Shown piece by piece: positions 1 to 64,000 of a stretch of DNA of 64,000 nt. Source of the DNA: Baekduia alba (GTDB taxonomy: Bacteria > Actinomycetota > Thermoleophilia > Solirubrobacterales > Solirubrobacteraceae). Numbering within the stretch: the first letter of the stretch is position 1; each line of letters starts with the position of its first letter. Position numbers and translations under genes: made by a program. Under the pieces are notes generated by a model. That model had not been told where the DNA came from, did not search any database, and saw only the letters and a list, made by a program, of their open reading frames with translations. The DNA is taken from positions 2,108,001-2,172,000 of the forward strand of contig NZ_CP114013.1 in assembly GCF_028416635.1 (NCBI RefSeq), given 5' to 3'.

Positions 1-290
1 ACGACGAGCCGTCGCACCCGCGGCTGCACGTCGCCGGCGAGCTGGACCTCGCCAACCTCTCGCGGTTCCGGCGGTTGCTGGGCGCGCTGCTGGCGCGGCG
101 GCCCGCGACGATCGCGCTCGACCTCTCGCGGGTCGAGCTCGTCGAGACGATCACGGCGGCCGCGCTCCTGCGGGCGCAGCGCGACGCCGGCGCCCAGGGG
201 ACCGAGGTGCGGATCGAAGGCGCGTCGACCTCGGTCGCGGCGATCCTCGAGCTGGCGGCCGCGCGGCTGGCGGAGCGGCCGGGCGCCTAG
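1..290 (+). CDS. STAS-domain protein, C-terminal part (5' end outside window)
   Basis: The reading frame is open from the window edge and ends at TAG 288-290, so the start lies upstream. The visible 95 residues have the alternating beta/alpha pattern of a STAS (anti-sigma-factor antagonist-like) domain, including an N-terminal LHVAGELDLAN strand and a central strand-helix unit around IALDLSRVELVET. STAS proteins of this size usually act in partner-switching control of sigma factors or stress signalling. The stop codon sits in a CTAG shared with the probable stop of the opposing sigma-factor gene, so the two genes are convergent. Family assignment is reasonable; the specific role is unknown. 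Confidence 0.6.
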   Translation, partial: DEPSHPRLHVAGELDLANLSRFRRLLGALLARRPATIALDLSRVELVETITAAALLRAQRDAGAQGTEVRIEGASTSVAAILELAAARLAERPGA

Positions 291-1548
291 GGCTTGTGCG
301 CGTTGGCGTCGGCCTTGCCGCTGGCGCCGCGCTCGTCCGAGGGTGCGGGATCGGCGGGCGCCGGGGCGGCGGGCCGGCGGGCGGGTCGGCCTTGGGGGTC
401 GCGTGAGCCTTGCCGGGGGGAACGGGCTTGGGCTTCGGGTCGGGCTTGCCGTGCGTGTTGCCCTTGGGCGTCGCGTTGGCGTTCTTCGGCGCGTGCTTCT
501 GTGCCTTGGGCGCGCGCGCGGGCTTGGGCGGCTTCGGCACGTCGACGGTCGCGGGCGTCGCGACGACCGTCGCCGGCGGCGCGGCCACGGCGGGCGCCGA
601 CGTCGTCGGGCGGCTCGCGGGATCGTGCGGGGCGACGGCGGCGGCACCGCCGGTCGCCGTCGCCGCGACCGCGAGCACGACGAGCCCCTTGCCGCCGACG
701 AGCGCCGCCAGCCCGCCCGACGACGAGGATGCGACGGCCCCGGCGCCGGCCGCCGTGCCGCTCGCCGCTCCCGCCGCCGCGTGCCCGGCGCCCAGCCCGT
801 GGGCGATCAGCCCCGCGCCGCCGGCGAGCGGCAGCGCCGGCGCGAGCGCCGCCAGCTCGCGCGGGCGGGCCGTCAGCGCGGCGGCGAACGTCTGGCAGCG
901 ACCGCACGTGCGCACGTGGGCGCGCACGCGCCGGCCGCGGAGCACGCGGCCGTCGCCGTCCGACAGCGCGCGCAGGACCGGAGCGCAGGCCATGTCGCGG
1001 GCGTGGCGGATCTCGTGCAGGGCGCTGCGCGCCTCGAAGATCAGCTGCTTGGTCGCGCGCGGCGTCGTGTCCAGGGCCGCGCCGATCTCGGCGTGGCTCA
1101 GCCCGCTCAGCTCGCGGAGCACGAGCGCGCTGCGCTGGCGGGCGGTCAGCGCCGCGAGGTCCTCGCGCAGCTCGGCGAGCGCCCGGCGGCGGTCCACGTC
1201 GGCTTCCAGCTCCGCGCCGGCGAGCTCGGGGAGCTGGTCGAGGCTCGTCGTCCGTCGCTGACGCAGCAGCGAGATCGACTCGTTGTGGGCGATGCGGAAG
1301 AGCCAGGGGCGCAGCTCGAAGTCGCGCTCCTCGTCGCGGAGCGCGGCGTAGGCGTTGGCCATCGTGCTCTGCAGCGCGTCGCGCGCGTCGTCGTGGTGGT
1401 GCAGGAGCGAGCGGCAGTAGCGGTAGAGCTCCTGCTGGTGGTGCTCGTAGAGGGACGCGAACGCCGCCGGGTCGTCGCGTGCCTGGGGCGTCCGCCGGGG
1501 CACGGCGGTCCTCGGTGGCGGCGGAGCGGTCGGGGTGGAGTTCGGCAC
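151..1548 (-). CDS. ECF sigma-70 factor with zinc-finger and Pro/Lys-rich C-terminal extension
   Basis: Residues about 28-95 are sigma region 2 (FASLYEHHQQELYRYCRSLL, ending in PWLFRIAHNESISLL). Residues about 130-185 are region 4 (LTARQRSALVLRELSGLS, then HAEIGAALDTTPRATKQLI). A putative anti-sigma-type zinc-binding stretch follows (CAPVLRALSDGDG then HVRTCGRC), then one hydrophobic segment (GLVVLAVAATATGGAAAV) and a long Ala/Pro/Lys tail. Fusion of sigma, zinc finger and membrane segment suggests a membrane-tethered, self-regulated sigma factor; that is inference. The frame as read overlaps the opposing STAS gene by 140 bp. The other minus frame gives a more natural end (tail PAPSDERGASGKADANAHKP, stop 287-289), so a frameshift near 361-388 is likely and the true end may be 287. 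Confidence 0.75.
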   Translation of the reverse strand: MPNSTPTAPPPPRTAVPRRTPQARDDPAAFASLYEHHQQELYRYCRSLLHHHDDARDALQSTMANAYAALRDEERDFELRPWLFRIAHNESISLLRQRRTTSLDQLPELAGAELEADVDRRRALAELREDLAALTARQRSALVLRELSGLSHAEIGAALDTTPRATKQLIFEARSALHEIRHARDMACAPVLRALSDGDGRVLRGRRVRAHVRTCGRCQTFAAALTARPRELAALAPALPLAGGAGLIAHGLGAGHAAAGAASGTAAGAGAVASSSSGGLAALVGGKGLVVLAVAATATGGAAAVAPHDPASRPTTSAPAVAAPPATVVATPATVDVPKPPKPARAPKAQKHAPKNANATPKGNTHGKPDPKPKPVPPGKAHATPKADPPAGPPPRRPPIPHPRTSAAPAARPTPTRTSPRRPAAPPAARPPARGSPRPRSTRLRSAPRSPGRRRRAAPAGARPP

Positions 1549-1624
1549 GTGCCCGCGCCATACCCGCCACCGCGCCCGTCCAGCCTCAGCGCTGGACGGG
1601 GCGGTCGACGCGACCGCGCCCCGG

Positions 1625-1780
1625 TCACCAGTAGTGCCGGCGACCCCCGACCGCGCGATCCATCGAGCCCAGCAGCCACAGGATCGCGCCGATGACGATC
1701 AGGATGATCCCGATCGTCCACAGGATCCCGATGCCGAGCGCGAACCCGAGCAGGAGGAGGATCAAACCAAGAACAATCAC
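1625..1780 (-). CDS. DUF6131-type small membrane protein
   Basis: This 51-residue protein starts at GTG 1780 and consists of two hydrophobic helices (VLGLILLLLGFALGIGI and IILIVIGAILWLLG) followed by a short basic tail, GRRHYW. That layout and the tail match the small actinobacterial DUF6131 membrane proteins as I know them. No function is established for the family. The longer frame upstream of the GTG is antisense to arsC and does not look coding. No strong ribosome binding site is visible, so the start rests on family length. Confidence 0.7.
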   Translation of the reverse strand: MIVLGLILLLLGFALGIGILWTIGIILIVIGAILWLLGSMDRAVGGRRHYW

Positions 1781-1865
1781 ATGAACGCTTTCGTGCGGTC
1801 GGACCCGGGCGCACGTGGCGCGCCAGGTCCGCTTGAACCGGCACAACGCGGCTCGGGGGCGAAGG

Positions 1866-2279
1866 TCAGGGGCTATCCGGGTCGGTCGGCGAGAGCTCGG
1901 CGAGCAACGCGGCGACGCGCCGCCCGATCTCGTCGCGCGTGGCACGGGCCGCTGCGACCGGGCCCTTGGGATCGGGCAGGTCCCAGTCCACGTAGCGCTT
2001 GCCGGGGATGTAGGGGCAGGCGTCGCCGCAGCCCATCGTGACCACGACATCGGCCTGCTCGGCCAGCTCGCGCGTCAGGCGGGCGGGGCGGACGTCGGTC
2101 AGGTCGACGCCGACCTCGCGCATGACCTCCACGACCTCGGGATGGACGTGCCCGTCCGGGTCGGCGACGCTGCCCGCGCTCAGCGCGTGGTGTCGACCCT
2201 CGGCGGCCTGGTCGACGAGGGCGCGGCTCATCTGGGAGCGCCCGGCGTTGTGCAGGCAGACGAAGAGCGCGGTGGACAT
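1866..2279 (-). CDS. arsC: Arsenate reductase, low-molecular-weight phosphatase type
   Basis: The 137-residue protein reduces arsenate to arsenite. It has the phosphatase loop CLHNAGRS at residues 8-15 (CX5R), and a second Cys pair in GCGDACPYIPGKR followed by DWDLPDP, which is the layout of the thioredoxin-linked ArsC class. The ATG at 2279 shares its first base with the stop codon of the upstream aquaporin gene (TGATG), so the two are translationally coupled. It is the last gene of the arsR - arsM remnant - aquaporin - arsC operon. Arsenite made here could leave the cell through the aquaporin. Confidence 0.93.
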   Translation of the reverse strand: MSTALFVCLHNAGRSQMSRALVDQAAEGRHHALSAGSVADPDGHVHPEVVEVMREVGVDLTDVRPARLTRELAEQADVVVTMGCGDACPYIPGKRYVDWDLPDPKGPVAAARATRDEIGRRVAALLAELSPTDPDSP

Positions 2280-3001
2280 CAGGCCGTGGCCTGCGCGGGC
2301 TCGGCGTGGGGGATGGCGATCTCGGCGGCCGTCTGCGGCGTGACGCCGGGATACAGCACTCGGATCAGCCCGACCGCGACCAAGGCTCCGACGAGCTGCA
2401 CGGCGACGTAGGCCGGCGCCGACGCCGGGGCGATCCCGGCGAAGCTGTCGGAGAGCATCCGGCCGACCGTGATGGCGGGATTGGCGAAGCTGGTCGAGCT
2501 GGTGAACCAGTACGCGGCGCCGATGTAGGCGCCGACCGCCGCCGGCGCGGTTGCGTCGCGTCCGGTGCGGGCCAGAGAGAAGATCACCAACAACAAGCCG
2601 ACCGTCGCGACGACCTCGGCCAGGAGATGCGCGCCGGTGGCGCGATGGGTCGTGGCGATGCTCACCGCCGCCTGGGCGAACATCGCGTTCGCCAGCACCG
2701 CGCCAGCGACGCATCCGGCCACCTGCGCCGGGATGTACGCGACGGCGTCGCGACGGGAGATGCCCCCGAACGCCGCGTCGACCAGCGAGACCACCGGGTT
2801 GAAGTGCGCGCCGGAGATCGGCGAGAACATCACGATGACGGCGAACAGGCCCGTGGCGGTCACCGCGGCGTTCTCCAACAGCTGAAGGCCGGTGTCAGCG
2901 GGTGAGAGACGGGCGGCGGCGATCCCGGAGCCGATGACGATCGCGGCCAGCAGCATCGACCCGAGGAACTCGGCCAGGAGACGGCGGTGAAGGTCGCTCA
3001 T
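2279..3001 (-). CDS. Aquaporin / MIP-family channel, probable arsenite channel
   Basis: The 240-residue protein has six predicted membrane segments and the two pore half-helices of the MIP family: SGAHFNPVVS near residue 63 (NPV rather than NPA) and STSFANPAIT near residue 175. Family knowledge: MIP channels in ars operons (AqpS-type) conduct arsenite. Position between a broken arsM and arsC, with overlaps on both sides, supports that role; Acr3 or ArsB pumps are absent from the visible operon. The ATG at 3001 overlaps the stop of the arsM remnant (ATGA). The substituted first NPA motif may alter selectivity. Confidence 0.88.
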   Translation of the reverse strand: MSDLHRRLLAEFLGSMLLAAIVIGSGIAAARLSPADTGLQLLENAAVTATGLFAVIVMFSPISGAHFNPVVSLVDAAFGGISRRDAVAYIPAQVAGCVAGAVLANAMFAQAAVSIATTHRATGAHLLAEVVATVGLLLVIFSLARTGRDATAPAAVGAYIGAAYWFTSSTSFANPAITVGRMLSDSFAGIAPASAPAYVAVQLVGALVAVGLIRVLYPGVTPQTAAEIAIPHAEPAQATA

Positions 3002-3295
3002 GCCGCGGCGGCGTCGCCTCGCTCGCTCAGGAGCGCGAGGCCGAGCACGACCTCGCCGGGGTGCAGGTCGGCCAACCGCGGTCGGCACGCCGCAGCCCAG
3101 CGCGGCGCCGAGCGCGTCGCCCGTCGCGCCGTCGACCTCGGCGCCCGCGTAGACGGCGTTGCCGAAGACCTCGGTCCCGGACGCGTCGGTCAGCGACACC
3201 CCCGAGCAGCACCCTTCGCCGGAGCCGGCCGTGCGCGCCGCGGCGTAGCGCTCCCGCACGACCTCGCGCACGTCCCTGTCGTTCAACTCAGCCAC
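2998..3295 (-). pseudogene. arsM: Truncated, frameshifted arsenite methyltransferase (arsM) remnant
   Basis: A GTG at 3295, overlapping the end of arsR, opens a frame beginning VAELNDRDVREVVRERYAAA. This is followed by a Cys-rich stretch, EVFGNAVY and GCGVPTA, all characteristic of the ArsM N-terminus. Near position 3075 the frame must shift by one base to continue as LADLHPGEVVLGLALLSERG, after which it stops at 2998 in an ATGA overlap with the aquaporin start. The SAM-binding core and the rest of the usual roughly 260-280-residue enzyme are missing. The remnant therefore cannot methylate arsenite, but it keeps the operon spacing and translational coupling. Confidence 0.75.
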
Positions 3296-3636
3296 GCGAT
3301 CAGCTCCTCGGTCGATCCCGGCAACACGTAGTAGTAGGTCCACAGCCCGCGCCGCTCGCTCCCGACCACCCCGGCGCCGACCAGCACCTTCAGGTGCTTG
3401 GACAACGCGGGCTGCGACATCTCGAACAGCGGGATGAGCTCGCACTGGCACACGGCCTCGGGCGCCGCCTTGCGCAGCGTGTCCACGATCCGCAGCCGCG
3501 TCGGGTCGGCCAGCGCCTTGACCGTCGCCGCCAGCGCGACCGCCGCCCCGGCCGTGAGGTCCGGCTGCACCGGCGCCGCGCAGCAGCCGCCGGCCTGGCG
3601 CTCGCGGGTGTTGATGACGGGAAGGGCGACGCTCAC
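3283..3636 (-). CDS. arsR: ArsR-family metalloregulatory repressor
   Basis: From GTG 3636 the product is 117 residues. It carries a winged helix-turn-helix of the ArsR/SmtB type (ADPTRLRIVDTLRK, then FEMSQPALSKHLKVLVGAG and the wing ERRGLWTYYYV). Cysteines lie in GGCCAAPV near the N-terminus and in VCQCELIP on the DNA-binding helix, suitable for arsenite or antimonite sensing. It is the first gene of the ars operon and presumably represses it. A GTG at 3645 is an alternative start; the longer ATG frame to 3762 runs through the operator and into the iclR region and is unlikely. Confidence 0.9.
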   Translation of the reverse strand: MSVALPVINTRERQAGGCCAAPVQPDLTAGAAVALAATVKALADPTRLRIVDTLRKAAPEAVCQCELIPLFEMSQPALSKHLKVLVGAGVVGSERRGLWTYYYVLPGSTEELIAWLS

Positions 3637-3650
3637 GGCGGCCACGATAC

Positions 3651-3685
3651 AAACCAAAAGGTTATGAGTAAGCCATTCGGTTATG
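3651..3685. promoter_or_regulatory. Putative ArsR operator upstream of the ars operon
   Basis: Just upstream of arsR this AT-rich patch contains a small dyad (AACC-AAAA-GGTT at 3652-3663) and a direct repeat of GGTTATG at 3660-3666 and 3679-3685. It stands out from the surrounding GC-rich sequence and is placed where ArsR would autoregulate. It is an inferred site. Confidence 0.45.
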
Positions 3686-3710
3686 TTTCCGCGGCGCACA
3701 GATGCACCGT

Positions 3711-3730
3711 ATTGCGCACCACTATGCTCG
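3711..3730 (+). promoter_or_regulatory. IclR-box-like motif ATTGCGCAC upstream of iclR-type gene
   Basis: ATTGCGCACCACTATGCT lies directly before the regulator gene. A closely related block, ATTGCGCACGACTTGTAGCAT, lies before the lactonase gene at 4529. Both combine the same 9-mer with a -10-like TATGCT or TAGCAT. A shared site before a regulator and its neighbour suggests autoregulated co-control by the IclR protein. Confidence 0.45.
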
Positions 3731-3734
3731 CGGC

Positions 3735-4502
3735 ATGGCCGAACGCCCCCCTGCTGCGGCATCGACGTCCCGCCGGTCCAGCGTCCAGTCGGTCGGGCGG
3801 GCCTTCGACCTCCTCGACCTGCTCAAGAACGCTCCGTATCCGATGTCGGCGCTCGAGATCGCCCGCGAGTCCGGGCTGGACCGCACGATCGTGCACCGGC
3901 TGCTGCGCACGCTGGCCGAGCACGGCATGGTCGTCGAGGAGCGTGGCGCCTACGGGCTGGGCCCGGCGTCGGTGCTGCTGGCCAACCGCTACCTCGACAA
4001 CCTGCTCGTGCGCCGCCTGGCGCTGCCGTACCTGCTCGACCTGCAGGCCGGTGCGGTCGGCGAGCGGCCGTGGACGCTGACGCTGCTGATCCCCGTGGGC
4101 GATCTCGCCACCGTGATCGAGCGCATCTGGACGCAGGCCGCGCCGCTGGGCATGGTCCTCGACATCGGCGACACGTTCCCGATCGACCTGTCGGCGGCCG
4201 GGCGGGCGGTGCTCGCCTATCGCCCCGAAGAGGACGTGCGAGCCCTGGTCGGCGACGAGCGCTACGAGGCCGTCGCGACGCGGCTCGAGCGGGTGCGCGA
4301 GGTCGGGGGCGTCGCGCTGTCGCACGGCGAGGCGATCTCCGGCGTGTACGCGATGGCGGCGACCATCCAGTCGCGTCGCGGCCATCCGGTGGCCGCCCTG
4401 TCGGTCGCCAGCCTCGAGCTCGACGACCAGTTCTCCGACGAGTCGGCCCTCGCCGGGCAACTGCGGCGCGCGGCGCAAGCGGTCGGGCAGTCGCTGGCCT
4501 GA
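3735..4502 (+). CDS. IclR-family transcriptional regulator
   Basis: The 255-residue product (ATG 3735) has an N-terminal winged helix (SVQSVGRAFDLLDLLK, then SALEIARESGLDRTIVHRLL). The C-terminal effector domain shows the family pattern of IclR proteins (GMVLDIGDTFPIDLSAAGRAVLA, given here only as a region near residues 145-170; GVYAMAATI; and a closing AALSVAS segment). An upstream ATG at 3702 would lengthen it by 11 residues but would include the shared ATTGCGCAC box, so 3735 is preferred. It probably controls the adjacent lactonase-like gene and itself. The effector is unknown. Confidence 0.85.
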   Translation: MAERPPAAASTSRRSSVQSVGRAFDLLDLLKNAPYPMSALEIARESGLDRTIVHRLLRTLAEHGMVVEERGAYGLGPASVLLANRYLDNLLVRRLALPYLLDLQAGAVGERPWTLTLLIPVGDLATVIERIWTQAAPLGMVLDIGDTFPIDLSAAGRAVLAYRPEEDVRALVGDERYEAVATRLERVREVGGVALSHGEAISGVYAMAATIQSRRGHPVAALSVASLELDDQFSDESALAGQLRRAAQAVGQSLA

Positions 4503-4528
4503 TTGCGGACTACGCGCTCAACATGCGC

Positions 4529-4549
4529 ATTGCGCACGACTTGTAGCAT
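4529..4549 (+). promoter_or_regulatory. Second IclR-box-like motif before the metallo-beta-lactamase gene
   Basis: ATTGCGCAC at 4529-4537 followed by TAGCAT at 4544-4549 repeats the arrangement upstream of the IclR gene. It lies 9 bases before the ATG at 4558. This placement suggests a promoter with an overlapping regulator site; the site itself is inferred. Confidence 0.45.
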
Positions 4550-4557
4550 TCGAAGGG

Positions 4558-5352
4558 ATGACTCCCCACGACTCCTCCACGCCGCCGGACGTCCGCCTCT
4601 CCGTCCTGGACACCGGCCTCATCGAGTGCGCCGACTTCGCGCTGTTCAGCCCCAACGCCGGTCCGGCGGTCCGGCGGGACATGAGCGTGCGCAGCTACCT
4701 CGTCGTCCATCCGCGCGGCACGCTGGTCTGGGACACCGGCATCGCCGACGCGATCGCCGACCTCCCCGACGGCCAGCGGATCGCCGAGCCGATCGTGTTC
4801 AAGGTGCCGCGCACGCTGCGCTCCCAGCTCGACGAGCTCGGCGTCGATCCCGGGACGGTGGACTACCTCGGGCTCTCGCACCTGCACGTCGACCACGTCG
4901 GCAACCTCGACCTCTTCCCCAACGCCACCGTGCTGCTCCAGGAGGCCGAGTACGCCGCCGGCTTCGGACCCGACGCCGAGGCGCTGACGCTGATCCCGGA
5001 GACCTACGCCGCGCTGAACCGCGACCACGTCCGCGCGATCTCCGGCGACCACGACCTGTTCGGCGACGGGACGGTGGTGCTGACCGCGCTGCCGGGGCAC
5101 ACGCCCGGCCATCAGGGCCTGCTCGTCACGCTGCCCGACGCCGGCCCGATCCTGCTGGCGACCGACATCGCCTACTCCGCCGAGGACTACGCCGTGTCGG
5201 CGGTGCGGCCGTCCAACACCGACCTGGAGGCGTCGCGCCGCTCGCTCGAGAAGGCGCACGCGCTCGAGCGCGAGCGCGGCGCGACCGTGTGGCTGCACCA
5301 CGACCGCGCGGCACAGGCCGCCGTCCGCACCGCTCCCTCCTTCTACCGGTGA
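4558..5352 (+). CDS. Metallo-beta-lactamase-fold hydrolase, N-acyl-homoserine-lactonase-like
   Basis: The 264-residue protein carries the zinc-binding signature SHLHVDHVGN near residue 105 (HXHXDH). A downstream metal-ligand His occurs in PGHTPGHQG near 181, an Asp in LATDIAYSAEDY near 200, and a late His in WLHHDRAAQA. The order and length resemble AttM/AiiA-type lactonases. Quorum quenching is one possibility, but many family members hydrolyse other lactones or esters. Its promoter carries the same box as the upstream IclR gene, so it is probably the regulator's target. No signal peptide is seen, so it is cytoplasmic. Confidence 0.8.
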   Translation: MTPHDSSTPPDVRLSVLDTGLIECADFALFSPNAGPAVRRDMSVRSYLVVHPRGTLVWDTGIADAIADLPDGQRIAEPIVFKVPRTLRSQLDELGVDPGTVDYLGLSHLHVDHVGNLDLFPNATVLLQEAEYAAGFGPDAEALTLIPETYAALNRDHVRAISGDHDLFGDGTVVLTALPGHTPGHQGLLVTLPDAGPILLATDIAYSAEDYAVSAVRPSNTDLEASRRSLEKAHALERERGATVWLHHDRAAQAAVRTAPSFYR

Positions 5353-5399
5353 CCCGCGCGCCCGACCTCGGCCTCCAGCTCGGTTGCCATACTTCGGCG

Positions 5400-6041
5400 A
5401 TGCCGAACGCTTCGACGCTGCTCGTGTTCGCCGCCGCGAGCCTGGCGCTGTTGGCCGTGCCGGGCCCGGCGGTCATCTACGTCGTGACGCGCAGCGTCGA
5501 CCAGGGCCGTTCCGCGGGGCTCGTCTCCGTGCTCGGGGTCGAGATGGGGACGTTCGTCTACGCCCTCGCGGCCGCGGCGGGGCTCACCGGGCTGATCGCC
5601 GCCTCCGAGACCGGCTTCACCATCCTCAAGTACCTCGGCGCGGCGTACCTCGTGTACCTCGGCGTGCGCAAGCTGCTCGCGCGCGACGCGGTCGTGGAGT
5701 CCGTGACCGACGCGCCCTCGCGGCTCTTCCTCCGGGGCATGGTCATCCAGCTGCTCAACCCCAAGATCGCGATCTTCTTCCTCGCGTTCCTGCCTCAGTT
5801 CGTCGACCACTCCGGCGGGCCGGTCGCGCTGCAGATCCTGGTCCTCGGCACGGTCTTCACCCTGCTCGCCGTCGTCTCCGACGGCGCCTACGTCCTGCTG
5901 GCCGGCGCGCTGGGCGGCTGGCTACGCGGCAGCGCCCGCGCGGGACGCACGCTGGCCAAGGCGAGCGGCACGATCTACATCGGCCTCGGGCTCAGCGCGG
6001 CGCTCACGGGCACCAGCCACGCGCGCGCCGCGCAGGGCTGA
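5400..6041 (+). CDS. LysE-family translocator (amino-acid or metabolite exporter)
   Basis: The 213-residue membrane protein begins with VFAAASLALLAVPGPAVIYV; PGP in the first helix is typical of the LysE/RhtB family. About six hydrophobic segments follow, with the family feature LLNPKIAIFFLAFLPQFV near residue 120. It lies 47 bases after the lactonase gene on the same strand and may be co-expressed, exporting an amino acid, homoserine-lactone-like compound or product of the hydrolase. The substrate cannot be read from the sequence. Confidence 0.88.
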   Translation: MPNASTLLVFAAASLALLAVPGPAVIYVVTRSVDQGRSAGLVSVLGVEMGTFVYALAAAAGLTGLIAASETGFTILKYLGAAYLVYLGVRKLLARDAVVESVTDAPSRLFLRGMVIQLLNPKIAIFFLAFLPQFVDHSGGPVALQILVLGTVFTLLAVVSDGAYVLLAGALGGWLRGSARAGRTLAKASGTIYIGLGLSAALTGTSHARAAQG

Positions 6042-6046
6042 GCCGG

Positions 6047-6889
6047 TCAGACGCGCCGCAGCTTGTCGGGGTTGCGGATCGCGTCGATGCGCGTGATGCG
6101 GCCGTCGTCGACGACGAACGAGAGCGCCGAGCGATGGCCGTCGCCGCTGGCCAGCACCAGCCCGAGCCGCCCGTTGAGCGTGATCTCGATGGGCTCCTGC
6201 GCGAGCCGGCGGCCGAGCGCCGCCCACGCGCGCCCGACCCGCGCCGCGCCGCTCAGCGGCCTGCGCACGGCGTGCACGCGCCCGCCGCCGTCCGACGTCC
6301 AGACGACGCCCGGGTCGAGCACCGAGACGAGGCCCTCGAGGTCGCCGTCGGCCACCGCCTGCGCGAACGCCCGCACGGCGCGATCGTGCTCGTCGTCGGA
6401 CGCCGCGAAGCGCGGGCCCTCGCGCTTGACGTGCCGGCGGGCGCGCGAGGCGAGCTGCCGCACCGCCTCAGGCGTGCGGCCGACCACCGCGGCGACGTCG
6501 CCGAACGGCACGTCGAACACGTCGTGCAGCACGAACGCCGTGCGCTCCGCGGGCGAGAGCTGCTCGAGCACGGTCAGCAGCGCGTAGCTGACCGACTCGT
6601 CGAGCGTGACGCGGTCCGCCGGGTCCTCCGACACGAGCGGCTCCGGCAGCCACGGCCCGACGTAGGTCTCGCGGCGCGCGCGAGCGGACTGCAGGCGATC
6701 GAGCGCCAGCCGGGCGACGACCGTCGTCAGCCAGCCGTCGAGGTTCTCGATCGCGTCCGCGTCCGCGCGCTCCAGCCGCAGCCACGCGTCCTGCACGACG
6801 TCCTCGGCCTCGCCGACGTCGCCGAGCTCGCTGTAGGCGAGCCGCAGCAGCCGCGGGCGTGCCTGCGCGAAGCGCTCCGCGGCGGTCAC
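6047..6889 (-). CDS. ECF41-type RNA polymerase sigma factor with SnoaL-like extension
   Basis: The 280-residue protein has sigma regions 2 and 4 (EAEDVVQDAWLRLERA near residue 27; TPEAVRQLASRARRHV near 150), then a C-terminal SnoaL-like domain. The three ECF41 landmark motifs are visible: WLPEP in the linker, DGGGR near residue 207 and NPDKL at the C-terminus. In ECF41 proteins the extension modulates sigma activity and no separate anti-sigma factor is needed. GTG 6889 overlaps the epimerase stop (GTGA), so the pair is one transcription unit. The ECF41-type promoter at 7770-7796 predicts autoregulation. Confidence 0.92.
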   Translation of the reverse strand: MTAAERFAQARPRLLRLAYSELGDVGEAEDVVQDAWLRLERADADAIENLDGWLTTVVARLALDRLQSARARRETYVGPWLPEPLVSEDPADRVTLDESVSYALLTVLEQLSPAERTAFVLHDVFDVPFGDVAAVVGRTPEAVRQLASRARRHVKREGPRFAASDDEHDRAVRAFAQAVADGDLEGLVSVLDPGVVWTSDGGGRVHAVRRPLSGAARVGRAWAALGRRLAQEPIEITLNGRLGLVLASGDGHRSALSFVVDDGRITRIDAIRNPDKLRRV

Positions 6890-7761
6890 GCGGCGATCCG
6901 CTCCCAGGTCTCGGTGCCCGCGCGCAGGCGTGGCGCCCAGCCGCTCGCCTCGCGCAACCGGCGGCTCGACACGCGCTGCGAGCGCGCCAGCGGCCCCTCC
7001 ACCGGCGTCCGCAGGCGCAGGGCGTCGACCCCGACGGCGGCGGCCAGCGCGGCATCGATCTCGGCGTTCGTCGGCGGGTCGGCGTCGGTCACGTTGTAGG
7101 TCCCGGCCGGGACGGCCAGCGCCGCGGCGATGGCCGTCGCCGCATCGTCGAGCCAGAGCGTCGGCCGGTAGGCGCCGGGCGGGCCGATCGCGATCGAGGC
7201 ACCGCCGCGCGCGGCCTCCAGCGCGCCCTGCGTGGACCCGCTGTCGGGTCCCATGAACAGCCCGAAGCGCAGCACGACGGTGTCGCCGTCGAACAGCTCG
7301 CGCGCGTTGCGCTCGGCCGTCAGCGCGGTCGTCGTCACGCCGCCGCCGGCGACCGGGGCGTCCTCGTCGAGCCACGCGTCGCCGCCGTCGGCGTAGACGA
7401 AGGCGATCGACTCCTGGACGAGCCGCCGCACGCCGGCGGCCTGGGCGGCGCGCGCGATCGCCGCCGACGCCTCGGTCCGCACGCGGTCGTTCTCCGCCCA
7501 GGCGGACGGATCGGCCATGCGGTCGGCGCGCGGGATGTGCGTCAGCAGGTTGACGACGGCGTCGGCCCCGTCGAACGCGCGGCGCAGCGAGGCCTCGTCG
7601 AAGACGTCGGCCTCGACGGCGCCCGCCCCGAGGTCCTCCAGCCGCTCGCGGCCGCGAGCGGACCGCGTCACGCCCGTGACGCGGTGGCCGGCCGCGACCA
7701 GCTCGCGGACGGCGCGCCGCCCGATGACGCCTGTGGATCCGGTGATCACGATCTCGTTCAT
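6886..7761 (-). CDS. NAD-dependent epimerase/dehydratase-family protein
   Basis: The 291-residue protein opens with the Rossmann nucleotide-binding pattern GSTGVIGR at residues 7-14 and has an extended-SDR layout (VDLLTH-like segment VVNLLTHIP, then LVQESIAFVYADGG with the catalytic-region Tyr). It resembles NAD-dependent sugar epimerases or reductases, but the usual YXXXK is not clear (FVYADGG), so catalysis may be unusual. It is translationally coupled to the ECF41 sigma gene and is the first gene behind the ECF41 promoter, so it is the likely regulated target. The substrate is unknown. Confidence 0.82.
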   Translation of the reverse strand: MNEIVITGSTGVIGRRAVRELVAAGHRVTGVTRSARGRERLEDLGAGAVEADVFDEASLRRAFDGADAVVNLLTHIPRADRMADPSAWAENDRVRTEASAAIARAAQAAGVRRLVQESIAFVYADGGDAWLDEDAPVAGGGVTTTALTAERNARELFDGDTVVLRFGLFMGPDSGSTQGALEAARGGASIAIGPPGAYRPTLWLDDAATAIAAALAVPAGTYNVTDADPPTNAEIDAALAAAVGVDALRLRTPVEGPLARSQRVSSRRLREASGWAPRLRAGTETWERIAA

Positions 7762-7769
7762 GCCGAGCT

Positions 7770-7796
7770 GACGACGTACCCCACTCGATCGTGACA
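7770..7796 (-). promoter_or_regulatory. ECF41-type promoter of the epimerase-sigma operon
   Basis: On the minus strand TGTCACG (7796-7790) is followed by exactly 16 bases and CGTC (7773-7770). This matches the ECF41 promoter pattern TGTCACA-N16-CGTC known from the literature. The ATG lies 8 bases downstream, so the transcript is nearly leaderless. Two further copies occur at 48331 and 49442. Confidence 0.75.
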
Positions 7797-7916
7797 TGCG
7801 CCCGGCGGGCCGGGCGCAGCCCCCGACGACCGGGCGGTTGTCCGGTCGCGATCCGGTTGGCGTGCCAGCGGGCGTGCCATCGTCGGACCAGGGCCTCGCG
7901 ACGGGAGGGAGTCAGC

Positions 7917-9605
7917 ATGTCCATGATGAAGTGGTCCGGTTGGGGTGCGGAGGACGTGACGTTCAGCGCGGCCGACAAGCCGGCGCTCGGGCCGTTCCTG
8001 GAGCAGCACCTCGGGCTGCGGTCGGCGGGCGCCCTGACGGCGTCGGTCGCGTTCGCCGCGCTCGACGTGCCCGAGCCGGCGGCGAGCGACGAGCTGCTGG
8101 ACGCGCTGCGGCGCGTCGCCGGCGCGGAGGCCGTGTCGCTGGAGGCCCGCGATCGCGTCACGCACGCGCGCGGCAAGAGCCTGCGCGACCTCGTGCGCCA
8201 TCGCGCCGGCGAGCTGGGCCGGATCCCCGACGTGGTCGTGCGGCCGAGCGACGAGGACGCGGTCGCCGGCCTGCTGGCGGTCGTGCTCGACGCCGACGCC
8301 GTGGCGATCCCGTTCGGCGGCGGCACCAACATCTCCGGGAGCCTGGAGGTGCCCGCGGGCGAGACGCGGCCCGTCGTCTCGATCGACCTCGGGCGGCTGG
8401 ACCGCGTGCTCGAGATCGACGAGGCGTCGCGCCTGGCGCGCGTCCAGGCGGGCGTCTTCGGACCCGACCTCGAGCGCCAGCTCAACGCGCGCGGCTGGAC
8501 GCTGGGGCACTTCCCCGACAGCTTCACCTACTCGACGCTGGGCGGCTGGATCGCGACGCGCTCCTCGGGCATGCAGTCCGACCGCTTCGGCGACGTCGCC
8601 GAGCTGACGCGCGGGCTGCGCGCCGTCACGCCGACCGGCGTGCTGGCGATCCGGCCCGTCCCCGCGACCTCGACGGGCCCGAGCGTGCGCGAGATGATCC
8701 TCGGCAGCGAGGGCCGGCTGGGCATCATCACCGAGGCGACGGTGCAGGTGCACCGGGTGGCGCAGGAGCGGACGATCCGCGGCTACCTCTTCCCCAGCTG
8801 GCCGGCCGGGTTGGCCGCCATGCGCGACATCGCCGCGAGCGAGGCGTCGCCCTCGGTCACGCGGGTCTCGGACGCGCCCGAGACGGCGTTCTCGTTCGCC
8901 ACCAAGAAGGGCGGCTCGGTCGTCGACCGGCTCAAGTCCCGGGCGCTGCGCGCGTTCCTGGAGCGCCGGCGCGGCTTCGACGTCAGCGCGATGTGCCTGG
9001 CGTTCATCGGCTACGAGGGCAGCGCGCGGCACGTCGCCGCCCAGCGCAAGCTCGTCGGCCGGATCGTCGCCGCGCACGGCGGGGTCGGCATCGGCAGCGG
9101 GCCCGGCGCGCTCTACGACCAGAAGAAGTTCGACACGCCGTACATCCGCGACTACCTCCTGGACCGCGGCGCGCTGGCCGACGTGTCGGAGACCGCGGCG
9201 CCGTGGAGCGCGCTGCCCGAGGTGTATGACAACGTCATGGCCGCGGCGCGCGAGCGCTTCGACGCCCTCGGGGTCAAGGGCTACATCATGAGCCACCTGT
9301 CGCACTCCTACCACGGCGGGGCGTGCCTCTACTTCACCTTCGCCTTCCGCCCGGACCCGGTGCGCGACGGGCTGGCCGACTACGACACCATCAAGTCGGC
9401 GATCCAACAGGCCTTCGTGGACTCCGGCGCCACGCTGTCGCACCACCACGCGGTCGGCACCGAGCACGCGGCCTGGCTGGAGCAGGACATCTCGGCGCCG
9501 GGCGTGGCGATGATCCGCGCGCTGCTGGAAGGCGTCGACCCCGGCGCCAACCTCAACCCGGGCAAGATCGTGGCCGACCGGCAGCCGGCCCCGGTCGAGC
9601 GGTAG
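7917..9605 (+). CDS. FAD-binding oxidoreductase, alkyldihydroxyacetonephosphate-synthase-like
   Basis: The 562-residue protein starts at ATG 7917 behind GGGAGGGAG and begins SMMKWSGWG, close to the MKWWGWG start of alkyl-DHAP synthases. The FAD-linked oxidase domain shows PFGGGTNISGSLEVP near residue 121 and GTLGGWIATRSSG-like STLGGWIATRSSGMQSD near 203. A C-terminal HHHAVGTEHAAWL region near 505 corresponds to the active-site His stretch of that enzyme. Alkyl-DHAP synthase swaps an acyl for an alkyl chain to start ether lipids. The PlsC gene 6 bases downstream supports a lipid role. A glycolate- or lactate-oxidase-like activity remains possible. Confidence 0.75.
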   Translation: MSMMKWSGWGAEDVTFSAADKPALGPFLEQHLGLRSAGALTASVAFAALDVPEPAASDELLDALRRVAGAEAVSLEARDRVTHARGKSLRDLVRHRAGELGRIPDVVVRPSDEDAVAGLLAVVLDADAVAIPFGGGTNISGSLEVPAGETRPVVSIDLGRLDRVLEIDEASRLARVQAGVFGPDLERQLNARGWTLGHFPDSFTYSTLGGWIATRSSGMQSDRFGDVAELTRGLRAVTPTGVLAIRPVPATSTGPSVREMILGSEGRLGIITEATVQVHRVAQERTIRGYLFPSWPAGLAAMRDIAASEASPSVTRVSDAPETAFSFATKKGGSVVDRLKSRALRAFLERRRGFDVSAMCLAFIGYEGSARHVAAQRKLVGRIVAAHGGVGIGSGPGALYDQKKFDTPYIRDYLLDRGALADVSETAAPWSALPEVYDNVMAAARERFDALGVKGYIMSHLSHSYHGGACLYFTFAFRPDPVRDGLADYDTIKSAIQQAFVDSGATLSHHHAVGTEHAAWLEQDISAPGVAMIRALLEGVDPGANLNPGKIVADRQPAPVER

Positions 9606-9611
9606 CCGGCG

Positions 9612-10388
9612 ATGCGCGACACCGCATGGGCGAGGCGGCTCTGGGCGCGCGCCGTGCGCGAGACGTTCCTGATGGCCATCCTCGGCCCGACGATGGACCT
9701 CTACACGCGCCGGCGCATCCGTGGGCGGGAGGCGCTGGCCGGCGTCGAGGGGCCGGTCATCCTGGTGGCCAACCACGGCAGCCACATGGACACGCCGGAG
9801 ATCCTGCGGTCGCTGCCGTGGCGCCTGCGCCGGCGCACCGCCGTCGCGGCCGCCGCCGACTACTTCTATCGCAGCCGGCGCCGCGCGATCGCCGTGTCGC
9901 TGGCGTTCAACACGGTCCCGATGCGCCGCCACGGCGGCGGGCTGCAGGCGCGGTCGACGCAGCACGTCGACGCGCTGATCGACGACCGCTGGAGTCTGCT
10001 GATCTTCCCCGAGGGCACACGGTCGCGCGACGGGCGGATCGGCGTCCTGCGCTCCGGCGCGGCGGTCCTGGCCGCGGCGCACGACCTCGCGATCGTCCCG
10101 GTGCACATCGCCGGGACGCGGGCGGCGATGCCGGTCGGCCAGAGCTGGCCCAAGCGCCGGCCCGGCCGCTGGCCGCGGCGCCGCCACGTGGTCGAGATCC
10201 GCTTCGGCACGCCGATCCAACTGACCCCGGCCGAAGACCGGCACGCGGTCATGGAGCGCGTCCGCGCCTTCTACGAGCGCTGCGGCGCGCCCACGACGCC
10301 GCCCGAGCCCGGCCGCTTCCGCGCCGCCGCGACCGATCCGCCGCGGGAGCCCGCGGCGAAGGAGGCCGCGGCGGGGCGGAGGTCCTGA
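9612..10388 (+). CDS. 1-acyl-sn-glycerol-3-phosphate acyltransferase (PlsC family)
   Basis: The 258-residue protein has the acyltransferase motifs NHGSHMDTPEI (NHX4D) near residue 51 and FPEGTRSRDG near 132, followed by PVHIAGT, as in PlsC/LPLAT enzymes. It would acylate a glycerophospholipid precursor at the membrane; a hydrophobic helix near MAILGPTMDLY may anchor it. It starts 6 bases after the alkyl-DHAP-synthase-like gene, so the two are almost certainly co-transcribed. Together they suggest a modified or ether-type glycerolipid route. The basic, Ala-rich C-terminus after residue 230 looks disordered. Confidence 0.88.
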   Translation: MRDTAWARRLWARAVRETFLMAILGPTMDLYTRRRIRGREALAGVEGPVILVANHGSHMDTPEILRSLPWRLRRRTAVAAAADYFYRSRRRAIAVSLAFNTVPMRRHGGGLQARSTQHVDALIDDRWSLLIFPEGTRSRDGRIGVLRSGAAVLAAAHDLAIVPVHIAGTRAAMPVGQSWPKRRPGRWPRRRHVVEIRFGTPIQLTPAEDRHAVMERVRAFYERCGAPTTPPEPGRFRAAATDPPREPAAKEAAAGRRS

Positions 10389-10403
10389 GCCCGCCCGACG
10401 GGC
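10389..10403. terminator. Possible bidirectional terminator between convergent genes
   Basis: GCCCG-CCCGA-CGGGC can fold into a 5-bp stem directly after the plsC-type stop and before the end of the opposing GntR gene. There is no T-run, so the assignment is tentative. Confidence 0.25.
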
Positions 10404-10411
10404 GCCGTGTC

Positions 10412-11137
10412 TCAGCCGACGTCGCGGAAGAGGTCGGTGATGACGCCGCGGATGTGCTTCTCCATCATGAAGCCGGCGAGCTCCACGTCGCGGCTGCGGA
10501 TGGCTTCGAAGATCTCGCGGTGCTCGGCGGCGACCTGCGCGGTGTGCGCGGCGGTCCAGCCGCGCTCCTTGAGGTTGCGCCAGAGGCTCTGGGACATCAT
10601 CGCCCAGAGGGGGCCGAGGAGCGTGTCGAGCACGGTGTTGCCCGCCGCAGCGGTGATCGCGGTGTGGAACTGGCGATCCTCCTTGGTCGGGTGCTCGTCT
10701 GACCCGGCCTCCGCCGCGCGCTCGAGCTGACGCACGGGGCGCTGGATCGCGGCGAGGCTCTGGCGGTCCCAGTTGCGCGCGGCCAGCCGCGCGGCGCTCG
10801 GCTCGACGAGCAGGCGGACCTGGAGCACCTCCGAGGGGCTGGCGTCCGGCGACGTGGCGGCCGACGGCCGCGCCGGGTCGTCGGGCGGGATCTCGCGGAC
10901 GAACGTCCCGGCGCCGACGTGGGTGTCCACCACGCCCATGAGCTCGAGCGCCGCCAGCGCCTCGCGGATCGTGGGGCGGGAGACGCCGAGCTCCTCGGCC
11001 AGCTGACGCTCGGCCGGCAGCCGGCTGCCCGGCGGGAACTCGGCCGTCCTGAGCCGCTGCAGGAGCAGCTGGGCCACGTCGACGTAGGCACGGGTGGGCA
11101 GGGCTCGTGGGGTCTCGCCGGTCGCCGGTGCTGCCAT
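10412..11137 (-). CDS. FadR-subfamily GntR transcriptional regulator
   Basis: The 241-residue protein has an N-terminal GntR winged helix (LLLQRLRTAEFPPGSRLPAE, then VSRPTIREALAALELMGVV). A helical FCD effector domain follows (EVLQVRLLVEPSAARLAA; DRQFHTAITAAAGN; AAEHREIFEAI; MMEKHI), with Asp/His residues that usually bind a metal in this class. It is divergent from the CUT2 transporter operon starting at 11277, and the intergenic region contains several ACCAAT or TGGTCT half-sites. It probably represses that operon and itself; the effector is likely a carboxylate, by family analogy. Confidence 0.9.
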   Translation of the reverse strand: MAAPATGETPRALPTRAYVDVAQLLLQRLRTAEFPPGSRLPAERQLAEELGVSRPTIREALAALELMGVVDTHVGAGTFVREIPPDDPARPSAATSPDASPSEVLQVRLLVEPSAARLAARNWDRQSLAAIQRPVRQLERAAEAGSDEHPTKEDRQFHTAITAAAGNTVLDTLLGPLWAMMSQSLWRNLKERGWTAAHTAQVAAEHREIFEAIRSRDVELAGFMMEKHIRGVITDLFRDVG

Positions 11138-11176
11138 GGGTCGATATTACCAATCGGGCGAACTTTCAAAATTGGC

Positions 11177-11206
11177 TTGACACGGCATCGTCGACACGGA
11201 TATACC
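11177..11206 (+). promoter_or_regulatory. Sigma-70-type promoter of the CUT2 transporter operon
   Basis: A perfect TTGACA at 11177-11182 is followed, after 18 bases, by TATACC at 11201-11206. The ATG is 71 bases further on, leaving an untranslated leader that contains the candidate regulator site. Confidence 0.6.
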
Positions 11207-11210
11207 TGCC

Positions 11211-11241
11211 AGACCAATCTGCCGAGACGACGAACTGGTCT
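11211..11241. promoter_or_regulatory. Candidate GntR operator in the transporter leader
   Basis: AGACCA at 11211-11216 and its exact reverse complement TGGTCT at 11236-11241 flank a 19-base spacer just downstream of the promoter. Further TTACCAAT and ATTGG half-sites lie at about 11150-11175. The region is where the divergent FadR-type repressor would act; the exact site is inferred. Confidence 0.35.
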
Positions 11242-11276
11242 AATCGGCGGCGTGTCAAGGGTCAAGGAGAGAGAAG

Positions 11277-12380
11277 ATGTCCGTTCGACGGTGGCTTACG
11301 CCTGCCGTGATCGCGCTCGCCGCGACCGGCGCGGGCTGCGGCAGCTCCAGCAGCAGCGACAACGCGTCGTCGCCCACGGGCGCGGCCCCGACCGCGCCCG
11401 GGAGCCCGGCGGTGCCGGCCTCCGACGGCGCGGCCAAGGCGCTGCCGTCCAAGAAGATCGGGATCCTCAGCGTCGCCGACGCCGATCCGGGCGCCGCGCT
11501 GCTGGGCGAGAGCGCCAAGAAGGCGGCCGGCGTCCTGGGCTGGTCGACCGTCTCGGTCGACGGTGGCGGCAACCCGGCCAAGATGGCCGCGGGGATGAAG
11601 CAGCTCGTCGCGCAGCGGGTCGACGCCGTCCTGCTCGACGCGGTCGACCCGGCGGCCGTCGCCGACGGACTGCGCCAGGCGCAGCAGTCCAACGTGCCGG
11701 TCGTCCTCTACGGCGGCGCCGGCACGCCGGCGCCGAACGTCACGCAGATCGTGCCCAACGACTTCGCGCTGGCCTCGCTGGCCAGCGACTACCTGGTCAA
11801 CGCCCTCGACGGCAAGGGCAAGGTGGCGATCATGACGACCGACGGGATCTCGTGGTCGCGCAACCGCGCGCAGCTGTTCCAGCAGATCGCCCGTCAGCAC
11901 CCGGGCATCCAGGTCGTCGCGGTCCACCAGGTCGACTTCGCCAACTTCACGAGCGATCTGCTGAGCGCGACCAAGGCGGTGCTCCAGGCGCATCCGGACC
12001 TCGACGCGATCCTCGCGACGATCTCCCCGTACCCGACGCCGATCGCCGCCGCGCTGCAGCAGGCGGGGGCCGCGGACAAGGTCAAGGTCGTCGGCTTCTA
12101 CGACTACCCGTCGGAGCTCAAGCTGATCAAGGGCGGGAAGCTCAGCGCGGTGGCGACCGCCTCGTTCCCGCACAACGCGTGGCAGGCGGTCGACGCGCTC
12201 GCCCAGCACTTCGGCGACGGCAAGCCCCTGTCCTCGGCCGGGCAGTTCCAGCTGCCGCTGCAGTACGAGCTGGTCACCAAGGACAACGCGCCGGCGTCGG
12301 TCGACGTCGACCCGGCCGCCGACCGGGCGGCCTCGTACTACACGCGGCTCTGGCACTCCGAGTTCAGCAACGTGCGATGA
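11277..12380 (+). CDS. CUT2-type ABC transporter periplasmic-binding lipoprotein
   Basis: The 367-residue protein starts at ATG 11277 behind AAGGAGAGAG. It has a short signal peptide ending near GAGC at about residue 21, then a low-complexity Ser/Pro linker and a periplasmic-binding-protein type I fold. The RbsB-like landmarks are KIGILSVADADPGAALLGES, DAVLLDAVDP, VVLYGGAG and AKVVGFYDY-like VKVVGFYDYPSEL. It delivers a small ligand to the permease and ATPase encoded directly downstream. Family members bind pentoses, polyols or inositols, but neighbouring OYE and FAH enzymes suggest a less ordinary ligand. The lipobox is weak. Confidence 0.85.
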   Translation: MSVRRWLTPAVIALAATGAGCGSSSSSDNASSPTGAAPTAPGSPAVPASDGAAKALPSKKIGILSVADADPGAALLGESAKKAAGVLGWSTVSVDGGGNPAKMAAGMKQLVAQRVDAVLLDAVDPAAVADGLRQAQQSNVPVVLYGGAGTPAPNVTQIVPNDFALASLASDYLVNALDGKGKVAIMTTDGISWSRNRAQLFQQIARQHPGIQVVAVHQVDFANFTSDLLSATKAVLQAHPDLDAILATISPYPTPIAAALQQAGAADKVKVVGFYDYPSELKLIKGGKLSAVATASFPHNAWQAVDALAQHFGDGKPLSSAGQFQLPLQYELVTKDNAPASVDVDPAADRAASYYTRLWHSEFSNVR

Positions 12381-13408
12381 GCGCCTCGGTGACCACCGAC
12401 CAGCACGCGGCGGCGCTCGGCGCCGCCGCCGATCCCGGCGCGCCGGCGCCGCGCGGGGCGCGGCTGGGGCACCTCGCGGCGTTGAGCCGCTACGGCGTGC
12501 TGCTGACGTTCGCCCTGGTGTTCGTCGGCTTCGCGATCGCGATCCCGGACGTGTTCCTCACCGGCCGGAACATGTCCAACATCATCAACTCGGCGGCGGT
12601 GCCCGCGCTGCTGGCCGTGGGTCTGACCGTGCCGCTGGTGATCGGCGACTTCGACCTGTCGGTCGGCTCCGGCGCGAGCCTCGGCGGCGCGTTGACCGTG
12701 GTGCTGATGGCGAGCCATGGGTGGTCGCCCGTCGCGGCCGTCGCCGCGGCGCTGGTCGTCGCCGCTGCGGTCGGCGCGCTCAACGGCACGATCGTGGCGG
12801 TGCTCGGCGCGTCGTCGTTCATCATCACCTTGGCCATGGGCAGCGTGCTGACCGGCGTCGAGTTCCTGCTGACCAAGCAGCAGACGATCGTCGTCGGGAT
12901 CCCGCAGGGCTTCACCGACGTCGGGACCGCCTCGGTCGGCGGCGTCCAGGTGCCGGTGCTGATCACGCTGGGCGTGGCCGTCGTGCTGGCGACCGTGCTG
13001 GGGCAGACGCCGTTCGGCCGCTACGTGCGGGCCGCCGGCGCCAACCGAACGGCGGCGGAGCTGCTCGGCCTGCCGGTCCGCCGGCTGCGCGTCGGCGCGC
13101 TGATGGTCTCGGCGGTCTGCGCGGGCCTGGCGGGCGTGTTCATCGTGTCGGTCGCCGGCAACTCGTTCCCCAACGCCGGGGCCTCGCAGCTGCTCCCGGC
13201 GTTCGCGGCGGCCTTCCTCGGCTCGACCCTGCTGCCCTCGCGGCAGTTCTCCCTCCTCGGCGCCTGGGCATCGGCGTGGCTGCTCGAGATGGTCGCCACC
13301 GGCCTGGTCGAGCTGAACCTCGACGCGTGGACCATCGACGTGTTCAACGGCCTGGTGCTGATCGTGGCGATCGTCGCCGCCCTCCACGGCCGTAGGAGCG
13401 CACGATGA
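12377..13408 (+). CDS. CUT2-type ABC transporter permease (RbsC family)
   Basis: The 343-residue membrane protein has roughly eight to ten hydrophobic segments and the RbsC-family features NIINSAAVPALLAVGLTVPL near residue 68 and VIGDFDLSVGSGASLGG near 92. A cytoplasmic coupling-loop-like segment, RAAGANRTAAELLGLPVRR, lies near 216. It starts with ATGA overlapping the stop of the binding-protein gene and overlaps the ATPase gene at its own end, so all three are one translationally coupled transporter. The first 40 residues are Ala-rich and cytoplasmic. Confidence 0.9.
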   Translation: MSASVTTDQHAAALGAAADPGAPAPRGARLGHLAALSRYGVLLTFALVFVGFAIAIPDVFLTGRNMSNIINSAAVPALLAVGLTVPLVIGDFDLSVGSGASLGGALTVVLMASHGWSPVAAVAAALVVAAAVGALNGTIVAVLGASSFIITLAMGSVLTGVEFLLTKQQTIVVGIPQGFTDVGTASVGGVQVPVLITLGVAVVLATVLGQTPFGRYVRAAGANRTAAELLGLPVRRLRVGALMVSAVCAGLAGVFIVSVAGNSFPNAGASQLLPAFAAAFLGSTLLPSRQFSLLGAWASAWLLEMVATGLVELNLDAWTIDVFNGLVLIVAIVAALHGRRSAR

Positions 13409-14958
13409 GCGGTGGCGTCGACGCCTACGTCGAGGCGACGGACGTGCACCTGTCGTTCGGGTCCGTGCATGCTCTGCGTGGCGCATCGATCAGGATCCCC
13501 AAGGGAGCTGTCGAAGGGCTGGTCGGCCACAACGGCGCCGGCAAGAGCACGCTCATCAGCGTGATCTGCGGTGCCCAGGTACCGGACGCCGGCTCGCTCG
13601 TCGTGCGAGGCGCGCCGCTGCGCGGCGGCAGCGTCGCGGAGGCCGAGGAGCGCGGGGTGGTGCTCGTCCCGCAGCGCACGTCGCTCTTCGAAGAGCTCAC
13701 CGTGCTCGACAACCTGCTGATCCCGCGGCGCTTCCCGATCGCGCGCACCGGCACGATCGCCTGGAGCGCCGCGCGCGCGGCGGCGCGGGCGGCGCTGGCC
13801 CAGGTCCGGCTGGAGGTCGACCTCGACGCGCGCGTGACCGACCTGACCGTGCCGGAGCGCCGCGCGCTCATGATCGCCCGGGCGCTGCTGCGGCGACCGC
13901 GGCTGCTGATCCTCGACGAGCCGACCGAGGCGTTCACCGAGGGCGAGGTCGCGCGGCTGTTCGAGACCCTGCGCGCGATGATCGGCGACGGGCTGACCGT
14001 GCTGTACGTGTCGCATCGCCTCGACGAGGTCCTGGACCTCGCCGGCCACGTCACGATCATGCGCGACGGCGCCACCGTCGGCCGCGTCGCGGCGGGCGGC
14101 GTCGACCGGCGCGCGCTGGTCGGCCTGATGCTCGGTGAGGAGGCCCCAGCGGTCGCCCGCCTGGAGCGCCGCGACGACCTCCACGCCCGCCGGGCCGGCA
14201 CGGTCCTGGCGCTGCACGACGTCCGATCGCCCGCGCTGCACGGCGTCGACCTGCGCGTCGGCGCCGGCGAGGTCGTCGGGCTCTACGGCCTGGCCGGCGC
14301 CGGACGCAGCGAGATCCTGCGGGTCGTCGCCGGGCTTCGGCCCGCCACGGGCGGCACCGTCGAGCTGCACGGCGCGCCGCTGGAGGGCACCGTCGGCCAG
14401 CGGCGCTCCGCCGGCGTCAGCCTGCTCTCGGCCGACGTCGCCGGTGAGGGGGCGCTGCCCGGGTTGACGGTGCGCGAGAACGTCGCCATCGGCGTGGCCG
14501 GCGGCGTGCGGACCACGCGGCGGGCGCCGTTCGTGTCTCGCGCGCGAGAGACCATCGTCGCGCGGGCCGCGCTCGAGGAGGTCGGCCTCGATCCCGGGCG
14601 CCTGGAGGCGCCGGTGGAGACGCTCAGCGGCGGCATGCAGCAGAAGGTCATGCTGGCCCGCAGCCTCGTCGGCGCCAGCGCCCTCTGGCTGCTGGACGAG
14701 CCGATGACCGGGCTGGACGTGCACAGCCGCGTCGAGCTGGCCGCGCTGCTGCGCCGGCTCGTCGGCGAGCGCCGCGCCGCGGCCGCCGCGGCCGTGCCGC
14801 GCGGCGCCCTGGTGGTCCTCAGCGAGTTCGAGGACCTCACGATGATGTGCGATCGCGTCTACGCGGTCCGCGACGGCCGCATCGTGGCCGAGTACCACGC
14901 CGGCGAATTCGACGAGCCCGCGCTCGTCCACGCCGTGAGCTTCGAACGGGCCGCCTGA
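13405..14958 (+). CDS. CUT2-type ABC transporter ATPase, two nucleotide-binding domains (RbsA family)
   Basis: The 517-residue protein contains two ABC domains. The first has Walker A GHNGAGKSTL near residue 44 and Walker B LLILDEPTEA, but its signature region reads LTVPERRALMIARAL rather than LSGGQ. The second has the degenerate P-loop YGLAGAGRSEI near 294, normal for this subfamily, and an intact signature LSGGMQQKVMLARSL with WLLDEPMTGLD. It powers the import of the ligand bound by the upstream lipoprotein. Start and stop overlap its neighbours in the usual ATGA manner at the 5' end. Confidence 0.9.
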   Translation: MSGGVDAYVEATDVHLSFGSVHALRGASIRIPKGAVEGLVGHNGAGKSTLISVICGAQVPDAGSLVVRGAPLRGGSVAEAEERGVVLVPQRTSLFEELTVLDNLLIPRRFPIARTGTIAWSAARAAARAALAQVRLEVDLDARVTDLTVPERRALMIARALLRRPRLLILDEPTEAFTEGEVARLFETLRAMIGDGLTVLYVSHRLDEVLDLAGHVTIMRDGATVGRVAAGGVDRRALVGLMLGEEAPAVARLERRDDLHARRAGTVLALHDVRSPALHGVDLRVGAGEVVGLYGLAGAGRSEILRVVAGLRPATGGTVELHGAPLEGTVGQRRSAGVSLLSADVAGEGALPGLTVRENVAIGVAGGVRTTRRAPFVSRARETIVARAALEEVGLDPGRLEAPVETLSGGMQQKVMLARSLVGASALWLLDEPMTGLDVHSRVELAALLRRLVGERRAAAAAAVPRGALVVLSEFEDLTMMCDRVYAVRDGRIVAEYHAGEFDEPALVHAVSFERAA

Positions 14959-14979
14959 GCCCGGAAAAGGAGGAGACCG

Positions 14980-17034
14980 ATGTCGACCGCGACAGCCACC
15001 CCGATGACGTTCGCCGGCGAGGGCCTGTACCCCAGGCTCTTCTCGCCGTGGGCGCTCCGCAACCAGGAGGTCAAGAACCACATCATCTTCCCGCCCACCT
15101 GTCCCACGTGGACCGACCAGGGCGTGCTGACCGACATGGCCACCGCCTACTACGAGGAGCGGGCCAAGCACGAGGTCGGGCTGATCATCATCGGCGCCAC
15201 GCACGTCCATCGCGACTCCTTGGCGGCGCCGCTGATGACGCCCCAGCTGTTCAACGACGACAACGTCGAGCCGCTGCGGGCGATCGCCGACGCCGTGCAC
15301 GCCCACGGGACCAAGCTCGCCATCCAGCTCTGGCACTCCGGCATGCGGGGCTTCCCGTTCCCCAAGCAGGATCCCGGCTACGACCTGGACGCGAGCTGGC
15401 ACACCGTGTCGCCGAGCGCGATCCCGCTCGGCGAGTTCCCGGGCGGAGGGACGCCGAAGGAGCTCACCGACGGTGAGATCCTCGACGTCATCGACGCCTT
15501 CGGAACGGCCGCGGAGCGCGCCGCGCGGGCCGGCCTCGACGGGGTCGAGTTCCACCTCAGCCACGGCTACCTGGCCTGGCAGTTCCTCTCGCCGCTCTAC
15601 AACCACCGCACCGACCGGTGGGGCGGCTCGTACGAGAACCGGCTGCGCTTCCCGATCGCCTGCATGGAGAAGATCCGCGAGGCGGTCGGCCCGGAGATGT
15701 TCATGGGCTACCGGATCAACTCGACGTCGTTCTGGCCCGGCGACCTGGAGATCGACGACATCAAGCAGATCGTCGGCGACCTCGAGCAGCGCGTCGACGT
15801 CGACTACGTGAGCGTGTCGGCGGGCGTCCACCACGCCTTCATCCACACGCCGATGGAGTTCGAGGCCGGTTGGGAGAAGGGCTACGCGCGGGCGGTGAAG
15901 GACGTGTCGACCAAGCCCGTCTTCCTCGTCGGCCGGATCACGACGCCCGAGGACGCCGAGCGGCTCCTCGAGGAGGAGCAGGGCGACGCGATCTGCCTGG
16001 CGCGCCAGATGTTCGCGGACCCGGAATGGGGCCGGAAGGCGCGCGAAGGCCGCTCGGAGGACATCCGCCGCTGCGTCGCCGCCAACCTGTGCTGGCGCAA
16101 GGCGAGCACCGGGCAGCGCGTGCAGTGCGTGTACAACCCGACGATGGGCCGCGAGAGCCGCTGGGGCGCCGGGACGTTGACGCCGGTGGCCGAGCCGCGC
16201 AACGTCGTCGTCGTCGGCGGCGGCCCGAGCGGGCTGGAGTGCGCGCGAGTGGCGGCGGCCCGTGGGCACAACGTCACCGTCCTCGAGCGCGAGGCCGACC
16301 CGGGCGGGCACGTGCGCCTGCAGTCGCTGCTGCCCAGCCGCAGCGAGTACGGGCGCATCGGGACCTGGTTGGCCGAGCAGGCCGTCAAGAACGGGGCGAC
16401 GATCCGCACCGGCACCGACGTGACCGAGGACAACATCGCCGGGCTGCTGGACGAGCTCCGCGCCGACAAGGTCGTCGTCGCGACCGGGGCGAGCATCGCC
16501 GTCGACGGCTTCCAGGGCTGGACCGCCGAGGCGCTGCCCGGGCACGACACCGCCAGCCTCGTCGGCTGGGACGACGTCGTCACCGGCCGCGCGACGCCGA
16601 CCGGCGACGTGCTGGTCGTCGACGACGTCTGCGACGTCGTCGCGCCGCTGACCGCGGTCGCGCTGGCCAACGCGGGCGCTCGGGTCAAGATCGTCACGCG
16701 CTGGCCCATGATCGGCATGGACACGATCCTCGACGTCTACCTCGAGTGGATCCTGCCCCAGGTCTACCGCGCGGGGGTGGAGATGGTCTGCGACCGGTTC
16801 GTCAAGGAGATCCGCGGCAAGGAGACCGTGCTGCAGAACGTGCACGCCCCGGACGACGAGCTCGTCCTGCCCTCCGATCACCTCGTCATGGTCACCGCCC
16901 GCCGCGCCGAGCACGCGCTGGCCGACCTGCTGGCCGAGCAGGGCGTGGACGTCGCGACGATCGGCTGCGCGGTGGCGCCCAGAGGAACCTACGAGGCCGT
17001 GTTCGAGGGCCACCGCGAAGGGCGGCGGATCTGA
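14980..17034 (+). CDS. Old-Yellow-Enzyme / trimethylamine-dehydrogenase-family FMN-FAD oxidoreductase
   Basis: The 684-residue protein has an N-terminal FMN TIM barrel (GVEFHLSHGYLAWQFLSPLY, NHRTDRWGGSYENRLRF) and a C-terminal nucleotide-binding part opening with VVVVGGGPSGLECARVAA near residue 408. Members of this family (dienoyl-CoA reductase FadH, trimethylamine dehydrogenase) carry a [4Fe-4S] cluster on four cysteines between the domains. Here the region near residue 364 reads RRCVAANLCWRK and later VQCVYNP, so only three cysteines are seen and the usual CXXC is CXXA. An AAGGAGGAG site precedes ATG 14980. The enzyme probably reduces or demethylates the imported compound. Confidence 0.85.
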   Translation: MSTATATPMTFAGEGLYPRLFSPWALRNQEVKNHIIFPPTCPTWTDQGVLTDMATAYYEERAKHEVGLIIIGATHVHRDSLAAPLMTPQLFNDDNVEPLRAIADAVHAHGTKLAIQLWHSGMRGFPFPKQDPGYDLDASWHTVSPSAIPLGEFPGGGTPKELTDGEILDVIDAFGTAAERAARAGLDGVEFHLSHGYLAWQFLSPLYNHRTDRWGGSYENRLRFPIACMEKIREAVGPEMFMGYRINSTSFWPGDLEIDDIKQIVGDLEQRVDVDYVSVSAGVHHAFIHTPMEFEAGWEKGYARAVKDVSTKPVFLVGRITTPEDAERLLEEEQGDAICLARQMFADPEWGRKAREGRSEDIRRCVAANLCWRKASTGQRVQCVYNPTMGRESRWGAGTLTPVAEPRNVVVVGGGPSGLECARVAAARGHNVTVLEREADPGGHVRLQSLLPSRSEYGRIGTWLAEQAVKNGATIRTGTDVTEDNIAGLLDELRADKVVVATGASIAVDGFQGWTAEALPGHDTASLVGWDDVVTGRATPTGDVLVVDDVCDVVAPLTAVALANAGARVKIVTRWPMIGMDTILDVYLEWILPQVYRAGVEMVCDRFVKEIRGKETVLQNVHAPDDELVLPSDHLVMVTARRAEHALADLLAEQGVDVATIGCAVAPRGTYEAVFEGHREGRRI

Positions 17035-17945
17035 TGCGCCAGGTCAGCGTCCTGACTGATGAGGGGCGTCGCGCGGGCATCCTCGACCGCGAGCGCGTCT
17101 ACGTCACCAGCTACCCGGGGCTGGAGGCGGCGGTCGCCGCCGGCGCCGACCTCGCGTCGGCGCCGGGCAGTTGGAGGCCGGCGGAGGCGGTGCGCTTCGA
17201 TGCGCCGCTGCGGCCTCCGGTGGTGCTCTGCGCCGGGCAGAACTACGCGGACCACCTGGACGAGAAGGCGCCGGTCGAGGTCGAGGACCCCGAGTTCTTC
17301 ATCAAGGCCGGGCAGACGATCGCGGCGCCCGGCGAGGTGTGCCTGCTCGACGGCGACGTCACGACGAAGCTCGACTACGAGACCGAGCTCGGGATCGTGA
17401 TCGGCGTCCCCGGCCATCGCATCGCCGCCGAGGACGCGCACCGACACATCGCCGGGTACGTGGTGCTCAACGACCTCACCGCGCGCGATCGGCAGGTCGT
17501 CGTCCACCCGGACGGCAGCTTCGGCCTGGCGCTGGGTCCCGGGAAGAACTTCGACGGCGCGACGCGGATGTCGAGCTGGGTGACCACCGGCGACGAGGTC
17601 GGCGATCCCCAGGCGCTGGGCCTGACCACGCGCGTCAACGGCGAGCTGCGGCAGTCCAACAGCACCGCCGCGATGGTGTTCTCGATCGGGCGCATCGTCG
17701 AGTACCTGTCGAACCTCCTGACGCTGCAGCCCGGGACGGTGATCGCGACCGGCACGCCGGGCGGCACCGGGTGGGGCATGGACGCGCAGCTGGGAGGGAC
17801 GTCGACGACCCCGGAAGGCTGCGCGCCCGCGCGCTACCTGGCGCACGGCGACGCCGTGACGAGCGCGGTCGAGGGCGTCGGCGAGCTGTCGTTCCACGTG
17901 CGCGCGGCCGGCCGCGGAGACCGGCGGCTGCGCCAAGCCGCCTAA
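17034..17945 (+). CDS. Fumarylacetoacetate-hydrolase-family protein
   Basis: The 303-residue protein shows the FAH fold: CAGQNYADHLDE near residue 65, then EFFIKAGQTIAAPGE, the metal-binding DYETELGIVIG near 120 and AGYVVLNDLTARDRQ near 143. GLALGPGKNFDGATRMSSW and the late PGTVIATGTPGGTGWG complete it. Family members hydrolyse C-C bonds of acylpyruvates or decarboxylate/isomerise dicarboxylates with Mg2+. It starts TGATG on the stop of the OYE-type gene and closes the CUT2 operon, suggesting it acts on the ring- or chain-opened product. Confidence 0.88.
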   Translation: MRQVSVLTDEGRRAGILDRERVYVTSYPGLEAAVAAGADLASAPGSWRPAEAVRFDAPLRPPVVLCAGQNYADHLDEKAPVEVEDPEFFIKAGQTIAAPGEVCLLDGDVTTKLDYETELGIVIGVPGHRIAAEDAHRHIAGYVVLNDLTARDRQVVVHPDGSFGLALGPGKNFDGATRMSSWVTTGDEVGDPQALGLTTRVNGELRQSNSTAAMVFSIGRIVEYLSNLLTLQPGTVIATGTPGGTGWGMDAQLGGTSTTPEGCAPARYLAHGDAVTSAVEGVGELSFHVRAAGRGDRRLRQAA

Positions 17946-17964
17946 GGGAGAAGGCCGCGCCGGC

Positions 17965-18022
17965 TTGACAACTCGGCGCGGACGTGGAACGGTGCTGTAA
18001 GCGTTTACGTAAACGCTTACAG
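17965..18022 (+). promoter_or_regulatory. Promoter with perfect 28-bp LacI-type operator palindrome
   Basis: TTGACA at 17965-17970 is followed by a perfect inverted repeat at 17995-18022 whose half-site is CTGTAAGCGTTTAC. The central TAAGCGTTTAC and its mirror match the cis-element of the LacI/GalR family (core with CG at half-site ends). The operator sits just before GTG 18028, so it overlaps or directly follows the transcription start, as expected for autorepression. No convincing -10 can be assigned. Confidence 0.8.
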
Positions 18023-18027
18023 AGCCC

Positions 18028-19062
18028 GTGACGCCCAAGCGCCCAACCTCTTCCGCCGCACCGACCGTCGACACCGTCGCGAGGGCCGCCGGCGTCTCGA
18101 TCGCGTCGGTGTCGCGCGTCCTCAACGGGCTTCCCGCCAGCGACGAGGTGGCCGACCGCGTGCACGCGGCGGTGGCCGAGGTCGGCTACCAGCCCAACGC
18201 GGCGGCGCGGTCGCTGAAGTCGCGGCGCACCCACCAGATCGCCTTCGCGATGGAGAACATCGCCAACCCGGTGTACGTGGCGATGGTCCACGCGATCCAG
18301 GAGGTCGCCAAGGAGCGCGGCTACCAGCTGCTGCTGCACTCCACCGACGCCGACGCCGACGACGAGCTCGCGCTGCTCAACGGCCTCGGCCGGCGCTACG
18401 TCGACGGGCTGATCATCTCGCCCATCCGGATGTCGCCGGCGCACGTCGAGGCGCTGCGCACGGCGGCCGCCCCGGTCGTCGTGATCGGCGCCACGCCGGA
18501 CGACCTCGCGGTCGACACGGTGCGCGTGGACTCCCGGGCGGGCGCGGCGCGCGCCGTCGAGCACCTGGTCGACACCGGCCGGCGCCGGATCGCGTTCGTC
18601 AACGGCCCGGTCGACACCACGCCGGGCTCGATCCGCCGGGCCGGCTACGAGGACGGGCTCGCCGCGCGCGGCATCGCGCTGGACGAGGAGCTGCTCGAGA
18701 CCGCGGACTTCCGCCTGGCCGGGGGCGCCGAGGCCGCTCGCCGGATCCTCGAGCGCACGCGTCCGGACGCGATCTTCTGCGCCAACGACCTGATGGCGCT
18801 GGGCGTGCTCAACGTCCTGCGCGAGGCGGGCCTGCGGGTTCCCGAGGACGTCGCCGTCGTGGGCATGGACGACATCGACCTCGCGACGATCGCCTGGCCG
18901 CAGCTCAGCAGCGTCTCGCTGGGTTCCGACGAGCGCGGCCGGCGCGCCGCCGAGCTGCTGTTCGAGCGCCTCGAGCAGCCGGACCGCGAGCCGCGCCGCG
19001 AGCTCGTGGAGACCAGCCTGGTCGTGCGCGGCTCCAGCGCCGCGCGCGAGGTGGCGTCGTGA
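18028..19062 (+). CDS. LacI-family transcriptional repressor
   Basis: The 344-residue protein has an N-terminal LacI helix-turn-helix and hinge (TVDTVARAAGVSIASVSRVL, then VGYQPNAAARSL). A periplasmic-binding-like effector domain follows (FAMENIANPVYVAMVHAIQ, DGLIISPI, FCANDLMALGVLNVL, VAVVGMDDIDLA). The GTG at 18028 is only 5 bases after the operator palindrome and lacks a ribosome binding site, so translation may be leaderless. It heads the ADP-ribosylglycohydrolase operon and probably senses the imported glycoside or a product. Confidence 0.92.
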   Translation: MTPKRPTSSAAPTVDTVARAAGVSIASVSRVLNGLPASDEVADRVHAAVAEVGYQPNAAARSLKSRRTHQIAFAMENIANPVYVAMVHAIQEVAKERGYQLLLHSTDADADDELALLNGLGRRYVDGLIISPIRMSPAHVEALRTAAAPVVVIGATPDDLAVDTVRVDSRAGAARAVEHLVDTGRRRIAFVNGPVDTTPGSIRRAGYEDGLAARGIALDEELLETADFRLAGGAEAARRILERTRPDAIFCANDLMALGVLNVLREAGLRVPEDVAVVGMDDIDLATIAWPQLSSVSLGSDERGRRAAELLFERLEQPDREPRRELVETSLVVRGSSAAREVAS

Positions 19063-19976
19063 CCACCGCCATCGCCGTCCCGACCCGCCGCACCCGCCGG
19101 CGCCGCACGCTCGGCCTCAACCGCGAGGCGCTGCTGCTCGTCATCCCGGCGCTGATCCCGATCGCGATCTTCAGCGTCCTGCCGTTGGCGCGCGGCATCT
19201 ACCTCGGCTTCACCGACGCCCACGCCGGGCTGAACGTGAGCACGAGCGCCAACGGCCTCGCGAACTACCGCGAGCTGCTGCACGACAGCCTGTTCTGGAA
19301 CTCGTTCAAGGTCGGCCTCGTCTGGGCGGTCACGGTGACCGCGCTGCAGTTCTGCCTGGGGCTGGGGCTCGCGCTGCTGCTCAACGAGCAGCTGCGGCTG
19401 CGGTGGCTGGCCCGGACGCTGGCGCTCATCCCATGGGCGATGCCGCCGGTGGTCGTCGGCCTCATGTGGAAGCTGATCTACCACCCCAACGCGGGCATCC
19501 TCAACGCCGCGATCGCCAAGCTCGGCGGGGCGGGGGACACCGACTGGCTGACGAACTTCTCGACGGCGCTGCCCGCCGTGATCGTCGTGGGCGTCTGGGC
19601 CGGGATGCCGCAGACGACCGTCACGCTGCTGGCCGGGTTGCAGAGCGTCCCCGGGGAGCTGCACGAGGCCGCGGCGGTCGACGGCGCCGGGAGCTGGCAG
19701 CGCTTCCGGCACATCACGCTGCCGTCGCTGGCGCCCATGATCATGGCCATCACCACGCTGGACTTCATCTGGAACTTCAACGCGTTCGGCCTGGTCTACG
19801 TGCTCACCGCCGGCGGTCCCGGCGGCCGGACGCAGCTGCCGATGCTCTTCGCCTACCAGGAGGGCTTCGGCTACGGCAACTTCGGCTACGCCGCCGCGCT
19901 GGGCAACGTGATGGTGTTGATCATCGCGGGGCTGATGGTGCTCGTGCTGCGGCGCCGGCTGCAGGAGGCGAGCTGA
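19059..19976 (+). CDS. CUT1-type sugar ABC transporter permease (MalF-like)
   Basis: The 305-residue protein has six hydrophobic segments and the permease EAA loop near residue 205 (LHEAAAVDGAGSWQRFRHIT). LGLALALLLNE and LIPWAMPPVVVGLMWKLIY are typical of MalF/UgpA-type subunits. GTG 19059 overlaps the lacI stop (GTGA). It pairs with the next gene as the membrane channel of an importer whose binding protein is encoded at 20862 and whose probable ATPase is at 29738. CUT1 systems carry oligosaccharides, glycosides or glycerophosphodiesters. Confidence 0.92.
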   Translation: MTTAIAVPTRRTRRRRTLGLNREALLLVIPALIPIAIFSVLPLARGIYLGFTDAHAGLNVSTSANGLANYRELLHDSLFWNSFKVGLVWAVTVTALQFCLGLGLALLLNEQLRLRWLARTLALIPWAMPPVVVGLMWKLIYHPNAGILNAAIAKLGGAGDTDWLTNFSTALPAVIVVGVWAGMPQTTVTLLAGLQSVPGELHEAAAVDGAGSWQRFRHITLPSLAPMIMAITTLDFIWNFNAFGLVYVLTAGGPGGRTQLPMLFAYQEGFGYGNFGYAAALGNVMVLIIAGLMVLVLRRRLQEAS

Positions 19977-19977
19977 C

Positions 19978-20823
19978 ATGACGATGGTCGCGGAGCGGCC
20001 GCGCCGGCGGCGCGCGTTCCAGTACACGGCGCTCAGCGCCTACCTCCTGTTCCTCGCGTTCCCGCTGCTGTGGCTGCTGAGCACGGCGTTCAAGGGGCCG
20101 CGCGAGATGGCGCGGCTGCACCCGACGCTGATCCCGCACGCGCCGACGCTCGACAACTTCAGCGCCGCGCTGCACGAGCAGGCGCTCGTGCACAGCGCCT
20201 GGAACAGCGTGAAGGTGTCGGTCGCGGCCGCGGTCCTGACCGTGCTGCTCGCGCTGCCCGCCGCCTACGCGCTGGCGCGCTTTCGCTCGCGGCTCAACCG
20301 GGTCGCGCTCGGCTGGGTGGTGCTCAGCCAGATCTTCCCGTTGATCCTGATCATCATCCCGCTGTTCCTGATCCTGCGCGACCTGCACCTGGTCGACACC
20401 CACCTGGGCTTGATCATCGTCTACGTCGTGTGGTCGCTGCCCTTCGCGCTGTGGCTGCTGCGGGGCTACGTGCAGGGCATCCCGGTCGAGCTCGAGGAGG
20501 CGGCCGCCACCGACGGCGCGGGGCGGCTGCGGATCCTGGTCTCGATCGTCGCGCCGCTGCTGGCGCCTGGGATCGTCGTCACGCTGCTGTTCTCGTTCAT
20601 CTCCGCGTGGAACGAGTTCTTCCTGGCCTTGGTCGTGCTCAACGACCCCGAGCAGGCGACGCTGTCGCTGACGCTGGCGAGGTTCCTGGGCAAGGAGGGC
20701 GTGGCGGACCTCGGCCCGCTGGCCGCCGCGTCGGTGCTCGCGACGATCCCCAGCCTCGTGCTCTTCGGCGTCATCCAGCGCCGGCTGACCTCGGGCCTGC
20801 TCAGCGGAGCGGTAAAGGGTTGA
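19978..20823 (+). CDS. CUT1-type sugar ABC transporter permease (MalG-like)
   Basis: The 281-residue protein has six membrane segments and the EAA loop LEEAAATDGAGRLRILVSI near residue 172, followed by PLLAPGIVVTLLFSFISAWN and NEFFLALVVL, as in MalG/UgpE subunits. It starts one base after the stop of the MalF-like gene and contributes the second half of the channel. The TTGACA of a possible internal promoter overlaps its last codons. Confidence 0.92.
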   Translation: MTMVAERPRRRRAFQYTALSAYLLFLAFPLLWLLSTAFKGPREMARLHPTLIPHAPTLDNFSAALHEQALVHSAWNSVKVSVAAAVLTVLLALPAAYALARFRSRLNRVALGWVVLSQIFPLILIIIPLFLILRDLHLVDTHLGLIIVYVVWSLPFALWLLRGYVQGIPVELEEAAATDGAGRLRILVSIVAPLLAPGIVVTLLFSFISAWNEFFLALVVLNDPEQATLSLTLARFLGKEGVADLGPLAAASVLATIPSLVLFGVIQRRLTSGLLSGAVKG

Positions 20824-20848
20824 CAAAGATGTGGGTTGCTGTTCATAC
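20820..20848 (+). promoter_or_regulatory. Possible internal promoter before the binding-protein gene
   Basis: TTGACA at 20820-20825 is followed after 17 bases by TCATAC at 20843-20848, just before the strong AAGGAGGAGAG ribosome binding site. The -35 is perfect and the -10 is weak. A separate promoter would fit the usual excess of binding protein over permeases. Confidence 0.4.
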
Positions 20849-20861
20849 AAGGAGGAGAGAG

Positions 20862-22151
20862 ATGCGCCGTAGAGCGCTGGCCGTCGCGCTGATGGCCGTG
20901 ATGTCGATCGCCGTCGCCGCGTGCGGCGGCTCGAGCGGGGGCGACGAGAGCGCCGCGAAGGGCCCGGTCAAGCTGCGGTTCCTGAGCCTCGCCTGGCAGA
21001 AGGAGTCGATCTCCGCCAACAAGGAGATCGTCGCCGCCTGGAACAAGAGCCATCCGAACATCCAGGTCCAGTACGTCCAGGGCGACTGGGACTCGGTGCA
21101 CGACCGGCTCGTCACGGCCTTCGCGGGCGACAAGGCGCCCGACGTCTTCCAGTACTCGTCGGACTCGCTGGGCGACTTCGTCCGCCAGGGCTACATCGCC
21201 AAGCTCGACGACCGGCTCTCGGCGTCGATGAAGAGCGAGATCCGCCCGGACGCCTGGAAGACCGTGCAGTACCAGGGCGGGACCTACGCGGTGCCGTTCC
21301 TGCAGGAGTCGCAGATCATCGTCGCCAACCGCAAGCTGTTGAAGAAGGCCGGGATCGCCGTCCCGACGCCCGACCAGCCGTGGACGTGGGATCAGTTCCA
21401 GGCGGCGGCCAAGACGCTGACCACCGGCGGGACGCACGGCGTCGCGTGGGCGCTGAAGCAGTCGACCAACCGCGTGCTGAACCTCTCGCTGTCCTTCGAC
21501 GGCAAGTTCTTCGGCAGCGACGGCAAGTCGGTGTCCTTCGACGCGGCCGACCAGCAGGTCCCCAAGCGGATCCACGACATGCTCTACACCGACGCGTCGG
21601 CGGCCAAGGACGCGCTGGGCATGGGCACCGCCGACCCGCTGCCCGCCTTCTTCGCGGGCAAGTACGCGATGGTGCCGGCCGGCGTGTGGTTCCGCCAGCA
21701 GGTCCAGCAGCAGGCGCCCAAGGGCTTCGACTGGGTGACGCTGCCGCCGCTGAAGGGCGCCAACCAGGACCAGGGCGCGGTCTCGCAGACGCTCTCGGTG
21801 ACGCAGCAGTCCGACCACCAGGACCAGGCGACGCAGTTCATCGAGTACTTCCTCAACGCCAAGAACATGGCCCAGCTGGCCAAGGGCGACTGGCTGCTGC
21901 CGACCAGCGACGCGGCGTCGGCCGAGCTGGAGAAGCTCACCGGCGGCAAGGACGGGTGGGACGTCGCGCTGGCGTCGGGCAAGGACCTGGTGCTCGCGCC
22001 GTTCCAGCAGGTGCCCGGCTACGCGGAGTGGAAGGACAAGATCGCCGATCCGGCCTTCCAGGAGTACTTCGCCGACCGGATCTCGCTGGACCAGCTGGGC
22101 AAGAAGCTGGTCGACGACGGCAACCCGATCCTCCAGTCCGCGGCACGGTAG
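20862..22151 (+). CDS. CUT1-type extracellular solute-binding lipoprotein
   Basis: The 429-residue protein starts at ATG 20862 behind AAGGAGGAGAG. A signal peptide ends in a lipobox, VAAC, at about residue 21, so the mature protein is lipid-anchored. The rest matches family-1 solute-binding proteins: KLRFLSLAWQKESISANKEI, PNIQVQYVQGDWDS, KAPDVFQYSSDSL, YAVPFLQESQIIVANRKLL and FFAGKYAMVPAGVWF. It captures the substrate for the two upstream permeases. Aromatic-rich binding segments are compatible with a glycoside or nucleoside-like ligand, but this cannot be decided from sequence. Confidence 0.9.
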   Translation: MRRRALAVALMAVMSIAVAACGGSSGGDESAAKGPVKLRFLSLAWQKESISANKEIVAAWNKSHPNIQVQYVQGDWDSVHDRLVTAFAGDKAPDVFQYSSDSLGDFVRQGYIAKLDDRLSASMKSEIRPDAWKTVQYQGGTYAVPFLQESQIIVANRKLLKKAGIAVPTPDQPWTWDQFQAAAKTLTTGGTHGVAWALKQSTNRVLNLSLSFDGKFFGSDGKSVSFDAADQQVPKRIHDMLYTDASAAKDALGMGTADPLPAFFAGKYAMVPAGVWFRQQVQQQAPKGFDWVTLPPLKGANQDQGAVSQTLSVTQQSDHQDQATQFIEYFLNAKNMAQLAKGDWLLPTSDAASAELEKLTGGKDGWDVALASGKDLVLAPFQQVPGYAEWKDKIADPAFQEYFADRISLDQLGKKLVDDGNPILQSAAR

Positions 22152-22200
22152 GAGCAGGGCCCTGACCTCGTCCCCGACAGCCCCCGACGAGCAGGCGGCC

Positions 22201-23169
22201 GTGCGCGAGCGTGCGCGCGGCTGCCTGCTCGGGCTGGCCCTCGGCGACGCCCTCGGGGCGCCGGCCGAGAACCTGACGCCGGAGCAGATCGCGCAGCGTT
22301 GGGGCCGGCTCGACGCGTTCGTGGCCGACGACCCGGCGGGCACCGACGACACGGAGTTCGCGGCGTTCGCCGCCGGCCTGCTGCTCGAGCACGGGGCCGC
22401 GCTGACCGCCGCCGACGCGGCCGCGGCGTGGCGGCGCGACATCGTCGGCCAGCGCGAGGCCTTCCGCGGGGGCGGCTTCAGCACGCTCGAGGCGATCGTC
22501 AACCTCGAGCGCGGCTTGCAGCCGCCGCACAGCGGCCGGCACCACCACGCCTGGAGCGACGGGCTGGCGATGCGCGCCGCCGTGCACGGCGTGTTCGCGG
22601 CGGGCGATCCCGTGCTGGCCGCACGCCTGGCCGTCGCGGAGGGCAGCGTCGACCACGACGGCGAGGGCCTGCACGGCGGCGCGGCGGTCGCCGCCGGGGT
22701 GGCCTGCGCGATGGTCGGCGGCGACGCCCGTGCCGTGGCCGCCGCGGCGCTCGCCGCGATCCCGCCCGACAGCTGGACCGCGCGGGCGCTGACGGCCGCC
22801 GTCGCCGCCGGTGTCGCGGCCGATGGACCCCAGGACCTGACGGCCAGGCTGCACGCCGCGCTGGTCACCCACCGCTACCCGTGGACCGACCTCGCGCCCG
22901 AGGCCGTCGGCCTGGCGTTCGGCGCGTTCGTCGCGGCCGACGGCGCGTTCGTCGACAGCGTCGTCGGCGCGGTCAACCTCGGGCGCGACGCCGACACGAT
23001 CGCCGCGATCGCCGGCGCGCTGGCCGGCGCGGTCGGGGGAGAGGACGCCCTGCCCGCCGACTGGCGGGCGCGGCTGGGCCCGCTGCGCGGCAGCTGCCTG
23101 CGGGTCGTCGCGGGACAGGACATGACGGAGATCGCCGACGCGCTCGCGGAGGCCTCGTGGCGACGCTGA
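22201..23169 (+). CDS. ADP-ribosylglycohydrolase-family protein, paralogue 1
   Basis: The 322-residue protein begins with the family N-terminus GCLLGLALGDALGAPAEN. It keeps the metal-binding acidic motifs at both ends: GTDDTEF near residue 57 and NLGRDADTIAAIAGALAGA near 258. DraG/ARH enzymes use these Asp/Thr residues to hold two Mg2+ ions and hydrolyse N- or O-ribosyl bonds. GTG 22201 has no clear ribosome binding site. A CTG at 22162 in the same frame, 7 bases after AGGAG, may be the true start and adds 13 residues. It is the first of four family members in a row. Confidence 0.88.
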   Translation: MRERARGCLLGLALGDALGAPAENLTPEQIAQRWGRLDAFVADDPAGTDDTEFAAFAAGLLLEHGAALTAADAAAAWRRDIVGQREAFRGGGFSTLEAIVNLERGLQPPHSGRHHHAWSDGLAMRAAVHGVFAAGDPVLAARLAVAEGSVDHDGEGLHGGAAVAAGVACAMVGGDARAVAAAALAAIPPDSWTARALTAAVAAGVAADGPQDLTARLHAALVTHRYPWTDLAPEAVGLAFGAFVAADGAFVDSVVGAVNLGRDADTIAAIAGALAGAVGGEDALPADWRARLGPLRGSCLRVVAGQDMTEIADALAEASWRR

Positions 23170-24239
23170 GCGATCGCGTCCTGGGCACGGTGCTCGGCCT
23201 CGCGGTGGGCGACGCGGCCGGCTGGCCCGCGGTCCGGCACCGGGCGGTGGCGCTGCCGCCCTGGACGCGGCGGCTGGCGCGCGAGCTCGACGCGCACGCC
23301 GAGGAGCAGGGCGTCACCACGCTGCCGGTCCCCTTCAGCCTCAACCAGCCGCCGGCGCCGCTGCGCATCGGGCCCGGCGACGACGCCGAGTGGCTCGCGT
23401 TCACCGCCGAGCACGTCCTCGCGGCCGCGCCGCCCGACCGCGCGACGATCGACGCCGCGTGGGCGGCGCTGGCCCGGCGCGCGGACGAGCCCGGGCTGCG
23501 CGCGCGCATCTCGGTCCGCTGCGCGCTGGACCACCTCGCGGCCGGGCGCGCCGCACCGGTCAGCGGCCACGACCACCCGCACTGCGCCGACGACGCGGCG
23601 GCGCTGCGCGCTCCGGTCTTCGGCATGCTCGCGCCGGGCGACCCGGACGCCGCGGCCGCGCTGGCCGCGGTCGACGCCGCCGTCACCAACGCCGAGGACG
23701 GGCTGCACGCCGCGCGCGCGGTCGCCGCGGCGGTGGCAGTCGGCGTCGCGGCCGGCGGCGTCGAGGACGTCGTGGCCGCCGCGCTGGCCGAGCTGCCCGC
23801 CGGCACGGCGATCCGGCGCCAGGCCGACGCCGCGGTCGGCCTCGGGCGCGAGGCGGCGACGCAGGGCGGTCCGTTCGCCGTCGTCCCCGCCATCGACGGG
23901 CAGCTGCTGGACCACGTCTACAGCTACGGCGTCGCCGCGGCGGACACGTTGCCGGCCGCGCTGGCGCTGCTGGTCGCCGCGGACGGCGCGCTGGTCCCCG
24001 CGGTCTCCGCCGCCGCCTGCCTGGCGCGCTGCGCGGACTCCGCGCCGGCGCTGACCGGCGCGCTGGCCGGCGCGCTCGGCGGCGCCGGCGCCGTGCCCAC
24101 GGCCTGGCGCGACCGCGTCGCGACGCTGGCCGGGTGCTGCCTGCCCGAGCTCGCCGGGCGCGACCTCCACGACCTTGGCCGGCGGCTCGCGCAGCGCGCC
24201 GGCACACCGCCAACCCAGACGACAGGAGCCGTCACATGA
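23157..24239 (+). CDS. ADP-ribosylglycohydrolase-family protein, paralogue 2, degenerate metal site
   Basis: The 360-residue protein starts GTG 23157, inside the end of paralogue 1. It has the family opening GTVLGLAVGDAAGWPA and keeps an acidic pair in GPGDDAEWLAF near residue 75. The C-terminal motif reads LARCADSAPALTGALAGALGG, where the first Asp of the usual GRDADT or WDTDS is Cys. Loss of a metal ligand suggests reduced activity or a structural role, perhaps in a heteromer with another paralogue. It overlaps genes on both sides, so it is expressed with them. Confidence 0.82.
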   Translation: MATLSDRVLGTVLGLAVGDAAGWPAVRHRAVALPPWTRRLARELDAHAEEQGVTTLPVPFSLNQPPAPLRIGPGDDAEWLAFTAEHVLAAAPPDRATIDAAWAALARRADEPGLRARISVRCALDHLAAGRAAPVSGHDHPHCADDAAALRAPVFGMLAPGDPDAAAALAAVDAAVTNAEDGLHAARAVAAAVAVGVAAGGVEDVVAAALAELPAGTAIRRQADAAVGLGREAATQGGPFAVVPAIDGQLLDHVYSYGVAAADTLPAALALLVAADGALVPAVSAAACLARCADSAPALTGALAGALGGAGAVPTAWRDRVATLAGCCLPELAGRDLHDLGRRLAQRAGTPPTQTTGAVT

Positions 24240-25408
24240 TCTCCGAGACCGCCCGCGCCATCGCCTTGGAGGACCGCGCCGTCGGCTGCCTGGCGGGCAG
24301 CGCCGTCGGCGACGCCCTCGGCGGTCCGACCGAGGGCTGGTCGCCCGAGGACATCCGCGCGCGCTACGGCGGCTGGGTCGAGGGCTTCGTCCCGCCGTTC
24401 TACCCCGACTGGCGCGAGGCGCGCCCGATCGCCCCCTACCGCAAGGGTGACGGGCGCGTGACCGACGACACGCTGATGACCCACGCGCTCGTCCGCGTCT
24501 ACCGGTCCAAGCGCGACCACCTCGACGCCTACGACATCGCGTCCGAGCTCGTGCCGTTGATGATCGGGGAGAAGCAGTGGATCCCCGAGCTCGACCGCGA
24601 GGCGCTGCCGCTCGAGCGCGTCTTCCTGGCCGAGAAGTGGCTCGTGCTGCGGCTGCACTACGGCCACGTCGACCCGCGCGAGGCCGGCGTCGGCAACGTG
24701 GTCAACTGCGGCGCCGCGATGTACATGGCGCCGGTCGGCGTGGCCAACGCGGCCAACCCGCGCGCGGCGTACGCGGAGGCGATCGATCTCGCCGGCCCGC
24801 ATCAGTCGAGCTTCGGCCGGGAGGCCGCGGGCGTGCTGGCCGCGGGCGTCGCCGCCGCCATGGCGCCCGGCGCGACGGCCGACTCCGTGATCGGCGCCTG
24901 CCTGGACGTCGCCCACGACGGGACGGCCGCCGCGATCGACGCGGTCGTCGAGGCGGCCGGGCGCTGCGACAGCTGGCGCGAGGCGCTGCCCGTGCTGCGC
25001 GACGCCGTGCGCCCGTACGACACGGTCGCCGACACCTACCGCGAGCCCGGCCTGGGCGCGCGCCGGCCGAGCCGGCTGCACGCGATCGAGGAGCTGCCCG
25101 TGGCGCTCGGGCTCGTGCGCATCGCCGGCGGCCGCTACGAGGACGCCGTCCTGGCGGGCGTCAACTACGGCCGCGACTCGGACTCGATCGCGTCGATGGC
25201 CGGCGCGATCTGCGGCGCCCTGCACGGTCGCGACGCGGTGCCCGAGGCGTGGCGGACGGGCGTCGCCTACGCCAGCCGGCTCGACATCGAGGAGCCGGGA
25301 CGCGGCATGGCCGCGGTGGCGGCCGAGATCTTCGCGCGCGACGTCGAGCGCCGGACGGCCGTCGACGCGACGTTCCGCGCGCTGCTGGAGGACGACGCGT
25401 GCGCTTGA
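24236..25408 (+). CDS. ADP-ribosylglycohydrolase-family protein, paralogue 3
   Basis: The 390-residue protein starts ATG 24236 (ACAGGAG upstream; ATGA overlap with paralogue 2). It has GCLAGSAVGDALGGPTEG at residue 19, the metal motif GRVTDDTLMTHAL near 78 and the C-terminal NYGRDSDSIASMAGAICGAL near 307. All expected acidic ligands are present. Extra segments (WVEGFVPPFYPDWREARP and the region with VPLMIGEKQWIPELDRE) make it longer than paralogue 1 and may shape a distinct pocket. It looks catalytically competent. Confidence 0.9.
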   Translation: MISETARAIALEDRAVGCLAGSAVGDALGGPTEGWSPEDIRARYGGWVEGFVPPFYPDWREARPIAPYRKGDGRVTDDTLMTHALVRVYRSKRDHLDAYDIASELVPLMIGEKQWIPELDREALPLERVFLAEKWLVLRLHYGHVDPREAGVGNVVNCGAAMYMAPVGVANAANPRAAYAEAIDLAGPHQSSFGREAAGVLAAGVAAAMAPGATADSVIGACLDVAHDGTAAAIDAVVEAAGRCDSWREALPVLRDAVRPYDTVADTYREPGLGARRPSRLHAIEELPVALGLVRIAGGRYEDAVLAGVNYGRDSDSIASMAGAICGALHGRDAVPEAWRTGVAYASRLDIEEPGRGMAAVAAEIFARDVERRTAVDATFRALLEDDACA

Positions 25409-26772
25409 CCTGGGTGCAGCCCGAGGACCTCGCCGGCTTCGCCCTGGACCAGGCGCGCCAGGAGGGCCGCGACGTGACCGCTCAAGCCCGCCGCTGGGCG
25501 GCGGCCGGCGGCCTTCCGGCGCCGGCGCGCCGCGGCGCCTCCGCCGAGCCCGCGCCGCCGGCGCTGCGCGCGCTGGCCGAGGAGCTGCTCGACGAGCTCA
25601 CGGCGCTCCCGTCGCCGCATGCGGCCGAGGAGCCGAGCGACTGGGACGCGATCGCCGCGACCTGGCCGGCGCCGCCGCCGGCGTTCCCGGCCCCCCGAGG
25701 CGACGCCGAGCTGCGCGATCGCCTCCACGGCGCGTGGCTCGGCCGGGCCGCCGGCTGCCTGCTCGGCAAGCCCGTCGAGCAGCTGCCGCGGGCCGGCATC
25801 CGCGAGATCCTCGATGCGACCGGTCGCTGGCCGCTGGCCGCGTACTTCACCGCCGAGGGGCTGCCGGAGGACGTCGCCCGCCGCCGGCCGTGGAACCGCC
25901 GCAGCGCGCCGACGAGCCTGGCCGAGAACATCGTGGCGATGCCCGAGGACGACGACATCAACTTCCCGATGCTGGCGCTGGCGCTGCTCGAGGAGCGCGG
26001 GCGCGCCTTCACGACCGACGACGTCGCCGAGCGGTGGCTCGCGCAACTGCCGGCCGGGCGCGTCTTCACCGCCGAGCGCGTCACCTACCGCAACCTGCTG
26101 ATGGGGCTGGCGCCCGCGCGCGCCGGCGGCTGGCGCAACCCGTTCAGCGAGTGGATCGGCGCGCAGATCCGGGCCGACGCGTTCGGCTGGGCGAGCCCCG
26201 GCGCGCCGGCGGCGGCCGCGGAGCTGGCGTGGCGCGACGCCGTCCTGAGCCACCGCGCCAACGGCATCTACGGCGCGCTGTTCGTCGCCGCGATGACCGC
26301 GGCGGCGCCGTGCGTGGAGCGCGTCGAGGACGCGATCGCCGCGGGCATGGCGGTCGTCCCGCCGGCCAGCCGGATGGCCGCGGCCCTGCGCTTCGCCAGC
26401 GCCCAGCACGTCACCGACTGGGAGCCGGCGGTCGACGCGCTCTACGAGCGCTACGGCGACCTGCACTGGGTCCATGCCATCAACAACGCGGCGCTGGTCG
26501 TGCTGGCGCTGCGCCACGGCGACGGCGACTTCACGCGGTCCATCTGCGCCGCGGTCAGCGCCGGCTGGGACACGGACTCCAACGGGGCGACCGTCGGTGC
26601 CGTGGTCGGCGCGCTGGGCGGGACCGCCGCGATCCCGGACGCCTGGACGGCGCCGTTGCGCAACACCGTCCGGACCACGCTGGCGGGCTTCGACGGCATC
26701 GGCTTCGACGCGCTGGCCGACCGGACCCTGGCGGTCGCCACCGTCCGCGGCGCCGAGGTGGCGACCGCATGA
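25399..26772 (+). CDS. ADP-ribosylglycohydrolase-family protein, paralogue 4, with N-terminal extension
   Basis: The 457-residue protein starts GTG 25399, overlapping paralogue 3 by 10 bases. About 110 residues of Ala/Pro-rich extension precede the family core, which opens GAWLGRAAGCLLGKPVEQ. The acidic pair appears as MPEDDDINFPMLAL near residue 183 and the C-terminal motif as SAGWDTDSNGATVGAVVGAL near 390. It is the most divergent of the four: GXXXGXLLGKP replaces GDALG. The N-terminal helix (QPEDLAGFALDQARQEGRD) may mediate partner contacts. Its stop overlaps the kinase start (ATGA). Confidence 0.87.
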   Translation: MRLTWVQPEDLAGFALDQARQEGRDVTAQARRWAAAGGLPAPARRGASAEPAPPALRALAEELLDELTALPSPHAAEEPSDWDAIAATWPAPPPAFPAPRGDAELRDRLHGAWLGRAAGCLLGKPVEQLPRAGIREILDATGRWPLAAYFTAEGLPEDVARRRPWNRRSAPTSLAENIVAMPEDDDINFPMLALALLEERGRAFTTDDVAERWLAQLPAGRVFTAERVTYRNLLMGLAPARAGGWRNPFSEWIGAQIRADAFGWASPGAPAAAAELAWRDAVLSHRANGIYGALFVAAMTAAAPCVERVEDAIAAGMAVVPPASRMAAALRFASAQHVTDWEPAVDALYERYGDLHWVHAINNAALVVLALRHGDGDFTRSICAAVSAGWDTDSNGATVGAVVGALGGTAAIPDAWTAPLRNTVRTTLAGFDGIGFDALADRTLAVATVRGAEVATA

Positions 26773-27677
26773 GCGGGCCCGGCATCGTCGTGGTCGGCAG
26801 CGCGAACGTCGACATGGTGGTCTACGTCCAGCGCGCGCCCGCGCTCGGCGAGACCGTCGCCGGCGAGCGCTTCACGCGCGGTCCGGGCGGCAAGGGCGCC
26901 AACCAGGCCATCGCCGCGGCCCGGCTCGGCGGCCGCGCCGCGCTGGTCGGGGCGATCGGCGACGACGACGCGGGCGCGCTGCTGCGCGACGCGCTGACAG
27001 CGGCCGGGGTCGACGTCGCGGGCCTGCGGGTCTCGACCGAGCCCACCGGGAGCGCGCACATCGTGGTCGACGCGGAGGGCGCGAACGCCATCGTCGTCGT
27101 CCCCGGCGCGAACGCCGCGGTGACGCTGAGCGATGAGGATCATGCACGCATCGCGGCCGCCGACGCGGTGCTGCTGCAGCTCGAGGTCCCGCTCGGCGTC
27201 GTCGTCGATGCGGCGACCGCCGCGCGGGCCGCGGGCACGAAGGTGGTGCTGACCCCCGCTCCGGTGCAGCCGCTGCCCGACACCTTGCTGAGGGCCGTCG
27301 ACGTCCTGGTCCTCAACGAGCACGAGGCGCGGGGCCTGACCGGACAGGACGACCTCGACGTGGCCGTGGAGGAGCTCGCCGCACGCGTCGCCGACGTCGT
27401 CGTCACGCTGGGCGAGCGCGGCTGCCTGCATCGCGCGGCGGGCGCGGCGCCGGTGCGGCGCGCGGCGTTCGCGGTCGACGCCGTGGACACGACGGGGGCG
27501 GGGGACACCTTCGCCGGCGCGCTGGCCGTGGCGCGCGCGGAGGGCCGCCCGTGGCCCGAGGCGCTGGACTGGGCGTCGGCCGCCGCCGCGCTGGCGGTCA
27601 CGCGCGCGGGCGCGTCGGCCGCGATGCCCGACCGGGCCGCGGTCGAGCGGCTCGTGGCGGCTGGAGACGGCGCGTGA
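26769..27677 (+). CDS. PfkB-family carbohydrate kinase, ribokinase-like
   Basis: The 302-residue protein has the ribokinase N-terminal signature GPGGKGANQAIAAARLGG near residue 38 and the C-terminal signature DAVDTTGAGDTFAGAL near 240 containing the catalytic Asp and the anion hole. It also has VVGSANVDMVVYV at the start. It would phosphorylate a sugar, most simply ribose or a related pentose released by the glycohydrolase-family enzymes upstream. ATGA coupling to paralogue 4 supports this. Nucleoside kinases in the same family are an alternative. Confidence 0.88.
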   Translation: MSGPGIVVVGSANVDMVVYVQRAPALGETVAGERFTRGPGGKGANQAIAAARLGGRAALVGAIGDDDAGALLRDALTAAGVDVAGLRVSTEPTGSAHIVVDAEGANAIVVVPGANAAVTLSDEDHARIAAADAVLLQLEVPLGVVVDAATAARAAGTKVVLTPAPVQPLPDTLLRAVDVLVLNEHEARGLTGQDDLDVAVEELAARVADVVVTLGERGCLHRAAGAAPVRRAAFAVDAVDTTGAGDTFAGALAVARAEGRPWPEALDWASAAAALAVTRAGASAAMPDRAAVERLVAAGDGA

Positions 27678-28864
27678 GGCGCGGGCCGCTGGCCGGGCTG
27701 CGGGTCGTCGAGGCCTCCACCCTGTTCGCGGGGCCGATGGCCGCGATGCTCCTCGGCGACTTCGGCGCCGACGTCGTCAAGGTCGAGCACCCGCGGCGTC
27801 CCGACCCTGCGCGCAGCCATGGCGCGAGCAAGGACGGCGTCGGCCTGTGGACGAAGGTCCTCGGGCGCAACAAGCGCGCGATCACGGTCGACCTGTCCCA
27901 CGCCGACGGCCAGGAGCTGTTGCTGCGCCTGATCGCCGACGCCGACGTCCTGATCGAGAACTTCCGGCCCGGCACGCTGGAGCGCTGGAACCTCGGCCCC
28001 GACGTGCTGGCCGCGGCCAACCCCCGGCTCGTGCTCGCCCGCGTGACCGGCTTCGGCCAGTTCGGCCCCTACTCCGGACGTCCCGGGTTCGGCACCCTGG
28101 CCGAGGCGATGAGCGGGTTCGCGGCCATCACCGGCGAGCCCGACGGACCGCCGACGCTGCCGCCGCTGGCCCTCGCCGACGGCATCACCGCGCTGGCCAC
28201 CGCGTTCGCGGTCATGACCGCGCTCAACGCGCGCGAGCACACCGGTCGCGGCCAGGCGATCGACCTCGCGATCATCGAGCCGATCCTGACGCTGCTGGGC
28301 GCGCAGCCGACGGTCTTCGACCAGCTCGGGACCGTCCAGCAGCGCACGGGCAACCGCTCGGTGACCAACGCGCCGCGCAACACCTACAAGACGGCCGACG
28401 GCGCCTGGGTCGCGGTGTCCGCCAGCGCGCACAGCGTCGCCGAGCGCGTCGTGCGGCTCGTCGGCCGGCCCGACCTCGCCGAGCAGCCGTGGTTCGCGTC
28501 CGGCGCCGAGCGCGCCGCGCACGCCGACGAGATCGACCCGGCGGTCGCCACCTGGATCGGCCAGCGCACGCGCGACGAGGTCGTGGAGGCGTTCGCGGCG
28601 GCGCAGGCGGCGGTCGCGCCCATCTACGACGTGCGCGACGTCCTCGCCGATCCGCAGTACCGCGCGCTGGAGTCGATCGTCACCGTCGACGACGACGAGC
28701 TCGGCCCGCTGCGCATGCAGAACGTGCTGTTCCGCCTGTCCGAGACGCCGGGCGCGATCCGGTGGGCCGGTCCCGCGCACGGGCGCCACACCGACGAGGT
28801 CCTCGGCGAGCTCGGCCTGGAGGCCGAGGAGATCGCGCGGCTGCGCGAGGCCGGCGTCGTATGA
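27674..28864 (+). CDS. CaiB/BaiF-family (family III) CoA-transferase
   Basis: The 396-residue protein shows the family pattern: LAGLRVVEASTLFAGPMAAM at the N-terminus, then GADVVKVEHP, NKRAITVDL, ADVLIENFRPGTL and GFGQFGPYSGRPGFG. LALADGITAL near residue 160 contains the catalytic Asp region. It moves CoA between carboxylic acids. GTG 27674 overlaps the kinase stop (GTGA), and the lyase gene follows by ATGA, so CoA activation and cleavage are made together. A CoA-transferase plus CitE-like lyase recalls itaconate or citramalate degradation. Confidence 0.9.
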   Translation: MRRGPLAGLRVVEASTLFAGPMAAMLLGDFGADVVKVEHPRRPDPARSHGASKDGVGLWTKVLGRNKRAITVDLSHADGQELLLRLIADADVLIENFRPGTLERWNLGPDVLAAANPRLVLARVTGFGQFGPYSGRPGFGTLAEAMSGFAAITGEPDGPPTLPPLALADGITALATAFAVMTALNAREHTGRGQAIDLAIIEPILTLLGAQPTVFDQLGTVQQRTGNRSVTNAPRNTYKTADGAWVAVSASAHSVAERVVRLVGRPDLAEQPWFASGAERAAHADEIDPAVATWIGQRTRDEVVEAFAAAQAAVAPIYDVRDVLADPQYRALESIVTVDDDELGPLRMQNVLFRLSETPGAIRWAGPAHGRHTDEVLGELGLEAEEIARLREAGVV

Positions 28865-29715
28865 GCGCGCCCCCGCCGCTGACGCTGCTCTACGCCCCGG
28901 CCGACCGTCCCGAGTTGATGAACAAGGCCGTGGTGGCCGGCGCCGACGTGGTCATCGTCGATCTCGAGGACGCCGTCGCTCCTGCCCACAAGGCCGCCGC
29001 TCGGCGCAACGTGGCGGCGCTGCTGGCGCAGCGTCCGCCGGTGCCTGTCGACGTCCGGATCAACGACCCGCGCTCGCCGCTCGGCCGCGACGACCTCGCC
29101 GCGATCCGCGATCTCCCGGGCCTCGGCGGCGTGCGGATCCCGAAGGTCGACGACCCGGACGTCGTCCGCGACGTCGCCACGGCGCTCGACGCCGGCGCGC
29201 GCGGGCTGGCGCTGCACTGCCTGCTGGAGTCTGGGCTCGGCGTCGAGCGCGCGCACGCGATCGCCGCCGCCGATCCGTCGGTCGGAGGCATCGGGCTGGG
29301 CGAGGCCGACCTGGCCGCCGAGCTCGGCGCCGCCGACGACGGCGCGCTGGACTGGGCCCGCGGCCGGGTCGTGATCGCCGCGCGCGCGGCCGGGCTGCCC
29401 GCGCCCGCCCAGTCGGTCTACGGGCGTCTCGGCGACCGCGACGGCCTGGCGGCGTCGTGCCGCCGAGGGCGGGCGCAGGGGTTCTTCGGCCGCGCGGCGA
29501 TCCATCCGGCGCAGCTGCCGGTGATCGTCGAGGCCTACCGCCCCGCCGCCGAAGAGGTCCGCCGTGCGCGCGAGCTCGTCGACGCGGCGGCCGTGGCCGA
29601 CGGGACCTCGACCGGCGCGTTGGTGCTGCCCGACGGGCGGTTCGTCGACGCGGCGTTCGTGAAGGGAGCCGAGCGGACCCTCGCGGTCGCGCGCCGGCTC
29701 GGCATGGTCGGATGA
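28861..29715 (+). CDS. CitE-like HpcH/HpaI-fold acyl-CoA lyase
   Basis: The 284-residue TIM-barrel protein has VIVDLEDAVAPAHK near residue 30, VRINDPRS, a metal-site Glu in LHCLLESGLGVE near 120, GIGLGEADLAAELG near 142 and GFFGRAAIHPAQLPVI near 207. These are the expected CitE/malyl-CoA lyase positions, with conservative changes. Enzymes of this family split malyl-CoA or citramalyl-CoA into two acyl units. It probably cleaves the CoA ester formed by the upstream transferase. Position inside a sugar-import operon is unusual. Confidence 0.87.
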   Translation: MSAPPPLTLLYAPADRPELMNKAVVAGADVVIVDLEDAVAPAHKAAARRNVAALLAQRPPVPVDVRINDPRSPLGRDDLAAIRDLPGLGGVRIPKVDDPDVVRDVATALDAGARGLALHCLLESGLGVERAHAIAAADPSVGGIGLGEADLAAELGAADDGALDWARGRVVIAARAAGLPAPAQSVYGRLGDRDGLAASCRRGRAQGFFGRAAIHPAQLPVIVEAYRPAAEEVRRARELVDAAAVADGTSTGALVLPDGRFVDAAFVKGAERTLAVARRLGMVG

Positions 29716-29737
29716 CGCAGGAGGACAGGAGCACGCC

Positions 29738-30895
29738 ATGGCGCAGATCCAGCTCGACGAGGTCACCAAGGAGTACCCGGACGGCACGGAGGCGGTGAAG
29801 GCGCTGAGCCTCGACATCGCCGACGGGGAGTTCCTGATCCTCGTCGGCCCGTCGGGGTGCGGCAAGTCCACGGCGCTGCGGATGCTCGCCGGGCTCGAGG
29901 ACATCAGCGCCGGCGAGCTGCGCATCGGCGGCGAGCGCGTCAACGAGCGGCCCGCGAAGGCGCGCGACGTCGCGATGGTCTTCCAGAGCTACGCGTTGTA
30001 CCCGCACATGACCGTCCGCCAGAACATGGGGTTCTCTCTGAAGATGGCCAAGCTGGATCGCCAGGCGATCGCGGCGAAGGTCGACGACGCCGCGCGCGTC
30101 CTCGACCTCACCGAGCACCTCGAGCGCAAGCCGGCCAACCTCTCCGGCGGCCAGCGCCAGCGCGTCGCGATGGGCCGCGCGATCGTGCGCGACCCCAAGG
30201 CGTTCCTGATGGACGAGCCGCTGTCGAACCTCGACACCAAGCTGCGCGTGCAGATGCGCGCCGAGATCGCCCGGATCCAGTCGCTGCTGGCCACGACGAC
30301 GGTGTACGTGACCCACGACCAGACCGAGGCGATGACGCTCGGCGACCGGGTCGCGGTCATGCGCGCCGGGGAGCTGCAGCAGGTCGGGACGCCGACGGAG
30401 CTGTACGAGGCGCCCGCCAACGTGTTCGTCGGCGGCTTCATCGGGTCGCCCGCGATGAACTTCGTGGTGGCGACCGTCGAGGGCGACGTCCTGCGCCTGC
30501 CGTTCGGGGCGCTGGACGCCCCGCGCGCCCTGCTCGAGCGCCTGCGCGCGGGCGCTCCGGACCGCCGCGAGGTCGTCGTCGGCATCCGGCCGGAGGCCTT
30601 CGAGGACGCGGCGACCGACGGCGGCCCGCACCGCGATGGCCTGACCTTCGAGCCGGCGATCGAGCTCGTGGAGGTCCTCGGCCCCGAGGTGTACGCCTAC
30701 TTCCGCGCCGGCGATGTCCCGGCCGAGCACCGGGCGCTGCTCGACGAGCTGGGCGCCGCGGACCGCCAGCTCGTGGCGCGGCTGCCCGCCGGAGCGCGCG
30801 CGGCCGGCGGCCAGCGCACCCGCCTGTGGATGGACGCCGAGCACCTGCTGCTCTTCGACCCGGGCACCGGCCGGCGCCTCGGCGCGGCGTCCTGA
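29738..30895 (+). CDS. CUT1-type ABC transporter ATPase (UgpC/MsmK/MalK family)
   Basis: The 385-residue protein has Walker A GPSGCGKSTALRM near residue 36, signature LSGGQRQRVAMGRAIV near 134, Walker B AFLMDEPLSNLDTK and the H-loop VTHDQTEAMTLGDR. A C-terminal MalK-type TOBE/OB domain follows from about 240 (VVVGIRPEAFEDA). The ribosome binding site is AGGAGGACAGGAG. It closes the LacI-controlled operon and is the likely energiser of the CUT1 permeases at 19059-20823; a second homologue lies at 59344. Confidence 0.92.
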   Translation: MAQIQLDEVTKEYPDGTEAVKALSLDIADGEFLILVGPSGCGKSTALRMLAGLEDISAGELRIGGERVNERPAKARDVAMVFQSYALYPHMTVRQNMGFSLKMAKLDRQAIAAKVDDAARVLDLTEHLERKPANLSGGQRQRVAMGRAIVRDPKAFLMDEPLSNLDTKLRVQMRAEIARIQSLLATTTVYVTHDQTEAMTLGDRVAVMRAGELQQVGTPTELYEAPANVFVGGFIGSPAMNFVVATVEGDVLRLPFGALDAPRALLERLRAGAPDRREVVVGIRPEAFEDAATDGGPHRDGLTFEPAIELVEVLGPEVYAYFRAGDVPAEHRALLDELGAADRQLVARLPAGARAAGGQRTRLWMDAEHLLLFDPGTGRRLGAAS

Positions 30896-30899
30896 GCCC

Positions 30900-32078
30900 T
30901 CAGCCGGCGCGGCGCGCGACGCCGGCGATCCGCAGCGCCGCGCCGACCTCCAGGCGACGCTGCGTCAGCGGGTGGTCGAGGCGCTTCTCGATCGTCGCGA
31001 GCCGGTAGGCGATCGTGCGCTCGTGGACGCCGAGGCGCGCCGCCGCGGAGGCGGCGACCCAGCCGGCGTCGACGTAGGCCACGAGCGTCTCCAGCAGCAC
31101 GCGCGTGCGGTCGTCGTCGACCAGCAGCGTGCCGATCCGCTCGTCGACGAACGCGCGCGCCGCGCGCTCGTCGCGCAGCAGCAGCGCCTCGAGCGCGACG
31201 TCGCGGTAGCGCACGACCGCGGGGGCGACGAGCCGGGCGACGCGCGCGGCCTCGGTGGCCTGGCGATGCGTGCGGCGAAAGCCGTCCGCGCCGTCGGCGG
31301 GGTCGCCGAGCGACATGGAGGTGTCGCCGGCGGGCGCGAACGACGCCAGCGCCGTGTCCCACCGCTCCGGCAGCGTCGGGCGCCCGCCGACCCAGCCCCA
31401 GAGCGCGCTGCCCTGGCCCGGGACGATGAGGACCGTGGCGTCCAGCCGGCGCCCGAGCTCGGTGATCGCCAGCTCGGCCTGCTCGCCCCAGGCGACGACG
31501 CAGACGTGCTCGCGGCGCAGGTCGTAGTCGCCCGCCTCGTCGGTGACCGGCGTGCCGTCCAGCACGTCGCGGACCCACGCGATCTGGCGCAGCTCGTGGC
31601 CGCGCAGCTGCCGGTCGCGCTCGGCCTGGTGGATCTCGGCCAGCTCGCCGGTGACGTGGTCGACGTAGGCGAACAGGTAGCGGGAGACGACGCGCAGCAG
31701 GTCGCTGCGCCCGCGCCCTTGCAGTGGCCAGTCCTCGATCTCGGCCAGCAGCTCCTCCCAGAGGATCGCGTGGCCGATCCGGTAGGTCCGGTCCACCAGC
31801 CCCCACGCGACGCGGTCGCGCGCGGCGGTCAGCGCCTCGTCGACGGCGCCCGGCGGGAGGTGGGCCGGCTCGGCGCGGCCGCTGACCAGGCCGTCGGCGA
31901 TCGCCTTGAGGTTGGACGCGATGCTCTCGCGCGAGACCGCCAGGAAGTCCGGGTCCTCGGGGTCGAAGTACTCGGGCACCTGCTCGTGCCAGCGCTCGAG
32001 CATCAGCTCCTGCAGGCGCGGCTGCTCGCGTTCGACCCACGCCGAGACGTCCTTGAGCTGCAGGTCCAACGAGGCCAT
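30900..32078 (-). CDS. PucR/CdaR-type transcriptional regulator
   Basis: The 392-residue protein ends with the PucR-family helix-turn-helix (LVAYVDAGWVAASAAARLGV, then HERTIAYRLATIEKRLDHPL). The N-terminal 280 residues are a GGDEF-related or unknown sensory part with no clear catalytic motif (ELMLERWHEQVPEYFDPEDP near residue 25). It is divergent from the amine oxidase and permease genes and separated from them by 152 bases, so it most likely activates them. The 3' end is 4 bases from the end of the convergent ATPase gene. Confidence 0.85.
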   Translation of the reverse strand: MASLDLQLKDVSAWVEREQPRLQELMLERWHEQVPEYFDPEDPDFLAVSRESIASNLKAIADGLVSGRAEPAHLPPGAVDEALTAARDRVAWGLVDRTYRIGHAILWEELLAEIEDWPLQGRGRSDLLRVVSRYLFAYVDHVTGELAEIHQAERDRQLRGHELRQIAWVRDVLDGTPVTDEAGDYDLRREHVCVVAWGEQAELAITELGRRLDATVLIVPGQGSALWGWVGGRPTLPERWDTALASFAPAGDTSMSLGDPADGADGFRRTHRQATEAARVARLVAPAVVRYRDVALEALLLRDERAARAFVDERIGTLLVDDDRTRVLLETLVAYVDAGWVAASAAARLGVHERTIAYRLATIEKRLDHPLTQRRLEVGAALRIAGVARRAG

Positions 32079-32230
32079 GCCGGCGCATCCTACGCCGGGC
32101 GCGGCCCGCGGCGGGCGCGCGGCCTGTGGGCATCGACCAAGGCGACGCGGCGGGTTGTCTGGAATCCGTGAACACGCGCCGGCGCCCGCCGCCCAGACTC
32201 CGTCCGTCGTCTCATAAGGAGGAGCAGCAC

Positions 32231-33607
32231 ATGGAGTCAGTGGACGTCGTCGTCGTCGGTGGCGGCTTCGCGGGGCTGGTGGCCGCGCGCGAGATCCAGA
32301 AGGCCGGTCGCAGCGTGGTGGTGCTGGAGGCGCGCGAGCGCGTCGGCGGCCGCATCAAGAACCACGTCTTCGACGACGGGACCGTCGTCGAGGCCGGCGG
32401 CGCGTGGGTCGGGCCGACCCAGGACCGCGTCCTGGCGCTGATCGACGAGCTCGGCATCGGCCTGTTCCCGACGTTCGACGACGGCGAGGGCATCCTGGCC
32501 ATCGACGGCGCGATCCGCCGCTACGCCGACGAGTCGCTGGGCTTCGACGCGGCGACGCTCGCCGACGTCGGCGAGACGCAGGCGGAGCTGGAGGCGCTGG
32601 CGGCGACCGTGCCGACCGACGCGCCGTGGGAGGCGCCGGACGCCCGCCTGCTCGACGACCAGACCTTCGACGCGTGGCTGGTGGCCAACACGAAGACCGA
32701 CGGCGGCCTGCGCTTCTGGCGGATGCTCGTGCCCGCGATCTTCTGCGCGGAGGCGACCCAGATGTCGCTGCTGCACGGGCTGTTCTACGTGCACTCGGGC
32801 GGGATGATCGACCGGCTGATCGCGACGGGCGGCGGCGCGCAGGAGAGCCGCGTCGTCGGCGGGACCCAGTCGATCGCGCTCGCGCTGGCCGACGACCTCG
32901 GCGACGCCGTGCGCCTGGAGGCGCCGGTGCGCGAGATCCGCCAGGGCGACGACGGCGTCGAGGTCGACTACGCCGGCGGCACGATCGTCGCGGAGCGGGT
33001 CGTCGTCTCGGTCCCGCCCGCGCTGGCGGCCCGGATCCGCTACGTGCCGGCCCTGCCGGCGCTGCGCGACCAGCTCACGCAGCAGATGCCGATGGGCTTC
33101 GTCATCAAGTGCCAGGTGCGGTACGCGACGCCGTTCTGGCGCGCGGACGGCCTGTCGGGCTTCGCGCTCAGCGTCGAGGACCCGGTGAGCGTGACGTTCG
33201 ACGGCTCGCCGGCCGACGGCGCCTGCGGCGTCATGACCGCGTTCGTGGAGGCCGACCAGGCCGTCGCGCTGACGGCGCTGGACGCCGACGAGCGCCAAGG
33301 CAAGGTGATTGCCTCGCTCGTCCGGCTGTACGGGCCGGCGGCCGCCGATCCGGTCGAGTACCTGGAGACCAACTGGGCCGAGGAGGAGTGGTCGCGCGGC
33401 TGCTACGTCGGCCACCTCGGCACCGGGGCGTGGACGCGCTACGCGGCGACGCTGCGCGAGCCGGTCGGGGCCGTCCACTGGGCCGGGACCGAGACCGCCG
33501 ACCTGTGGAACGGCTACATGGACGGCGCGGTGCGCTCGGGCGAGCGCGCGGCCGGCGAGGTCCTGGCGGCGCTGTGGGCGCGCGAGGTGCTCCATGTCAA
33601 CGGCTGA
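32231..33607 (+). CDS. Flavin monoamine oxidase-family protein
   Basis: The 458-residue protein begins with the FAD motif VVVVGGGFAGLVAAREI and EARERVGGRI. It has the substrate-domain stretch GGAWVGPTQDRVLALIDELG and the C-terminal HWAGTETADLWNGYMDGAVR expected of monoamine/putrescine oxidases. EEWSRGCYVG near residue 389 aligns with the Cys that carries covalent FAD in mitochondrial MAO; covalent binding is therefore possible. AAGGAGGAGCAG precedes the ATG. It would oxidise a primary amine to aldehyde, ammonia and peroxide, and it overlaps the amine permease gene. Confidence 0.9.
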   Translation: MESVDVVVVGGGFAGLVAAREIQKAGRSVVVLEARERVGGRIKNHVFDDGTVVEAGGAWVGPTQDRVLALIDELGIGLFPTFDDGEGILAIDGAIRRYADESLGFDAATLADVGETQAELEALAATVPTDAPWEAPDARLLDDQTFDAWLVANTKTDGGLRFWRMLVPAIFCAEATQMSLLHGLFYVHSGGMIDRLIATGGGAQESRVVGGTQSIALALADDLGDAVRLEAPVREIRQGDDGVEVDYAGGTIVAERVVVSVPPALAARIRYVPALPALRDQLTQQMPMGFVIKCQVRYATPFWRADGLSGFALSVEDPVSVTFDGSPADGACGVMTAFVEADQAVALTALDADERQGKVIASLVRLYGPAAADPVEYLETNWAEEEWSRGCYVGHLGTGAWTRYAATLREPVGAVHWAGTETADLWNGYMDGAVRSGERAAGEVLAALWAREVLHVNG

Positions 33608-35051
33608 CCGCCGGGTCGCGGCGGACGAGCGGCTCGATCGCGGGTCCATGGGCACCGCCGACATCATGTTCTTCGTGCTGGCCGGCGTCGCGCCTATGGG
33701 CGTCGTGGCCGCGATCCTGGCGTTGTCGATCGCGCTGGGCAACGGCGCCGGCGTGCCGGGGACCTACCTGATCGCCGGCGTCGTGCTGGGGCTGTTCGCG
33801 GTCGGCTACGTGCGCATGAGCCGGCGCGTCACCAACGCCGGGGCGTTCTACGCCTACGCGACGCAGGGCCTCGGCCGGACCGCGGGCGGCGCGACCGCCT
33901 ACGTCGCCGTGGTCGCCTACAACGCGGCGACGATCGGCATCCTCGGCGGGCTGGCGTACTTCGCGCACACGGTGGGGCAGGGCGTGGTCGGGATCGACCT
34001 GTCGTGGCAGGTGTGGGCCGTGATCGCGTTCGCGATCGTCGCGTTGTTGTCGTACTTCGAGGTCGCGCTGAGCGCCAAGGTGCTCGGCGTCGCGCTGCTG
34101 TGCGAGGTGGCGATCCTGCTCGCCTTCGACGTCGGCGTGCTGATCGACAAGGGCTTCCACGGCTTCTCGCTGCACGTCTTCGCGCCGAGCACCGTGTTCG
34201 CGAGCGGCTTCGGCGTGAGCCTGATGCTGGCGTTCGGCTCGTTCGTCGGCTTCGAGGCCACGGCGCTGTACAGCGAGGAGGCGCGCGACCCGCGGCGGAC
34301 CGTGCCGCGCGCGACCTACCTCGCGCTCGGGATCATCACGGTGTTCTACCTGGTGACCACGTGGGCGGCGATCTCGGCCTACGGCGTCGACCAGGCGCAG
34401 GCCGCGGCGGGCAAGGACCCCGCGTCGTTCATCTTCGCGGCCAACGCCCAGTACGTCGGCGGGTTCACGACCGACGCGATGCAGATCCTCGTGGTGACGA
34501 GCCTCTTCGCGGCGTTCCTGGCCTTCCACTGCAACACCGCCCGCTACCACTACGCCTTGGCCCGCGACGGGCTGCTGCCGCGCGCGCTGGCGCACACCCA
34601 TCCCCGGCACGGCTCGCCGATCGTCGCGAGCGCCGTGCAGCTCGGCGTGACCGCGGTGGTCGTGGTCGGCTTCGCCCTCGCCGGCAAGGACCCGTACCTG
34701 ACGATGGGCATCGCGCTCTACGGCCTGGGCGTCCTCGGGATCGTCGTCCTGCAGGCGATCGCCAGCGTGTCGGTGGTCGGCTTCTTCGCCCGCCGCGAGG
34801 ACGAGATGTCGCGCTGGGGGACCATCGTCGCACCCGCCCTCGGGGCGGTCGGCCTGATCGTCGGCCTCGTGTTCATGGTCCAGCACTACGCGACCCTGAC
34901 CGGAAGCACCGAGGCCTGGATCAACGACCTGCCCTGGCTGCTTCCCCTCGCGGCGATCGTGGGCGCCGTCGTCGCCCAGCGCCGATCCACGGCGGCAGCC
35001 GCGCCGACCGCCGCCGACGACGCCGTGGCACCGGTGGCTGCCGCGCTGTGA
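33594..35051 (+). CDS. APC-family amino acid/amine permease
   Basis: The 485-residue protein has about twelve membrane segments with the APC pattern: VLAGVAPMGVVAAILALS in helix 1, RVTNAGAFYAYATQGLGR near residue 79, and GFEATALYSEEARDPRRTVP near 218. It overlaps the end of the amine oxidase gene by 14 bases and probably imports the amine that enzyme oxidises. Ethanolamine, putrescine or an aromatic amine are candidates. Control by the divergent PucR regulator is likely. Confidence 0.88.
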   Translation: MSTADRRVAADERLDRGSMGTADIMFFVLAGVAPMGVVAAILALSIALGNGAGVPGTYLIAGVVLGLFAVGYVRMSRRVTNAGAFYAYATQGLGRTAGGATAYVAVVAYNAATIGILGGLAYFAHTVGQGVVGIDLSWQVWAVIAFAIVALLSYFEVALSAKVLGVALLCEVAILLAFDVGVLIDKGFHGFSLHVFAPSTVFASGFGVSLMLAFGSFVGFEATALYSEEARDPRRTVPRATYLALGIITVFYLVTTWAAISAYGVDQAQAAAGKDPASFIFAANAQYVGGFTTDAMQILVVTSLFAAFLAFHCNTARYHYALARDGLLPRALAHTHPRHGSPIVASAVQLGVTAVVVVGFALAGKDPYLTMGIALYGLGVLGIVVLQAIASVSVVGFFARREDEMSRWGTIVAPALGAVGLIVGLVFMVQHYATLTGSTEAWINDLPWLLPLAAIVGAVVAQRRSTAAAAPTAADDAVAPVAAAL

Positions 35052-35078
35052 CGGCGGCTCGGCTACCGTGAGGGGGCC

Positions 35079-35471
35079 ATGGCCTCTGCGCTCAACCCGT
35101 TCGCGCGCATCTTCGGCGCTCGGCGTCACGTCACTCCGGAGCCCAGCGCCGAGGAGGTCGCGGCGGTGGACGTGCCGCGCATGCTCGACCTGGCGCGCGA
35201 GCGTGGGGACCGGCGCTCGGACGACGAGATGGCCGCCGCGCTGCTGATGGGCGCCGACCTCACCGCCCAGCGGCCCCGCGACCCGGAGCTGCGCGGCCGT
35301 GCCGCGGCGGCGTCGGTCGCGACGCGCGACTGGCTCGTGGCGCGGGTCGGCGAGGACGAGGCGGCCCGGCTGCTCTCGGCCTCGTTGGGCCCGATCGGCG
35401 AGGACGGCACCCTGCCCCGCGCCGCGCGCGGCGAGCGCGCGCCGCGTCCGTCCAGAGCGCGGCCGGCGTAG
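35079..35471 (+). CDS. Hypothetical protein, 130 residues
   Basis: I do not recognise this protein. It is hydrophilic, predicted mostly helical from about residue 24 to 110 (DVPRMLDLARERGDRRSDDE, then AAAASVATRDWLVARVGEDE), with a basic, Pro/Arg-rich tail. It starts 27 bases after the permease stop on the same strand and may be read through from that unit. No signal peptide or membrane segment is seen. Codon use resembles its neighbours and the opposite strand has no competing family match. Confidence 0.55.
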   Translation: MASALNPFARIFGARRHVTPEPSAEEVAAVDVPRMLDLARERGDRRSDDEMAAALLMGADLTAQRPRDPELRGRAAAASVATRDWLVARVGEDEAARLLSASLGPIGEDGTLPRAARGERAPRPSRARPA

Positions 35472-35538
35472 TCCGTCGGGCGCCGCCGCTGACCACCGTC
35501 GCTAGGCACCTCCGGCGTGACGTGCCACGATCACGCGC

Positions 35539-35991
<453 letters not shown>

Positions 35992-36034
35992 GGTGAGCGG
36001 CATGGACAGCACGACCCCGACCTCAGGAGTGACC

Positions 36035-36381
36035 ATGACCACCACCCAGGGCATCAAGACCATCCTGCACCCCGTGTCCGACCTGGCCGCGGCCAAGACG
36101 GTGTACACGGCCCTGCTCGGCCTCGCGCCGCAGGCCGACTCGGAGTACTACGTCGGCTACGACGCCGAGGGCCAGCACGTCGGGCTGGTGCCCACCGGCG
36201 GCCCGCAGGCCATGACCGCGCCGGTGGCCTACTGGCAGGTGGCGGACATCGAGGCCAAGCTGGCCGAGGTGACCGCCGCGGGCGCGACGGTGAAGGAGCC
36301 CGCGCACGACGTCGGCGGCGGCCGCCTGATCGCCACCGTCATCGACCTCGACGGCAACGTGCTCGGATTGCTGCAGGACCA

Positions 36382-36385
<4 letters not shown>
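36035..36385 (+). CDS. VOC (glyoxalase/bleomycin-resistance) family protein
   Basis: The 116-residue protein begins MTTTQGIKTILHPVSDLAAA and has one betaalphabetabetabeta repeat pair of the VOC fold (ALLGLAPQADSEYYVGYDAE; VAYWQVADIEAKLAEVTAAG; VIDLDGNVLGLLQD). ATG 36035 follows CAGGAG. ATG 36002 in the same frame is an alternative leaderless start: it is placed behind the TAGGGT element just as the second VOC gene's ATG is behind TAGCGT. It could be a dioxygenase, isomerase or drug-binding protein. It overlaps the UvrA-like gene (GTGA). Confidence 0.82.
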
Positions 36386-38757
<2,372 letters not shown>

Positions 38758-38762
38758 CCGGG

Positions 38763-38782
38763 CCGATCAGGAATCAAGAAGC
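38763..38782 (+). promoter_or_regulatory. 20-bp repeat, copy 2, putative AraC-type operator
   Basis: This is the exact second copy of the 35950-35969 sequence, starting 5 bases after the UvrA-like stop. It is followed 21 bases later by TAGCGT and then ATGGAC of the VOC gene at 38815, giving the second VOC gene its own promoter. Confidence 0.65.
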
Positions 38783-38814
38783 GCCGACCCCCGATCCGCG
38801 GTTAGCGTGACGCC

Positions 38815-39225
38815 ATGGACATCACCATTCACTCGAGCTTCCTGCCGCACGACGACGCGGACGCGGCCCTGGGCTTCTACCGCGACACGCTCGGCTTCGA
38901 GGTCCGCAACGACGTCGGCTACGACGGGATGCGCTGGATCACGGTCGGCCCCGCCGGCGGCTCCGGGACGACCATCGTCCTGCACCCGCCGGCCGCCGAC
39001 CCCGGCATCACCGACGACGAGCGCCGCACGATCGCCGAGATGATGGCCAAGGGGACCTACGGCATCATCACGCTCGCGACCGCCGACCTCGACGGCGTCT
39101 TCGAGCAGCTGCAGGGCCGCGGCGCCGAGGTCGTCCAGGAGCCGACCGACCAGCCCTACGGCGTCCGCGACTGTGCCTTCCGCGATCCCGCGGGCAACCT
39201 GATCCGCATCAACGAGGTGCGCTGA
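38815..39225 (+). CDS. VOC (glyoxalase) family protein
   Basis: The 136-residue protein has the VOC layout: HDDADAALGFYRDTLGFEVR at the N-terminus, a central GTYGIITLATADLDGVFEQL, and the closing DCAFRDPAGNLIRI with the typical metal-site Glu region at INEV. It has its own 20-bp operator-like repeat and a TAGCGT element 12 bases before the ATG, so it is probably transcribed from a leaderless AraC-controlled promoter. Function may be detoxification in concert with the upstream VOC and UvrA-like proteins. Confidence 0.85.
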   Translation: MDITIHSSFLPHDDADAALGFYRDTLGFEVRNDVGYDGMRWITVGPAGGSGTTIVLHPPAADPGITDDERRTIAEMMAKGTYGIITLATADLDGVFEQLQGRGAEVVQEPTDQPYGVRDCAFRDPAGNLIRINEVR

Positions 39226-39259
39226 GCGTCGACGTCTGCGACGGCGCGCGCGGCGCCGC

Positions 39260-39541
39260 TCAGCCGCCGGGCCGCAGCGCGCCGAGCACGCCGGCCAGCA
39301 GCGACGGGTCGCGGACGAGCTCGGGCGACGGCGCCACGTAGAGGTTGATCGCGGTCACCGCCGGGTGGAGGAAGCGGGCGATCTGCTCGCGGCAGGCCTC
39401 CGGCGACCCGCTGATCCAGAGGCCGTCGAGCACGTCGAGGGGCACCGCGCGCCGCGCCCCCTCGACGTCGCCGGCGGCCCAGCGCGCGTGCACCGCGGCC
39501 AACTCCTCGGACCGCCCGAGCCATCCGTGGAAGTTCTTGTA
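39260..39541 (-). pseudogene. C-terminal fragment of an LLM flavin-dependent oxidoreductase
   Basis: On the minus strand only the last 93 residues of a luciferase-like oxidoreductase remain: YKNFHGWLG, VLDGLWISGSPEACREQIAR and AINLYVAPSPELV, which are typical of the C-terminus of F420/flavin-dependent members. Homology stops at the Tyr codon 39541-39539. Beyond it the frame runs antisense to a dioxygenase fragment. The gene has lost its 5' two-thirds, promoter and start and cannot be functional. Confidence 0.7.
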
Positions 39542-39542
39542 G

Positions 39543-39761
39543 GTGCGAAGGGCAGAGGAAGAGCTTGACGACCAGCTCCACTTCCGCGTGCGGGCGCCCG
39601 GCCACCGCGAGCTCGTCACGCACGTCTTCCTGGCCGGCGATCCGTACCTGGGCTCCGACGTCGTCTTCGGCGTGAAGGACTCGCTGATCCGCGAGCTGGA
39701 GCGGCCCGGCGCGGGCGCACCGGCGCGCCTGCGCTTCGACAAGGTGCTCGACCCGTCCTGA
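39543..39761 (+). pseudogene. C-terminal fragment of an intradiol (catechol/hydroxyquinol) dioxygenase
   Basis: The plus-strand frame carries [20 protein letters not shown] followed by [18 protein letters not shown], the characteristic C-terminus of catechol or hydroxyquinol 1,2-dioxygenases. The first His of the iron-binding HXH is lost (QLHF). Everything upstream of LHF at 39576 is foreign. The fragment abuts the LLM fragment, so a single deletion removed the 5' ends of two divergent genes. Confidence 0.7.
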
Positions 39762-39786
39762 CGGCGACGCGCTCGAGCACGTACGC

Positions 39787-39831
39787 GCGCAATACCTAGT
39801 TAGGTGACAGGGTTTGTGGTATTTATTGCGC
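39787..39831. promoter_or_regulatory. 45-bp imperfect dyad upstream of the small TOBE-like gene
   Basis: GCGCAATACC at 39787-39796 is mirrored by GGTATT and TATTGCGC at 39818-39831, and an inner dyad ACCTA-GT-TAGGT lies at 39794-39805. The AT-rich block contrasts with its surroundings. It is a plausible site for an Rrf2-type regulator, two of which are encoded nearby. Confidence 0.45.
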
Positions 39832-39855
39832 CATGGCTGCTGACGAGGTGCCGGC

Positions 39856-40101
39856 GTGTTGCCGGTCGCGATCCTCGACCCGCGTGAGCGCGCGGGGCGC
39901 GAGGGCCTGATCGAGGACCTGACCCGGCGCGACCGGCGCGTCGACGTGACACTGGTCCTCGACGACGGGGTCCGGGCCGAGGCCTGCCTCGAGCCCGACG
40001 AGCTCGTCTGGCTGGGCCTGCGGCGTGGCGACATCGTCGGCGTGCGCCCGCTGTCGGCGCTGCCGTGCTGCGACGCGCCGGCGCTGCTGCTCAGCGCCTG
40101 A
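39856..40101 (+). CDS. Small TOBE-like domain protein
   Basis: The 81-residue frame starts at GTG 39856 because a stop codon lies five codons upstream. It reads ILDPRERAGREGLIEDLTRR, then VDVTLVLDDGVRAEACLEPD and VWLGLRRGDIVGVRPL, which resembles the beta-barrel TOBE domain of transporter ATPases, although I cannot confirm the family. It has its own dyad-containing control region and ends 10 bases inside the convergent Rrf2 gene. A ligand-binding or molbindin-like role is only speculation. Confidence 0.45.
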   Translation: MLPVAILDPRERAGREGLIEDLTRRDRRVDVTLVLDDGVRAEACLEPDELVWLGLRRGDIVGVRPLSALPCCDAPALLLSA

Positions 40102-40546
40102 AGCGCGCGTCGTCCTTCTGGGCGAGGTTCGCGATGCGCTTGGGCAGCTGCTGGTTGGCGATGTGCGCGAGCGTGACGCCCTCGAGCACGCTGCGGACGT
40201 TGGCGCGCAGCGCGATCCACACGTCCTGCAGCGGCTCGGCGGCGCCGTGGTAGTCGAGGTTCTCGGGCGCCTCGCCGCGGACGTCGGCCAGCGGACCCTC
40301 CATCGCGCGCAGGATGTCGGCGACCGAGATCTCCGACGCCGGCCGCGCGAGCCGGTGGCCGCCGTCGCGCCCGCGCTGCGTGCTGACGAGGTTGGCCACC
40401 CGCATGTCGTTAAAGATCTTCTTGAGGAAGAAGACCGGGATGTCCTGGGCCCGCGCGACGGCGTCCGCGGACAGCGCGACGTCACCCGCGTTGGCGAGCT
40501 CGACGGCCGCGCGGACCGCGTACTCGGCCTTGGCAGAAATGCGCAC
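40091..40546 (-). CDS. Rrf2-family transcriptional regulator, cysteine-free (CymR-like), copy 1
   Basis: The 151-residue protein (GTG 40546; an ATG at 40564 is possible) has the Rrf2 winged helix: VRISAKAEYAVRAAVELANA, then FFLKKIFNDMRVANLVSTQR and RGRDGGHRLAR. It contains no cysteine, so it cannot bind the Fe-S cluster of IscR or NsrR and is closer to CymR, the cysteine-metabolism repressor. The neighbouring LLM oxygenases, DUF427 protein and methionine transporter support a sulfur role. A paralogue with the same tail (LQDVWIALRANVR) is at 45151. Confidence 0.87.
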   Translation of the reverse strand: MRISAKAEYAVRAAVELANAGDVALSADAVARAQDIPVFFLKKIFNDMRVANLVSTQRGRDGGHRLARPASEISVADILRAMEGPLADVRGEAPENLDYHGAAEPLQDVWIALRANVRSVLEGVTLAHIANQQLPKRIANLAQKDDARFRR

Positions 40547-40573
40547 GCGCGCATTCTGGACCATCGCCCGGCA

Positions 40574-42037
40574 TCAGGACGCCACCGCGGCTCGGCGCCG
40601 GCGCGGCCAGCGGCTGGCCGGCCGCTTCTGCAGGACGCCGTCGACGAGGACGTCGACGTGCTCGTCGAAGAACGCGAGCCGGTCGCGCAGCGCCTCCTGC
40701 GCCGGCAGCGGCGACGGGTAGCTCCACACGACGTCGTCGGGCAGCTCGGGCGCGTCGCGGACCGACCAGTACCCGGCGGTGCCCTTGTACGGGCAGGCGG
40801 TGCGGAGGTTCGTCGGCTCCAGCCGCTCGCGGTCGACGTCCTCGGGCGGGAGGTAGTGGCGCGTCGGCAGTCCGGTCTCGAACACGACGACGGGGGCGCG
40901 CGTCTCGGCGAGCAGCACGCCGTCGGACTCGATCCGCACGTGGCGGCTGCTGGGCAGCGCGTCGACGCGTACGTGCGGATCGCGCGGGTGGACGAAGACC
41001 TCCTCGTCCTCCTCGTACCAGCGGTCGAAGCCGCTGCCCAGGAAGCGCCCGAACGTGAGGTGCCCGCCCAGCGCCGGGAGCGCCTTCGCGGTCCAACGCG
41101 CGTCGGGGTGGACGTCGTCGACCGGGAACGCGTAGACCGGGACGCTCTCGCCCGGCGCCCACGTGAGGATCGCCCGGCGGCTGTCGACGAGCGTGGCGTC
41201 GTCGCGGACGCCGCGCACCCAGCGCCGGCTCGGCTCGGCGCGCCACCCGTCGGCGCCCGTCATGGGCGCCCGGCGCGGCGTCGGCGCCAGCGGCTCGCCG
41301 TCGACCTCGACGTCGACGTGCTCGGCGAAGAACGCGATCCGGCCGGCGATCGCGCCGACCTCGGGCAGCGGCTCCTCGTAGCTCGACGCGACGGGGCCGG
41401 GAAGGTCGTCGGCGATCCCGCCGGCGAGGTCCCAATACGACGCCCAGCCCTTGTACGGGCAGCCGGTGCGCAGGTCCGAGCGCGCCAGCGAGGTGAGGTC
41501 GACGTCGTCGCGGTGGAGGTAGAAGCGCGGCGGCTGGGTGCCCTCGAAGGCGATGACGGGCCGGTCGCTGACGGCGAGCTCGCGGCCGCGGAGGCTGACC
41601 CGGACGTGGCGCGAGCTGGGCAGCGCGTCGACGCGGTGGGCGTGGCGGGGGCCGACGAACCCCTCGACGTCCTCCTCGTACCACTGGTCGAAGGCGTCCC
41701 AGGCCAGGCCGACGTGCTCGGGGAGGGCGCCGCCGCGGTAGCGCCACGCGGCGGCCGCGACCACGACGTCGCCGGCGTGCAGGTCGAAGTACTCCGTCGC
41801 GCCCGCGTGGGCGGCGCCGGCGTGCTCGCCCGCGCTCGGCCTCAGCGCTCCGGGGGCGACGTCCGCGAGCGGGACGGCGTACAGCCCGGCGGCCTTGCCG
41901 TCCTCGCCGACGACGCGCGCGCGGCGCGTGTCGACGACGAGCCGGCCGTCCTTGTAGGCGCGGATCCACCGCGACGTCGGGGCGGCCGTGACACGGTCCT
42001 CCACCAAAAGAAGACTATTACGACCGTTCGAGTCCAT
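40574..42037 (-). CDS. Tandem DUF427-domain protein
   Basis: The 487-residue protein is an internal duplication of two DUF427-type units. Each half repeats the same landmarks: FDQWYEEDVEGFVGPR / FDRWYEEDEEVFVHPR, RVDALPSSRHVRV / RVDALPSSRHVRI, and TGCPYKGWASYWD / TACPYKGTAGYWS. No function is established for the family. It overlaps the 3' end of the FMN monooxygenase gene by 20 bases; a GTG at 42004 would avoid that overlap and is an alternative start. Co-expression with LLM oxygenases suggests a sulfur- or flavin-related role. Confidence 0.85.
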   Translation of the reverse strand: MDSNGRNSLLLVEDRVTAAPTSRWIRAYKDGRLVVDTRRARVVGEDGKAAGLYAVPLADVAPGALRPSAGEHAGAAHAGATEYFDLHAGDVVVAAAAWRYRGGALPEHVGLAWDAFDQWYEEDVEGFVGPRHAHRVDALPSSRHVRVSLRGRELAVSDRPVIAFEGTQPPRFYLHRDDVDLTSLARSDLRTGCPYKGWASYWDLAGGIADDLPGPVASSYEEPLPEVGAIAGRIAFFAEHVDVEVDGEPLAPTPRRAPMTGADGWRAEPSRRWVRGVRDDATLVDSRRAILTWAPGESVPVYAFPVDDVHPDARWTAKALPALGGHLTFGRFLGSGFDRWYEEDEEVFVHPRDPHVRVDALPSSRHVRIESDGVLLAETRAPVVVFETGLPTRHYLPPEDVDRERLEPTNLRTACPYKGTAGYWSVRDAPELPDDVVWSYPSPLPAQEALRDRLAFFDEHVDVLVDGVLQKRPASRWPRRRRAAVAS

Positions 42038-43274
42038 ATTTCGATGATACCGCCGCCGTCGACAACCCCAGCCGGTCGCGCAGCGTCGTGTCCGGCGCGT
42101 AGTCGGCGCGGAACGCGCCGCGCTCCTGGAGCAGCGGGATCACCTGGTCGGCCAGCTCGTCGAGCCCGCCGGGCGTGATGTGCGGGACGAGGATGAAGCC
42201 GTCGCTGGCGTCGCTCTGGACGTAGTCGTCGATCGCGTCGGCGACGGTCTGCGGCGAGCCGACGAAGGAGTGGCGCGCCCGCGTCTTGACCATCACGTCG
42301 CGCAGCGAGAGCTTCTCGGTCGCAGCCAGCGCGCGCAGCTGCGCGACGGTCTCGTGGCGCTGGCCGGCGAACGCGCGCGCCGGGATCGATCCGGGGGCGA
42401 TCGTGATCTCGCCTTCGACCGGCTCGACGTCGGGCAGCGGGCCGTCGGGGTCGTAGGCGGACAGGTCGCGGTTCCACAGCTGCTCGGCGAACACGATCGC
42501 GGTGGCGGCGGAGACCTGTTGGCGGCGCACGACCGCGGCGCGCTCCTGGGCCTCGGCGTCGGTGTCGCCGAGCACGAACGTCGCGCCCGGGAGCACGAGC
42601 AGGTCGTCCGGCGCGCGTCCGTAGCGGGCCAGCCGGCGCTTGACGTCGGCGTAGAACGCCTGGCCGTCGTGCAGGCTGCCATGGCGGGTGAAGATGCCGT
42701 CGGCGTGCTGGGCGGCGAACTCGCGGCCGGCGTCGGAGTCGCCGGCCTGGAGGATGACCGGCCGCTTCTGGGGCAGGTCGTCGTCGGCCCAGGACCGGTC
42801 GGCGTGCTCGAGGACCGCGGTCGCGCGGGCGTAGCGGTCCTCGTAGGGCAGGTAGGCGCCGCGGCGGAAGTTGGCGCCGCTGACCGCGTCGGTGGAGGTC
42901 ACGAGGTTCCACGCCGCACGGCCGCCGGAGAGGTGGTCGAGCGTCGCGAGCTGGCGGGCGATCTCGCGCGGCTCGTGGTAGGTCGTGGTCAGCGTGGCGG
43001 CGAGGCCGAGGTGCTCCGTGACGCCCGCGAGCGCGGCGAGCAGCGTCATCGCGTCGGGGCGCCCGACGACGTCGAGGTCGTGCACGTGGCCGGCGTGCTC
43101 GCGCAGGCTCAGGCCCTCGGCCAGGAAGAAGAAGTCGAGCTTGGCGCGCTCGGCGGTCTGCGCGAAGCGCCGGAACGAGGCGAAGTCGATGTGGCTGCCG
43201 GCGGCCGGGTCGCTCCACACGGTGGTGTTGTTGACGCCGGGGAAATGCGCGGCGAGGCGGATCTGCTTGGTCAT
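42018..43274 (-). CDS. NtaA/DmoA-family FMN-dependent monooxygenase
   Basis: The 418-residue luciferase-like protein starts QIRLAAHFPGVNNTTVWSDP and contains FFFLAEGL, THLGLAAT-like TEHLGLAATLTTTYHEP, LDHLSGGRAAWNLVTS near residue 115 and VILQAGDSDAGREFAA, all marks of the NtaA/SnaA/DmoA subgroup. Members oxidise dimethyl sulfide, sulfonates or chelators with FMNH2 from a partner reductase. Its start overlaps the next LLM gene. Context with MetNIQ and Rrf2 favours an organosulfur substrate. Confidence 0.9.
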   Translation of the reverse strand: MTKQIRLAAHFPGVNNTTVWSDPAAGSHIDFASFRRFAQTAERAKLDFFFLAEGLSLREHAGHVHDLDVVGRPDAMTLLAALAGVTEHLGLAATLTTTYHEPREIARQLATLDHLSGGRAAWNLVTSTDAVSGANFRRGAYLPYEDRYARATAVLEHADRSWADDDLPQKRPVILQAGDSDAGREFAAQHADGIFTRHGSLHDGQAFYADVKRRLARYGRAPDDLLVLPGATFVLGDTDAEAQERAAVVRRQQVSAATAIVFAEQLWNRDLSAYDPDGPLPDVEPVEGEITIAPGSIPARAFAGQRHETVAQLRALAATEKLSLRDVMVKTRARHSFVGSPQTVADAIDDYVQSDASDGFILVPHITPGGLDELADQVIPLLQERGAFRADYAPDTTLRDRLGLSTAAVSSKYGLERS

Positions 43275-44080
43275 GCCGCCGCCTTCGCGTAGCGGTTGGT
43301 CGCGGGCGGGAGGCCGAGGCGCTCGCGCAGCGAGGCGGCCGGCGCCGGAGGGGCGGAGCGCAGGGCGGCGAGCGCGGCGAGCGCGTCGACGTCGGCGCCG
43401 TGCAGCAGGACGCCGTCGAACCCGGCGTCACGCGCGGCGTCGACCGCGTCGAGCCCGGCGACCTCCAGGATCCGCAGGACGCCGTCGACCGCCGGCGCGC
43501 CGGGGTCCGGCGTCAGCCAGAGGTCGGCGCCGGCCGCCAGCGCGCGCTCGCGCACCGCGATGACCGGCTGGCCCTGCGGCGGGCGCGGCGTGATCGATGG
43601 GCCGCGCACGGCCAGGTGCTCGCCGACGTAGTTGATGTGATGGACTCGCTCGCGGTCGACGAAGCGGTCGGTCGTCGTGTCGCGGATCTCGGCGCCGTCC
43701 TCCCAGCTGTCCCAGAGCCGGCGCACGGCCTCGAGGTGCTCGCGGGCGTCGCTGACCAGGTTGCCCGGCACGTCCCAGGTCACCTGCGCGTCGGCGTCGT
43801 CACGCGAGGGCGCGACCTCGGCGACCCAGCCGGCGCGGCCGCCGCTGACGAAGTCGATGGTCGCGATCGCCGTCGAGACGTGGAACGGCTCGGTCGTGGT
43901 CGTCGACACGCCGGGCAGCAGCCCGACGCGGCGTGTCCGCGCGGCCAGGCGGGCGGCGACGAGCGTCGCGTCCAGCGGGTCGTCGGCGAGCGTCACGAAG
44001 TCCAGGCCGGCGTCGTCGGCGACGGCGGCGAGCCGCGGGTCGTCGAGCGCGGCGGCGAGCAGGAGCGGGGGAGAGGTCAT
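43271..44080 (-). CDS. Short LLM-class flavin-dependent oxidoreductase
   Basis: The 269-residue protein has the N-terminal half of a luciferase-like barrel (LGLDF-type start GLDFVTLADDPLDATLVAAR, then FHVSTAIATIDFVSGGRAGW and EHLEAVRRLWDSWEDGA near residue 115). The later part is compressed, so it is about 70-80 residues shorter than usual. It is the first gene of the minus-strand unit and overlaps the NtaA-like gene (ATGA). It may be an accessory or partly degenerate monooxygenase. The start ATG 44080 faces the divergent LLM gene across 46 bases. Confidence 0.8.
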   Translation of the reverse strand: MTSPPLLLAAALDDPRLAAVADDAGLDFVTLADDPLDATLVAARLAARTRRVGLLPGVSTTTTEPFHVSTAIATIDFVSGGRAGWVAEVAPSRDDADAQVTWDVPGNLVSDAREHLEAVRRLWDSWEDGAEIRDTTTDRFVDRERVHHINYVGEHLAVRGPSITPRPPQGQPVIAVRERALAAGADLWLTPDPGAPAVDGVLRILEVAGLDAVDAARDAGFDGVLLHGADVDALAALAALRSAPPAPAASLRERLGLPPATNRYAKAAA

Positions 44081-44126
44081 CGCGTGTCCAAGTTCGGTTT
44101 GCCTACCGACATGCTAGGAAGTCCTC

Positions 44127-45161
44127 ATGCTGCTCTCCGTGCTGGACCAGGCGCCGACCCGTCGCGGCGGCGCGCCGGGTCACGCGTTCCGCGACGCGCT
44201 CGCGCTCGCCGAGCACGCCGATCGCCTGGGCTTCCACCGCTTCTGGGTCGCCGAGCACCACGCGCTCGGCAGCGTCGCGATCTCGGCGCCCGAGGTCCTG
44301 ATCGGGCAGGTCGGCACGCGCACCGAGCGCATCCGGATCGGCGCGGGCGGCATGCTGCTGCCCAACCACCGGCCGATCCACGTCGCCGAGCAGTTCCGCT
44401 GCCTCGAGGCGCTGCATCCCGGGCGCGTCGACCTGGGCGTCGGACGCTCAGAGGGCGCGCTGGACCCCGCGACGGTCGCGGCGTTCGCGCGGCCCGACGA
44501 CAACGCGCACGGCGCCGGCTTCGAGGACCAGATCGACGAGCTCCTGGCCTTCGGCGGCGTGCGCGCCCTGCCCGCCGACCACCCGCTCGCGTCGGTGCGG
44601 GCCGCGCCGACCGACGTCCCGCTGCCGCCGGTGTTCCTGCTGGGGTCGAGCGTCAGCTCCGCCGCGACCGCCGCGCGCAAGGGGCTCGGCTACGGGTTCG
44701 CCGCGCACACCAACACGCAGGACGCCGCGACCGCGCTGCTGCGCTACCGCGAGACGTTCGTCCCCGCCCGCCCCGGCGACCGGCCGCACGCGATCCTCGC
44801 GCTGAAGGTGATGGTCGGCGTCGACGACGAGCACGCGCGCGCCCTCTCCGCGCCGAGCCACCTCAACCACGTGCAGGCGCGGCTGGGGTCGCGCCATCCG
44901 CTCGTCCCGGTCGACGAGGCCCTGGCGCACGCCTACTCCGACGCCGAGCGCGAGGTCGAGGCGCGCCACGTCGACACGCGCGCGGACGTCGCCGGCGGGC
45001 CGGAGGCCGTGCGCGCCGGCATCGAGGCGGCGGTTGCGGCATCGCAGGCCGACGAGGTGATCGCGATCACCAACACCTATGACCCGGTGGAGCGCCGCGC
45101 GTCCTTCGCACGGCTGGCGGGCGTGTTCGACCTCCCGGCCGCCGCCGCGCTCAGCGTCTGA
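44127..45161 (+). CDS. MsnO8-type LLM flavin-dependent oxidoreductase
   Basis: The 344-residue protein starts LLSVLDQAPTRRG and shows LAEHADRLGFHRFWVAEHHA near residue 28, ERIRIGAGGMLLPNHRPIHV near 70, HPGRVDLGVGRSEG near 100 and VFLLGSSVSSAATAARKGLG near 172. These match the MsnO8 LLM subgroup. It is divergent from the other two monooxygenase genes, with AGGAAG before the ATG and a TAGGAA element. Its substrate is unknown; sulfur acquisition is the best guess from context. Its end overlaps the convergent Rrf2 gene by 11 bases. Confidence 0.9.
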   Translation: MLLSVLDQAPTRRGGAPGHAFRDALALAEHADRLGFHRFWVAEHHALGSVAISAPEVLIGQVGTRTERIRIGAGGMLLPNHRPIHVAEQFRCLEALHPGRVDLGVGRSEGALDPATVAAFARPDDNAHGAGFEDQIDELLAFGGVRALPADHPLASVRAAPTDVPLPPVFLLGSSVSSAATAARKGLGYGFAAHTNTQDAATALLRYRETFVPARPGDRPHAILALKVMVGVDDEHARALSAPSHLNHVQARLGSRHPLVPVDEALAHAYSDAEREVEARHVDTRADVAGGPEAVRAGIEAAVAASQADEVIAITNTYDPVERRASFARLAGVFDLPAAAALSV

Positions 45162-45603
45162 GGCGCGCGTCCTCGGCCGCGGCGAGGCGGGCGATGCGGC
45201 GCGGCAGCCTTCCGCGCTGGACGTCGGCGAGCGTCACGCCCTCCAGCACGTCGCGGACGTTGGCCCGCAATGCGATCCAGACGTCCTGCAGCGACTCGGC
45301 GACGTCGCGGTAGGCGATGTCCTCGGGCGCGTGCCCGTGCACGTCGGCCAGCGGCCCCTCGACGGCGCGCAGGACGTCGGCGACGGTGATCGCCGTCGCC
45401 GCCCGGCTCAGCCGGTAGCCGCCCTCGCGCCCGCGGTGCGTCGTCACCAGCCCGCTGAGGCGCAGGTCGGCGAAGATCTTCTGGAGGAACGCGACCGGGA
45501 TGCCCTGGCGCCGGCCGACGGCGTCCGCCGACAGCGGCTCGTCGGCGGTGGCGAGCTCGAGCATCGCCCGAACCGCGTAGTCGGCCTTCGCGGAGATGCG
45601 CAC
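45151..45603 (-). CDS. Rrf2-family transcriptional regulator, cysteine-free (CymR-like), copy 2
   Basis: The 150-residue protein (GTG 45603) is a paralogue of the regulator at 40091: VRISAKADYAVRAMLELATA, then IPVAFLQKIFADLRLSGLVT, RGREGGYRLSRA and the shared tail LQDVWIALRANVRDVLEGVT. It also lacks cysteine. It is divergent from metN, with a 91-base control region containing a CTAATC...GATTAG inverted repeat. It probably represses the methionine-type transporter when sulfur is plentiful, by analogy with CymR. Confidence 0.87.
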   Translation of the reverse strand: MRISAKADYAVRAMLELATADEPLSADAVGRRQGIPVAFLQKIFADLRLSGLVTTHRGREGGYRLSRAATAITVADVLRAVEGPLADVHGHAPEDIAYRDVAESLQDVWIALRANVRDVLEGVTLADVQRGRLPRRIARLAAAEDARLRR

Positions 45604-45661
45604 GGGCGCATTCTGCTCGATCCCCAGCCAGCAGCGAACGTGATGGCTGCCATAAATAGGT

Positions 45662-45689
45662 CTAATCGGACCAAGTAACTCAAGATTAG
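45662..45689. promoter_or_regulatory. Inverted repeat in the Rrf2-metN divergent promoter
   Basis: CTAATC at 45662-45667 and GATTAG at 45684-45689 form an inverted repeat with a 16-base spacer in an AT-rich patch, ending 5 bases before the GTG of metN. It is a likely operator for the divergent Rrf2 regulator and overlaps a probable leaderless metN promoter. Confidence 0.4.
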
Positions 45690-45694
45690 CTACC

Positions 45695-46711
45695 GTGTCC
45701 GGCCTCGTGATCGACGTCGACGCGCTCACCAAGACCTTCTCCCGGCGCGGGCATGACCACACCGTGCTCGACGGCGTGTCGCTGCACGTCGGGGCCGGGC
45801 AGATCGCCGGCGTGATCGGCCCCAGCGGCGCCGGCAAGTCGACCCTCGCGCGCTGCGTCAACCTGCTGGAGCGCCCGACGGCCGGGACGGTGACGGTGGA
45901 CGGCGTCGAGCTGTCCGCCTTGGCCGAGCGGCGCCTGCAGGCCGCGCGCCGGCGCATCGGGACGATCTTCCAGGCCGCCAGCCTGCTGAGCTCGCGGACC
46001 GTGAGCGGGAACGTCGCGCTGCCGCTGGAGCTGGCCGGCGTCGGCCGCCGGGAGCGCCGCGCGCGCGTCGCCGAGCTGGTCGAGCGCGTCGGGCTGACCA
46101 GCCATGACGACGCCTATCCCGCCCAGCTCTCCGGCGGTCAGCGCCAGCGGGTCGGGATCGCCCGCGCGCTGGCGCTCGGCCCCGCCGTCCTGCTCTCCGA
46201 CGAGGCGACCTCCGGCCTGGACCCCGACACGACGCGCACGATCCTCGCGCTGCTGCGCGAGCTGCGCGACGACCTCGGGTTGACCATCATGTTGATCACC
46301 CACGAGATGGACGTGGTGCGCGACGTCTGCGACCACGTCACGCTGCTGCGCGACGGTCGCGTGGCCGAGTCGGGCACGATCGCCGAGCTGGTCGCCGACC
46401 CGTCCTCCGACCTCGGGCGCGCGCTCGTGCCCGACCGGCCGCACGTCGCGCCGGCGTCCGGGCGGGTCGCCTGGCGGATCAGCTACGTCAGCCGCGCGAT
46501 CGACCCCGGCTGGCTGGCCGCGCTCCAGGACGAGCTGCAGGCGCCGGTCGACCTGCTCGGCGGCGCGATCGAGTCCGTCGAGGGTGCGGCCGCCGGCCAT
46601 CTGATCGTCGGCGTCCCCGCGGGCCGGGACGACCTGCCGGAGCTGCTCGCGCCGCGCGGCCTGCACGCCGCGCCGGTCACGGCCGTCCCCGTCGTGGAGG
46701 CGGTCGCGTGA
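45695..46711 (+). CDS. metN: Methionine-type ABC transporter ATPase
   Basis: The 338-residue protein has Walker A GPSGAGKSTLARCVNLLERP near residue 44, FQAASLLSSRTVSGNVALPL (the MetN Q-loop region), signature LSGGQRQRVGIARALA near 145 and LSDEATSGLDPDTT. A C-terminal NIL domain follows from about 250 (AWRISYVSRAIDPGW) that senses cytoplasmic methionine in the family. With metI and metQ it forms a high-affinity D/L-methionine or sulfur-compound importer. It starts at GTG, and its end overlaps metI. Confidence 0.93.
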   Translation: MSGLVIDVDALTKTFSRRGHDHTVLDGVSLHVGAGQIAGVIGPSGAGKSTLARCVNLLERPTAGTVTVDGVELSALAERRLQAARRRIGTIFQAASLLSSRTVSGNVALPLELAGVGRRERRARVAELVERVGLTSHDDAYPAQLSGGQRQRVGIARALALGPAVLLSDEATSGLDPDTTRTILALLRELRDDLGLTIMLITHEMDVVRDVCDHVTLLRDGRVAESGTIAELVADPSSDLGRALVPDRPHVAPASGRVAWRISYVSRAIDPGWLAALQDELQAPVDLLGGAIESVEGAAAGHLIVGVPAGRDDLPELLAPRGLHAAPVTAVPVVEAVA

Positions 46712-47391
46712 GCGCCCTGATCGTCGCGACCGACACCGCCTGGGGCGACATGTGGCCGCTGCTGTGGCCGGCGCTGCAGGACACGCTCAAGATGGTGCTG
46801 ATCTCCACGGCGTTCATCGCGCTGCTCGGGACCCCGCTCGGCGTGCTGCTGCACGTCAGCTCGCCGCGCGGGCTCAAGCCGCTGCGCTCGGTCAGCGGGC
46901 TGCTGAGCACCGTCGTCGGCATCGGCCGCTCGGTGCCGTTCATCGTGCTGCTGGCCGCGATCATCCCGTTCACGCGGCTGGTCGTCGGGACGTCGCTGGG
47001 CACGAACGCCGTGATCGTCCCGCTGGTCGTCGCGCTCGTGCCTTTCTACGCGCGCGTGGTGCAGCAGACGCTGCGCGAGGTCCCTGGCGAGCTCGTCGAG
47101 ATGGCGCGCGCCGCCGGCGGGTCACGCACCCAGACCGTCCTCAAGGTCCTGCTGCCCGAGGCGCTGCCGGGCCTCGTCGGCGGCCTCACGATCACGCTGG
47201 TGGCCGTCGTCGGCTTCAGCGCCATGGGCGGCGCCGTCGGCGGCGGCGGCCTGGGCGAGCTGGCCATCGACTACGGCTACAACCGCTTCGACGGCAACGT
47301 GATGCTCGCCACCGTCGTGCTGCTCGTCGTGGTCGTGCAGCTCTTCCAGCTCCTCGGCGACCTCGCGGTCCGCCGCCTCTCCCATCGTTAG
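46708..47391 (+). CDS. metI: Methionine-type ABC transporter permease
   Basis: The 227-residue protein has five membrane segments with the MetI pattern: WPALQDTLKMVLISTAFIAL, then GLLSTVVGIGRSVPFIVLLA and PFYARVVQQTLREVP. GELVEMARAAGGSRTQTVLK near residue 128 is the ATPase-coupling EAA-like loop. It starts with GTGA overlapping metN. It forms the channel of the MetNIQ importer. Confidence 0.93.
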   Translation: MSALIVATDTAWGDMWPLLWPALQDTLKMVLISTAFIALLGTPLGVLLHVSSPRGLKPLRSVSGLLSTVVGIGRSVPFIVLLAAIIPFTRLVVGTSLGTNAVIVPLVVALVPFYARVVQQTLREVPGELVEMARAAGGSRTQTVLKVLLPEALPGLVGGLTITLVAVVGFSAMGGAVGGGGLGELAIDYGYNRFDGNVMLATVVLLVVVVQLFQLLGDLAVRRLSHR

Positions 47392-47422
47392 CCCACCCAC
47401 CGACCCCCTCGGAGCACTCCCC

Positions 47423-48298
47423 ATGTCCAGGTCCAACACCCCCAAGTCCATCAGGTCGATCGCGGCGCTCGCCGTCGCCTTGCTGCTCGCCACGTTCGCG
47501 CTCGCCGCCTGTGGCAGCGACGACGACGACAGCAAGAGCAGCGGCGGCTCGGCGCAGACCGACCTCAGCAAGCCGCTCAAGATCGGCGCCAGCCCCGTCC
47601 CGCACGCCGAGATCCTCGACTACATCGCCAAGGACCTCGCCCCCAAGGCGGGCATCAAGCTCGACGTCGTCTCCTACGACGACTACATCCAGCCCAACGT
47701 CGCCCTCCAGGAGGGCAAGCTGGACGCCAACTACTTCCAGAACGTCCCCTACCTCGACCAGCAGGTCAAGGACAACCCGGACTACAAGGACCTCAAGCCG
47801 CTCGCGCCGGTCCACCTCGAGCCGCTGGGCGTCTACTCCAAGAAGGTCGAGGACGTCGGCGCGGTCAAGGACGGCGGGACCGTCACGCTGTCCAACGACC
47901 CGGCCAACGAGGCGCGCGGCCTCAAGCTGCTCCAGCAGGCGGGCCTGATCAAGCTCAAGGACGGCGCCGGCCTGGACGCCACGCCCAACGACATCGCCGA
48001 CAACCCCAAGAACCTCAAGTTCAAGCCGATCGCCCCGGCCAACCTCCCGCGCACGCTCGACGACGCCGACCTCGCGGTCATCAACGGCAACTACGCGATC
48101 GAGGCCAAGCTGACCCCGGCCAAGGACGCGCTCGTCCTGGAGTCGACCAAGGACAACCCCTACGCCAACCTCCTGGTGGCCAAGGACTCCGAGGTCACCG
48201 ACCCGCGCGTCGAGAAGCTCGAGGCGCTCCTGCACTCGCCCGAGGTCAAGAAGTTCATCGACGACAAGTACCGCGGGTCCGTGATCCCGGCCTTCTAG
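47423..48298 (+). CDS. metQ: Methionine-type ABC transporter substrate-binding lipoprotein
   Basis: The 291-residue protein has a signal peptide with a clear lipobox, LAAC, at about residue 29, and a NlpA/MetQ-type fold: KIGASPVPHAEILDYIAKDL, DVVSYDDYIQPNVALQEGKL, NYFQNVPYLDQQVKDN and ALLHSPEVKKFIDDKYRGSV. It captures D- or L-methionine or a related sulfur ligand. It lies 31 bases after metI and is the last gene of the unit. Its codons are rich in AAG, as is usual for secreted lipoproteins here. Confidence 0.93.
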   Translation: MSRSNTPKSIRSIAALAVALLLATFALAACGSDDDDSKSSGGSAQTDLSKPLKIGASPVPHAEILDYIAKDLAPKAGIKLDVVSYDDYIQPNVALQEGKLDANYFQNVPYLDQQVKDNPDYKDLKPLAPVHLEPLGVYSKKVEDVGAVKDGGTVTLSNDPANEARGLKLLQQAGLIKLKDGAGLDATPNDIADNPKNLKFKPIAPANLPRTLDDADLAVINGNYAIEAKLTPAKDALVLESTKDNPYANLLVAKDSEVTDPRVEKLEALLHSPEVKKFIDDKYRGSVIPAF

Positions 48299-48330
48299 CG
48301 TGGGCGGCGGCCGGCTCGTGCGCCCGGAGG

Positions 48331-48357
48331 TGTCACAGCCGGCCGCCGACCGTTGTC
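48331..48357 (+). promoter_or_regulatory. ECF41-type promoter of the second sigma-factor gene
   Basis: TGTCACA at 48331-48337, 16 bases, then TGTC at 48354-48357 fits TGTCACA-N16-(C/T)GTC. It lies 38 bases before the ATG of an ECF41 sigma factor, which would make that gene autoregulated. Confidence 0.75.
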
Positions 48358-48395
48358 AAGATGTGGAGACGACGGTCGTACGGCAGGAGAAGACG

Positions 48396-49439
48396 ATGAG
48401 CGAGAGCAGTCCCCGGCGGGCAGAGCAGCCGGACGCGGCGATGGGCGACAAGGAGCTCGAGGCGCTGCGGCGCCACGGCTTCGGCGTGGCTTACCGGATG
48501 CTCGGCAGCGCCGCGGAGGCCGAGGACATCGCCCAGGAGGCGCTCCTGCGGCTGACGCGGCAGGAGGGCCCGATCGACGAGCCGGCCGCCTGGATGACGA
48601 CCGTGGCGACGCGGCTCTCGATCAACGTCCTCAAGTCGGCGCGGGCCCGTCGCGAGTCCTACGTCGGACCGTGGCTGCCCGACCCGCTGCTCGAGGACCC
48701 GGCGCCCGGCCCGGCCTCGCGCGCCGAGCTCGCGGACTCGCTGTCGCTGGCCCTGCTCGTGCTGCTGGAGCGGCTGACGCCGGTCGAGCGCGCGGCCTAC
48801 CTCCTGCGCGAGGTCTTCGGCTACGAGTACGCGGAGATCGCCGAGGTCGTGGGGCGGACGCAGGTCAACACGCGCCAGGTCGTGACGCGGGCGCGCAAGC
48901 ACCTCGAGGCCAACCGCCCGCGCTTCGACCCCGACGAGGCGTCGCGCGACGCGCTGCTCGAGCGGTTCCTCGCGGCCTCCGAGGACGGCGACCTGGAGTC
49001 CCTGGAGCAGCTGCTCGCCAAGGACGCCGTCCTGTACGTCGACGGCGGCGGCAAGGTCATCGCGCCGCAGGAGCCGCTCGTCGGCGCCGTCCTGATCGCG
49101 CGCTTCATGGCCGCCCTGCCGCGGCTGCGCCGCGCGTTCGGCGAGTACGAGAGCGAGCTGGTGCGGGTCAACGGCCAGCCGGGCCGCCTGCTGCGCGGCC
49201 GGGGCGAGCCGACCTTCGGCGAGGCCGAGCAGCGCGCGGTCGTCGAGGGACTGGCGCTCCTGAAGGCCGGTGAGCTCGACGCCGCCGAGATCGCCGCGTT
49301 CAGGACCGATCGCGAAGGCCGCGCGGTCGTGCAATCGGGGCACCTGCGGGTCCAGGACGTCCTCACGATCGACGTCGTCGACGGCCGGATCCAGACCGTG
49401 CGCATGGTGCGCAACCCGGACAAGCTCGCTCATCTCTGA
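48396..49439 (+). CDS. ECF41-type RNA polymerase sigma factor with SnoaL-like extension
   Basis: The 347-residue protein starts at ATG 48396 behind AGGAG. Region 2 (FGVAYRMLGSAAEAEDIAQE) and region 4 (ERAAYLLREVFGYEYAEIAE, VGRTQVNTRQVVTRARKHL) are followed by a C-terminal SnoaL-like domain. The ECF41 landmarks WLPDP, DGGGK and NPDKL are all present. It has an ECF41 promoter in front and another between itself and yceI, so self-activation and control of YceI are predicted. It is a paralogue of the factor at 6047. Confidence 0.93.
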   Translation: MSESSPRRAEQPDAAMGDKELEALRRHGFGVAYRMLGSAAEAEDIAQEALLRLTRQEGPIDEPAAWMTTVATRLSINVLKSARARRESYVGPWLPDPLLEDPAPGPASRAELADSLSLALLVLLERLTPVERAAYLLREVFGYEYAEIAEVVGRTQVNTRQVVTRARKHLEANRPRFDPDEASRDALLERFLAASEDGDLESLEQLLAKDAVLYVDGGGKVIAPQEPLVGAVLIARFMAALPRLRRAFGEYESELVRVNGQPGRLLRGRGEPTFGEAEQRAVVEGLALLKAGELDAAEIAAFRTDREGRAVVQSGHLRVQDVLTIDVVDGRIQTVRMVRNPDKLAHL

Positions 49440-49441
49440 GG

Positions 49442-49468
49442 TGTCACAGGGCGGTCGGCCGCCCTGTC
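49442..49468 (+). promoter_or_regulatory. ECF41-type promoter of the yceI gene
   Basis: TGTCACA at 49442-49448, 16 bases and TGTC at 49465-49468 lie directly after the sigma-factor stop and 9 bases before the yceI ATG. The spacer is itself a perfect hairpin (GGGCGG-TCGG-CCGCCC), so the same bases could act as the sigma gene's terminator. Confidence 0.75.
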
Positions 49469-49477
49469 AGACCTGGC

Positions 49478-50008
49478 ATGAGCACACACGCAACCGACCA
49501 GGCCGGAACACCGAACATCGAGACCACGCGCTGGCGGATCGACCCGGCCCGCTCCAGCGTCGAGTTCCGCACCAGGATGCTGCTCGGATGGCCGGTCGCG
49601 ACGGGTCGCTTCTCCCGCTACCAGGGCACGCTCGACCTCACCGAGCGGCCCGCCATCGAGCTGACGATCGAGACCGCGAGCCTCGACACCGGCAACGAGA
49701 AGCGCGATGAGCACCTGCGCGGGGCCGACTTCTTCGGCGCGGAGGCGCACCCCTACGTCCGGTTCGTGTCCGACAGCGCGACGCTCGACGGGGAGCGGCT
49801 GAAGGTCCGCGGCCGCCTCTACGCCCGCGGCAGCAGCATGCCGCTGGAGCTCGACGTGACGCTGCGCCGCGACGGCGACGAGCTCGAGATCGAGGCCGTA
49901 ACCGACGCCGACCACCGCCAGCTCGGCATGACCTGGAACAAGCTGGGCACGCTGCGCACGCCGAGCCGGCTGCGCATCCAGGGGCGCCTCGTGCCGGACC
50001 TCGACTAG
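49478..50008 (+). CDS. YceI-family polyisoprenoid-binding-like protein
   Basis: The 176-residue protein has the YceI lipocalin-like pattern: WRIDPARSSVEFRTRMLLGW, GRFSRYQGTLDLTERPAIEL, ETASLDTGNEKRDEHLRGAD, FFGAEAHPYVRFVSDSA and MPLELDVTL. The family binds polyprenyl or other long-chain amphiphiles, but this copy has no signal peptide and is cytoplasmic. The ECF41 promoter at 49442 makes it the predicted target of the adjacent sigma factor. A nearly leaderless start fits the 9-base gap. Confidence 0.9.
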   Translation: MSTHATDQAGTPNIETTRWRIDPARSSVEFRTRMLLGWPVATGRFSRYQGTLDLTERPAIELTIETASLDTGNEKRDEHLRGADFFGAEAHPYVRFVSDSATLDGERLKVRGRLYARGSSMPLELDVTLRRDGDELEIEAVTDADHRQLGMTWNKLGTLRTPSRLRIQGRLVPDLD

Positions 50009-50230
50009 CCGGCGCCGCCCCGCTGGCGACGGCTGGTCTTGGCCCCGATCAGGCGCGCGATGGTGTCGCGCGCCGAGGTCAGGTCGGGCTCGAGGTGGTT
50101 GATCTCGTCGTTGTAGGTTGTTGGTCACGCTGACGTCGGGGTAGTCGTAGCTGGCGATCGGCTGCCCGGCGAGCGTCCCGCCCTCGCCGCGTGGGCGCAA
50201 CGCGCCGTTCCTGCTCGTCGCGCGCCTCAC
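50005..50230 (-). pseudogene. Possible frameshifted remnant, convergent with yceI
   Basis: On the minus strand a GTG at 50230 opens TLAGQPIASYDYPDVSVTN, after which a one-base shift near 50120 continues as TYNDEINHLEPDLTSARDTI and ARLIGAKTSRRQRG to a stop at 50005. The stop lies in a CTAG shared with the end of yceI. I do not recognise the family. Two frames with protein-like composition joined by a single-base change suggest a decayed gene, but this is weak evidence. Confidence 0.3.
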
Positions 50231-50303
50231 GGCCCGTAAGCCGGCCCCGGCCGGTGCGGACGGTCAGCTCGGACGTGGGCTCCTGGGCGCCGGCGCCGAC
50301 CGA

Positions 50304-50937
50304 CTACCACGGTGCCACCCGGGCTTCCTGGGCACCGTCACCGTCCGGGGTCCCGGCGGCGGCACGGTGACCGTGATCTACGCGGGCGCGCCGGGCCCGG
50401 GTGCCTTCTTCGGCGGCGAAGGGACCGAGACCTACAACAACTACTCCGACGACGGCGCCTCCGTCGTCAGCGGCACCGTCAAGGCGACCGGGCTGACCGA
50501 CGGCACCTACTGCGCACCTCGAGATGACCGGCAGCCAGGACGCGGAGCTCGTCATGAAGCGGCTCAGCGTCACGGGGCACGCCGCGTCGACCCTCGACGG
50601 CAAGAGCATCGGCGGACCGCGGCCCGACATGCTGAACGGCGGCGCCTGCCCGACCCTGCTGCCCAAGAAGCCGGCGCTGCGCGTGAAGGCCAAGCGCACC
50701 GGCGAGGGCGCCTACCGCCTCATGGTGACCGCGAGCATCGCCGGCATGGGAGCGAGCGAGTCGGCCGTCGACGCGCGGCCGGTCAGCCACGCGACGGTCG
50801 CGGTCGGCGGCCAGGCGACGACGGCCACCGACGCGCACGGCGTCGCGACCGTCACGGTGCACGGGACCCGCGCGCGCGTCACGGTCACGGCGGGCACCAC
50901 GCTGAAGCCGGCGTTGGTGTCGCTGAACGGTCGCTGA
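50304..50937 (+). pseudogene. Frameshifted fragment of a secreted Ig-like/repeat protein
   Basis: One frame encodes FLGTVTVRGPGGGTVTVIYA, FFGGEGTETYNNYSDDGA and LTDGTYC. It breaks at about 50514 and resumes in the next frame as AHLEMTGSQDAELVMKRLSV, a Cys-bearing GGACPTLLPKKPALRVKAK and an Ig-like end (HATVAVGGQATTATDAHGVA). Adding one base joins the halves exactly. No start, signal peptide or 5' region survives, so the sequence upstream to 50231 holds only debris. I infer the remains of an exported beta-rich protein; a sequencing error in the G/C run is an alternative. Confidence 0.5.
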
Positions 50938-50949
50938 CCGCGGTGGCCG

Positions 50950-51585
50950 CTACGCCGCGAGGTGGTCGGCGGCCGCGTGGAGATCGGCGAGGACGACGTC
51001 TGCGGCGCTGAGGTCCAGCGCCGCGGTGTGGGCGTTGGGGATCGCGATGACCGTCAGGCCGGCGGCCTTCGCGGAGGCGATGCCGGTCGGGGTGTCCTCG
51101 ATCGCCGTCGCGGCGGCGGGGTCGATCGCGAGGCGCTGGGCGGCGAGGCGGTACAGCGCCGGATCGGGCTTGCCGTGGGCGACCTCGTCGCCGGTGGCCA
51201 CCGCGCCGAAGACGTCGGTCAGCGCCAGCTGGGCGAGGACGTGCTCGACGAACGACCGCCGGCTGGAGCTCGCGAGGCCGACGCGGCGGCCCTCCGCGAT
51301 CCGGCGCACGGCGCCCGGCACGCCGGCCATCGCCGGCAGCGGCGTCGCCAGCTGCCGTGGCAGCTCGTCGCGCAGCGCGGCGAAGACCGCCTCGGGATCG
51401 CGGCCCAGCTCGGCGGCCAGCGGCGGCACGAAGTCGACCTGCCGGCGCCCGAGCGTGTTGGGGTACCACGACGCCATGTCGGGCCGGCCGAGGACCCGCA
51501 TCGCCACCGTGAAGACCCGCTCGAACATCGGCTCGGAGTCGACGAGCACGCCGTCCATGTCGAAGATGACGGGCCGCGGCGCCAT
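50950..51585 (-). CDS. HAD-superfamily phosphatase / beta-phosphoglucomutase-like
   Basis: The 211-residue protein has HAD motif 1 FDMDGVLVDSEP at residue 8 (both Asp present), motif 2 GLASSSRRSFVEHVL near 110, the motif 3 Lys in GDEVAHGKPDPALY near 138 and motif 4 AIEDTPTGIASAKAAG near 160. It would dephosphorylate a small sugar phosphate or interconvert phosphosugars. It is the last gene of a minus-strand unit with the dehydratase-like enolase and the rhodopsin-transducer-family protein (start/stop share one base). Confidence 0.88.
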   Translation of the reverse strand: MAPRPVIFDMDGVLVDSEPMFERVFTVAMRVLGRPDMASWYPNTLGRRQVDFVPPLAAELGRDPEAVFAALRDELPRQLATPLPAMAGVPGAVRRIAEGRRVGLASSSRRSFVEHVLAQLALTDVFGAVATGDEVAHGKPDPALYRLAAQRLAIDPAAATAIEDTPTGIASAKAAGLTVIAIPNAHTAALDLSAADVVLADLHAAADHLAA

Positions 51586-51953
51586 CAGCCCGGGAAGGCG
51601 ATCGTCGACATGAGGGCGTTGGCCGCCTGGCGCGAGTCCAGGCGCGTGTGCTGCACGACGATCGGCACGTCGCTGGTGATCAGGCAGCAGTAGTCGACGC
51701 CGATCGCGACCGGCTCGGGGCCCTCGAGGTCGTTGAAGCGCTGGTGGTGGGCGCGCCGCGCGGGGATCGTCAACGGGTAGGGGCCGACCGGCTCGCGGTC
51801 GGTGAAGTACAGGAACAGCTCGACGTGCGCCGGCGCGTCGCCCGCGTTGAGGATGCACGCGCTGTCGTGGCTGGTCATGTCCGGCTCGGGGCCGGTGCTC
51901 GCGGGCGGGATGTAGCCGTCGGCGATCACCCAGCTCGTCGCGCCGACGGTCAT
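51585..51953 (-). CDS. Sensory-rhodopsin-transducer-family protein (ASRT-like)
   Basis: The 122-residue protein reads SWVIADGYIPPASTGPEPDM, SHDSACILNAGDAPAHVELF, RRAHHQRFNDLEGPEPVA and VPIVVQHTRLDSRQAANALM. This fits the beta-barrel family named after the Anabaena sensory rhodopsin transducer, as I know it. No rhodopsin gene is in the window. Homologues in sugar-utilisation clusters have been noted by structure-based reasoning as possible carbohydrate or DNA binders; here it lies between a dehydratase-like enzyme and a HAD phosphatase with overlaps at both ends, so a sugar role is likelier than phototaxis. Confidence 0.75.
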   Translation of the reverse strand: MTVGATSWVIADGYIPPASTGPEPDMTSHDSACILNAGDAPAHVELFLYFTDREPVGPYPLTIPARRAHHQRFNDLEGPEPVAIGVDYCCLITSDVPIVVQHTRLDSRQAANALMSTIAFPG

Positions 51954-53083
51954 GCCGTCACCTCGACCGTGCGCGCGTAGCGCGCGAGCGCGTCGGGGTC
52001 GAGCGTCACGCCGAGGCCGGGGCGCGTGGGCACCGCGAGCATGCCGTCGTCGTCGAGCGCGAAGCCCTCGACCGACAGGTCGTCGACGTAGGCCGAGCCG
52101 GTCTTGTACTCGACGAGCTCGGTGTGCGGCAGGGCGGAGGCGACCTGCAGGTCGGCGGCGAGGCCGACCGCGGTGTTCCAGCCGTGGCCGACGAACGCGA
52201 CGCCGTGGTCCTCGGCGGCGCGCGCGATCCGGCGCTGCTCGCTGATGCCGCCGACCTTGGTCACGTCGGGCTGCACGATGTCCAGCGCGCGAGCCTCCAG
52301 CCAGGGCAGGAACGCCTGGCGGCGCGTCAGCACCTCGCCGCCGGCGATCTTCACGGTGGTGTGGCGACGCAGCTCGGCGTAGCCGTGGAGGTCGTCGGGC
52401 GCCAGCGGCTCCTCGAACCACTCGACGTCGTAGGCGGCGAGCATCGCGGCGGTGCGCAGCGCCCACGTGTAGCCGTGCGGCCAGAACCCGTCGCTGGCGC
52501 CCGCGTCGACCATCAGCAGCGCGTCGGGGCCGATCGCCTCGCGCGCGCTGCGCACCATCGCCTCGTCGAGGCGGTGCGAGCGCCGGCCGAACGGCCCCCA
52601 GCCGATCTTGTAGGCGGAGAAGCCCTGCGCGACGAGCGCGGCGAGGTGGTCGGCGAGGACGGCGGGCTCGTCCATCAGCAGGGAAGCGTAAGGCCGGACG
52701 CGGTCGCGGTAGCGCCCGCCGAGCAGGCGCCCGACGGGCTGGTCGCACGCCTTGCCGAGGATGTCCCACAGGGCCATGTCGATCCCGGAGATCGCGTGGG
52801 TGAGCGTGCCGCCGCGCCCCAGCCAGAACGTGTGCTGGTGCAGCTTCTCGCTGACGCGCTCGGGCTCCAGCGCGCACTCGCCGATGAGCAGCGGGCTCAG
52901 GACCTCGATCGCCGCGCGCACCAACCGGTCGTCGCTGTAGGCGCTGCCGACGCCGGTCAGCCCGGTGTCGGTGTGCACGGTCACCAGCGTGTGGACGACG
53001 TCATCGGGCCGGAGCTCGATGGCCCATCCGCCGGCCGGGGTGGCGCCTGAAAGGCCCGCGACGCTGACTCGCTCGATTTGCAT
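51950..53083 (-). CDS. Enolase-superfamily (mandelate racemase/muconate lactonizing) enzyme, probable acid-sugar dehydratase
   Basis: The 377-residue protein has an N-terminal capping domain and a barrel with the Mg2+ ligands in LMVDAGASDGFW (Asp), EWFEEPLAPDD (Glu) and GGEVLTRRQ (Glu). The Asp-His dyad follows in DIVQPDVTKVGG and FVGHGWNTAVG. The Lys motif is AYKIGWG, so only one of the two usual lysines is seen. The His dyad is that of the mandelate racemase subgroup, which includes many acid-sugar dehydratases. It would feed a 2-keto-3-deoxy acid to the KDG-kinase-like and aldolase genes opposite. Confidence 0.88.
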   Translation of the reverse strand: MQIERVSVAGLSGATPAGGWAIELRPDDVVHTLVTVHTDTGLTGVGSAYSDDRLVRAAIEVLSPLLIGECALEPERVSEKLHQHTFWLGRGGTLTHAISGIDMALWDILGKACDQPVGRLLGGRYRDRVRPYASLLMDEPAVLADHLAALVAQGFSAYKIGWGPFGRRSHRLDEAMVRSAREAIGPDALLMVDAGASDGFWPHGYTWALRTAAMLAAYDVEWFEEPLAPDDLHGYAELRRHTTVKIAGGEVLTRRQAFLPWLEARALDIVQPDVTKVGGISEQRRIARAAEDHGVAFVGHGWNTAVGLAADLQVASALPHTELVEYKTGSAYVDDLSVEGFALDDDGMLAVPTRPGLGVTLDPDALARYARTVEVTA

Positions 53084-53102
53084 GTCGCAAGCCTATCGGA
53101 TA

Positions 53103-53112
53103 TTGTCGACAA
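53103..53112. promoter_or_regulatory. FadR-type operator palindrome TTGTCGACAA
   Basis: A perfect 10-bp palindrome lies in the 30-base gap between the divergent dehydratase-like and GntR genes, one base before the regulator ATG. It matches the FadR-subfamily pattern with GT and AC half-sites. One site could control both directions. Confidence 0.6.
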
Positions 53113-53113
53113 C

Positions 53114-53788
53114 ATGAAGGCGACAAAGTTCCCTCCGCTCGAGCCGGCCTCGCTGCGCCAGCGGGCGTCGGACGCGCTGCGGTCCGCGATCGTCGGCGGC
53201 CGGCTGAAGCCGGGCGACCGGCTCAAGGAGGTCGAGCTGGCCGAGGAGCTCGGCATCAGCCGCGCCCCGGTGCGCGAGGCGCTGCGCCAGCTCGAGCACG
53301 AGGGCCTCGTCGTCTCGCTGCCCTACCGCGCGACCGAGGTCCTCGGCGTCTCGCAGGAGGAGGTGGCCGAGGTGCTCGTCCCGATCCGGCTCACGCTCGA
53401 GTCCTTCGCGTTCCGCAAGGCGATGCCGGTGCTGACCGAGGCGGACTTCGTCGTGCTCGAGCAGCTCGTCGAGGCGATGCGCGTCGCCGGCCAGCGCGGC
53501 GACCTCGACGCGCTGGCCGAGGACGACGTCCGCTTCCACGAGCTGGTCATCGAGCGCTCCGGCCAGCCGCACTGCCTCCAGATCTGGCGCTCGATCGAGC
53601 CGCGCGTCCGCGCCTACTTCCGCCGCGACGCGCCGCGGCACACCACGGCCGACGAGGTCGCCGACGAGCACGACGAGCTGCTGCAGGCCCTCAGGGCCGG
53701 CGACGAGCAGCGCCTGGTCGACACGCTCAGCCGCCACGTCAACAACTACCTCGAGCCGTCGGGTCCGACGGCCGCCGCGGGCGCATGA
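53114..53788 (+). CDS. FadR-subfamily GntR regulator (FCD domain)
   Basis: The 224-residue protein has a GntR winged helix (ASDALRSAIVGGRLKPGDRL, then ISRAPVREALRQLEHEGLVV). An FCD effector domain with metal-ligand candidates follows (DVRFHELVIERSGQPHC; EVADEHDELLQAL; DTLSRHVNNYL). ATG 53114 is preferred over 53078 because the latter would place the operator palindrome inside the gene. Divergence from the dehydratase-like gene and overlap with the SDR gene (ATGA) suggest local control of the acid-sugar pathway. Confidence 0.9.
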   Translation: MKATKFPPLEPASLRQRASDALRSAIVGGRLKPGDRLKEVELAEELGISRAPVREALRQLEHEGLVVSLPYRATEVLGVSQEEVAEVLVPIRLTLESFAFRKAMPVLTEADFVVLEQLVEAMRVAGQRGDLDALAEDDVRFHELVIERSGQPHCLQIWRSIEPRVRAYFRRDAPRHTTADEVADEHDELLQALRAGDEQRLVDTLSRHVNNYLEPSGPTAAAGA

Positions 53789-54576
53789 GCGCGCCGACGG
53801 TGTTCGTGACGGGCGCCGGCTCCGGCATCGGCGCGGCCGTCGTCGCCGCCGCCGCGCGGCGCGGGGCCCGCGTCGCCGCGGTCGACATCGACGGCGCGCG
53901 CGCCGCCGCCGTGGCCGCCGACGCCGAAGGCGCCGGCGCCGAGGCGGCGCTGGGCCTCGAGGTCGACGTGCGCGACGACACCGCGGTCGCCGCGGCGATC
54001 GCGCGCTGTCGCGACGAGCTCGGCCTGCCCACCGCGGTGCTCGCCAACGCCGGCATCGAGCTCAACGGGCCGGCGCACGAGGTAGCGGCCGAGCAATGGG
54101 ACCGTGTCGTCGAGGTCAACCTCCGTGGCGCGTTCTCGACCGCGCGGTGGGCGATCGCGGCGCTGCTCGACGCAGGGTCGGCCGGCTCGGTCGTCTGCAC
54201 GTCGTCGCCCTCGGCGTTCGTCGGATTCGCCGGCGGCGGCAACGCCGCCTACGCGGCGTCCAAGGGCGGGGTCTCCGCGCTCGTCCGCAGCCTGGCCGTC
54301 GACTACGCGCCGCAGGGCGTGCGCGTCAACGCGATCGTGCCGGGCGCGACCGACACGCCGCTGCTCACCGTCGGCGTGCCCGAGGACCGCCGGGCCGCCG
54401 CGCGCGCCGAGATCCTGGAGCGGGCGCGCGAGCAGATCCCGCTCGGGCGCCTGGCCGACCCGGCGGAGATCGCCGAGGGCGTGTGGTGGCTGTGGTCGGA
54501 CGCCGCGGCCTACGTCACGGGCTCGCACCTGGTCGTCGACGGCGGCCTCATGGCCAAGGGCGCCAACAGCTTCTAG
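53785..54576 (+). CDS. SDR-family oxidoreductase
   Basis: The 263-residue protein is a classical short-chain dehydrogenase: TGAGSGIGAAVV near residue 9, VDIDG for cofactor choice (acidic Asp, so NAD+ is likely), LANAGIEL near 88 and CTSSPS for the catalytic Ser. YAASKGGVSALVRSLAVDYA near 154 gives the Tyr-Lys pair, and NAIVPGATDTPLL closes the pocket. It probably oxidises a sugar or sugar lactone upstream of the dehydratase step. It overlaps the GntR gene and lies 2 bases before the kinase gene. Confidence 0.9.
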   Translation: MSAPTVFVTGAGSGIGAAVVAAAARRGARVAAVDIDGARAAAVAADAEGAGAEAALGLEVDVRDDTAVAAAIARCRDELGLPTAVLANAGIELNGPAHEVAAEQWDRVVEVNLRGAFSTARWAIAALLDAGSAGSVVCTSSPSAFVGFAGGGNAAYAASKGGVSALVRSLAVDYAPQGVRVNAIVPGATDTPLLTVGVPEDRRAAARAEILERAREQIPLGRLADPAEIAEGVWWLWSDAAAYVTGSHLVVDGGLMAKGANSF

Positions 54577-54578
54577 CC

Positions 54579-55496
54579 ATGGGCGTCCTGGTTGCGATCG
54601 GCGAGGGGCTGGTGGAGCTCGAGCGCGACGGCACGGCCGAGCGCCTCGCGTTCGCCGCCGGCGGCGACGCGGCGAACATCGCCGTGATGGCCGCGCGCCT
54701 GGGCGCGCGCACGCGGCTCGCCGGCCGGGTCGGCGACGATCCGCTCGGGGCCTGGCTGCGCGCGTTCTGGGCCGGCCGCGGCGTCGACGTCGCGCACGTG
54801 CGCGCCGATCCCGACGCGGCCACGGGCCTGTACCTGAACACGCCCGACGCCGACGCCGGCCACCGCTTCGTCTACTGGCGCACGGGCTCGGCCGGCAGCC
54901 GGCTCGTCGTCGAGGACCTCGACGACGACGTCTTCGCCGGCCTCGGCCTGCTGGTCGTGACCGGGGTCACGCTGGCGGTCTCGGCCTCGAGCGCCGCCGC
55001 GGCCGCGCACGCGGTCGTCCGCGCTCGCGCCGCCGGTGCGCGCGTCGCGTGCGTCCTGAACCACCGCCCCCGGCTCGGCGGCGACCCGCGCGCGCTCGCG
55101 GCCTTCGCCCGCGACGCCGACGTGGTCATCGGCTCGACCGAGGACACCGCCGCGCTCTTCGGCGAGTCCGACGCGGTCGCGCTGGCCCGCGGCGCGCTGA
55201 GCGGGCCCGAGGTCGTCCTCACCGACGGCGCGCACGCGGCCGTCGCCGTCCTCGACGGCTCGGTCTTCACGCAGCCGGTCCCGGTGGTCGAGGTCGTCAA
55301 CGGCGCCGGCGCCGGCGACGCGTTCGCGGGCGCCTACCTGGCGCGGCGGCTGGCCGGCGACGGGTGTCCGGACGCCCTGGCCTGGGCCGTGGCGGCGGCG
55401 ACCAGCAGCGTCGGCCGCTCCGGCTGCGCGGCCTCGTACCCGACGCTGGCGCAGACCCGCGCGCTGCTCGACGCGATCGTGGAGCAGCCGGCATGA
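54579..55496 (+). CDS. PfkB-family kinase, 2-keto-3-deoxygluconate-kinase-like
   Basis: The 305-residue protein has the PfkB N-terminal region FAAGGDAANIAVMAARLGAR near residue 27 and the C-terminal signature VVNGAGAGDAFAGAYLARR near 238. It has TGLYLNTPDADAGHRFVYWR and GSAGSRL in the substrate region, like KDG kinases. With the aldolase directly downstream it would convert 2-keto-3-deoxy acid to KDPG, the Entner-Doudoroff end of sugar-acid breakdown. The start ATG is 2 bases after the SDR stop. Confidence 0.85.
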   Translation: MGVLVAIGEGLVELERDGTAERLAFAAGGDAANIAVMAARLGARTRLAGRVGDDPLGAWLRAFWAGRGVDVAHVRADPDAATGLYLNTPDADAGHRFVYWRTGSAGSRLVVEDLDDDVFAGLGLLVVTGVTLAVSASSAAAAAHAVVRARAAGARVACVLNHRPRLGGDPRALAAFARDADVVIGSTEDTAALFGESDAVALARGALSGPEVVLTDGAHAAVAVLDGSVFTQPVPVVEVVNGAGAGDAFAGAYLARRLAGDGCPDALAWAVAAATSSVGRSGCAASYPTLAQTRALLDAIVEQPA

Positions 55497-56137
55497 CCGA
55501 CGTCGTCGACCTGCTCGCCGCCCAGCGCGTCGTCCCCGTGATCCGCAGCGCCGACGTCGCCGACGCCGTCGCGACCGCGCGCGCCTGCGCGCGTGCGGGT
55601 ATGCGCCTCATCGAGCTCACGCGCAGCGTGCCCGACGTCGACGACGCGCTGCGCGAGCTGCGCGACGACGGCCTCGTGCTCGGGGTCGGCACGGTCACCG
55701 AGCCGGCGCACGTGCAGTCCGCCGCCCGGGCCGGCGCGCGCTTCGTGGTCTCCTTCACCCGCCCGCCGGGCGTCGTGGCGCAGGCCGCTGCGCTCGGGCT
55801 GGCGGCGATCCCGGGCGGCTTCACGCCGACCGAGCTCGCGGCCTGCGCCGCCACCGGCGCCCGCGTGGTCAAGCTCTTCCCGGCGCGGCTGGCCGCCCCG
55901 GCCTACCTGCGCGACGTGCGGGCGGTCCTGCCCGGCGTCGACGTGCTGGTCACCGGCGGGCTCGGTGGGCCCGCCGGCGACGTCGCCGCGTGGCTGGACG
56001 CCGGCGCGATCGCCGTCGGCGTCGGCGGCGAGCTCGGCACCGCCGCGACCTTGGGTCCTCAGGAGGTCGAGCGCCGCGCCCGCGCCGTGCTCGACCTCGC
56101 ACACGCAACCATCAGGCAAGAGGGAGTAGGACGATGA
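55493..56137 (+). CDS. KDPG/KHG-type 2-keto-3-deoxy-phosphogluconate aldolase
   Basis: The 214-residue barrel protein shows RVVPVIRSADVADAVATARA, then MRLIELTRSVPD with the catalytic-region Glu and GVGTVTEPAHVQSAARAGAR. The Schiff-base Lys occurs in ARVVKLFPARLAAPAYLRD near residue 126. It splits KDPG into pyruvate and glyceraldehyde 3-phosphate. It overlaps the kinase gene (ATGA) and the downstream binding-protein gene, so catabolism and uptake are co-expressed. Confidence 0.9.
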   Translation: MTDVVDLLAAQRVVPVIRSADVADAVATARACARAGMRLIELTRSVPDVDDALRELRDDGLVLGVGTVTEPAHVQSAARAGARFVVSFTRPPGVVAQAAALGLAAIPGGFTPTELAACAATGARVVKLFPARLAAPAYLRDVRAVLPGVDVLVTGGLGGPAGDVAAWLDAGAIAVGVGGELGTAATLGPQEVERRARAVLDLAHATIRQEGVGR

Positions 56138-57465
56138 GAAGTGCCCTGCGGATGATCATCCTCGCCGCGGTTGCCGCGGCGCTCGCCGCGACCATGACCG
56201 CCTGCGGCAGCAGCAGCTCGACCGACGACAAGGGTGAAGTGGTCATCACCTGCAGCTCGTGTCAGAGCAGTCCGAGCGACCCGTCGTTGCAGTTCGCGGC
56301 CGAGACCGCGAAGACGTTCAACCAGCGGTACGCCGGCAAGTACCACATCAAGGTCGTCAAGAACCAGAACGCGGGCTCCGGCCCCGACCGCCTCCAGTAC
56401 TACCAGCGGCTCGCGCTGGCCGACGACCTGCCGGACGTCTTCCAGGTCAACCCGCCGGAGCTGCGGTCGCTGGCCAAGACCGGCAAGGTCATGAACTTCG
56501 CGCCCGTCCTCGACAAGGACGCCGCCTGGAAGGACTCGTTCAACGCCGGCGTGTTCACCGCGCTGACCGGCGAGGACGACCAGGTGTGGGCGATCCCCGA
56601 GACGCGCGACGCGATCGGCATCTACTACAACAAGGCGATCTTCAAGGAAGCCGGGATCGCCGCCTTCCCGCAGACCTGGGCCGAGTTCGAGGCCGACTGC
56701 GCGAAGATCAAGGCCGCCGGCAAGACCTGCTTCGCGATGGACGGCGACTGGGTCACGCTGCTGATGTGGGCCAACCTCATCGGCACGCAGCCGGGCGGCG
56801 TCACCTTCCTCGACCAGGGCATCAAGGGCGGGAACTACGCCGACAGCGCGGTCGCCGTCAAGGCCACCGACACGCTCCGGCGCTGGCACGACGCGGGCTA
56901 CATCAACACCAACGCCTTCTCGGGCGAGTACCAGAACGCCGCCACGGCCTTCGTCCGCGGGCAGGCGGCGATGGTCGCCAACGGCCCGTGGATGGTCAAC
57001 AGCGACATCAAGACCAAGAACGCGGTCAAGGGGCTCTACGACCAGGTCGGCTACGAGCAGTCGCCCGGATGGACGGCCGACCAGCGCGGGCTGATCGTCA
57101 TCTCCGCCGAGGGCAGCTACGCCAGCGGAGCGCACGACGCCCGCAAGCAGGAGGCCGTGACGGCGTTCATGAAGCTCTTGACCTCGCACGCCCAGAGCGT
57201 CGAGCAGATCAAGGTCGAGGGGGCGTGGCCGGCCGCCAAGTTCGAGCCGACCGCGGCCGAGAAGAAGGACCTCGAGCCGCTCGCCGCGGGGCTGGTCAAG
57301 GCCTCGACCACGGTGCCGCTGAAGTTCCCACACGCCTTCTACAACGCGCCGGAGCCGTTCGAGAGCTCGTGGAAGAACCTGTGGCCCGCCTACGTGAAGA
57401 ACAAGATGAGCACCCAGGACTTCCTGAGCAAGCTCGCCCACGACGCGCAGTCGACCACCGGCTGA
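56134..57465 (+). CDS. CUT1-type sugar ABC transporter substrate-binding lipoprotein
   Basis: The 443-residue protein has a signal peptide with lipobox MTAC near residue 24 and a solute-binding family-1 fold: VVKNQNAGSGPDRLQYYQRL, DDLPDVFQVNPPELRSLAKT, YYNKAIFKEAGIAAFPQTWA and FVRGQAAMVANGPWMVNSDI. Two extra Cys in TCSSCQSS and an odd CAKIKAAGKTC pair may form disulfides. It delivers the sugar to the permeases downstream. AGGGAGTAGG precedes ATG 56134. Confidence 0.9.
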   Translation: MRSALRMIILAAVAAALAATMTACGSSSSTDDKGEVVITCSSCQSSPSDPSLQFAAETAKTFNQRYAGKYHIKVVKNQNAGSGPDRLQYYQRLALADDLPDVFQVNPPELRSLAKTGKVMNFAPVLDKDAAWKDSFNAGVFTALTGEDDQVWAIPETRDAIGIYYNKAIFKEAGIAAFPQTWAEFEADCAKIKAAGKTCFAMDGDWVTLLMWANLIGTQPGGVTFLDQGIKGGNYADSAVAVKATDTLRRWHDAGYINTNAFSGEYQNAATAFVRGQAAMVANGPWMVNSDIKTKNAVKGLYDQVGYEQSPGWTADQRGLIVISAEGSYASGAHDARKQEAVTAFMKLLTSHAQSVEQIKVEGAWPAAKFEPTAAEKKDLEPLAAGLVKASTTVPLKFPHAFYNAPEPFESSWKNLWPAYVKNKMSTQDFLSKLAHDAQSTTG

Positions 57466-57479
57466 CCGGAGCCTCCGTC

Positions 57480-58469
57480 GTGTCCACCCAAGCACTCGAA
57501 CCAGCGGACCGTCACCGCTCGCGAACGGCCGTCGTGCCGTCCGCGGCGCGGTGGCGGCGCCGCCGGAGCACGAGCCGGAGCCGGCGGCGCGACGCCGTGC
57601 CGCGCCCGCCGCACGGCATGCGCTGGCCGGTCGCGCTCTCGATCCTGCCGGGGCTGCTGCTCTTCCTCGCGTTCTACGTCGTGCCGCTCGGCATGCTCGT
57701 CGTGACGTCCTTCGCGGACTGGAGCGGCCTCGGGTTCCACTACCTCGGCGTGCGCAACTTCACCGACATGGCGCACGACGCCACGTTCTGGAAGGCCGCG
57801 AAGAACACCATGTTGTACGTGGCGGCCGGCGTGTTCGTCGAGGTCCCGCTCGGCGTCCTGGCCGGCGTGATCCTCGCCCAGCACGTCCGCGGCTGGCGCG
57901 TCTTCCGGACCGTCCTGTTCATCCCGTTCGTGATCTCCGGCGCCGCGTACGCCCTGGTCTTCGCCCTGTTCTACGACCCCACCCACGGGCTGCTCAACAG
58001 CGCGCTCGGCCTCGTCGGCCTCAACCACCACCAGGACTGGCTGTTCTCGACGAGCACGGCGCTGCCGGCGGTCGCCGGGACCTTCGTCTTCATCCTCGGC
58101 CTGGTCATCGTGCTGGTGATGGCCGAGGTGGCCTCGATCCCCCGCGAGCTCTACGAGGCGGCGGAGATCGACGGCGCCTCGGTCGTGCAGCGCCAGCTGC
58201 GGATCACGCTGCCGCTGCTGCGCAACGTGATCGGCACGGTCGTCCTGGTCACCGTGCTGGGCTACCTCGCCCTGTTCGACGTGGTGTTCATCCTGACCAA
58301 AGGCGGACCCGACGACTCGACCCTGACGCTCGCGCTGTACGCCTACAAGGCCTACGTCAACAACGCGTGGGGCTACGCGAGCGCCGTCGGCATCGTCATC
58401 GTGGTCGTCGGGCTGGTGCTGATCCTCGGCATCCGCCGCCTCTTCCGACTCGGGGAGCGGACGCTGTGA
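57480..58469 (+). CDS. CUT1-type sugar ABC transporter permease (MalF-like)
   Basis: The 329-residue protein starts at GTG 57480 and has a basic N-terminal tail of about 46 residues before six membrane segments. The EAA loop is LYEAAEIDGASVVQRQLRIT near residue 223. ATG 57618 would give a shorter protein without the basic tail. It forms half of the channel with the next gene, which it overlaps (GTGA). Confidence 0.88.
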   Translation: MSTQALEPADRHRSRTAVVPSAARWRRRRSTSRSRRRDAVPRPPHGMRWPVALSILPGLLLFLAFYVVPLGMLVVTSFADWSGLGFHYLGVRNFTDMAHDATFWKAAKNTMLYVAAGVFVEVPLGVLAGVILAQHVRGWRVFRTVLFIPFVISGAAYALVFALFYDPTHGLLNSALGLVGLNHHQDWLFSTSTALPAVAGTFVFILGLVIVLVMAEVASIPRELYEAAEIDGASVVQRQLRITLPLLRNVIGTVVLVTVLGYLALFDVVFILTKGGPDDSTLTLALYAYKAYVNNAWGYASAVGIVIVVVGLVLILGIRRLFRLGERTL

Positions 58470-59299
58470 GCGCCACCTTCAAGCGCGTGGCCGGCGGCCT
58501 GGGCTGCTACGGGGTGCTCGCGATCCTCAGCATCTGCGCGCTGCTGCCCACCGTCTGGGTGATGCTGTCGTCGTTCAAGACCGGCGGGCAGATCTTCGCC
58601 GGCGACGGGCTGCTGCCGCGGCCGTTCACGCTGCGCGGCTACGCCGACGCGTTCGGGCAGGTGCACCTGGAGCGATACCTGTTCAACACGGCGCTCTACG
58701 CGGTCTTCGGATCGCTCGGGGCCGTGACCGCGGCGCTGCTGGCCGCCTACCCGACCGCCCGCTACCGGTTCCCCGGCAGCGGCGCGCTCGTCGCCTCGTT
58801 CAGCCTCGCGCTGGCGATCCCGGTCGTCGGGCTGGCGACGCCGGAGTTCTTCGTGGTGCGCCAGCTCGGGCTGTTCGACAGCCGCATCGGGTTCATCGTG
58901 TTCTACTCGGCGCTGTTCTTCCCGCTGGCGTTCGTGATCCTGCGGGCGTTCCTGGTCAGCCTCCCGCCGGAGCTGGAGGAGGCCGCGGTGGTCGACGGCG
59001 CCGGCTACTTCACGATCATCCGCAGGATCGTCGTGCCGGTGGCGCGGCCGGCGCTGGCGACGGCGGGCGTGATCGTCTTCGTCAGCATCTGGAACGAGTT
59101 CTACTTCGCCAACCTGCTGAGCGCCTCCAGCGGCACGCAGAACGCGCAGATCGCGCTGGCGAGCTTCCGCTCGCAGTTCAACTTCAACGTGGGCGGCATG
59201 CTCGCGGGGACGACCGTCGTGATGATCGTCCCGATCTTCATGTTCCTGGCCTTGCAGCGCCAGGTCATCGCCGGCCTCACCGCGGGGACCGGCAAGTGA
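58466..59299 (+). CDS. CUT1-type sugar ABC transporter permease (MalG-like)
   Basis: The 277-residue protein has six membrane segments, ICALLPTVWVMLSSFKTGGQ at the first periplasmic turn and the EAA loop LEEAAVVDGAGYFTIIRRIV near residue 170. WNEFYFANLLS and the C-terminal FLALQRQVIAGLTAG are typical of MalG-type subunits. It pairs with the upstream permease; the ATPase gene follows after 44 bases. Confidence 0.9.
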   Translation: MSATFKRVAGGLGCYGVLAILSICALLPTVWVMLSSFKTGGQIFAGDGLLPRPFTLRGYADAFGQVHLERYLFNTALYAVFGSLGAVTAALLAAYPTARYRFPGSGALVASFSLALAIPVVGLATPEFFVVRQLGLFDSRIGFIVFYSALFFPLAFVILRAFLVSLPPELEEAAVVDGAGYFTIIRRIVVPVARPALATAGVIVFVSIWNEFYFANLLSASSGTQNAQIALASFRSQFNFNVGGMLAGTTVVMIVPIFMFLALQRQVIAGLTAGTGK

Positions 59300-59343
59300 C
59301 GGCGCGGCTGGTTCGCGCCGCTGGGCAACGGGAGGACTGACTG

Positions 59344-60552
59344 GTGTCGACGATCGTGTTCGAGCAGGTGACCAAGCGCTATGCCGACGGCCACGAGGCG
59401 GTGCGCGCGCTGGACCTCGAGGTGGGCGACGGCGAGTTCGTGATCCTCGTCGGCCCGTCCGGGTGCGGGAAGTCGACCGCGCTGCGGATGATCGCCGGGC
59501 TGGAGGACATCAGCGACGGCCGGCTGTGGATCGGGGGCGACGTCATCAACGACCGCGCGCCGAAGGACCGCGACATCGCGATGGTGTTCCAGAACTACGC
59601 GTTGTACCCGCACATGAGCGTCCGCGACAACATGGGCTTCGCGCTGCGGCTGCAGGGCCTCAAGCGCGGCGAGGTCGACCGGCGCGTCGGGCACGCGGCC
59701 GGCGTGCTCGGGCTGACCGAGCACCTGGACCGCAAGCCGGCCAACCTGTCCGGCGGCCAGCGCCAGCGCGTCGCGATGGGGCGCGCGATCGTGCGCGAGC
59801 CCAAGGCGTTCCTCATGGACGAGCCGCTGTCCAACCTCGACGCGAAGCTCCGCGTCGAGATGCGCGCGGCGGTCTCGCGCCTGCAGCAGCGCCTGGGCAC
59901 GACCACCGTCTACGTCACCCACGACCAGACCGAGGCGATGACGCTCGGCGATCGCGTGGCGGTCATGCGCGACGGCGTCCTGCAGCAGGTCGGCACGCCG
60001 CGCGACCTCTACGAGCACCCGCGGAACCTGTTCGTGGCCAGCTTCATCGGCTCGCCGGCCATGAACCTCTTCACCGCGCAGGTCGAGGACGGCGCGATCC
60101 ACACGTCGATGGGCGCGATCCCGCTCGACGACCACCTGCGCGCGCGGCTCGACGCCGGTGGCGCGGTGGGGCGGCATGTGGTGCTCGGCGTGCGCCCCGA
60201 GGCCTTCGAGGACGCCCGGCACGCGCCGTCCGAAGGCGGCTGGACGTTCGAGGCGACCGTCGAGCTGACCGAGTCGCTGGGCTCGGAGATCTACGTGCAC
60301 TTCGCGGCCGAGACGACCGGCGGGCCGTCCGGCGAGGCCGCCGAGGAGCTGCGGGCGCTCAGCGAGGTCGGCGGCGGCGAGACCGCCGACGCGGCGCGCC
60401 GCGCCGTCGCGCGCGTGGACGCGGCCAGCGCGCTGACGCGCGGCGACCGCGGGCGCCTGTGGCTCGACACCCGCCGGCTGTACCTGTTCGACGCCGACGG
60501 CCGCGCGCTGGGGCACGACGCCGCGACGCCCGGGCTGGCGATGCGGTCTTGA
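59344..60552 (+). CDS. CUT1-type ABC transporter ATPase (UgpC/MsmK/MalK family)
   Basis: The 402-residue protein has Walker A GPSGCGKSTALRMIAGLE near residue 37, signature LSGGQRQRVAMGRAIV near 135, Walker B FLMDEPLSNLDAK and H-loop VTHDQTEAMTLGDR, then a TOBE domain near 240-400. It is a close paralogue of the ATPase at 29738, from which it differs mainly in a Glu/Ala-rich insert near residues 325-360. It starts at GTG after GGGAGGACTG. It energises the second CUT1 importer. Confidence 0.92.
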   Translation: MSTIVFEQVTKRYADGHEAVRALDLEVGDGEFVILVGPSGCGKSTALRMIAGLEDISDGRLWIGGDVINDRAPKDRDIAMVFQNYALYPHMSVRDNMGFALRLQGLKRGEVDRRVGHAAGVLGLTEHLDRKPANLSGGQRQRVAMGRAIVREPKAFLMDEPLSNLDAKLRVEMRAAVSRLQQRLGTTTVYVTHDQTEAMTLGDRVAVMRDGVLQQVGTPRDLYEHPRNLFVASFIGSPAMNLFTAQVEDGAIHTSMGAIPLDDHLRARLDAGGAVGRHVVLGVRPEAFEDARHAPSEGGWTFEATVELTESLGSEIYVHFAAETTGGPSGEAAEELRALSEVGGGETADAARRAVARVDAASALTRGDRGRLWLDTRRLYLFDADGRALGHDAATPGLAMRS

Positions 60553-61841
60553 CGCGCGCCGGCTTCGCACGCCGCGAGATCGGGGCGACGCTCGCCGGCG
60601 CGCCGTTGATGGGCTACGCCAACCGGGCGGGCGGCGCCACCGGCGTCCACGACCCGCTCCACGTCCGCGCGCTGGTGGTCGAGGCGGGCGGTGAGGCCGT
60701 GGCGCTGTGCAGCGTCGACCTGTGCGCCGTCAACGAGGACGTCGTCGCGGCGGCGCGCGCCCGCGTCGCGGCGGAGTCCGGCATCGCGCCGGAGCGCACG
60801 CTCATCGCCGCGACGCACACCCACAGCGCGCCGCACGACGACGACCGCGCGTGCTGGCCCGACGGCCTGGCCGCCGAGATCGCCGCGGCGGTCGCGCAGG
60901 CCAGCGCGCGCATGGCGCCGGCGACGGTCGGCGCGGGGTGGGGGACGCTCTCGGGCCACGCCGTCAACCGTCGCCGCCTGGAGGACCCCGTCGACCCGGC
61001 GGTCTTCGTGCTGCGCGTGGACCGCGCCTACGGCGCGCCCCTGGGCGTGTACTTCGGCTTCGGCTGCCATCCCGTCGTCCTCGGTCCCGACAGCCGCGCG
61101 GTGTCGGGCGACTGGCCGGCGACCGCGTCACGGGTGCTCGAGTCCGAGCTCGGGCCCGACGCGGTCGCCGTGTTCGCCCAAGGCGCCTGCGCCGACGTCA
61201 ACCCGCTGACCGACGGCGTGCGCGAGCGCATCGCCGCGGCGTCGACCGTCTCCGGGCAGCTCGAGGCGGTGCCGTACTACGGATCGGCCGACGGCGCGGG
61301 CGAGCCGTTCGACGTCGGCGACCGCACCGGCGGCACCTTCGCGGAGGCCGAGCGCCTCGGGCGCGCCATCGCCGACGAGGTTCGCCGCGTGCACCGCGGC
61401 CTCGCGCCCACGGCGGTGACCGGGGTCTGGACGCGGCGGCTCGCGCTCGGCCGTCCGCCCGGCGCGGAGCCCCGTGAACCCGGCCCGCTCGGCGACCACG
61501 GCGTCCCGCGCGCGGGCGCCGACGCGCCGATCGAGCTGCTGCTCGTCGGGCTCGACGGCCCGGGGGTCGTGCTGGTCGGCCAACCCGGCGAGGTGTTCGG
61601 CCAGACCGGCGTCGACCTGCGGCGCGCGCTGCGGGCCCGGGGCGCGCGGCACCCGTTCGTCGTCGGCTACGCCAACGGCTGGCGCGCCTACCTCCCGCCG
61701 GCCGACGCCTGGCCCGACGGCGGCTACGAGGTCGACTGGGCGCGCGCCCAGGGTCTCGCGCCGTCGCTCCAGGACGACGCTCGCACGCTGATCTTGAACG
61801 CTTACGAAGCTCAAACGAAAGACGAGGCACTGCAACCATGA
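60549..61841 (+). CDS. Neutral/alkaline ceramidase N-terminal-domain-like metallohydrolase
   Basis: The 430-residue protein starts at TTG 60549 in a TTGA overlap with the ATPase gene. It contains AATHTHSAPHDDDRA near residue 93 (HXH zinc ligands), GFGCHPVVLGPDSRAVSGDW near 172 and FAQGACADVNPLTDG near 206, and ends in VVLVGQPGEVFGQTGVDLR. These fit the ceramidase N-terminal family. There is no signal peptide. In sugar clusters such proteins are of unknown substrate; amide or ester hydrolysis of an acylated sugar is one idea. Confidence 0.75.
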   Translation: MTRAGFARREIGATLAGAPLMGYANRAGGATGVHDPLHVRALVVEAGGEAVALCSVDLCAVNEDVVAAARARVAAESGIAPERTLIAATHTHSAPHDDDRACWPDGLAAEIAAAVAQASARMAPATVGAGWGTLSGHAVNRRRLEDPVDPAVFVLRVDRAYGAPLGVYFGFGCHPVVLGPDSRAVSGDWPATASRVLESELGPDAVAVFAQGACADVNPLTDGVRERIAAASTVSGQLEAVPYYGSADGAGEPFDVGDRTGGTFAEAERLGRAIADEVRRVHRGLAPTAVTGVWTRRLALGRPPGAEPREPGPLGDHGVPRAGADAPIELLLVGLDGPGVVLVGQPGEVFGQTGVDLRRALRARGARHPFVVGYANGWRAYLPPADAWPDGGYEVDWARAQGLAPSLQDDARTLILNAYEAQTKDEALQP

Positions 61842-63502
61842 CCGCCACCGACGACACGCTCCGCGAGCCGCGGCGGCCCGACGCCGACGCCGAGTGGTGG
61901 CGCGAGGCCGTGGTCTACGAGAACCACCTCCCGAGCCTGCGCGACGGCAACGGCGACGGCATCGGCGACCTCCACGGGCTGATCGAGAGCCTCGACTACC
62001 TGCGCGGCACGCTCGGGGTCGACGCCATCTGGGTCGGGCCCTGCTACCGCTCGCCGCTGCTGGACCAGGGCTTCGACATCTCGGACTTCACCGACATCGA
62101 GCCGACGTTCGGCGACCTCGCGACGTTCGACCGGCTCATCGCCGAGGCCCACGCCCGCGGCCTGAAGATCCTCGTCGACTACATCCCCAACCACAGCTCC
62201 GACCAGCACCCGTGGTTCGTCGCGTCGCGGTCGTCGCGCGAGGACAGCAAGCGCGACTGGTACGTGTGGGCCGATCCCGCGCCCGACGGCGGCCCGCCCA
62301 ACAACTGGACGGCGGAGATCGGCGGCTCGGTGTGGGAGCTCGACGCGGCCACCGGCCAGTACTACCTGCACACGCACCTGCGCGAGCAGCCCGACCTCAA
62401 CTGGCGCAACCCCGAGGTCCGGGCCGCGATGCTCGACGTGCTGCGCTTCTGGCTGGGCCGCGGCGCCGACGGCGTGCGCATCGACGTCGCCCACATCCTG
62501 ATGAAGGACCCCGAGCTGCGCGACAACCCGCCGAGCCCGCCGGGCCAGACCAATCCGTTCGAGCTGCAGCATCCGGAGTTCTTCGGCCAGCTGCACGTCA
62601 ACGACCGGCGCCACCCCGACGTGCACGACGTGCTCGCCGAGATCCGCGGCGTCCTCGACGAGTTCGGCGCGGTCGCGATCGGCGAGATCGAGGCGATGGA
62701 GTGGGACGCGTGGGCCGAGTACTACGGCCGCGACCTCGGCGGGCTGCACCTGCCGTTCGCGTTCAGGCTGATCGAGACCCCGTGGGAGGCCCCGGCGCTG
62801 CGCGCGGTCGTGCGCTCGCTGGAGGCGGCGCTGCCGCCCGGCGCGTGGCCGGTCCTGGCGCTGAGCAACCACGACCGGTCGCGCCTGGCGACGCGGGTCG
62901 GGAGCGCGCAGGCGCGGGTGGCGGCGATGCTGCTGCTCACGCTGCGCGGCACGCCGGTCTCCCTGTACGGCGACGAGCTGGGGCTGTGCGACCAGCCGGT
63001 GCCGCGCGAGCGCCAGCGCGATCACTTCGGGCTCACCGAGGGCGGCGTGTCGCACGACCCGGCGCGGACGCCGATGCCCTGGAGCGCCGCGCGCAACGGC
63101 GGGTTCTCGCCGGCCGACGAGCGCGACCTGTGGCTGCCGGTCAGCGCCGAGTACGCCTCCATCAACGTGGAGGCCCAGCTCGCCGACCCGGCGTCGATGC
63201 TCAACCTGTACCGGTCGCTGCTCGCCCTGCGCGCGGGCAGCGCCGCGCTGCGCGCCGGCGAGTACGCCGAGCACCCCGCGGGCGACGACCACTGCCTGGT
63301 CTACGAGCGCCGCTCCGGCGGCGAGCGCAAGCTCGTCGCGCTCAACCTGACCGACGCGCCCCGGCGCGTCGCGCTGCCCGGGGCCGACGGCGCGATCGTG
63401 CTGTCGACCGCCGGCGACCGCCGCGACGAGCCGGTGGCCGGCGCGGTTGAGCTCCGGCCCGCCGAGGGCGTCGTCGTCGACCTCGCCGGCGCGCCATCAT
63501 GA
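61838..63502 (+). CDS. GH13-family alpha-glucosidase/oligo-glucosidase-like hydrolase
   Basis: The 554-residue protein has the GH13 regions: LRDGNGDGIGDLHGL and IWVGPCYRSPLLDQGFDISD, region I VDYIPNHSSD near residue 110, region II GVRIDVAH near 210 with the nucleophile Asp, region III IGEIEAMEWD near 283 with the acid Glu and region IV ALSNHDRSRL near 345. The C-terminus is a beta domain (GGERKLVALNLTDAPRR). It lacks a signal peptide, so it cleaves an imported alpha-glycoside. YENHLPSLRDG is unusual at the usual YQIYPRSF position. Confidence 0.9.
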   Translation: MTATDDTLREPRRPDADAEWWREAVVYENHLPSLRDGNGDGIGDLHGLIESLDYLRGTLGVDAIWVGPCYRSPLLDQGFDISDFTDIEPTFGDLATFDRLIAEAHARGLKILVDYIPNHSSDQHPWFVASRSSREDSKRDWYVWADPAPDGGPPNNWTAEIGGSVWELDAATGQYYLHTHLREQPDLNWRNPEVRAAMLDVLRFWLGRGADGVRIDVAHILMKDPELRDNPPSPPGQTNPFELQHPEFFGQLHVNDRRHPDVHDVLAEIRGVLDEFGAVAIGEIEAMEWDAWAEYYGRDLGGLHLPFAFRLIETPWEAPALRAVVRSLEAALPPGAWPVLALSNHDRSRLATRVGSAQARVAAMLLLTLRGTPVSLYGDELGLCDQPVPRERQRDHFGLTEGGVSHDPARTPMPWSAARNGGFSPADERDLWLPVSAEYASINVEAQLADPASMLNLYRSLLALRAGSAALRAGEYAEHPAGDDHCLVYERRSGGERKLVALNLTDAPRRVALPGADGAIVLSTAGDRRDEPVAGAVELRPAEGVVVDLAGAPS

Positions 63503-64000
63503 GCGCCGTGTCCCAGCCCGAAGCCGGCAGCAGCGCCTGCGTGGGCGCCGTCCTGAGCGCGCCGCGCACGCTCGCGGTCGTCGCGCGCGAGCTGCCGCCG
63601 CTGGGTCCGCGCGACGTCCTGGTCGCGGTCAGCCGCTGCGGCGTCTGCACCGGCGACGTGGACGCCTGGCTCGGCCGCTCCGCGCTCACGGAGCCCGAGC
63701 CGCTCGGGCACGAGCCGGCGGGCGTCGTCGTCGCCGTCGGCGCCGAGGTCACCCGCGTCGCGGTCGGCGAGCGCGTCGCGTGCTGGGTCGAGGAGGGCGG
63801 GTTCGCCGACCGCGTCGTCACCGACGAGCAGCACTGCTTCGCGGTCCCGGAGACGGTCGCGCATCCGGAGATGGCCGAGCCGCTGAGCTGCATCGTCAAC
63901 GCGGTGGAGCTCGCCGCGCCGGCGCTGGCCGACGACGTCGTGATCGTCGGTGCGGGGTTCATGGGGTTGTTGCTCCAGCTCGTGCTGCAGGCGCGCGGTC
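63499..64000 (+). CDS. Zinc-dependent alcohol/sorbitol dehydrogenase-like protein, 5' part
   Basis: The first 167 residues are visible; the gene continues beyond the window. They show the GroES-like zinc-alcohol-dehydrogenase domain (VAVSRCGVCTGDVDAWLGRS; GHEPAGVVVAVGAEVTRVAV; GERVACWVEEGG). The family pattern of a catalytic Zn ligand Cys and His is present (CGVC, GHE). The Rossmann domain begins at VVIVGAGFMGLLLQLVLQAR near residue 150. It would oxidise a sugar or polyol and overlaps the GH13 gene (ATGA). Confidence 0.85.
   Translation, partial: MSAVSQPEAGSSACVGAVLSAPRTLAVVARELPPLGPRDVLVAVSRCGVCTGDVDAWLGRSALTEPEPLGHEPAGVVVAVGAEVTRVAVGERVACWVEEGGFADRVVTDEQHCFAVPETVAHPEMAEPLSCIVNAVELAAPALADDVVIVGAGFMGLLLQLVLQARG

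Follow-up and report, generated by a model that had tools for sequence, protein, structure and literature searches.

Alkylglycerone-phosphate synthase (AGPS) belongs to a family of flavoenzymes in which the acyl chain of acyl-DHAP is swapped for a fatty alcohol, and a mechanism that proceeds via a flavin adduct has been proposed for this reaction (PMC3509576). AGPS homologues have been described from many bacterial phyla, Actinobacteria included, in Black Sea metagenomes (PMC11868695), and in M. xanthus ether lipids are reported to fall only slightly when the AGPS homologue is disrupted (PMC9131029). The myxobacterial elb cluster with ElbD represents another alkyl-ether route of aerobic bacteria, built on acyltransferase and FAR-like domains; ElbD is described there as a multidomain protein and has no AGPS in that description, unlike the gene pair presented here (PMC9131029). 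One genus with ElbD homologues is reported to have yielded no detectable ether lipids (PMC11868695). The PlsA/Ger reductive route also gives ether or vinyl-ether lipids, and it is described as acting on diacyl lipids, unlike the AGPS route (PMC9702350, PMC11868695). Furthermore, FcrA, an HMG-CoA-reductase-like fatty acyl-CoA reductase, has been shown to serve wax ester formation, and the same paper already suggests a role in ether lipids and reports one genome in which AGPS is encoded nine genes away from it (PMC11948995). Gene assignment for the ether lipids of aerobic bacteria has been poor so far.

The gene pair of Baekduia alba

The window, that is, the whole 64-kb stretch of DNA that was analysed, corresponds to bases 2108001-2172000 of the single-contig, 5.86-Mb genome of Baekduia alba. 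A first-pass annotation had proposed that two neighbouring genes in it form a bacterial ether-lipid pair (Table 1), and this proposal is supported by homology, phylogeny, predicted fold, active-site residues and a conserved gene context. The same annotation held that ether lipids had been discussed for some Thermoleophilia, a statement for which a search of the open-licence literature for ether lipids in Thermoleophilia or Solirubrobacter found no supporting paper.

Table 1. Features of the gene pair, in window coordinates
Feature	Position	Strand	Basis or remark
AGPS-type FAD enzyme (alkylglycerone-phosphate synthase homologue), 562 aa	7917..9605	+	ATG 7917, stop ends 9605
R316 codon, equivalent to guinea-pig AGPS R419	8862..8864	+	Alignment; invariant in 26 sequences
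Y472 codon, equivalent to guinea-pig AGPS Y578	9330..9332	+	Alignment; invariant in 26 sequences
HHH, residues 509-511, equivalent to guinea-pig H615-617	9441..9449	+	Alignment; invariant in 26 sequences
Intergenic gap, 6 bases	9606..9611	+	DNA read
PlsC-type acyltransferase, 258 aa	9612..10388	+	ATG 9612, stop ends 10388; N54-H55..D60 and PEGTR motifs

The flavoprotein groups with AGPS

The upstream gene had been called an alkyl-DHAP-synthase-like flavoprotein, and homology, tree, predicted fold and active-site residues agree with this. The protein matches the Pfam families FAD_binding_4 (108 bits) and FAD-oxidase_C (115 bits), and in phmmer comparisons Dictyostelium ADPS (2uuu, 384.8 bits) and guinea-pig AGPS (4bby, 311.9 bits) precede the next family, glycolate oxidase, at 79.1 bits. 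In these Pfam and PDB comparisons AGPS comes out nearest, well ahead of any other family. Similarly, the 37 best rows obtained with the AlphaFold model (mean pLDDT 87.4) against the PDB are all AGPS/ADPS chains, with a best E of 6e-52 and TM scores of 0.84-0.89 by target length, whereas the next fold match, lactate dehydrogenase, is more than 15 orders of magnitude weaker (E 3.8e-29). Among the best 80 of 559 named relatives, the nearest are Thermoleophilaceae and Solirubrobacterales MAGs.

The active site was compared through 20 mapped positions of guinea-pig AGPS, of which 14 are identical and six differ (469, 526, 527, 547, 548 and 568); at 469 and 527 the window flavoprotein matches Dictyostelium instead. 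The equivalents of R419, R515, Y578 and H615-617 are identical according to this alignment map, and they are invariant in an alignment of the window flavoprotein with 25 relatives from several phyla. R515 and the HHH motif are presumably catalytic, and the guinea-pig R419H and Y578F forms are solved mutants according to the titles of PDB entries 4bc7 and 4bca. If the published Dictyostelium numbering runs 3 ahead of the chain index, residues R352, R447 and Y508 of that enzyme (PMC3509576) would correspond to R316, R411 and Y472. The MKW-GWG start pointed out earlier is present and conserved, with K5, W6, G8, W9 and G10 invariant in 26/26 aligned sequences. The HHH active-site region, named in the same annotation, is also present and conserved, and occurs in 86/86 sequences of the AGPS clade (the best 80 of 559 relatives plus six), but it is not diagnostic: HHH is shared by three AGPS-like paralogues that B. 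alba also encodes, thus the motif marks a wider group and was discarded as proof of AGPS itself.

The genome contains six PF02913 matches, and besides the window flavoprotein three of these proteins, the AGPS-like paralogues with HHH, match it at E <= 1e-40. A 35-row tree calculated with site-mixture modelling unites both eukaryotic AGPS sequences with the window clade and its relatives from other phyla (support 99/98) and leaves the AGPS-like paralogues outside, and a quick 71-row tree agrees (98 SH-aLRT for the AGPS group). The eukaryotic enzymes stand beside or within the bacterial clade, which suggests that they may derive from it; since the guinea-pig branch is long, their exact placement is unsure.

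Members of this superfamily share the flavoprotein fold, and an NCBIfam scan returned no models other than those of oxidases or dehydrogenases, GlcD-type among them, each scoring far below its cut-off, as would be expected if the protein were a hydroxy-acid or other small-molecule oxidase with an unrelated acyltransferase as its neighbour. This reading is very improbable, since the flavoprotein lacks both the HxGDGN metal motif and the EHG motif, which we take to be marks of metal-dependent D-2-hydroxy-acid dehydrogenases (GlcD, LDHD, D2HGDH), possesses the AGPS residues, and is placed with AGPS by the tree. In the same genome, GHAGDGN is present in two other PF02913 proteins (L001 and L002), and EHG in L002 only. 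The conserved acyltransferase pairing, often joined by fatty-alcohol reductases, also speaks against an oxidase, as neither was seen around 20 paralogue loci. A hydroxy-acid oxidase identity was rejected on motifs, tree and fold.

The partner acyltransferase and its possible substrate

The prediction that a PlsC acyltransferase follows after six bases is borne out by the DNA and by a PF01553 match of 61.2 bits (gathering cut-off 23). The protein has the HX4D and EGTR motifs, the latter of which reads QGTR in two close relatives, and its best fold match is 5kym. Against TIGR00530, the model of 1-acyl-G3P acyltransferases, it scores 46.6 bits, under the cut-off of 102.95.

The usual bacterial PlsX/PlsY route yields acyl-glycerol-3-phosphate and not acyl-DHAP. 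Because of this, a role in making acyl-DHAP, which is that of GNPAT, is favoured for the acyltransferase over action at sn-2, and we give it about an even chance. A somewhat less probable arrangement, which still deserves serious weight, is that AGPS forms the ether bond and the paired enzyme then acts at sn-2 of alkyl-glycerol-3-phosphate, as an alkyl-LPA acyltransferase, which is what the first-pass annotation implied when it called the gene order natural. This is consistent with the nearest solved relative by both sequence and fold, the LPA acyltransferase PlsC of Thermotoga, and with motif I, N-H-x-S-H-x-D, which we read as PlsC-type. On the other side, the genome has seven PF01553 matches, so that a dedicated sn-2 enzyme would seem unnecessary and the supply of acyl-DHAP would be the special need; in addition, the acyltransferase domain beside AGPS in M. 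xanthus is described as GNPAT-like (PMC9131029). The sequence features of the acyltransferase as such have no power to separate DHAP from sn-2 specificity.

Conservation of the pair within Thermoleophilia

In a survey of 199 Thermoleophilia genomes, AGPS has close orthologues (68-73% identity) in five genomes besides that of B. alba (6/199 in total), and the six span six genera and two families. A matching acyltransferase is found in eight of the 199 genomes, including all six with AGPS (Fisher test, 3.5e-10, uncorrected for relatedness); the remaining two genomes have the acyltransferase without a close AGPS orthologue. Moreover, the acyltransferase adjoins AGPS in 6/6 genomes; it follows AGPS on the same strand in four and diverges from it in two. 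Of the named contigs, six belong to the class or order (L075-L079 and L116); four of them carry the pair, and the other two, the Thermoleophilia loci L075 and L079, show no acyltransferase within at least 4.6 kb on each side. When second-tier AGPS-like genes of the phylum were scanned with the acyltransferase profile in 54 genomes, with the top 53 candidates scored in some genomes and some genes lying near contig ends, no match on the same contig was nearer than about 16.7 kb.

The flanking GntR, ABC transporter and OYE genes were not retained as members, since they are not kept with the pair; a few loci do have ABC-ATPase matches (28-36%), but these were taken as generic. The divergent epimerase gene next door (P0003, 6886-7797, minus strand) is similarly not supported as a pathway member. 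Against the profile for the relatives' epimerases, whose genes come after that of the acyltransferase, its product reaches 40.9 bits, compared with 12.7 for the SDR profile, and among 86 loci (the best 80 of 559 relatives plus six) its sole match outside the window at E 1e-6 is a partial one of 29%, to the relatives' epimerase.

Company of the pair in other bacteria

The wider gene context was studied with profiles of recurrent neighbours in 86 loci, comprising the best 80 of 559 named-genome relatives, the window and five orthologue loci, and the counts out of 86 below refer to this set. The acyltransferase adjoins AGPS in 73 of the 86, lying upstream and co-directional in 62, downstream in nine and divergent in two; among the 13 loci without it, five have an incomplete flank, whereas eight, L075 and L079 included, have 1 kb or more of sequence on either side. 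In 54/86 loci an SDR gene sits next to the pair or next to AGPS alone; it precedes the acyltransferase in actinomycetes and follows AGPS in Verrucomicrobia and their kin.

Two kinds of putative fatty-alcohol reductase recur within 6.5 kb. A FAR-HAD protein is recognized by profile in 25/86 loci; the single member scanned with Pfam (L099) matches PF07993 with 159.6 bits and HAD with 102.8, while its Sterile match, at 30.5 bits, falls short of the cut-off of 35.4. The HMG-CoA-reductase homologue FcrA occurs in 14/86 loci, PF00368 being found in both of the two members scanned, and its gene immediately precedes acyltransferase-AGPS in 13 of these 14. Either type is present in 39/86 loci, and the two never occur together (0/86). 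Where at least 5.2 kb of upstream sequence is available (61 loci), one reductase type is present in 35 and neither in 26. The strongest indication that the core uses a fatty alcohol is that it is accompanied, at different loci, by two unrelated types of likely fatty-alcohol-forming reductase. The same profiles applied to 20 AGPS-like paralogue loci, all actinobacterial, detected no acyltransferase, FAR-HAD, FcrA or epimerase, and an SDR at two.

In seven relatives, an NAD-epimerase-type gene directly follows the acyltransferase (L057, L058, L060, L076, L077, L078 and L081, the last an Actinomycetes MAG), and the other six proteins share 59-79% identity with the one from L058. In the genome of L058 (G198), a FAR-type gene (PF07993, 180 bits) is located divergently, about 80 bases upstream of AGPS.

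Reductase candidates elsewhere in the genome

The window cluster itself contains no SDR or epimerase and no reductase of the kinds seen in relatives, and the best match to the relatives' epimerase in the genome is 33% identical. The suggestion to look for a fatty-alcohol-forming reductase elsewhere proved fruitful, as the B. alba genome encodes two FAR-type candidates, one of them at C1:5045478-5046491, and one FcrA-type HMG-CoA-reductase homologue (C1:2777413-2778516). FAR-type homologues are present in 6/6 AGPS genomes, compared with 24/199 genomes of the class overall. An SDR gene (C1:874816-875598), which scores 161.8 bits on the cluster SDR profile, is divergent from one of the FAR-type genes.

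The FcrA-type protein keeps the catalytic E, K, D and H of HMGR and has E in place of S684 and W in place of L862. These features hold in 14/14 aligned FcrA-type sequences (that of B. alba and 13 from the loci, the truncated L138 being left out), all of which have Glu at S684 and Phe or Trp at L862 in human numbering; a substitute lysine for the third FcrA residue of the paper, the placement of which is uncertain, is kept in 7/14. FcrA is not supported as the dedicated supplier in the class, with PF00368 found only in B. alba among the six AGPS genomes. The genome also contains four WS/DGAT (wax-ester synthase) matches, so fatty alcohol may feed wax esters as well. CarF/PEDS1 (PF10520, vinyl ethers) was found neither in this genome nor in the control genomes, and its absence carries little weight because no control matched either.

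A proposed route to alkyl ether glycerolipids

Taken as a whole, the sequence-based evidence makes it probable that the pair forms the centre of a pathway by which alkyl (1-O-alkyl) ether glycerolipids are made through the AGPS route, and its recurrence in distant bacteria, often near likely fatty-alcohol enzymes, suggests that these organisms probably make animal-like ether lipids. The reactions, their order and the product are proposed as follows. The acyltransferase would supply acyl-DHAP, as GNPAT does in animals, and the flavoprotein, by orthology and active site, would exchange the acyl chain for a fatty alcohol and thereby create the ether bond. The alcohol would come from the FAR-type or FcrA-type reductases encoded elsewhere in the genome. 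The resulting alkyl-DHAP would be reduced by a dehydrogenase that is also encoded elsewhere, a step for which many relatives may use the SDR or NAD-epimerase-type gene of their cluster. Alternatively, the acyltransferase would act at sn-2 on alkyl-glycerol-3-phosphate.

Several observations count against the pathway, namely the incomplete cluster of the window, the pairing exceptions, the 26/61 loci without either reductase, the TIGR00530 score of the acyltransferase, the slight effect of the M. xanthus AGPS disruption, the wax-ester synthase matches as another outlet for fatty alcohol, and the genus with ElbD homologues but no detected ether lipids.

The ether triacylglycerol TG-1 of M. xanthus belongs to development. 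An active pair might likewise serve a minor or storage ether lipid of this kind, made under particular conditions and distinct from the bulk membrane, which we consider possible although rather unlikely. The rare and scattered occurrence of AGPS in the class (6/199 genomes), the four WS/DGAT matches and the formation of TG-1 by M. xanthus (PMC9131029) are in line with such a product, but none of those four matches lies in the window.

Comparison with known systems

The conserved gene context is the useful part of the finding. An AGPS gene beside an acyltransferase-bearing gene has already been reported from M. xanthus (PMC9131029). A conserved acyltransferase-AGPS core accompanied by FAR-HAD or FcrA was not found in open-licence titles and the opening parts of abstracts. 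Tentatively, and with a probability that we put slightly short of even, the data may reveal a widespread bacterial cassette, in which a small PlsC-type DHAP acyltransferase and AGPS form the core of an acyl-DHAP route paralleling the peroxisomal GNPAT-AGPS system, with FAR-HAD (actinomycetes) and HMGR-derived FcrA (Verrucomicrobia, Planctomycetes, Ignavibacteria, Calditrichota) as interchangeable suppliers, and from which clade eukaryotic AGPS may derive. The core together with a recurrent fatty-alcohol reductase would mark genes for such lipids more sharply than AGPS similarity, because HHH-bearing AGPS-like paralogues are common and those examined lack such company. In addition, the pair provides a testable candidate for bacterial acyl-DHAP synthesis.

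With mammalian and Dictyostelium AGPS/ADPS (EC 2.5.1.26; 4bby, 2uuu), the window enzyme has in common its sequence, its predicted fold, the residues R419, R515, Y578 and H615-617, and its position in the tree. It differs in being bacterial, with no peroxisome, and its gene lies beside that of a small PlsC-type acyltransferase, whereas the eukaryotic enzymes work with the large GNPAT. The MXAN_1676-1674 operon of M. xanthus resembles the window in that an AGPS homologue is adjacent to an acyltransferase-bearing gene (PMC9131029), and its third gene, of NAD-epimerase type, has a parallel in the seven window relatives described above (PMC9131029). The M. xanthus acyltransferase is fused to a FAR1-like domain, a likeness drawn from its description, while that of the window stands alone (PMC9131029). 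The window cluster, which has neither FAR nor epimerase, therefore does not match an operon of this type, with AGPS, a FAR-GNPAT fusion and an epimerase. Finally, FcrA-type proteins that show the Glu and aromatic residues published as a signature (PMC11948995) are encoded both in the B. alba genome, at a great distance from the pair, and at AGPS loci, where FcrA, if present, nearly always lies immediately upstream of the pair.

Candidate fatty-alcohol-forming reductases

Outside the window, the Baekduia alba genome encodes an HMG-CoA-reductase homologue that carries the signature of FcrA, the HMG-CoA-reductase-like fatty acyl-CoA reductase, with E at the position of S684 and W at that of L862 (human numbering) in the alignment. 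Its sequence makes it a candidate fatty acyl-CoA reductase, and its gene is preceded by two TetR-type regulator genes. Among the 86 AGPS loci compared, which include the best 80 of 559 relatives, an FcrA-like gene lies directly upstream of acyltransferase-AGPS in 13 (L135, L136, L138-L140, L142-L146, L148, L150 and L154), and an SDR follows AGPS in 12 of these. These loci lie on contigs of Verrucomicrobia, Planctomycetota, Ignavibacteria and Calditrichota, apart from a single unclassified one. In the same set, a protein joining an unrelated FAR-type reductase to a HAD phosphatase domain is encoded near the pair at L099 and at 24 other actinomycete loci.

Features at the loci examined
Feature	Location	Strand	Remark
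Sigma-70-type factor with C-terminal SnoaL-like domain	window 6047-6889	minus	
NAD-epimerase gene	window 6886-7797	minus	
Old-yellow-enzyme-type protein	window 14980-17034		best match mycofactocin OYE_2
FAR-type reductase joined to HAD phosphatase domain	L099:1799-4318		near acyltransferase-AGPS pair
HMG-CoA-reductase homologue	G000:C1:2777413-2778516 (L165:8360-9529)		outside window; FcrA signature residues

Acyltransferases and flavoproteins outside the pair

In L182 and L183 (genomes G337 and G317), a paired-type acyltransferase lies near an epimerase-type gene and no window-type AGPS was found within the stretch examined; these two genes may work without it. Outside the AGPS clade, HHH is present in AGPS-like flavoproteins of Baekduia alba itself (L062, L063, L064) and of L069-L074, and PQS replaces PDS wherever the motif was found. 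A third AGPS-like group (L173-L176, L185, L186), from other actinobacterial families, is placed beside the AGPS clade in the tree (94/88), and some members carry HFPESF. The neighbour-profile search of 20 actinobacterial paralogue loci found neither acyltransferase nor reductase neighbours for L062-L064 and L069-L074, and no acyltransferase neighbours for the third group.

Other genes in the window

The Old-yellow-enzyme-type gene is preceded by a sugar-type ABC transporter, and its product scores 471.8 bits against the mycofactocin OYE_2 model, below the cut-off of 793. The sigma-70-type and NAD-epimerase genes overlap, and they resemble an ECF sigma factor and its usual partner.
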